DNA of 22,678 nt from a virus. Below, piece after piece: positions 1-22,678 of this stretch. The notes under the pieces were generated by a model. It worked only from the letters and a program-made list of their open reading frames with translations, was not told where the DNA came from and did not search any database. A program made the translations under genes and the position numbers. The stretch is taken from positions 1 to 22,678 of IMG/VR virus record IMGVR_UViG_3300017779_000172. One strand, 5' to 3'. The first letter of the stretch is position 1, and each line of letters opens with the position of its first letter.

Positions 1-1
1 A

Positions 2-217
2 AGCGATAAACCCGAAGAGCCTAAAGCATGGAGAGATGCAATGCACGTTGCGAATGGTGTTTATAATGGACATATTGGTGATTTTGTTGAAGGTGCAACA
101 CATTATCATGCTTATTATGTAAACCCTAGTTGGGCAAAGGTTAAAAAATACGTATTAAGAATTGATGACCACATATTTTATAAATGGGAAATTGAAGGGA
201 AAGAAAATGAAAATTGA
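2..217 (+). CDS. Cell-wall hydrolase, SleB/Hydrolase_2-like (C-terminal fragment)
   Basis: Only the last 71 residues are inside the window; the reading frame enters from the left edge. The fragment contains GATHYHAYYVNPSWA followed by a segment ending IDDHIFYKW. This resembles the C-terminal signature of SleB-type cell-wall hydrolases (Hydrolase_2 family), in which a conserved ATHYHA-type segment precedes a buried IG/DxHxFY strand. Known members cut peptidoglycan; in a phage this would be an endolysin or a virion-associated muralytic enzyme. Its stop codon overlaps the next gene by 11 nt, so the two are probably co-transcribed. The catalytic glutamate expected further upstream is outside the window, so activity cannot be judged. 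Confidence 0.75.
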   Translation, partial: SDKPEEPKAWRDAMHVANGVYNGHIGDFVEGATHYHAYYVNPSWAKVKKYVLRIDDHIFYKWEIEGKENEN

Positions 218-830
218 AATGATTGATATTGAGAAAATCAAACCATATGAAAAAAATCCTCGTAAAAATCAAAATGGAGAAAAAATAGCCAAATCTTTAG
301 AAAAATATGGTTGGAGGCAACCTATCGTAGTTGATAAAGACTATGTAGTTATTGTTGGTCATACAAGATTAATGGGTGCAGAACATCTAAAAATGAAACA
401 AGTACCAGTTCATGTTGCTACTGATATGAAAGAAGATGAAGTTAAAGCATATAGAATAGCTGATAATAGACTATCAGAAGATAGTACATGGGATTACGAA
501 TTACTTAAATTTGAAATGGATTTATTAAACGACATAGGTTTTGACCTTGACGATTTAGGTTTTGAGAAACAAGAATTAGAAACAATAGTATTTCAACCAG
601 ACCATAAATCCAGAGATTGGTTAGAACACGAAGAACATTGGCAAGATATGCCTGCCTTTGACCACGAAGACCAATCACCATTTAGGTCATTAACTATTAA
701 TTTTGTAAGCCAAGATTCAATGGATAAATTTTTTCAATTAATTAAACAAGATTATACAGATAAGACAAAGTATATTTGGTACCCAAAGATTGAAAAGAAT
801 GTAATAAAGGATAAGGCTTTTGAAAGTTAA
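207..830 (+). CDS. ParB-like N-terminal domain protein
   Basis: A 207-residue protein. The first ~85 residues form a recognisable ParB/Spo0J N-terminal domain: IEKIKPYEKNPRKN is the opening strand-helix, and the central GxxR box is GHTR (G51-R54), followed by LMGAEHL and KQVPVHV. A DNA-partitioning HTH is not evident; the C-terminal half (LTINFVSQDSMDKFF...) is of the kind found in phage ParB-like proteins encoded near DNA-modifying enzymes. I chose ATG 207 because it has an AAGGGAAAG purine stretch just upstream and begins exactly at the family start; the ATG at 162 lies inside the hydrolase frame. It overlaps the next gene by 11 nt. A role with the adjacent glycosyltransferase in DNA-base modification is inferred from context, not shown by motifs. 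Confidence 0.82.
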   Translation: MKIEMIDIEKIKPYEKNPRKNQNGEKIAKSLEKYGWRQPIVVDKDYVVIVGHTRLMGAEHLKMKQVPVHVATDMKEDEVKAYRIADNRLSEDSTWDYELLKFEMDLLNDIGFDLDDLGFEKQELETIVFQPDHKSRDWLEHEEHWQDMPAFDHEDQSPFRSLTINFVSQDSMDKFFQLIKQDYTDKTKYIWYPKIEKNVIKDKAFES

Positions 831-1710
831 AAATAGATTTCCCATTTATATACCATCTAAGGGCAGAGCAGATAGTAGACTTACCATCAAAGCCTTAGAA
901 GAAATGAAAGTTCCTTACACAGTAGTTGTTGAAGAACAAGAGTACTCGGAGTATGCGAAGGTTGTACCGAAAAAGAATATACTCGTGTTAGATAAGACAT
1001 ACCAAGACGAGTATGATACGTGTGACGATTTAGGCGATAAAAAATCTAAGGGACCCGGAGCCGCTCGTAATTTTATTTGGCAAAATTCAATAGATAGAGG
1101 TTATGAGTACCATTGGGTAATGGACGATAACATTAAATGTTTTAGAAGATGGCAAAATAATCTTGAAATAAAATGTATAGATGGAACACCTTTCAAGGTA
1201 ATGGAAGATTTTGTTACTAGATATAAAAATATAGGTATGGCAGGACCAAATTATACATTCTTTGTTATTGATAAATGGGCACACCAATATGGACCATTCA
1301 CAGTAAATACTAGAATATATTCATGTAACCTTATTAAAAACGATTTACCTTTACCTGATAGATGGAGAGGAAGATATAACGAAGATACCGATTTGTCTTT
1401 ACGAATACTTAAGAAAGGTTGGTGTACTGTACAGTTTAATGTGTTTCTTCAAGAGAAAGCCAACACACAAACGCTGAAAGGTGGAAATACAGACGAATTC
1501 TATGCTGAAGAAGGCACTATTCCTAAATCTAATATGCAAATGAGATTACACCCAGATGTAACTAAACTTGTATGGAGATATGGAAGACATCATCATTATG
1601 TGAATTACAATAAATTTAAACGAGAGAATAAACTTATATTTCGTGATGATTATAAACCTAAAAAAGGTGTAAATAATTATGGAATGAAGCTTAAAAAGAT
1701 TGAAACTTAA
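820..1710 (+). CDS. TET-associated-type (TAGT-like) glycosyltransferase
   Basis: A 296-residue protein. It opens with FPIYIPSKGRA, the nucleotide-sugar-binding start of GT-A-like phage glycosyltransferases. GPGAARNFIW and HWVMDDNI follow (D102-D103, the metal-binding DxD-equivalent), then RYNEDTDLSLRIL (E188, D189, D191) and a C-terminal GGNTDEFY segment starting at G221. This order matches the TAGT glycosyltransferases described by Aravind and colleagues in phage base-modification loci, proposed to glycosylate oxidised or hydroxymethylated bases. The start is TTG 820, with AAGGA 8-12 nt upstream; the next in-frame ATG (904) would delete the IPSKGR motif. No TET/JBP oxygenase or methyltransferase is present in the window, so the acceptor base is unknown. 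Confidence 0.8.
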   Translation: MKVKNRFPIYIPSKGRADSRLTIKALEEMKVPYTVVVEEQEYSEYAKVVPKKNILVLDKTYQDEYDTCDDLGDKKSKGPGAARNFIWQNSIDRGYEYHWVMDDNIKCFRRWQNNLEIKCIDGTPFKVMEDFVTRYKNIGMAGPNYTFFVIDKWAHQYGPFTVNTRIYSCNLIKNDLPLPDRWRGRYNEDTDLSLRILKKGWCTVQFNVFLQEKANTQTLKGGNTDEFYAEEGTIPKSNMQMRLHPDVTKLVWRYGRHHHYVNYNKFKRENKLIFRDDYKPKKGVNNYGMKLKKIET

Positions 1711-1736
1711 TTAATTTTCGTGGTATTAAAAAAAAG

Positions 1737-2258
1737 ATGAATGAAATTACACAAATAAAACCAGTTAAAAAGAAGAAAAAGCCAACAAATAAAGTTGGTA
1801 GACCTAAGATTAATTTGAATCTTGAAGAATTAGAAAGACTTTCAAGGTTGAATTGCACTATGCCAGAAATATCTGCTTACTTTGATATACCATTAAGGAC
1901 ATTAGAAGATAAGTTTACAAACGAATTAGATGTTAGAAAGGCAATAGAGAAAGGTAGAGCAACTGGTAAACTTTCTTTAAGACGAAGACAAATACAAATT
2001 ATGGAAGAAACGAATAATCCTACAATGGCGATTTGGCTTGGTAAACAAATGTTAGGTCAAACAGATAAACAAGAAATAGTACAAGACATCAACATTGAAG
2101 ATAGAAAGGTGCTAGATATTAGCAGATTAACTGATGACGACCTCAACAATCTTGAAAGAACACTTAAATATGCACTCGTTGACGAGAGTGAGAGCGGAGA
2201 AAATGCGAAGGTCGCTCAAACTATTCATCAAGGAAGCATGGGGAACAATAGAACCTAA
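1737..2258 (+). CDS. terS: Terminase small subunit (DNA recognition)
   Basis: A 173-residue protein directly upstream of the large terminase. A lysine-rich N-terminus (KKKKKPTNKVGRPK) leads into a predicted helix-turn-helix at about residues 31-60 (LEELERLSRLNCTMPEISAYF then DIPLRTLEDKF), the typical DNA-binding part of phage small terminases. The middle (AIEKGRATGKLSLRRRQIQIM ... NPTMAIWLGKQMLGQ) is the recurring terS pattern of a helical oligomerisation region. The ATG has only a weak AAAAAAAG upstream. The last ~56 nt overlap the preferred start of the large subunit. The family recognises pac/cos DNA and stimulates the large-subunit motor; no packaging site can be identified here. Confidence 0.82.
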   Translation: MNEITQIKPVKKKKKPTNKVGRPKINLNLEELERLSRLNCTMPEISAYFDIPLRTLEDKFTNELDVRKAIEKGRATGKLSLRRRQIQIMEETNNPTMAIWLGKQMLGQTDKQEIVQDINIEDRKVLDISRLTDDDLNNLERTLKYALVDESESGENAKVAQTIHQGSMGNNRT

Positions 2259-3645
2259 TCGTGAGTATAATGATAACTGGCATATAGATGCTATTGCAGA
2301 CCATTTACAAGCTGTTGCCAATGGTGATGTAAAAAGATTAATTATAAATGTTCCACCTAGACATATGAAGTCAATATCTGTTTCAGTAGCTTTACCTGCT
2401 TGGACATGGACAAATGACCCAACAAAGAAATTTTTATATGCAAGTTATGCAGGTTCTCTAAGCATTAGAGATAGTGTAAAATGTAGAAGATTGATTGATA
2501 GTCAATGGTACAAGACTACATTTGGCGATACATTCAAACTTACATCAGACCAAAACCAGAAACAAAGATTTGAAAATGACAGAACAGGTATGCGAATTGC
2601 TACATCTGTTGATGGTGCATTAACTGGAGAGGGTGGAGATATAATTGTTATTGACGACCCACACAATGTAAGAGAAGCAGAAAGTGGTCTTGTTAGACAA
2701 GGTGTATTAGATTGGTGGGACCAAGCAATGCAAACCAGACTTAATGACCCAAAAAATGGTGCTTTTATTATTATTATGCAAAGAGTACATGAAAGTGATT
2801 TAACTGGTCATATATTGGCAAATGAATTTCAAGATTGGGACCATTTATGTTTGCCTGCTAAATATGAACCAGACCACCCTACAATAACTCGTTCATCATT
2901 AGGGTTTGTAGACCCAAGACAAGAACATGGCGAATTATTATGGCCAGATAGAATAGACGAAAAAACAATAACAAATCTTGAAAAAAGTCTTGGTTCTTAT
3001 GGTTCTGCAGGTCAATTACAACAAAGACCAATGCCAAGAGGTGGAGGAATACTTAAAGCTGAATGGTGGAGTGAATGGGAATATGACGATTTACCAGATA
3101 TAGAATACCTTATTCAGTCTTATGATACTGCCTATAGTACAAAAGAAAACAGTTCATATAGTGCAAGAACAACTTGGGGTGTCTTTAAACACAATGGGTA
3201 TTTCAATGCGATAGTTGTAGATATGTGGTACGATAGAGTTAGTTATCCAGATTTAAGAAGAATAGCACAAGAAGCCTACGAAGATTATGAACCTGATGTT
3301 GTCCTGATAGAAAAGAAAGCTAGTGGTCAAAGTTTAATACAAGATTTAAGAATGGCAGGTATACCAATATTGGAATATTCGCCAGATAGAGATAAACAAG
3401 CAAGAGCACATGCAAGTTCTGCCTTGCTAGAAGATGGTAGAATATGGTATCCTAAAAACAAGAAGTGGGCAAAAAATTTAATAGATATATGTTCAGCCTT
3501 TCCACAAGGCGATAATGATGATATAGTAGATACATGTACTCAAGCATGGCTTAGATTGAGAAAAGGTTGGTTTATAACACATTCATCTGATAGCGACGAA
3601 GATGATGAATTTGCAGAACAGAAGAGGTTAACTTTATATGGCTAA
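2203..3645 (+). CDS. terL: Terminase large subunit (packaging ATPase and nuclease)
   Basis: A 480-residue protein with both terminase domains. The ATPase part has a deviant Walker A, PPRHMKS at P51-S57, a Walker B ending VIDD at about 148-152, and a preceding GALTGEGGD. The C-terminal RNase H-fold nuclease has its acidic residues in SYDTAYS (D308), VLIEKKASG (E370) and DDIVDTCTQAW (D439/D440/D443). It drives DNA into the procapsid through the portal and cuts the concatemer. The frame is open back to ATG 2134, but that start would overlap terS by 125 nt; ATG 2203 (MRRSLKLFIKEAW) matches the family's usual N-terminus and has GGAG close upstream. The 3' end overlaps the portal gene by 8 nt. Confidence 0.95.
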   Translation: MRRSLKLFIKEAWGTIEPNREYNDNWHIDAIADHLQAVANGDVKRLIINVPPRHMKSISVSVALPAWTWTNDPTKKFLYASYAGSLSIRDSVKCRRLIDSQWYKTTFGDTFKLTSDQNQKQRFENDRTGMRIATSVDGALTGEGGDIIVIDDPHNVREAESGLVRQGVLDWWDQAMQTRLNDPKNGAFIIIMQRVHESDLTGHILANEFQDWDHLCLPAKYEPDHPTITRSSLGFVDPRQEHGELLWPDRIDEKTITNLEKSLGSYGSAGQLQQRPMPRGGGILKAEWWSEWEYDDLPDIEYLIQSYDTAYSTKENSSYSARTTWGVFKHNGYFNAIVVDMWYDRVSYPDLRRIAQEAYEDYEPDVVLIEKKASGQSLIQDLRMAGIPILEYSPDRDKQARAHASSALLEDGRIWYPKNKKWAKNLIDICSAFPQGDNDDIVDTCTQAWLRLRKGWFITHSSDSDEDDEFAEQKRLTLYG

Positions 3646-6070
3646 ACAACCGAATGTAATACCTTTCCAAGAAGGCGCTCCTGCAGACGAATTAGAGGTT
3701 GAGCAGATAGGCGATGAAGTCTTAATCGGTAATGCATCATTAGATGACATTGTAGAAATAACAGATGAACACGACCAAAACCTAGCAGAAGAACTAGATG
3801 AAAATGATTCAGCAAGAAAAGCACAGAATTTACTTGAAGCTTTTGAAAGTGATAAAGAGGCTAGGTCTGAATGGGAATATAGGTACAAACAAGGTTTAGA
3901 AACATTAGAACCAGATGGTGGTCTTTCAGAAGAAGAAGAACAGAGAGCAACAAGAGGTTTAAGTACTGTCGTACACCCTATGATTGCTGAAGCGGCAACT
4001 CAATTTAATGCGAAAGCTATTGCAGAATTATATCCATCTGGAGGACCAGTAAAAACAACTATTATTGGTGAACCTACAGAGGAATTAGAAGACCAAGCAA
4101 GACGTGTTAAAGATTACATGAACTATCAGATAACACAAGAAATGCCTGAGTATTTCCCAGATTTAGATACAATGTTGTTTCAATTACCACTTATTGGTCA
4201 TGCTTTTAAGAAAGTATTTTTCGATACAAATTTAGGTAGACAATGTTCTCAATTCGTTAAAGCAGAAGATTTTATAGTTGCACCAGATAGTAAAGATTTA
4301 CTTACATCTATTAGATATTCACACATAATAAGAATGCCAAGAAACGACTATAATCGTTATGTTGAAGGCGGATATTATTTACCTATCAAATATGTGGGTA
4401 GTGAAATAGACCCTGCAGGAAATATAGGCGAAGAAATAGAAGGTGTTTCTCAAGGAGACGAAGCACATAACGAAACAGTAACACTTATAGAAATGCACGT
4501 TTACGAAACTTTTGATGGTATTGATGGTATTACAGATGATAAAGAAAACCAAGATATGGTGGCATTTCCCTATGTAGTAACAATAGATTATGATTCACAA
4601 AAGATTGTATCAGTAAGAAGAAACTGGGAACAAGAAGACGAAAAGAAATTAAGACAGAACTATTTTATTTCATATAGATTTTTGCCGGGTACTGGTTTCT
4701 ATGGATTTGGTCTATTTCATTTAATAGGAGGTCTTGGAAAAGCGGCGACTGGTTCACTAAGAGCATTATTAGATTCGGCGGCTTTCAGTAATATGCAAGG
4801 CGGATTTAAACTTAAAGGCAGAGTTACTGGTGGAGACTTACAAGTAAATCCCGGTGAGTTTGCTGATTTAGATGCTACTGTTGATGATGTTAATAAGGCT
4901 ATAATGCCATTACCATTTAAAGAGCCATCAGGAACTTTGTTTAATTTAATGAATGCTATTGTTCAAGCAGGACAGAGATTTGCTAGTACTGCTGATTTAA
5001 ATGTTGGTGATGTAAATCCAAATGCACCTGTTGGCTCTACTGTTGCTCTTATAGAACAAGGTAGTAAAGCATTTAGTGCTATTCATAAAAGACTACATTA
5101 TTCTCAAGGACAAGAATTTAAATTAATAGCGAAATCTAATGCAAAATATTTACCAGAACAATTTGAATTTGCAATATCTGGTGTAACAACCAAAATATTC
5201 TCTACTGATTTTGATAGTACGATTGATATTGTACCAGTTTCAGACCCTAATGTTTTCAGTACTGCACAGAGAATTGCACAAGCACAGAGCGTTTTACAAT
5301 TATCACAATCAGCACCACAACTTTATGATATGTACGATACTCATAAAAGAATGTTAGAGGCATTAAGAATACCAAATATTGGCGAAGTTTTAAAAGAACC
5401 AGAAGAAGCCGTTAGAATTGACCCAGTAGATGAAAATATGTCTGTTATGTATGGTAAACCTATAAGAGCATTCCCAGAACAAGACCACGATGCTCATATT
5501 GCAGTTCATATGCAATTTATTCAAGACCCATCGCTTGGTGGAAATCCCGGTGCAAGAAATTTACAACCAGTATTAATTGCACATATAGCAGAACATATTG
5601 CCTTATTGTATAGACAAAGAATGCAAACAGCTATCGGTATGCAATTAGCACCACTGCCAGATATAAGAGACCCTAAATTTAAATTTGAAGATTTATCGCC
5701 AGAACTTGATATGCAGATTTCACAAAGAGCATCACAAGTCGTTGCACAATCACCTCAAATGGCACAAATAGATGCTATTACAAATCTAGGTCAACAACAA
5801 CAACAAGGTAATCCTTTACAATTTGCACAACAATTAGCACAATTAGAAGCGCAAATGTTACAGATGAAGACCAAACAAGACCTTGAGATAGAATCAGCAA
5901 AAGCGAAACAAGATATGCAGATTAAAGATGCAGAATTTCAACAAGATTTAGCTATGGAACAGGCTAAAACACAGGCAGATATAAATGCCAAATTTGCAAA
6001 GTTAGAAGCAGACTTGGCAATATTAAGAGAAAAAAACTTAGCTAAACAAATCGATAAAGGAGTTTTATAA
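3638..6070 (+). CDS. Portal protein
   Basis: An 810-residue protein just after terL, the standard place for the portal (the dodecameric DNA channel at the capsid vertex). After an acidic N-terminal tail (about residues 10-60, many D/E) comes RSEWEYRYKQGLETL, then STVVHPMIAEAATQFNAKAI and ELYPSGGPVKT, typical of large podovirus-type portals. The middle has a stretch FLPGTGFYGFGLFHLIGGLGK. From about residue 690 to the end the protein is Gln/Ala/Lys-rich and strongly helical (repeated QQ, AQQLAQLEAQMLQMK), consistent with the long C-terminal barrel helices or coiled coil of this portal class. It starts 8 nt inside terL and ends on a TAATG overlap with the next gene. Assignment rests on position, size and these segments rather than a catalytic motif. 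Confidence 0.85.
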   Translation: MAKQPNVIPFQEGAPADELEVEQIGDEVLIGNASLDDIVEITDEHDQNLAEELDENDSARKAQNLLEAFESDKEARSEWEYRYKQGLETLEPDGGLSEEEEQRATRGLSTVVHPMIAEAATQFNAKAIAELYPSGGPVKTTIIGEPTEELEDQARRVKDYMNYQITQEMPEYFPDLDTMLFQLPLIGHAFKKVFFDTNLGRQCSQFVKAEDFIVAPDSKDLLTSIRYSHIIRMPRNDYNRYVEGGYYLPIKYVGSEIDPAGNIGEEIEGVSQGDEAHNETVTLIEMHVYETFDGIDGITDDKENQDMVAFPYVVTIDYDSQKIVSVRRNWEQEDEKKLRQNYFISYRFLPGTGFYGFGLFHLIGGLGKAATGSLRALLDSAAFSNMQGGFKLKGRVTGGDLQVNPGEFADLDATVDDVNKAIMPLPFKEPSGTLFNLMNAIVQAGQRFASTADLNVGDVNPNAPVGSTVALIEQGSKAFSAIHKRLHYSQGQEFKLIAKSNAKYLPEQFEFAISGVTTKIFSTDFDSTIDIVPVSDPNVFSTAQRIAQAQSVLQLSQSAPQLYDMYDTHKRMLEALRIPNIGEVLKEPEEAVRIDPVDENMSVMYGKPIRAFPEQDHDAHIAVHMQFIQDPSLGGNPGARNLQPVLIAHIAEHIALLYRQRMQTAIGMQLAPLPDIRDPKFKFEDLSPELDMQISQRASQVVAQSPQMAQIDAITNLGQQQQQGNPLQFAQQLAQLEAQMLQMKTKQDLEIESAKAKQDMQIKDAEFQQDLAMEQAKTQADINAKFAKLEADLAILREKNLAKQIDKGVL

Positions 6071-6717
6071 TGGCTAGTAAACAAGAATATTTAAATATGA
6101 TGAAAAGAATGGAAATGATGCAGGGAAAAGGTGCATTAACTGACGCAGAAATGAAAATGTTAGATAGAATGGGAGAAGAAAAAATACCTGCAAAACAAAA
6201 TATGGGTATGGATTCTTTGATGCGACAAGATAATATTGAATCTATTATTAAAGGTGACCCAAATCTTTCTAAAATGAGAATACAACCACGAAGTGAAGAA
6301 ATGATAATGCGAGAAATTCAAAGTGGTAAAGGTTCAATGTCAAATGCAGAATTAGATGCAATAAAAAATTCAGCAATGGCAGGAACAATGGCAGGAATGG
6401 GTGCGATGAGTGATACAGAGATGAAGGCATTAGAAAATGCTTTGGGTGGTTCTGTTTCAGACGAAATAAGAGAAGCCGTTTCAGCATTAATAAGTATGGG
6501 TATACCTTTAGAAACTGCATTAGAAACCTTGAATGAAACAGAGGGATTGGCTAGTGCATTAGGAAAACCAGAAACAAACCCAATGACAATGCCAGAAGGT
6601 GCATTAGGTTCTCTACCTACTAGAACTGGTGGTTCTATGTCAGATACAGAAGCTAATATGTTTGATGCAGATAGAACTCAAAGCCTTGATATGCAAAAAG
6701 AAGCAATGGGTACATAG
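6070..6717 (+). CDS. Hypothetical virion-region protein with a four-copy short motif
   Basis: A 215-residue protein, rich in Met, Ala and Gly, beginning at a TAATG overlap with the portal stop and served by AAAGGAG about 7 nt upstream. I do not recognise a family. It contains four degenerate copies of the motif G-[AS]-[LM]-[ST]-[DN]-[AT]-E-x3-[LIF], at about residues 21-31 (GALTDAEMKML), 88-98 (GSMSNAELDAI), 111-121 (GAMSDTEMKAL) and 188-198 (GSMSDTEANMF). These look like helix-capping or peptide-docking repeats. Position between portal and ejection-type genes suggests a structural or assembly role, but none can be read from sequence. No signal peptide or transmembrane segment is apparent. 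Confidence 0.7.
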   Translation: MASKQEYLNMMKRMEMMQGKGALTDAEMKMLDRMGEEKIPAKQNMGMDSLMRQDNIESIIKGDPNLSKMRIQPRSEEMIMREIQSGKGSMSNAELDAIKNSAMAGTMAGMGAMSDTEMKALENALGGSVSDEIREAVSALISMGIPLETALETLNETEGLASALGKPETNPMTMPEGALGSLPTRTGGSMSDTEANMFDADRTQSLDMQKEAMGT

Positions 6718-6725
6718 AGACATAA

Positions 6726-7970
6726 ATGGCAGAGAAATCAAAACCAGAATTTACCTTAGGTGATTTAGGAACTATTAAAGAAGGTATATTAGCAGAACAA
6801 GCAGGTTTTCAGCCTTTTAAAAAACTTGGTTTAGATTTCACACTTAGACCAGAAACTGTTTTTGGTGCATTACCTTTTGTTGGAGGTTTGACCAATATGG
6901 GTCAGGCAATAGGTAAATATCAATTAGAAGACTCTGCCAATAAATTTTATGGTGTTGATAAAGGATTTAAAGATACATCAATTAGTTCTGGTATGAATGA
7001 TAGTGCAACAAATTCTTTAATTAAAGAAATCAAGGCATTTAAAGAGAATGACCCTTATTCTACTACATCTAATATAACTCGTGATGATATACAAAATTTT
7101 ATGATGCAGAACAAACCAGACTTAGATTTGGCACCAATTCAAAATCGTATGTATACAAAATCTGAAATTGCAGAAGGCGATGGAGGTGGTCGTTTTGGTG
7201 ACCAACAAGTATATACTACACAGCCATATTCAAGTGGTAGAACTGCACAAAACATTACAAGTACAGGTTTTAGAAGTGGTATAAGTCCACAAGATAGAGC
7301 CATGATAGAAGAAGACCAAGTAATATCAGGTTACAGTAGTTTTGGTGATGCCATGAGAGGTGGTTATTATGATAATGAAATTAAATCAGTAAGTGATTTT
7401 GCAGAAGATAAAATTAATCAAACAAACATAATAAATTATGACCCAACAAAAGGAACTTATGACCCTGCATTTGCTAGAGCAGTAACATTAGAAAATAGAC
7501 AAGAAGCAGGTAATGATACTGCCTCAGAATCTACTTTTATATGTACTGCTTTATACGAAATGGGTCAAATGCCTATAGGTATTTATAAATACGACCAGAG
7601 ATACGGACAACAAGTAAATAAAAAAATATACAATGGTTATGCTATATGGGGAAAACCAATAGCACAAAAGATGCGAAATAGAGGTTTTATATATAATATA
7701 ATAACACCAATAGCTATGAGATGGGCTGAACAAATGGCATTTGATATGTCTGATGGTAAGGTAGGGAAAAAAAGATATTCAATTAAAGCGATGAAGTTTC
7801 TGGGAGAGGCTATTTGTTACGGAATAGGATTATTCATTAAACCAGAAGGAGAAAAACATGGAAGCAATAGAAATAGGCAACATGGAGAAGAACGAAGAAC
7901 TATTCGAGGAGAAGATGGGCTTCAAAAGAGACGAGGAAGGCCTAGAACTAAGCGACGAACAGCTAGTTAA
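6726..7970 (+). CDS. Virion-associated protein with conserved phage C-terminal module
   Basis: A 414-residue protein. The N-terminal ~260 residues are low in recognisable motifs, apart from a hydrophobic Gly-containing segment (ETVFGALPFVGGLTNMGQAI, about 43-62). Residues ~269-345 form a compact domain: STFICTALYEMGQMPIGIY, KYDQRYG, YNGYAIWGKPIAQKM, then ITPIAMRWAEQMA. Similar CTxLYxxG / YDxxYG / GYxxWGxP modules recur, as I recall, at the C-termini of diverse marine phage tail and virion proteins; their function is unknown to me. The final ~37 residues are strongly basic (GEERRTIRG ... RRGRPRTKRR) and are encoded in the 113-nt overlap with the next gene. The start ATG 6726 has only a weak AGAGA upstream. 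Confidence 0.7.
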   Translation: MAEKSKPEFTLGDLGTIKEGILAEQAGFQPFKKLGLDFTLRPETVFGALPFVGGLTNMGQAIGKYQLEDSANKFYGVDKGFKDTSISSGMNDSATNSLIKEIKAFKENDPYSTTSNITRDDIQNFMMQNKPDLDLAPIQNRMYTKSEIAEGDGGGRFGDQQVYTTQPYSSGRTAQNITSTGFRSGISPQDRAMIEEDQVISGYSSFGDAMRGGYYDNEIKSVSDFAEDKINQTNIINYDPTKGTYDPAFARAVTLENRQEAGNDTASESTFICTALYEMGQMPIGIYKYDQRYGQQVNKKIYNGYAIWGKPIAQKMRNRGFIYNIITPIAMRWAEQMAFDMSDGKVGKKRYSIKAMKFLGEAICYGIGLFIKPEGEKHGSNRNRQHGEERRTIRGEDGLQKRRGRPRTKRRTAS

Positions 7971-8139
7971 TTTTTTACTTCTTTGTCATCAAACAATGAT
8001 GTTACCAGAAGAAGAAATAGAAGAAGATGACGAACATCATGGCGACATGAAAGTCAAAGTCATCAAAATGGACTCTGGAAACATGCATGAAATGATGAAT
8101 GACATTCTTGGTCATGGCTCACCAAAAGTAGATATGTAA
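7858..8139 (+). CDS. Small acidic hypothetical protein
   Basis: A 93-residue, strongly acidic protein (MEKNEELFEEK, EEEIEEDDEHHGD). The ATG at 7858 has a textbook AAGGAG at 7846-7851, 6 nt away, so translation initiation here is well supported even though it lies 113 nt inside the preceding gene in another frame. No known domain is recognised. The C-terminal half is rich in Met and His (MKVKVIKMDSGNMHEMMND). It ends on a TAATG overlap with the next micro-ORF. Its acidity contrasts with the lysine-rich proteins encoded directly downstream, so an electrostatic partner role is conceivable but is only inference. Confidence 0.72.
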   Translation: MEAIEIGNMEKNEELFEEKMGFKRDEEGLELSDEQLVNFLLLCHQTMMLPEEEIEEDDEHHGDMKVKVIKMDSGNMHEMMNDILGHGSPKVDM

Positions 8140-8279
8140 TGCCTTTTACAAAGTATTCAAAAAAACAAAAAGCACTTGCTAGGGTAGCAAAACCTAGAAA
8201 TGCTATTACTGGTGCTGATTTTGCAAAACTTAAAAAGAAGAAGAAAAATGGCAAAAAAACCAAAACAAAGAAAGTTTAA
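8139..8279 (+). CDS. Lysine-rich 46-aa phage micro-protein
   Basis: A 46-residue ORF reading MPFTKYSKKQKALARVAKP, then RNAITGADFAKL and a nearly pure Lys/Thr tail. It starts on a TAATG overlap with the preceding stop and ends inside the next gene (32-nt overlap). The pattern of a short basic N-terminus, an AxPRxxITGADFxxLK core and a Lys tail is one I recognise from small conserved proteins in the virion region of marine phages, which supports it as a true gene despite its length. Function is unknown; it may bind DNA or the acidic surfaces of virion proteins. Confidence 0.65.
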   Translation: MPFTKYSKKQKALARVAKPRNAITGADFAKLKKKKKNGKKTKTKKV

Positions 8280-8445
8280 AAAGGTACCAAAGACCAAGAA
8301 AGGTACTCCTAAGAAATATCTCGCAGGTGCAAAGAACCCTAAGGCGAGAGAAAGAGAAATAAAACGTACTGCTAAATTATACAAAGAAGGCAAACTTACA
8401 AAAGCTATGATGGATAAAATTAGTAAACAAAGGAGTAAGTCGTAA
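8248..8445 (+). CDS. Lysine-rich 65-aa hypothetical phage protein
   Basis: A 65-residue highly basic protein: MAKKPKQRKFKKVPKTKK, then KKYLAGAKNPKAREREIKRT and a helical C-terminus (LYKEGKLTKAMMDKI). ATG 8248 is preceded by a purine-rich AAGAAGAAGAAAA that can serve as a ribosome-binding site. The open frame extends back to 8200, but that would add a hydrophobic stretch (MLLLVLILQN) read from inside the previous gene, so the later start is preferred. It ends on a TAATG overlap with the following gene. No enzymatic motif is visible; the YLAGAKNPKAR.RE pattern is typical of small phage proteins of unknown function. Confidence 0.65.
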   Translation: MAKKPKQRKFKKVPKTKKGTPKKYLAGAKNPKAREREIKRTAKLYKEGKLTKAMMDKISKQRSKS

Positions 8446-8693
8446 TGGCAGAAACCAAAAAGAAAAAAGGTGGTAAATATTCTGGTATTAAGGGTGCAGG
8501 TAGATTTTCAAAAGAAAAACTAGATAAGGTCTATAAGAGAGGACTAGGAGCATATTATTCTTCTGGCAGTAGACCAAAGGTTTCAGCACAACAATGGGCT
8601 ATGGGTAGGGTTAAATCGTTTGTAACAGGTAAAGGTGGAGCTAGAAAAGCAGATGCCGATTTACTTGGTAAAGGTAAAAAGAAAAAAACATAG
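8445..8693 (+). CDS. DUF5824-like small basic phage protein
   Basis: An 82-residue protein. Flanked by Lys-rich ends, the core KVYKRGLGAYYSSGSRPKVSAQQWAMGRVKSFVTGKGGARKADADLL matches the conserved pattern I associate with DUF5824 in phages (K-GL-AY-sSG-RP-xSAxQWA-xRxxSF-...-DxDL). The domain occurs in many marine phages near head genes; its function is not established. It starts on a TAATG overlap and ends with a TAG that itself forms part of the AGGAG serving the next gene. High Lys content suggests nucleic-acid or capsid contact. The family name is from memory and would need a profile search to confirm. Confidence 0.72.
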   Translation: MAETKKKKGGKYSGIKGAGRFSKEKLDKVYKRGLGAYYSSGSRPKVSAQQWAMGRVKSFVTGKGGARKADADLLGKGKKKKT

Positions 8694-8702
8694 GAGTTTA
8701 AA

Positions 8703-8873
8703 ATGGCAAAAGGTGTAAAACATTATTTTAAAAATGGTAAAGAACATAAAGGTGCTACACATAAAGATGCTAAAGGTAGAGTTATGTCTGGTAAAACTCA
8801 TACATCATCTAGTAAATATCTTGTTCACAAAAAAGATTTATCACCTACTGCTAAGAAAAGAGCAAATGCATAA
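8703..8873 (+). CDS. Small basic phage protein (56 aa)
   Basis: A 56-residue ORF: MAKGVKHYFKNGKEHKGATH, followed by KDAKGRVMSGKTHTSSSKYL and VHKKDLSPTAKKRANA. AGGAG at 8692-8696 sits 6 nt before the ATG, and the stop overlaps the next start as TAATG. The pattern (GxKHYx-xGKExKGxTHK ... SGxxHTxSSKxLxHKKDL) is one I recognise from conserved small proteins in marine phage structural regions, so it is very likely a real gene. It is rich in Lys and His; no function is known. Confidence 0.7.
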   Translation: MAKGVKHYFKNGKEHKGATHKDAKGRVMSGKTHTSSSKYLVHKKDLSPTAKKRANA

Positions 8874-9292
8874 TGGCAGGTAAACTTAAAATATTAAAAG
8901 GTGTTTTAGGTGAATTGATAAAAGATAAGATGATGCCTAATGTTAATGTTGGTGCATTAGGTAATATAGATAATCAAAATATAGCTAATCCCGAAAAAGG
9001 TAGCGTTGTTCAGTTTGAAGAAAAAGGTATGTTAGGAGCAGAGCAACCATTAAAGGCGAAAGGTATAGGAGCTATAGACTTTCAGTTATTTAAAGATGAA
9101 GATGGTTACGAATTTGCTAATAAAACCATGAATGACGAGATTATAAATGCTATCAAAACTGGTAGTTATGATGATGCAAAAGTATATATGGATAAAATAC
9201 AAGAAAAACTAGAAGATTTTGGTGCATCAGATAGCGAACCTAATGCAATAGTTGATTCAATATTAGAAAATTATTTTTTTGGTGACGAATAA
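8873..9292 (+). CDS. Hypothetical phage protein (139 aa)
   Basis: A 139-residue protein starting on a TAATG overlap with the gene before it. The N-terminus is a short amphipathic basic helix (MAGKLKILKGVLGELIKDKM), followed by a Gly/Asn-rich linker (VNVGALGNIDNQNI) and an acidic helical C-terminal half (DDAKVYMDKIQEKLEDFG ... VDSILENYFF). I do not recognise a family. The N-terminal helix could be membrane-active or an assembly tag, as in some internal virion proteins, but this is only a suggestion. It ends on another TAATG overlap with the following gene. Confidence 0.65.
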   Translation: MAGKLKILKGVLGELIKDKMMPNVNVGALGNIDNQNIANPEKGSVVQFEEKGMLGAEQPLKAKGIGAIDFQLFKDEDGYEFANKTMNDEIINAIKTGSYDDAKVYMDKIQEKLEDFGASDSEPNAIVDSILENYFFGDE

Positions 9293-9549
9293 TGGCTGAA
9301 TATAAAGGTAGAAAAGTAACATTAAATAAACCTAGAAGAATAGCAAAAGGCGAACCTTCATATGGTAAAAAGAAAACTATGGTTTATGTTATGGATAAAG
9401 GCAAAGTAAAGAAGATAACATTTGGCGACCCTAACATGAGAATTAAAAAGACATCACCTGCTAGAAGAAAATCGTTTAGAGCAAGGCATAATTGTGATAC
9501 TGCAAACGATAAGACAACGGCTAGGTATTGGTCTTGTAAGGCTTGGTAG
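9292..9549 (+). CDS. Small basic phage protein with a conserved Cys/Trp C-terminus
   Basis: An 85-residue protein, Lys/Arg-rich. It reads as a small beta domain (YKGRKVTLNKPRRI, MVYVMDKGKVKKITFGDPNM) followed by PARRKSFRARHNCDTANDK and TARYWSCKAW. C68 and C82 together with H66 make a possible metal-binding or disulphide pair. The RKSFRARHNC...TARYWSCK.W ending is conserved in a small protein I recognise from many phages, encoded near portal or capsid genes; its function is undescribed as far as I know. It begins on a TAATG overlap and ends directly adjacent to the 970-aa gene (TAG followed by ATG). Confidence 0.75.
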   Translation: MAEYKGRKVTLNKPRRIAKGEPSYGKKKTMVYVMDKGKVKKITFGDPNMRIKKTSPARRKSFRARHNCDTANDKTTARYWSCKAW

Positions 9550-12462
9550 ATGTCAAAAGCAGGTGGTATATTTAAATTTGGTTATGGTGTTTTAAACGAC
9601 TTAGGTATGTTCTCGCCTACAGAAAAAGCCATTGATTTACTAGGACAAGACAAGTTCCCTGCCAGAGATTTATTAAGACTAGAAGAAGGACAAACTAAAG
9701 GTCTTTTATCAAAGTTTGGTAAAGGTGTAACAGATGAAATGGTTTTCACTGGTCTTGAAGATAAGATACTAGGTTTACCAGATAGTGGTTCTATTACATC
9801 AAAAGAATTAAAAGACTATCTAGCAGGTAATAAAACAAGAGTAGAAGAAATAATAAAAAGCGATAAAACTGCTAGTGATGCAGGTCAAATGGCAGTAGAA
9901 AACTTTCAAAATTTTGTACCAACAACCATTTATGACATTAGAAGAAATATTGATGGTGTCGAAGGTGAAATTGCAGGAAGTCAACAGACAGAAGGTTTTA
10001 TAAATAATCTTTCAAGCGATGATGACTACAGTGTTAGATTGTTTGACGATATTGCTAATGATGACAATAGAAAAGGTACAATAGATAACCCTTTTATCCA
10101 AAAGGCTTCTTTTGATGAATTTTCGGATATTTTTCAATCTCGTATAAGAGACAGATATGATAAAATTGCAGAAAAATCAGACCAAGAAGTGCTTGATAAT
10201 AATAATTATGCCAATAAAGAAGAATTGGCTAAAGGAATGTTTGACGTAAACACCAGAAATCTGATTAAATTTAGATTTATAGATGATTCATTATTAGGTG
10301 ATGAAAACGCTTATACAATAAGAGGTAATGACAATATTGGTTTTCAAATCATGCGAGGAGAAAATTTAGCAAAAGATGCCATAGACAATGATGAATTGAT
10401 TGGTGAAGCAGATAGCTTTAATGAGGCATTAGTACAATTAAATGGATTTCGTAGACAAAAGATAGAAAGTAGTGCTGATGATATTAGAGATTTAAGGCCT
10501 ATGCACAGTTCTTATACATTGCCGGGTGGTGAGAATTACCAAGAAATACTTCTTAAAATGGAAACACCAATAGATAATGTTGAAGCTAATTTAGGTAATG
10601 TAGATGAAATACTACAAGAAGATAGATTTGGTGGAATTATAAGTCTTAATCCAATAACTGGTAGTCCATCAGATGTTACACTTGATAAAGGTACTGTTAA
10701 AAATTTAAAAGCAGGTAATAAGGTAACAATAGATACAAACAGAGGTCAAAGAGTACTTAGAGTAAATAAAGATACAAATAAAGTTGAGTTATTAAAAAAA
10801 GACTACACAAATTCATCACATACTGGCGACGAAGAAAATGTTGTAGTTTTTACAAGAACAAAAGATAGAGTAGACGAAGATGGTAGAAAAATACTTTATG
10901 CCGAAGAAATACAATCAGATATGTCTCAACAAGGCAGAAGTAAAGGTCTTGTTATGGGAGAAAAAGAGAAGAAAAGTTTTATAAATAAAAATAACCCAGT
11001 TATCTATGGTGATTTATTAGATTCAATAGATAAATTAAAAAAGACAACTAATATAAGTGAGTTAAAAGGTTTAAAAGGTTCTTCTATTGAACCTAGAAGG
11101 CGACCAATATCTAAAACAGTAGTTGGCTTTGATAACGATACAGACGTTATTGCAAACATTGGCTCTAGTTCTGTTATAAATAGACTTAATTGGGATAAAG
11201 CACATTCTCTTGAAGATATTATAAAAAAATTTCAGACAAAATATAAATTTATTACAACAAAAGATAAAAACGTAAATATATTTTCAAATTCTGGCATAGA
11301 TAAATCAAACGTAAATCTTTTAGATGAAAGCATAATAGAAGAACAAGGCATTAATATACCAAAAGGTATATATGATGATATTTCAGATTATGTAGATTTA
11401 TCACTTGTAAGAGAAAAAACAAATACCTTTGAAAAACAAGCATTTAGTAAAATATACGATAGAGAATATGACAAACAATTTGGTGTTAGAAATGCTTATG
11501 AGTTTGAAAAAGGAGAGTTACCAGATTGGAACAATAAGATGTTACAAAAGGCTCTTACAAAACAAGACTATAAACAATTTATGAAAACTGCTCGAGACGA
11601 AGCCCTTAGTAATGATTCATTTACTTCTGTAAACCGAACAGAATATGAGGCATTAAATGATGCAGATATTATTGATATTCCATCTGGTATTGTAATTGAT
11701 GATAAAGAATTAACAAAAGTATCAAAAGCAGATTATGAAAAAGAATTTATACAAATGCGTATAGATAAAATTATAGCAGATAAATTACAAAAATTAACAT
11801 CTATAACAGATTTTGCAAATGCAAAAGCACAAAATTTTGATTATTCAGATAATGCGATAGATGAAGTACATGAAGGTTTAAAAGAACTTAATTCTAATTT
11901 AATTAAGGCTATTCAGTATAATAATAAACTACAACCTATAAGCGACATACCATCAGCACCATTTATAGGGACATCAGAGCGTTTTACAGAGTTGGCAATC
12001 AAAAGGTTAATGAAGTATGCAAACGACAATGGTTATGATGGTGTATCATTCTCTAGCGGTCTTATACATGATAAAAGATGGCGACAACCACAACTGAAAC
12101 AATATTATGATGTTGTTATACCAAAAGTTGCCAAAAATTTACTTAAAGGTACAGATGCAAAATTAGAATATAAAACAATTCTTTCTGATATGGACTTCTT
12201 AGAAAATGCAGAGAGAGGAGAACTTGCCTTAGATATAGATAAATACGACATAAATAATCAATTAAAAACTGGAACAGGTTTACCTAATGGTGGTTTTATT
12301 AAAGACACACCAACAATTTACTTAACACCTCAAGTAAAAGAATATATTAATTCTGGTACATCTTTATATACACCAATAGTAGCAACAGGTCTTGCAGGTG
12401 CAACAGCCAATAGATTAATGGGAAGTGAAGAAGATATAATAACAGAGGATAATGGGATATAA
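9550..12462 (+). CDS. Large polyvalent-type phage protein (possible internal/ejected protein)
   Basis: A 970-residue protein, the largest in the window. The N-terminal region (about 25-100) has FSPTEKAIDLLGQDKFPARDL and DEMVFTGLEDKIL followed by ITSKELKDYL, resembling the LPxxE...TGLxxWL...KVTKxELxxFL segment of large polyvalent phage proteins. A second hallmark lies at about 430-465: VVVFTRTKDRVDEDGRKILY then AEEIQSDMSQQGRSKG, equivalent to the HxRFxxRxxxDGxxVLFIEEIQSDWxQxGR motif. A third is at about 801-845: PFIGTSERFTELAIKRLMKY then ANDNGYDGVSFSSG. The three motifs in this order support the family assignment. Such proteins are thought to be delivered with DNA and to act early against host defences or in virion assembly; neither role is provable here. 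The start is ATG 9550 immediately after the previous stop. Confidence 0.7.
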   Translation: MSKAGGIFKFGYGVLNDLGMFSPTEKAIDLLGQDKFPARDLLRLEEGQTKGLLSKFGKGVTDEMVFTGLEDKILGLPDSGSITSKELKDYLAGNKTRVEEIIKSDKTASDAGQMAVENFQNFVPTTIYDIRRNIDGVEGEIAGSQQTEGFINNLSSDDDYSVRLFDDIANDDNRKGTIDNPFIQKASFDEFSDIFQSRIRDRYDKIAEKSDQEVLDNNNYANKEELAKGMFDVNTRNLIKFRFIDDSLLGDENAYTIRGNDNIGFQIMRGENLAKDAIDNDELIGEADSFNEALVQLNGFRRQKIESSADDIRDLRPMHSSYTLPGGENYQEILLKMETPIDNVEANLGNVDEILQEDRFGGIISLNPITGSPSDVTLDKGTVKNLKAGNKVTIDTNRGQRVLRVNKDTNKVELLKKDYTNSSHTGDEENVVVFTRTKDRVDEDGRKILYAEEIQSDMSQQGRSKGLVMGEKEKKSFINKNNPVIYGDLLDSIDKLKKTTNISELKGLKGSSIEPRRRPISKTVVGFDNDTDVIANIGSSSVINRLNWDKAHSLEDIIKKFQTKYKFITTKDKNVNIFSNSGIDKSNVNLLDESIIEEQGINIPKGIYDDISDYVDLSLVREKTNTFEKQAFSKIYDREYDKQFGVRNAYEFEKGELPDWNNKMLQKALTKQDYKQFMKTARDEALSNDSFTSVNRTEYEALNDADIIDIPSGIVIDDKELTKVSKADYEKEFIQMRIDKIIADKLQKLTSITDFANAKAQNFDYSDNAIDEVHEGLKELNSNLIKAIQYNNKLQPISDIPSAPFIGTSERFTELAIKRLMKYANDNGYDGVSFSSGLIHDKRWRQPQLKQYYDVVIPKVAKNLLKGTDAKLEYKTILSDMDFLENAERGELALDIDKYDINNQLKTGTGLPNGGFIKDTPTIYLTPQVKEYINSGTSLYTPIVATGLAGATANRLMGSEEDIITEDNGI

Positions 12463-12650
12463 TGGCATCTAAAGTTAAAAAAATTGCTAATGCAGAAATA
12501 AGAGCGGCGAAAAAGTTTCTTGAACGAAGAAAAATAGAAACAGACGAAATCAGCCCTAAAGACTTTGCACAATTAGCAGGTAAACTAGATAAAAGCTTTA
12601 ATCAAACTTTGAAAATCTTAGCGAGAGAGTTAACTGCAGGGCAAGTATAA
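12462..12650 (+). CDS. Small helical hypothetical protein (62 aa)
   Basis: A 62-residue, basic, apparently all-helical protein: MASKVKKIANAEIRAAKKFL, ERRKIETDEISPKDFAQLA and GKLDKSFNQTLKILARELT. It is bounded on both sides by TAATG overlaps, so it is translationally coupled between the 970-aa and 426-aa proteins. No family is recognised. Its small size, charge and location suggest an accessory protein of the same virion sub-assembly, but no function can be assigned. Confidence 0.65.
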   Translation: MASKVKKIANAEIRAAKKFLERRKIETDEISPKDFAQLAGKLDKSFNQTLKILARELTAGQV

Positions 12651-13930
12651 TGGAATTACAAAATACATCACCTAATTTAACATCAAGAGAATCAGTACAA
12701 AGAAAGATAGCTAATGCTTTAGATTATCTAGGAGAAAACTATAATATAGTAGATAAATCAGTACGAGAAGGTGATGCAACAACAATGGATATTGCCAGAA
12801 GTTTTACTGGTGATGTAAAAAGCGATAAATTATCAGAAAACATTGGTTTATTAGATTTTACTCCATTTGGTACATATTTCGCCGCTGAAGAAGGACAAGA
12901 TGCTATCAATAAAGCAGAACCAAATGCTTTTAAAAGACAAATGGCATTATTAAATTATTTAAGACAACCTCTACAAACAATAATAGATAGACCAGATATA
13001 GGTTTACCTGCAACAGATATTGCACTTGGTGGAATAGAAGCAATCCCTTTTGGTTATGTAGTAACAAAGCCAATCAAAGGCTTCTTTAAATCGCTGAAAG
13101 CTAAAGCTACAGAGCCATCAAAAGACGTAGGTATGATTACACAACAAACATCTTTACCAACATCAGGCGACGTTTCTACGAACACAGTACCAGTAAAAAA
13201 TGAAGAAATTGACCAATCTAGGAGAAAGTTTGTAAAAGATACTGGAGCGATAGGAGCATTAGGTCTTCTTGCAACACAAGTTCCAGATGCAATTAAAATG
13301 TTAAAGAATACAAAAATTGCTAAAAAAATACCAAAGATACCGAAAATAAATTTTAATACATCATTAAAAAAGTTTACTGCACCATTATACCGTAATTATT
13401 TAAACGAGGTTATTGAAAATAATAAAATGATTGGTAGAAGTGGCAAAACAGAATTTGAAGATTTGCCAATAGATGACGAAAATGCCTTTGAAGAAAATAG
13501 TATTACTGCAAATATATACGATGGTTTATTTAATAAAGATAAGGGAGGTGCATTAGGCGACTTTGAAGATTTACCTTTAGAAGAAAAAGCAAAATTAGTA
13601 GAAAAAAATTATGGTGTTAAAGATGGTTTGCATATTAAACCAAATGAGTTAAATGATAAAATTGTATTTGATTCTGCAGTTGATTTTGGAGGCGATTACG
13701 ATAATGAATTTAGAAGCGCATTACAAAAAAGAGCAATTAAAGATGGCGCAGAACCAAGTGAATTAATACAAACAGATGCAGAGTATGCAGGAATTATGGT
13801 ATATAAAGATGCAAAGGCATCAGACAATATGTCGAATACTATAGAAGAATATTATAACAAATTAATAAAAGAAGGTAGGTCGCCAGACGATATCGCAGAA
13901 CAAGTCTTTGAGGGACCTTTTCCAGAATAA
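12650..13930 (+). CDS. Virion-region protein with internal twin-arginine-like segment
   Basis: A 426-residue protein, last gene of this plus-strand block. Residues ~60-150 include LLDFTPFGTYFAAEEG and LPATDIALGGIEAIPFGYVV, Gly/Pro-containing hydrophobic stretches of a kind seen in phage internal proteins. At S190-F194 lies SRRKF followed by VKDTGAIGALGLLATQV, the form of a Tat signal (S-R-R-x-F-x-K plus hydrophobic core), but internal rather than N-terminal. A basic linker follows (KIAKKIPKIPKINF), then an acidic C-terminal half containing FEDLPIDD and FEDLPLEE as a small repeat. It starts on a TAATG overlap. I do not recognise a family; an internal or ejection protein is plausible from context. 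Confidence 0.65.
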   Translation: MELQNTSPNLTSRESVQRKIANALDYLGENYNIVDKSVREGDATTMDIARSFTGDVKSDKLSENIGLLDFTPFGTYFAAEEGQDAINKAEPNAFKRQMALLNYLRQPLQTIIDRPDIGLPATDIALGGIEAIPFGYVVTKPIKGFFKSLKAKATEPSKDVGMITQQTSLPTSGDVSTNTVPVKNEEIDQSRRKFVKDTGAIGALGLLATQVPDAIKMLKNTKIAKKIPKIPKINFNTSLKKFTAPLYRNYLNEVIENNKMIGRSGKTEFEDLPIDDENAFEENSITANIYDGLFNKDKGGALGDFEDLPLEEKAKLVEKNYGVKDGLHIKPNELNDKIVFDSAVDFGGDYDNEFRSALQKRAIKDGAEPSELIQTDAEYAGIMVYKDAKASDNMSNTIEEYYNKLIKEGRSPDDIAEQVFEGPFPE

Positions 13931-14013
13931 CGACAATAACCCTAAAATACTGTGGTATGATATAACAAGAAAACAATTAACCATAACTGATTGACGTTCT
14001 TAGGAAGATAAAA

Positions 14014-14073
14014 ACCCTAGCCATATAATGAGAAAAAATGACTAGGGTCTGAGGTCTGGGGAGGATACCTCCC
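14014..14073. terminator. Paired hairpins between convergent operons
   Basis: The 143-nt gap between the plus-strand gene ending at 13930 and the minus-strand gene ending at 14074 holds two inverted repeats. ACCCTAG (14014-14020) pairs with CTAGGGT (14042-14048) around a 21-nt loop. GGGAGG (14059-14064) pairs perfectly with CCTCCC (14068-14073) around the loop ATA. There is no long T-run; TTATACTTTATT follows on the plus strand. The tail-to-tail position suggests transcription termination for the plus operon or in both directions, but a canonical intrinsic terminator is not complete. Confidence 0.45.
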
Positions 14074-14334
14074 TTATACTTTATTCAATTTTATAGCCCT
14101 CTGCAATACTCTATGTCTTTGTAATTGAGTTAAATTAGAAATAACATTAAGAACTTTAATTGCATATTGCCTTTCATGTTCGACCTTAAACTCATAGTTT
14201 CTTTGTGTAGGTTCTTTAATAACATCAAATTGCTTTTTAATAAGTTCCATATCAAAGCCATGTTTTTCAATAAGTAAATCAACTTCTTTTTGAGTGACTT
14301 TATCTTTAGAAACAATCTTGGTAGGTTTATCCAT
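14074..14334 (-). CDS. Hypothetical small protein, minus-strand islet
   Basis: An 86-residue, charged, mostly helical protein: MDKPTKIVSKDKVTQKEVDL, LIEKHGFDMELIKKQFDVIK, ending LQRHRVLQRAIKLNKV. The start has a strong AAGGAG followed by AAAATCT before the ATG on the minus strand, and overlaps the upstream islet gene by 8 nt, so it is translationally coupled and last in the inverted group. No family is recognised and no membrane or signal segment is visible. Its stop abuts the GGGAGG/CCTCCC hairpin. Confidence 0.65.
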   Translation of the reverse strand: MDKPTKIVSKDKVTQKEVDLLIEKHGFDMELIKKQFDVIKEPTQRNYEFKVEHERQYAIKVLNVISNLTQLQRHRVLQRAIKLNKV

Positions 14335-14710
14335 AGATTTTCTCCTTTTGAATAAAATTTATTATATGTTCTTCTATTTCAGATAAATCGCTTGATAAAT
14401 ACTCTGTTCTATCAATCATGGCATAATAATTACCATTCTTGTTATGCATAATACCAACGTTGTAATCAAAACTGTCTTTTTGTAAATCTGCCTTATTTTG
14501 CAAATAAACATACATACCTTGAAATTCTTTCTTTTCTTCTTTTGAATTTTTAAAAGTATCTATTTTAAAATAGTATCTAGTGAAATTTGTCGTAATAGGT
14601 ATATCTAAATCAATTTCTCTAGCCATTTTATCTAATGTTTCTTTACCAGAAGATGACATTCTATCGTATTCCCAATACAAATCATCTATATATTTTTTTA
14701 TATTTTTCAT
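14327..14710 (-). CDS. Hypothetical protein, minus-strand islet
   Basis: A 127-residue protein. The N-terminus is helical (MKNIKKYIDDLYWEYDRMSS) and the middle alternates like a beta sheet (TRYYFKIDTF, FQGMYVYLQNK, YNVGIMHNKNGNYYAMID), ending in a helix (LSEIEEHIINFIQKEK). I do not recognise a family. The gene is preceded on the minus strand by TTTGGGAGAAAACAATG, a leader shared almost exactly with two other islet genes. A GC-rich hairpin (14730-14746) separates it from the gene upstream, so its level may be attenuated relative to that gene. Confidence 0.68.
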   Translation of the reverse strand: MKNIKKYIDDLYWEYDRMSSSGKETLDKMAREIDLDIPITTNFTRYYFKIDTFKNSKEEKKEFQGMYVYLQNKADLQKDSFDYNVGIMHNKNGNYYAMIDRTEYLSSDLSEIEEHIINFIQKEKIYG

Positions 14711-14729
14711 TGTTTTCTCCCAAATGAAA

Positions 14730-14746
14730 GGGGGAACAAGTCCCCC
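14730..14746 (-). terminator. Intergenic hairpin inside the minus-strand islet
   Basis: GGGGGA (14730-14735) pairs with TCCCCC (14741-14746) around a 5-nt loop. Read on the minus strand it is GGGGGA-CTTGT-TCCCCC followed by TTTCATTT, so a T-rich but imperfect tail is present. It lies just after the stop of the 90-aa gene and just before the leader of the 127-aa gene. A partial terminator or mRNA-stability element is the likely role. Confidence 0.55.
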
Positions 14747-14752
14747 AAGTTA

Positions 14753-15025
14753 TTATTTATTTGATTCTATAGTTTGAATTAAATGGTTCTTTTCAAATAC
14801 GTTGAAATAGAATGGAACTTTTTTCTTTTCTTTTTTACCATTCTTTATAATTTCTTTATCAAGAACTTTCATTAATCTTGCACAAGATTTAGCACCTTTT
14901 AATTCTTTACCAGATAATTTAAAGAAGTCTATTGCTTGTCTGAATGTGCAAAATTCATTACCTAAACCTTGTAATAGGTCTATGTTGTTACCTTGATATT
15001 CTTGATTTGTAGTAAAATTTATCAT
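14753..15025 (-). CDS. Small ArdC-N-like protein (possible anti-restriction domain)
   Basis: A 90-residue protein. YQGNNIDLLQ, EFCTFRQAIDFF, a Lys/Gly turn (GKELKGAKSCARLMKVL) and FYFNVFEKNHL follow the spacing of the ArdC N-terminal ssDNA-binding domain (YxGxN--LL ... TFxQA ... xxKGxKxxxxx ... YxVFNxxQ). It is shorter than a usual ArdC-N domain and lacks the metallopeptidase-type C-terminal part. If the match holds, it would bind DNA and protect phage DNA from host nucleases; ArdC proteins are known anti-restriction factors of plasmids and phages. It has its own promoter (15061-15088) and the TTTTTGGGAGAAAACAAATG leader. The resemblance is by eye and could instead reflect a small unrelated phage family. 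Confidence 0.6.
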   Translation of the reverse strand: MINFTTNQEYQGNNIDLLQGLGNEFCTFRQAIDFFKLSGKELKGAKSCARLMKVLDKEIIKNGKKEKKKVPFYFNVFEKNHLIQTIESNK

Positions 15026-15060
15026 TTGTTTTCTCCCAAAAATTGATAATTTATAATTTT

Positions 15061-15088
15061 ATAGTACCATATACTACATCTAAGTCAA
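15061..15088 (-). promoter_or_regulatory. Sigma70-type promoter for the 90-aa gene
   Basis: On the minus strand TTGACT (15083-15088) is followed 16 nt later by TACTAT (15061-15066). The -35 lies in a 25-nt block that is repeated exactly at the other islet promoter. It sits 36 nt upstream of the start codon at 15025 and downstream of a strong terminator, so it restarts transcription for the second half of the islet. Confidence 0.7.
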
Positions 15089-15106
15089 CACAAAAAAGGT
15101 TCTTTT
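15082..15106. repeat. 25-nt direct repeat, copy 1
   Basis: These 25 nt are identical to 15723-15747. The block begins AAGTCAACACAAAAAAGG on the plus strand and contains the -35 box of the minus-strand promoter (TTGACT) plus its upstream A/T tract. Confidence 0.9.
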
Positions 15107-15118
15107 ATACATTTAATT

Positions 15119-15144
15119 AAAAAAAAGAGGGAAATAAATCCCTC
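15119..15144 (-). terminator. Intrinsic terminator, minus strand
   Basis: On the minus strand GAGGGA-TTTATT-TCCCTC (15127-15144) is followed directly by eight T residues (15126 down to 15119), a canonical rho-independent terminator. It lies 25 nt past the stop of the 58-aa gene and just before the second promoter, closing the first islet transcript. Confidence 0.82.
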
Positions 15145-15169
15145 AATTCTTTATTATTTGTTTTGTATT

Positions 15170-15346
15170 TTATTTATACATATTCATTTTTTCAAATATT
15201 GGTCTTAGAAATTTTTCAGCAAGTTTTATTTCTTCATCTGAATAATTTTTAGAGTATGATTTAAGAGTCATTTTAAATTCATTTGTATCATAAATTATAC
15301 ATCTTAATTCAGTCATTTCTTGTTTTGAAAAGTTTAATGTAGTCAT
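15170..15346 (-). CDS. Hypothetical micro-protein (58 aa), minus-strand islet
   Basis: A 58-residue ORF: MTTLNFSKQEMTELRCIIYD, then TNEFKMTLKSYSKNYSDEEI and KLAEKFLRPIFEKMNMYK. AGGGAGAAAAAA precedes the ATG on the minus strand, matching the strong leaders of the neighbouring islet genes, and the gene lies 10 nt after the stop of the YodL-like gene and just before a strong terminator. These signals support a real gene. The composition is typical of a small soluble helical protein; no family is recognised. Confidence 0.65.
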   Translation of the reverse strand: MTTLNFSKQEMTELRCIIYDTNEFKMTLKSYSKNYSDEEIKLAEKFLRPIFEKMNMYK

Positions 15347-15356
15347 TTTTTTCTCC

Positions 15357-15665
15357 CTATCTTAATATTCTAATTGGTTGAAACCCAATTGGTGCTACCA
15401 AATGAGCAATTTTTGTATCTTGGTCAACAATTATGTCTCCACAAGATATAGAATAAAATTTATCAATCTTTTCTACTTTCTCATGTTCTACATTACCAAT
15501 TGCAAAAACCTCATTAAGATTGTCAGCTTTGATATAACCTGCATCTCTATAATTACCATTATCCCAAGCATCTTTTATTATATCTACATTAGACCTTGAG
15601 ATTTGATAAGCAGTCCCATCATCTATTTCAGAATGATTAGGTTGTAATATTAAGTATTTTTTCAT
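15357..15665 (-). CDS. YodL-like domain protein, first gene of the minus-strand islet
   Basis: A 102-residue protein opening MKKYLILQPNHSEIDDG. The segment DNLNEVFAIGNVEHEKVEKI, followed by FYSISCGDIIVD and AHLVAPIGFQPI, resembles the ending of YodL-type domains (x-IYxxxN ... hSxSVGDVV ... xxVxxxGFxxi) found in phage and mobile-element polyvalent proteins and sometimes as stand-alone proteins. The biochemical role of the domain is not established; comparative studies link it to counter-defence loci. The gene has a near-consensus promoter at 15701-15729 and the TTTTTGGGAGAAAACAATG leader, so it should be efficiently expressed. Confidence in the gene is high, in the family moderate. Confidence 0.68.
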   Translation of the reverse strand: MKKYLILQPNHSEIDDGTAYQISRSNVDIIKDAWDNGNYRDAGYIKADNLNEVFAIGNVEHEKVEKIDKFYSISCGDIIVDQDTKIAHLVAPIGFQPIRILR

Positions 15666-15700
15666 TGTTTTCTCCCAAAAACGTTGTTGTTTATAAGTAC

Positions 15701-15729
15701 ATAGTACTATATTACTATATACAAGTCAA
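15701..15729 (-). promoter_or_regulatory. Sigma70-type promoter for the minus-strand islet
   Basis: On the minus strand TTGACT (15724-15729) and TACTAT (15701-15706) are separated by exactly 17 nt. It lies 36 nt upstream of the YodL-like start codon at 15665 and drives the first two islet genes up to the terminator at 15119-15144. Confidence 0.75.
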
Positions 15730-15747
15730 CACAAAAAAGGTTCTTTT
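15723..15747. repeat. 25-nt direct repeat, copy 2
   Basis: Exact second copy of 15082-15106, again carrying the -35 box and upstream A/T tract of a minus-strand promoter. Sequences on either side differ between copies, so the conserved part is upstream of the start site. Confidence 0.9.
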
Positions 15748-15751
15748 TATA

Positions 15752-15811
15752 ATTAATTGTAATTTTTTTTTAAAGTACTATCTATATTTATATATAACTG
15801 TTACAATTAAT
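15752..15811. promoter_or_regulatory. Widely spaced 11-bp inverted repeat in the divergent intergenic region
   Basis: ATTAATTGTAA (15752-15762) and its exact reverse complement TTACAATTAAT (15801-15811) flank 38 nt of T/A-rich sequence between the minus-strand islet promoter and the plus-strand gene starting at 15832. The layout suits a two-site operator for a dimeric regulator, or a long AT hairpin in RNA. No clear sigma70 promoter for the plus strand is visible, although TATATT and TATAAC hexamers occur between the arms. Confidence 0.4.
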
Positions 15812-15831
15812 GTGTTGTTTTAGGAGTAACA

Positions 15832-15966
15832 ATGTTAAATAGAACTGCATTTTCAAAATTACTTAAAGGAGGTAATAAAATGAAATATGGTAAATCTAAG
15901 ATGGTTAAGCCAAAAGTTAAGAAAGTTAAACCAAAAAAGAAAATGGTTAAAAAATATGGAAAATAA
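15832..15966 (+). CDS. Lysine-rich micro-protein with two possible starts
   Basis: A 44-residue ORF (MLNRTAFSKLLKGGNK, then MKYGKSKMVKPKV and a Lys-rich tail ending KKMVKKYGK). ATG 15832 has AGGAG 5 nt upstream; an in-frame ATG at 15880 has an even stronger AAAGGAGGT and gives a 28-residue product. Both sites may be used. It opens the second plus-strand operon and overlaps the next gene by 11 nt. The product is almost wholly basic; it has no recognised family and may be a DNA-binding or assembly peptide like the Lys-rich proteins encoded at 8139-8873. Confidence 0.55.
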   Translation: MLNRTAFSKLLKGGNKMKYGKSKMVKPKVKKVKPKKKMVKKYGK

Positions 15967-16108
15967 AGAACAACAAGATGTAACTATTAATGTTAATGGT
16001 GTTTCAATGTCTGGGGAGGCATCTATAAATGAACACGACAGACCTATTAAAACAGATAAAGAAGAACCTACTGAAGAAGAAAGCGGAAATAGCGGAAAGT
16101 ATGGTTGA
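15956..16108 (+). CDS. Small acidic hypothetical protein (50 aa)
   Basis: A 50-residue acidic ORF: MENKEQQDVTINVNGVSMSG, then EASINEHDRPIKTDKEEPTE and EESGNSGKYG. The open frame extends upstream to 15887, but that part lies in the Lys-rich micro-protein; ATG 15956 overlaps the upstream stop by 11 nt, a common coupling in this genome. It shares its last 80 nt with the following gene in another frame. The DVTINVNGV strand and acidic tail recall short phage ORFs near head genes, but no function is known. Confidence 0.5.
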   Translation: MENKEQQDVTINVNGVSMSGEASINEHDRPIKTDKEEPTEEESGNSGKYG

Positions 16109-16226
16109 AGGTCGTATTTCAGACTTTCAAGCATATCATAAGAACGTCGGTATAGCACAAGGACTAGAAGAGTCTTGCGAGATTATTGACGAAACAATAA
16201 AACAAATAAATATAGGAGATGAATAG
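16029..16226 (+). CDS. Small helical conserved phage protein (65 aa)
   Basis: A 65-residue helical protein: MNTTDLLKQIKKNLLKKKAE, IAESMVEGRISDFQAYHKNV, GIAQGLEESCEIIDETIKQI. The pattern (xxAExxxxGxxxDFxAYxxxVGxxxGLxxxxxIIDETIK) is one I recognise as recurring in small phage proteins encoded just upstream of scaffold and capsid genes. GGGGAGG at 16013-16019 sits 9 nt before the ATG. It overlaps the preceding ORF by 80 nt and stops 1 nt before the GTG start of the co-chaperonin. Function unknown; it may be an assembly factor. Confidence 0.68.
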   Translation: MNTTDLLKQIKKNLLKKKAEIAESMVEGRISDFQAYHKNVGIAQGLEESCEIIDETIKQINIGDE

Positions 16227-16227
16227 C

Positions 16228-16632
16228 GTGACTCATCAACACGGAGATAAAATTTATGCTGATAGTTTGTCTAAGGCAACTATTGCATCACACCAACTTC
16301 CAAAGCCTTTAAACTGGAAAATACTAATTCAACCTGCCGATATATCAACACAAACCAAAAGTGGTATAATATTACCAGAATCTGCGAAAGATAATCAGCA
16401 AATTCTAACTGCTCATGGTCATGTCGTTGCTAGAGGCGAATTAGCTTATAGAGATAGAGACACAGGCGAAAGATGGAAGCAACAAACAACACCTCAAGTC
16501 GGCGATTTTGTTACGTATGGCAAATATGCAGGGCAAAAGATTGTTGTTAACAATGTTAGGTTTATTTTACTAAATGATGACGAGATTACATCAATCTTGC
16601 CAGATGGCGTACAAATAACCGCTTATATTTAA
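16228..16632 (+). CDS. Phage GroES-like co-chaperonin (Cpn10)
   Basis: A 134-residue protein with the Cpn10 layout: LPKPLNWKILIQP (opening beta strand), then the mobile loop ADISTQTKSGIILPESAKDN with the chaperonin-contacting hydrophobic tripeptide in GIIL (G46-L49), then ILTAHGHVVARGE, PQVGDFVTYGKYAGQKIVVN and FILLNDDEITSIL. It should cap the host GroEL ring and adapt it to phage capsid folding, as GroES homologues do in other phages. GTG 16228 is preferred because AGGAG (16214-16218) is 9 nt upstream; ATG 16219 in the same frame directly abuts that site. It is about 35 residues longer than host GroES, mostly at the ends. It sits just before the scaffold and capsid genes. Confidence 0.85.
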   Translation: MTHQHGDKIYADSLSKATIASHQLPKPLNWKILIQPADISTQTKSGIILPESAKDNQQILTAHGHVVARGELAYRDRDTGERWKQQTTPQVGDFVTYGKYAGQKIVVNNVRFILLNDDEITSILPDGVQITAYI

Positions 16633-16655
16633 TGCGAAACTTGGAGGTCGCAACC

Positions 16656-17594
16656 ATGGAAGATACAATACAAGAAAGTGTTCTTGAAGAAGTTAATGCT
16701 GAAATCAATGAAAGTATTGAAGAAAGTAAGAACAAATTAAAAGAACAAGAACTAGAAATAGAAGTTACAGATGAAAAACCTGTAAAAGAAGAAAAAAAAC
16801 CTGTAGAGGCAAAAATTGAAAAAAAGCCAGAAATAGGTGACGAAGATTATAGTCTAGCCGTACAAAAAAGAATAAAGAAATTAATACATGAGAAAAAAAC
16901 TAGCGATGAAGAAAAAGAGGCATTACAAATGCAAATGTCTCAAATGGCGAAAAGACTTGAAAAAATAGAAAAGTCAAATGAAACTCAAGGGCAAAATCAA
17001 TTAGCTGAACATTATAATTTAGTTAAAAGAGCACTCGGAAAAGCCATTGAAGAAGGTGATACTGAACAACAAATTAAATTCAACGAAGAATTAGTTGATA
17101 TAAAAACAGCAATCGCCTTACAAAATCAAGCAAAAGCAAATAAGGTACAAACCGAAACAAACTCTCCTAATGTTGGTAGGGCACAACAACAAGCAACAAA
17201 CCCTGCACCAGAAAAAGCCATGACATGGTGGAAAGAAAATAATTGGTTTAATTCAAAAGGTTTTGAAAAAGAAACTGCTATGGCAAGAGCTATAGATGTA
17301 CAATTAGATATAGAAGGCTTTGATAAAAATGATGCTCAATATTATAATGAGTTAAATAATCGTTTACAAAAGAGTTTTCCCGAGCTAATATCAAATACAG
17401 AGGTTTCTGTGTCAAAGCCAAGACAAAGTAGACAAGCAGTTGCACCAACTACAGGTGGTCAGGTTTATCGCGGAAATAGAGTAAAAATGACTTCGGACCA
17501 ATTAAGAATGGCAAGAGAATTAGGTATAACTGACCCTGAGCATATCAAAAAATATGCTAAAGAAATTAACAATTTAAGCAGGAAGGATACATAA
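16656..17594 (+). CDS. Capsid assembly scaffold protein
   Basis: A 312-residue protein upstream of the capsid genes. An acidic N-terminal third (ESVLEEVNAEINESIEES, KPVKEEKKPVEAK) precedes a predicted coiled coil (RIKKLIHEKKTSDEEKEALQ and MQMSQMAKRLEKIEKS, about 75-120), a Gln/Asn-rich linker, a WWKENNWFNSKGFEKE segment, a YYNELNNRLQKSFPEL helix, and a basic C-terminus (VYRGNRVKM, MARELGITDPEHIKKYAKEI). This acidic coiled-coil and basic-tail design is typical of podovirus scaffolds, whose C-terminus binds the coat protein. ATG 16656 is chosen because GGAGG (16643-16647) is 8 nt upstream; the frame also opens at 16632 on a TAATG overlap with the co-chaperonin. Confidence 0.8.
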   Translation: MEDTIQESVLEEVNAEINESIEESKNKLKEQELEIEVTDEKPVKEEKKPVEAKIEKKPEIGDEDYSLAVQKRIKKLIHEKKTSDEEKEALQMQMSQMAKRLEKIEKSNETQGQNQLAEHYNLVKRALGKAIEEGDTEQQIKFNEELVDIKTAIALQNQAKANKVQTETNSPNVGRAQQQATNPAPEKAMTWWKENNWFNSKGFEKETAMARAIDVQLDIEGFDKNDAQYYNELNNRLQKSFPELISNTEVSVSKPRQSRQAVAPTTGGQVYRGNRVKMTSDQLRMARELGITDPEHIKKYAKEINNLSRKDT

Positions 17595-17595
17595 T

Positions 17596-18069
17596 ATGTC
17601 AAGCAAGAATGGAAGAAGTGATTTACGGAGTTCAACAAGAGATGAGGAAATAAGACCTCAAACTAATTGGACACCACCTGCATTGTTGGATGCTCCACAA
17701 GCACGACCGGGGTTTAAACAACGATGGGTAGCTACCACGATTCTGGGTAAAGAAACTCCCGATAACGTATATAAACGTATGCGAGAAGGTTGGGAACCAA
17801 GGAAATCTGAAACAGTAAAAGAGCAACATTTTCCTACAATTAATCACGGACAATGGGTTGGTTGTATAGGAATAGAGGGAATGGTTCTTTGTGAAATGCC
17901 TGAAGAAAAGCATAATGCTATGAAGACATATTACGGAGAAAAGTCACTTGAACAAAATGATGCACTTTCTGGTGAATTAGATTCATTAGGTCGTCGTTCT
18001 GGGCAAACTATCTACCAAGATAGGAAAAGCTCATCTAGTCGTGGCAGAGTGTCTGCCATGGAAGATTAA
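17596..18069 (+). CDS. Conserved phage head-region protein (157 aa)
   Basis: A 157-residue protein between scaffold and capsid genes. PPALLDAPQARPGFKQRWVA, TPDNVYKRMREGWEPRK, GQWVGCIGIEGMVLCEMP and EEKHNAMKTYYGEKS follow a pattern I recognise in a conserved family next to marine phage capsid genes (PGxxxRWVR...xDxxNVxkRxREGWEPv ... lxkmPexxxxxrxxYY). The role is not established; position suggests head assembly or a minor virion component. The ATG has GGAAGG at 17581-17586, 9 nt upstream, overlapping the end of the scaffold gene. The C-terminal ~30 residues are Ser/Arg-rich and probably disordered. Confidence 0.7.
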   Translation: MSSKNGRSDLRSSTRDEEIRPQTNWTPPALLDAPQARPGFKQRWVATTILGKETPDNVYKRMREGWEPRKSETVKEQHFPTINHGQWVGCIGIEGMVLCEMPEEKHNAMKTYYGEKSLEQNDALSGELDSLGRRSGQTIYQDRKSSSSRGRVSAMED

Positions 18070-18098
18070 CACTTTTAATAATGAAAAGGACTAAATAA

Positions 18099-18650
18099 AT
18101 GGCAAATGTTAATAGCGCCTATGGTTTAATACCAATTCGTCATTCAAGTGGTAATGCACCAAGAGCAAACAAATATACAATAGCTAGTGGTTTAGCAGAA
18201 AACATTTTTACTGGGGATTTATGTATCCTTGATGCAAATGGTCAAGTTACTCCACATACAGCAACCGAAGTTAATAACATCGGTGTATTTGCAGGTGTGT
18301 CATACACAGCAAGTGATGGAAGTTACATATACTCACAATACTGGCCTTCTGGTACTGTGGCTACTGATATAATCGCATATATATATGATGACCCTTATAT
18401 CGTATATCGTATACAATCTGCAGGAACTCCTGCCCAAACAAACATTGGTAATTGTGCTGATGTTGTAGCAGGTGCAGGTTCTACAAGTACTGGTCAATCT
18501 GGTTTTAGTTTAAACGGAACTATGGCGGCAGGTACTGCAACGTGTAAGATAATTGGATTGTGGGACGGACCTGCTAATGAAATGGGTCAGTATGCACAAT
18601 TAGAAGTTCTTATTAATGAACATCTGCTTAAAGCAACAGCTGGAATATAG
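18099..18650 (+). CDS. Head decoration-like structural protein
   Basis: A 183-residue beta-rich protein directly before the major capsid gene. It begins MANVNSAYGLIPIRHSSGNA, followed by NKYTIASGLAENIFTGDLCI, NNIGVFAGVSYT, YWPSGT and an ending that includes KIIGLWDG. This 'xxYGLxPIRHxxGxxxxxxxxYxIxSGxxxxIFxGDxV ... xxxGVFxGxxYxxxxG' pattern is a recurring capsid-adjacent structural protein in marine phages and is thought to bind the outer capsid. It has AAAGGA upstream of the ATG. No membrane or signal segment is seen. The structural call rests on pattern and position. Confidence 0.78.
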   Translation: MANVNSAYGLIPIRHSSGNAPRANKYTIASGLAENIFTGDLCILDANGQVTPHTATEVNNIGVFAGVSYTASDGSYIYSQYWPSGTVATDIIAYIYDDPYIVYRIQSAGTPAQTNIGNCADVVAGAGSTSTGQSGFSLNGTMAAGTATCKIIGLWDGPANEMGQYAQLEVLINEHLLKATAGI

Positions 18651-18662
18651 GAGATTTAAACA

Positions 18663-19571
18663 ATGGCTATGAATAGAGCGCAATTTGCGAAAATGCTTGA
18701 GCCGGGTTTAAATACCCTCTTTGGCTTAGAGTACGATAGTTATCCTGCAGAATTTGCAAAAGTTTTTGATGCAAACACATCAAATAAGGCTTTTGAAGAA
18801 GATGTATTGTTAACTGGTTTCAGTAATGCACCAACAAAGAACGAAGGTGCTCCAGTTTCTTATGATACGGCTTCTCAGCAATGGACTGCAAGATATTCAC
18901 ATGAAACAGTCGCTTTGGCGTTTTCAATTACCGAAGAAGCAGAAGAAGATGGACTATATGGTTCTATCGCTTCAAGATATACAAAGGCATTAGCTAGAAG
19001 TATGTCTGCTACAAAGGAAATTAAAGCGGCAAATATCTTAAACAATTCGACAAGTGCAGGTGTTTATGCAGGTGGAGATGGAGTAGCTTTATTATCTACT
19101 GCACACCCAACCCAAAACGGAAACCAGAGTAATACTTTGGCGACTGCGGCGGATTTAAGTGAAACATCTTTAGAATCACTTTTAATTCAAATTGCAGATA
19201 TGAAAGACGATAAAGGTCTAAGAATTGCGGCACAAGGGCAAATGCTTATTATCCCTACTGCCTATACCTTTACTGCTCAAAGAATATTGAATAGTGATTT
19301 AAGAGTTGGTACTGCTGATAATGATATAAATGCTATCCGTTCTGGTTCGTATTTACCTCAAGGTTATCATATCATGAGGAGATTAACAGATAGTGATGCA
19401 TTCTTTATCAAGACAGATGTGCCAGACGGATTAAAAATGTTTCAAAGGTCTCCTCTTAAAAGAGGTGTTGAAGGCGACTTTGAGACAGGTAATGTCCGTT
19501 ATAAAGTACGTGAAAGATATTCATTCGGTTTTACCGATTGGAGAGGCTTATTTGGTACAGAAGGTGCCTAA
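18663..19571 (+). CDS. Major capsid protein (HK97 fold, Mu gpT-like)
   Basis: A 302-residue protein with the features of Mu gpT-like major head subunits. The N-terminal arm is RAQFAKMLEPGLNTLFGLEY. It is followed by GAPVSYDTASQQWTARYSHE, VALAFSITEEAEEDGLYGSI, the backbone-helix-like ASRYTKALARSMSATKEI, LLSTAHPT, and a P-domain-like stretch GLRIAAQGQMLIIPTAYTFT, ending RYKVRERYSFGFTDWRGLFG. The length is normal for the family. GGAG at 18650-18653 overlaps the upstream stop, 9 nt before the ATG. A 10-bp hairpin follows the gene (19582-19606), as often found after abundantly expressed capsid genes. Confidence is high. Confidence 0.93.
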   Translation: MAMNRAQFAKMLEPGLNTLFGLEYDSYPAEFAKVFDANTSNKAFEEDVLLTGFSNAPTKNEGAPVSYDTASQQWTARYSHETVALAFSITEEAEEDGLYGSIASRYTKALARSMSATKEIKAANILNNSTSAGVYAGGDGVALLSTAHPTQNGNQSNTLATAADLSETSLESLLIQIADMKDDKGLRIAAQGQMLIIPTAYTFTAQRILNSDLRVGTADNDINAIRSGSYLPQGYHIMRRLTDSDAFFIKTDVPDGLKMFQRSPLKRGVEGDFETGNVRYKVRERYSFGFTDWRGLFGTEGA

Positions 19572-19581
19572 CAACTAATAC

Positions 19582-19606
19582 TAGAGAGGGATTTGTTCCC
19601 TCTCTA
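19582..19606 (+). terminator. Hairpin after the capsid gene
   Basis: TAGAGAGGGA (19582-19591) pairs perfectly with TCCCTCTCTA (19597-19606) around the loop TTTGT. The sequence after it (TTCTAAATTC) is only moderately T-rich, so it is better read as a partial terminator or an mRNA 3'-end stabiliser that lets capsid message exceed that of downstream genes. Confidence 0.65.
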
Positions 19607-19669
19607 TTCTAAATTCAACCTTGACAGTTACAAAAAGTGACTGACATTTGCCAAGACAAGGAGATTGAC

Positions 19670-20287
19670 ATGGCTAACACAACTTTTACAGGTCCAGTTC
19701 GTTCAATAAACGGTTACGAACAAATTTCAAAAAATGCTACATCTGGTAAGATAACAGTTATCAGTGGTAATAAAATGGCAACCGAAGCTTTAGCTAATGC
19801 AGGAATTGAAGGTACTGCAGAAACTTATGTTACACAGGTTGAAAGATTTAAAAGCGATACAGATACAAATGTAAACATTGTTAAAACAACTCTTATGATT
19901 GATTTAACTGGTTTGGCATCAAGTGGTGCAAATGACATTATTGGTAAAGCAGGTAGTGGTGTTGCTTATATTGGTAGAGTTACTGCAGAAGATACTGGAA
20001 CAGTTTTTGGTGTAACCATGGAATGTTTTGAAACACCTGCAGGTGGCGACCCAGACATTGATTTATATTCTGCTACAGAGGCAACAGGTGTAGAAGATAG
20101 TGCCATTGGTGATTTAACAGAAACTCAAATCATTAATAGTGGCGACCTTTCAGCAGGTTCAAGAGTTGCAGGTGGTGGAATTGTTGCAGACCAATATTTA
20201 TATTTAGTAGCTGGTTCAGCAACAGATGCAGATTATACTGCAGGTAGAATTATCATAACAATTCATGGATATGACGTAGCATCTTAA
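19670..20287 (+). CDS. Virion structural protein (beta-rich, 205 aa)
   Basis: A 205-residue protein after the capsid gene: MANTTFTGPVRSINGYEQIS, ATSGKITVISGNKM, then a beta-rich part with VAYIGRVTAEDTGTVFGVTM, ECFETPAGGDPDIDLY and YLYLVAGSATDADYTAGRII. Short repeated Gly/Thr/Ala/Asp segments and a lack of charged clusters suit a surface-exposed head protein. ATG 19670 is chosen over the frame opening at 19637 because AAGGAG (19658-19663) lies 6 nt upstream and the extra residues (MTDICQDKEID) are untypical. I know similar ORFs from marine phage structural regions, without an assigned function; a decoration or head-fibre protein is possible. Confidence 0.68.
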   Translation: MANTTFTGPVRSINGYEQISKNATSGKITVISGNKMATEALANAGIEGTAETYVTQVERFKSDTDTNVNIVKTTLMIDLTGLASSGANDIIGKAGSGVAYIGRVTAEDTGTVFGVTMECFETPAGGDPDIDLYSATEATGVEDSAIGDLTETQIINSGDLSAGSRVAGGGIVADQYLYLVAGSATDADYTAGRIIITIHGYDVAS

Positions 20288-20299
20288 TAGGAGAAAAAA

Positions 20300-20710
20300 A
20301 TGGCTGATATTACATCAAGTACCATTCTTTCTGAAAATACTCGTGAAATCGTTATGGCATTTCAATATCAATATGTTGATACTGGAGATGAGTCGGCAGT
20401 AACTAAAGTTGATGTTTCATCTTTATTAGCTGATTCTAATGGTAATGCATGTACTGGTGTAAGAATATTGAAATGCACATGGGTTATTAAAGGAATGACG
20501 GTAAGGGTTATGGCTGATGCCAATGCCGATATTATAATGCTTAACCTTGACGAAGGTCAAATTGGTGAAGTTGATTATAGAGAATTTGGTGGTTTACCTA
20601 ATACAAAACTTACAGGCACATCTCCAAGTGGTGATATAAAATTTACCACTACTGGTGCAGGAGCAGGCGATTCTTACCAAATTGTTTTAACAATGGCAAA
20701 AAGATATTAG
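20300..20710 (+). CDS. Virion structural protein (136 aa)
   Basis: A 136-residue, probably beta-rich protein. Segments include REIVMAFQYQYVDTGDESAV, TGVRILKCTWVIKGMTVRVM, DANADIIMLNLDEG and GDIKFTTTGAGAGDSYQIVL. AGGAG at 20289-20293 serves the ATG. Its place between two clear virion genes indicates a head or neck component. A similar small protein follows the decoration-like protein in related phages as far as I recall, but no function is established. No catalytic motif is visible. Confidence 0.62.
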   Translation: MADITSSTILSENTREIVMAFQYQYVDTGDESAVTKVDVSSLLADSNGNACTGVRILKCTWVIKGMTVRVMADANADIIMLNLDEGQIGEVDYREFGGLPNTKLTGTSPSGDIKFTTTGAGAGDSYQIVLTMAKRY

Positions 20711-20719
20711 GAATAAATA

Positions 20720-21418
20720 ATGGCAACATCAGGAACAGTTGCGTTTAGACCAAATATTGAAGAAATAATAACAGAATCTTTTGAAAGATGTGGTCTTGAT
20801 ATTCAGACAAGAACTGGCGACCAAGCCATATCTGCCAGAAGAAGTTTAAATTTATTATTTTCTGAATGGGCTAATCGTGGAATAAACTATTGGACTGTTA
20901 CACAAAATACATTAAATTTGGTACAAGGTACAAGTTCTTATGACCTACCTGCAGGTGTTTTAGATTTTCTTGATGTTGTTATTTATAATTCTGCTGATGC
21001 GACAAGAACAGATACGATAATTAACAGAGTTACAATAGGCGAATATAATCAAATACCTAATAAAACAGATACTGGTAGACCTAATCAGTATATGTTAGAT
21101 AAAGGTAGACAAGCAGGTTCAAATAATATTTATAAAGTATATGTTTGGCAAACACCAGATATTGGTACATATGTTTTAAATTACTGGGCAATGACACAAT
21201 TAGATGATGTTACATTATCTAACCAAGACTCAGACATTCCTTACACATGGTCTGATTGTATCTGTGCAGGATTAGCTAGTAAATTATCTGTAAAATATGC
21301 ACCAGATAAATATCAACTTTTAAAATCTTTATATGACGAAGCATTTAGTTTGGCTTCTCAAAATGATAACGATGGTGTTTCTTTAAAATTACAACCCACA
21401 GGGCTTAATTTAAGATAA
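20720..21418 (+). CDS. Head-tail adaptor / neck protein, P22 gp4-like
   Basis: A 232-residue protein with the pattern of P22 gp4-type packaged-DNA-stabilisation or adaptor proteins. The helical N-terminus IEEIITESFERCGLDIQTRT precedes ISARRSLNLLFSEWANRGIN, then YWTVTQNTLNLVQGTSSYDLPAG, an IIYxW-like beta part (NIYKVYVWQTPDIGTYVLNY) and the DIPYTWSDCICAGLASKLSV helix that ends in the family's KY.PD segment. Family members bind the portal and extend the channel towards the tail. The stop of the previous gene forms part of its AGGA ribosome site. It ends on a TAATG overlap with the next gene, indicating coupled expression of neck components. Confidence 0.75.
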   Translation: MATSGTVAFRPNIEEIITESFERCGLDIQTRTGDQAISARRSLNLLFSEWANRGINYWTVTQNTLNLVQGTSSYDLPAGVLDFLDVVIYNSADATRTDTIINRVTIGEYNQIPNKTDTGRPNQYMLDKGRQAGSNNIYKVYVWQTPDIGTYVLNYWAMTQLDDVTLSNQDSDIPYTWSDCICAGLASKLSVKYAPDKYQLLKSLYDEAFSLASQNDNDGVSLKLQPTGLNLR

Positions 21419-22599
21419 TGGCAAAATTTGCATCTGGTATAAAATCAAAAGCAATAAGTGATATAAGTGGTTTTGAGGTAAGATATACTCAATTAAGAAC
21501 CACTTGGGATAATCTTAGAGTAGAACCAGAAGAATACGACCCAAAGCAACCACAACTTACACCTGCCAAAAATGTTACAGATGCAACTGCATTATTTAAT
21601 CCACGACCAAATAATGACCCAGAAAATGTAACAATCCAAATTGGTTTTACTCAAGATATATTCGCTTCAAGAATAGCTAGGTCGCAAACTGGTATTGGTG
21701 CTCATGCAAGAGGAAATGTAGGTACAGTATCTTTTGTAATAGAAGAAGAACAAACAGGTGTTGCAGGAACAACTGCTATAGGTGCTTTTGGTGCAGGGTT
21801 TGATGTATCTGGAGTTGCAGGAACAACTGCTATTGGTAATTATACACCACAAGACCAAATAGACGTAGATGTTACAGAGGTTGGAGCTACAAGTGCTATT
21901 GGTGCATTTGGTGCAGGTGTTGGTATAACTGGTGTTCAAGCTACTGGTGGAACTGGTACTGAAACAATTACACATGATAGAATATTTGATTTACCAAATG
22001 GTGGAGTAGATGGAACTGGTGCGATTGGTACTTCTGCACCACAAACAGATGTCATATCTACTAATATTGCAGGTACTAGTGCAGTTGGTGCTGAAATACC
22101 ACAATCAGATGTTATAGCGACTGGAGTTACAGGAACTGGTGTTATTGGTACGTTTGGAGAAGAAGGTAATGGTACATTAAATCTAACTATTACACCAACA
22201 AGTGCTACTGGTACTGCCAATGCAGGTTCAGAAGTTGCTGAAAGTGAAATACCAGAAACAAACACTAATGGTTGGGGTGAGCAAACATGGGGTTCTGGTA
22301 TATGGGGTGGAGATGGAGAAGTTAAGGCAACTGGTGGCGTAGGTGCATCATCTATAGATATTTTCATAGGTCCATTCCCAACTGGAGTTGCGGGAAATAC
22401 TGCGATAGGTACTTATGTACCAGAAAATGAACTTACAGAGAGTGGAGTTGCAGGAACTGGTGGAGTTGGTACATTAAGCCTTGATACTGATGTTGATGTA
22501 ACTGGTATTGCAGGTACGTTTGCAATAGGAGAAGAATCAGTTATTATAGATGGAGGATTTGGAGAAGGAACTTATGGCTCAGGAACGTGGGGTAATTAA
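21418..22599 (+). CDS. Phage structural protein with glycine-rich tandem repeats
   Basis: A 393-residue protein. The N-terminal ~100 residues are a conserved module: KAISDISGFEVRYTQLRTTW, DNLRVEPEEYDPKQPQLTPA, then DATALFNPRPNN, known to me from marine phage neck or tail proteins. From about residue 110 onwards some ten to twelve degenerate ~20-residue units occur (TGVAGTTAIGAFGAG, SGVAGTTAIGNYTPQ, TGVAGNTAIGTYVPEN, SGVAGTGGVGTLS). Two WG/YG segments are interspersed (NGWGEQTWGSGIWGG and GFGEGTYGSGTWGN, the latter ending the protein). This suits an extended surface fibre or spike. It starts on a TAATG overlap with the adaptor gene and is followed directly by the next ATG. Confidence 0.75.
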   Translation: MAKFASGIKSKAISDISGFEVRYTQLRTTWDNLRVEPEEYDPKQPQLTPAKNVTDATALFNPRPNNDPENVTIQIGFTQDIFASRIARSQTGIGAHARGNVGTVSFVIEEEQTGVAGTTAIGAFGAGFDVSGVAGTTAIGNYTPQDQIDVDVTEVGATSAIGAFGAGVGITGVQATGGTGTETITHDRIFDLPNGGVDGTGAIGTSAPQTDVISTNIAGTSAVGAEIPQSDVIATGVTGTGVIGTFGEEGNGTLNLTITPTSATGTANAGSEVAESEIPETNTNGWGEQTWGSGIWGGDGEVKATGGVGASSIDIFIGPFPTGVAGNTAIGTYVPENELTESGVAGTGGVGTLSLDTDVDVTGIAGTFAIGEESVIIDGGFGEGTYGSGTWGN

Positions 22600-22678
22600 A
22601 TGAATTATACAAATTTAGTAACAAACATTCAAAATTTTCTGGAAGATGATGGAACAGAGTTATCTGTATCAATACCTG
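22600..22678 (+). CDS. Tail/neck gene, N-terminal fragment
   Basis: The window ends 26 codons into this ORF: MNYTNLVTNIQNFLEDDGTE then LSVSIP. MNYTxLVxxIQNFxE... followed by a hydrophobic IP is the recurring start of a small phage tail or DNA-stabilisation protein encoded after gp4-like adaptors in marine podoviruses. The ATG directly follows the previous stop codon. Only the start is visible, so the family call is tentative. Confidence 0.5.
   Translation, partial: MNYTNLVTNIQNFLEDDGTELSVSIP

Follow-up and report, generated by a model that had tools for sequence, protein, structure and literature searches.

In the establishment regulon of the plasmid p576, a common element lies upstream of ardC, of other genes and of the regulator gene, and the sole constant members are ardC and reg (PMC8708921). 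At acr-aca loci, the HTH repressors Aca1 and Aca2 bind inverted repeats located over the promoter (PMC8434428), and in archaeal viruses candidate anti-defence genes have been recognised through a common early regulatory sequence (PMC11065993). Phage morons are extra genes that have their own promoter and terminator and sit between conserved genes. The window analysed here, a 22,678-base virus record from a marine phage with genes for terminase, portal, GroES and a capsid protein, contains an inverted islet of five short genes which, judged by analogy, appears to be a new variant of moron, establishment regulon or acr-aca logic.

The likeness to the p576/pLS20 clade II establishment regulon (PMC8708921) lies in the combination of an ardC-type gene with variable small genes, in strong promoters and in an element that is also found before a regulator gene. 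The constant ardC and reg of p576 have a parallel in the ArdC-N gene, which is the commonest piece of the phage islets, and in the phage, too, a common upstream element precedes the ArdC-type gene, other genes and a regulator gene. The p576 regulon, however, belongs to a plasmid and has a full-length ArdC, a ribbon-helix-helix repressor, TTATCCC direct repeats and a repression that has been demonstrated, whereas the phage version, known from sequence alone, occurs in lytic-type phages and has an ArdC-N domain only, an HTH-type candidate regulator, a dyad and an antisense position in the late operon. The likeness to the acr-aca loci (PMC8434428) lies in small accessory genes behind a strong promoter, in a candidate HTH autoregulator and, less clearly, in inverted repeats placed over the -35/-10. 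The islet differs from these loci in being inverted, in having no Aca and no known Acr, and in having its candidate regulator in trans, in the early region; an Aca inside the islet was considered and rejected, as an HTH was not found among the islet genes. Because the regulator is in trans, the islet half-site is degenerate, and binding and timing are inferred, the islet is not counted here as a member of either the establishment regulons or the acr-aca loci. The anti-defence genes of archaeal viruses that were found under the guidance of early promoters (PMC11065993) differ in that both the promoters and the viruses are archaeal.

Anatomy of the inverted islet

The nearest named phages by TerL are the roseophages CRP-901 and CRP-902 (73–74% identity), which are reported to be strictly lytic (PMC10149686). 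In profile searches, the capsid protein of the window matches Phage_capsid_4, and its match to Mu-like gpT is weak. Elsewhere in the window, two genes, one ParB-like (222 aa) and one of 296 aa, lie 5' of the terminase genes (162–1710) in an order kept in G001, very short Lys-rich basic proteins are clustered at 8139–8873, between the portal-side genes and a 970-aa gene, and a 393-aa protein composed of GTTAIGAFG-type repeat units (21418–22599) differs among relatives. On either side of the islet, the main genes all read on the plus strand, in agreement with an earlier note on this DNA, and in the islet block both the GC skew and the AT skew flip sign, unlike in the remaining window.

The five inverted open reading frames that had been listed (102, 58, 90, 127 and 86 aa) were reproduced at exactly the same minus-strand coordinates, spanning 15665–14074. 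The first, g1 (15357–15665, 102 aa), encodes a probable YodL-like protein and is followed by g2 (15170–15346, 58 aa), a rare accessory gene, g3 (14753–15025, 90 aa), the stand-alone ArdC-N domain discussed below, and g4 (14327–14710, 127 aa), which is restricted to the closest relatives. The final islet gene, g5 (14074–14334, 86 aa), is conserved, and its start overlaps the end of g4.

The two minus-strand promoters proposed for the islet are copies of one 35-nt element that are 91% identical to each other, and their conserved core, GAACCTTTTTTGTGTTGACTT, has exact matches in 10 contigs out of 2.9 million viral contigs, every one of them at this islet. Both promoters have the box ACCTTTTTTGTGTTGAC on the minus strand. 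The first box (15725–15741) finishes at its right end in TTGAC, which serves the g1 promoter as its -35, and the -10, TACTAT, ends at 15701; in the second (15084–15100), the TACTAT -10 ends at 15061. A simple sigma-70 scan of the window recovered 15 sites compared to 18.1 in shuffles, a result that, on its own, gives the promoters no support. The islet promoters are credible because the element is repeated and conserved, not on account of the consensus scan.

The proposed intrinsic terminator is present 3' of g1-g2 (15119–15144, minus strand), where a GAGGG stem with a T tract folds beyond shuffles (z -4.2), and the islet closes with terminal hairpins (14012–14073, minus strand) consisting of a GGGAGG stem and then ACCCTAG...CTAGGGTTTTT (fold z -3.0 vs shuffles). 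A conserved, G/C-rich hairpin without a U tract lies 3' of g3 (14730–14746, minus strand) and trails g3 in clade relatives irrespective of the next gene (GGGGGACTTGTTCCCCC, GGGGGGTTTATCCCCCC, GAGAGGGTTTAACCCTCTC); this structure may be an attenuator, a 3' stabiliser or a recombination border. The leaders reported for the islet were likewise recovered as three copies of GGGAGAAAACA, found nowhere else in the window, of which the early-type leader of g1 occupies 15666–15676 (minus strand) and the others start at 15037 (g3) and 14721 (g4), while g2 has the variant GGGAGAAAAAA at 15357.

ArdC-N homology and the companion genes

The earlier note had staked its proposal on sensitive searches returning ArdC-N or YodL, and ArdC-N was returned: the resemblance suspected for one product is supported for g3 by Pfam, hhalign, fold comparison and BLASTP. 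The g3 protein of the window scores 16.5 bits against Pfam ArdC-N (PF08401), which is below the cut-off of 22.6. PF08401 matches 15 of 23 g3 homologs (best 7.5e-4), hhalign of g3 with nine genuine ArdC N-domains gives a probability of 96% (E 2.3e-9, a single comparison), and the g3 homolog of L199 retrieves an ArdC ORF by BLASTP (E 3.5e-5). The AF2 model of g3 has a pLDDT of 91.5, and the best Foldseek match among 350,542 PDB chains is 6i89, ArdC of R388 (prob 0.99, TMq 0.56), with an E of only 0.02. The same model had no match in a viral fold library, and a tblastn search of plasmids with g3 had none.

Compared to the plasmid anti-restriction protein ArdC (R388/pSa; PDB 6i89) and the ArdC-N of polyvalent proteins (PMC5512222), g3 has the same fold and the same motifs (N-TT-Y-G-N, TF-QA, KG-K and VF). 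The difference from ArdC of R388/pSa is that g3 consists of 90 aa alone: the alignment begins at ArdC residue ~40, leaving out the N-terminal helices with PWxKPW, and the C-terminal zincin metalloprotease is absent, with the longest g3 homologs reaching only 117–123 aa. As judged from the alignments and the structural model, g3 is a stand-alone, N-truncated ArdC-N domain. ArdC-N is a predicted ssDNA binder that is rare in phage-type polyvalent proteins (Iyer et al. 2017, PMC5512222).

The YodL-like resemblance claimed for a second product stands in part. The g1 protein of the window is sub-threshold against Pfam YodL (E 0.055, below the cut-off), and 5 of the 16 members of the g1 homolog alignment (A7) match YodL (best 4.8e-4), from which g1 is probably YodL-like. 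YodL is possibly not a counter-restriction domain, as has been argued (PMC5512222), and no YodL relatives were found when sought in 92 genomes.

The three remaining genes had been described as without a family, and profile searches of g2, g4 and g5 assigned none. Relatives of g2 occur only in L187/L217 and in L216 (47%). The fold search with g4 was without a match and is meaningless, because the AF2 model (pLDDT 64) is too poor. Weak matches of g4 to ATG5_UblA or RNase H, and of g5 to the GA module, Plasmid_stab_B, HSDR_N_2 or PADLOC PDC-M09A (E 0.0015 for the last), were dismissed as chance or unproven, and PDB sequence searches with all four islet alignments returned chance matches only. When g1, g3, g4 and g5 were compared by tblastn to 50,697 isolated-phage records, no relative was identified at E <= 1, making these four families new candidates for tests.

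A fixed slot with variable content

The earlier note had asked whether content varies at a fixed site across relatives, and reordered, lost and replaced genes show that it does. In relatives with the same head genes, the islet is antisense between a homolog of the 426-aa gene on one side and d65/GroES on the other. Islet genes were present at this slot in 13 of 13 low-GC relatives examined, antisense every time. Among 37 anchored loci, which include the near-identical L185 and L186, there are 14 with g1/g3/g5-type islets, one (L088) with a different antisense set and 22 with none, such that minus-strand islet genes are absent from the slot in 22 of the 23 other loci; CRP-901/902 have no antisense genes at the matching site. 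On the GroES tree, the islet is limited to the low-GC (30–35%) part, requiring 2 changes as opposed to 10.9 under shuffled labels. Together, the tree and the locus survey indicate a slot that is occupied across the whole low-GC clade by content that is not fixed, rather than the invariant core that had been named as the outcome contrary to the proposal.

The order g1-g2-g3-g4-g5 of the window becomes g1-g3-g4-g5 in L165, g3-g1-g4 in L166, a74-g3-g1-g4-g5 in L167 (a74 being a 74-aa accessory gene), g3-g1-g5 in L173, L174 and L185, and g3-a74-g1-g5 in L182, while in L189, L199, L211, L212 and L216 some of the genes are replaced by further ones. The cassette is therefore of fixed site and variable content. 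A Pfam scan of eight other proteins, seven from accessory slot genes and one from an early-region gene, assigned none of them. The antisense set of L088, a more diverged relative, occupies the same slot (L088:4992–5916) and encodes proteins of 77, 157 and 71 aa; relatives of the 157-aa protein are encoded in L086 and, adjoining g3, in L198.

Islets also recur beside unrelated head modules. In L188, L192, L193, L194, L197 and L203, g3 is antisense beside head genes, mostly in the company of further short genes and a homolog of g1 or g5. In those tested with Pfam (L188, L194, L197 and L203), HK97-family capsid, S78 protease and Mu-F head proteins adjoin g3, and the similar islets of HK97-type phages lie between Mu-F-like and protease/capsid genes. 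A 67-aa gene is common to the islets of both head types. The antisense arrangement, kept in all clade relatives and beside these unrelated head modules, would suit a regulatory role of the orientation, in which antisense transcription of the islet or its terminators shield the GroES-capsid operon downstream or set its timing, and the proteins are secondary. Yet the islet proteins retain 60–90% identity among relatives while the gene order shifts, and CRP-901/902 manage without an islet, leaving this a highly improbable account.

Early-type signals and the Cro-like regulator gene

Islet genes have the leader GGGAGAAA 5' of them in 13 of 14 cases, early-region genes in 19 of 95 and structural genes in 1 of 147, as counted in the window, a contig from the same species as the window and three long relatives that are not independent of one another, with genes called mechanically, the borders of islet and early region drawn by the analyst from gene content, and "early region" denoting replication-type genes outside the structural module whose timing is assumed. 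A homolog of the islet gene a74 lies among the early-region genes of G004 and has a leader of this kind too. Separate, strong expression had been expected of the islet, as for proteins needed early, and its leader and promoter box are early-type rather than late. Additionally, an early-region gene of 140–183 aa (MIKYTKDQLEL...) at G001:19504 (L219) and G002:6244 (L222) has both the islet box and the leader, and is a candidate for a further regulon member.

These signals bear on whether the islet is a classical moron, a cassette with its own transcription that benefits host or phage (e.g., by superinfection exclusion) and stands outside the early programme. As in morons, the islet has its own promoters and terminator and is variably present between conserved late genes, and its base composition is distinct. 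Unlike morons, it is multi-gene, always antisense and found in lytic-type phages with early-region signals. The match of leader and box to those of the early region, and the strictly lytic lifestyle reported for CRP-901/902, make a classical moron improbable.

A scan of 2.39 Mb for ACCTTTTTTGTGTTGAC with up to two mismatches yielded 25 distinct places, compared to 0–3 in reversed or shuffled controls, for which all matches were counted without de-duplication. Nearly all places are at islet genes, most of them being islet promoters, or at a Cro-like gene, and the recurrent non-islet place directly precedes a Cro-like gene of 76 aa in L004 (gene at 4547–4777), in L009 and in relatives. As the TerL of L004 and L009 is 99–100% identical to that of the window, the window's own species carries the box at the regulator gene. 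At this gene, the box is a perfect 21-bp dyad, GTAAACCTTTTTTGTGTTTAC, and the pattern GTMAAC-N9-GTTKAC has a single occurrence per genome, at the Cro-like gene, in 7 of 12 records. The Cro-like gene heads a run of genes toward a primase-type gene in G001, and its protein has weak scores against HTH families. While the full dyad is at the regulator gene, the left arm is degenerate in the islet boxes, which renders binding of the regulator at the islet uncertain.

In five clades, the islet box is closest to the regulator box of its own clade (12 mismatches vs a mean of 22.4; 1 of 120 permutations), in a comparison that includes the HK97-type-capsid phage G005 (L194 islet, L260 regulator), takes the islet and regulator of clade B from different contigs and has its similarity inflated by the shared ancestry of relatives; the co-variation is suggestive only, because the boxes and alignment were picked after inspection. 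It is probable that the islet promoters and the Cro-like regulator gene of the phage itself have a control element in common, and the box could also amount to no more than a widespread type of promoter. Upstream of gp12 in L180/L181, a CRP-901/902 dyad of the TTTACAG-N13-CTGTAAA type precedes an HTH gene of their own that is dissimilar; as dyad and HTH protein both differ, the box characterises the window's clade.

The preferred explanation, to which about an even chance is given, is that the islet is an early cassette antisense in the late operon, probably devoted to counter-defence or genome protection and possibly curtailed by the regulator. The islet would represent the phage's second early-gene locus, antisense inside the late head operon, and would be read by the host RNA polymerase soon after DNA entry from two sigma-70 promoters producing short transcripts, one of g1-g2 that is stopped by the terminator and one of g3-g4-g5. 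The products would be small host-takeover or DNA-protection proteins, among which the ArdC-N protein, the commonest piece and a predicted ssDNA binder, may cover phage DNA or protect it against host nucleases, or bring in partners, with the YodL-like g1 and g4/g5 acting as partners or independent effectors. Given the control element that probably links the promoters to the Cro-like regulator gene, accumulation of the regulator may curtail the islet burst before late transcription crosses the locus. Recombination would move genes into and out of the cassette.

As read from the sequence, counter-defence is the likeliest purpose of the islet and a role in replication the main rival. In the latter case, the early cassette would serve replication or host takeover, with ArdC-N as an accessory ssDNA-binding protein of replication or recombination and the other products retuning host physiology. 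The early-type leaders and box would fit this too, a g3 homolog adjoins a primase-type gene in L198 and L201, and YodL has been tied to MreB rather than restriction (PMC5512222), but shuffled, variable content in one clade and in scattered unrelated phages has the look of accessory conflict genes rather than of core replication, and a replication role is considered rather unlikely.

The preferred counter-defence cassette can, tentatively and with somewhat less than even confidence, be extended to an equivalent, in phages, of the establishment regulon of plasmids, in which one early Cro-like regulator would govern a split early regulon with a counter-defence cassette of variable make-up, built around a stand-alone ArdC-N protein and antisense in the head cluster, across non-homologous head modules. 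Should this be the case, lytic-type phages would share establishment-gene logic with conjugative plasmids, and antisense slots among head genes would be recurrent homes for such genes. The box and leader would then provide a sequence handle by which accessory genes, probably of anti-defence function, could be located in abundant marine phages that are uncultured and beyond the reach of homology.
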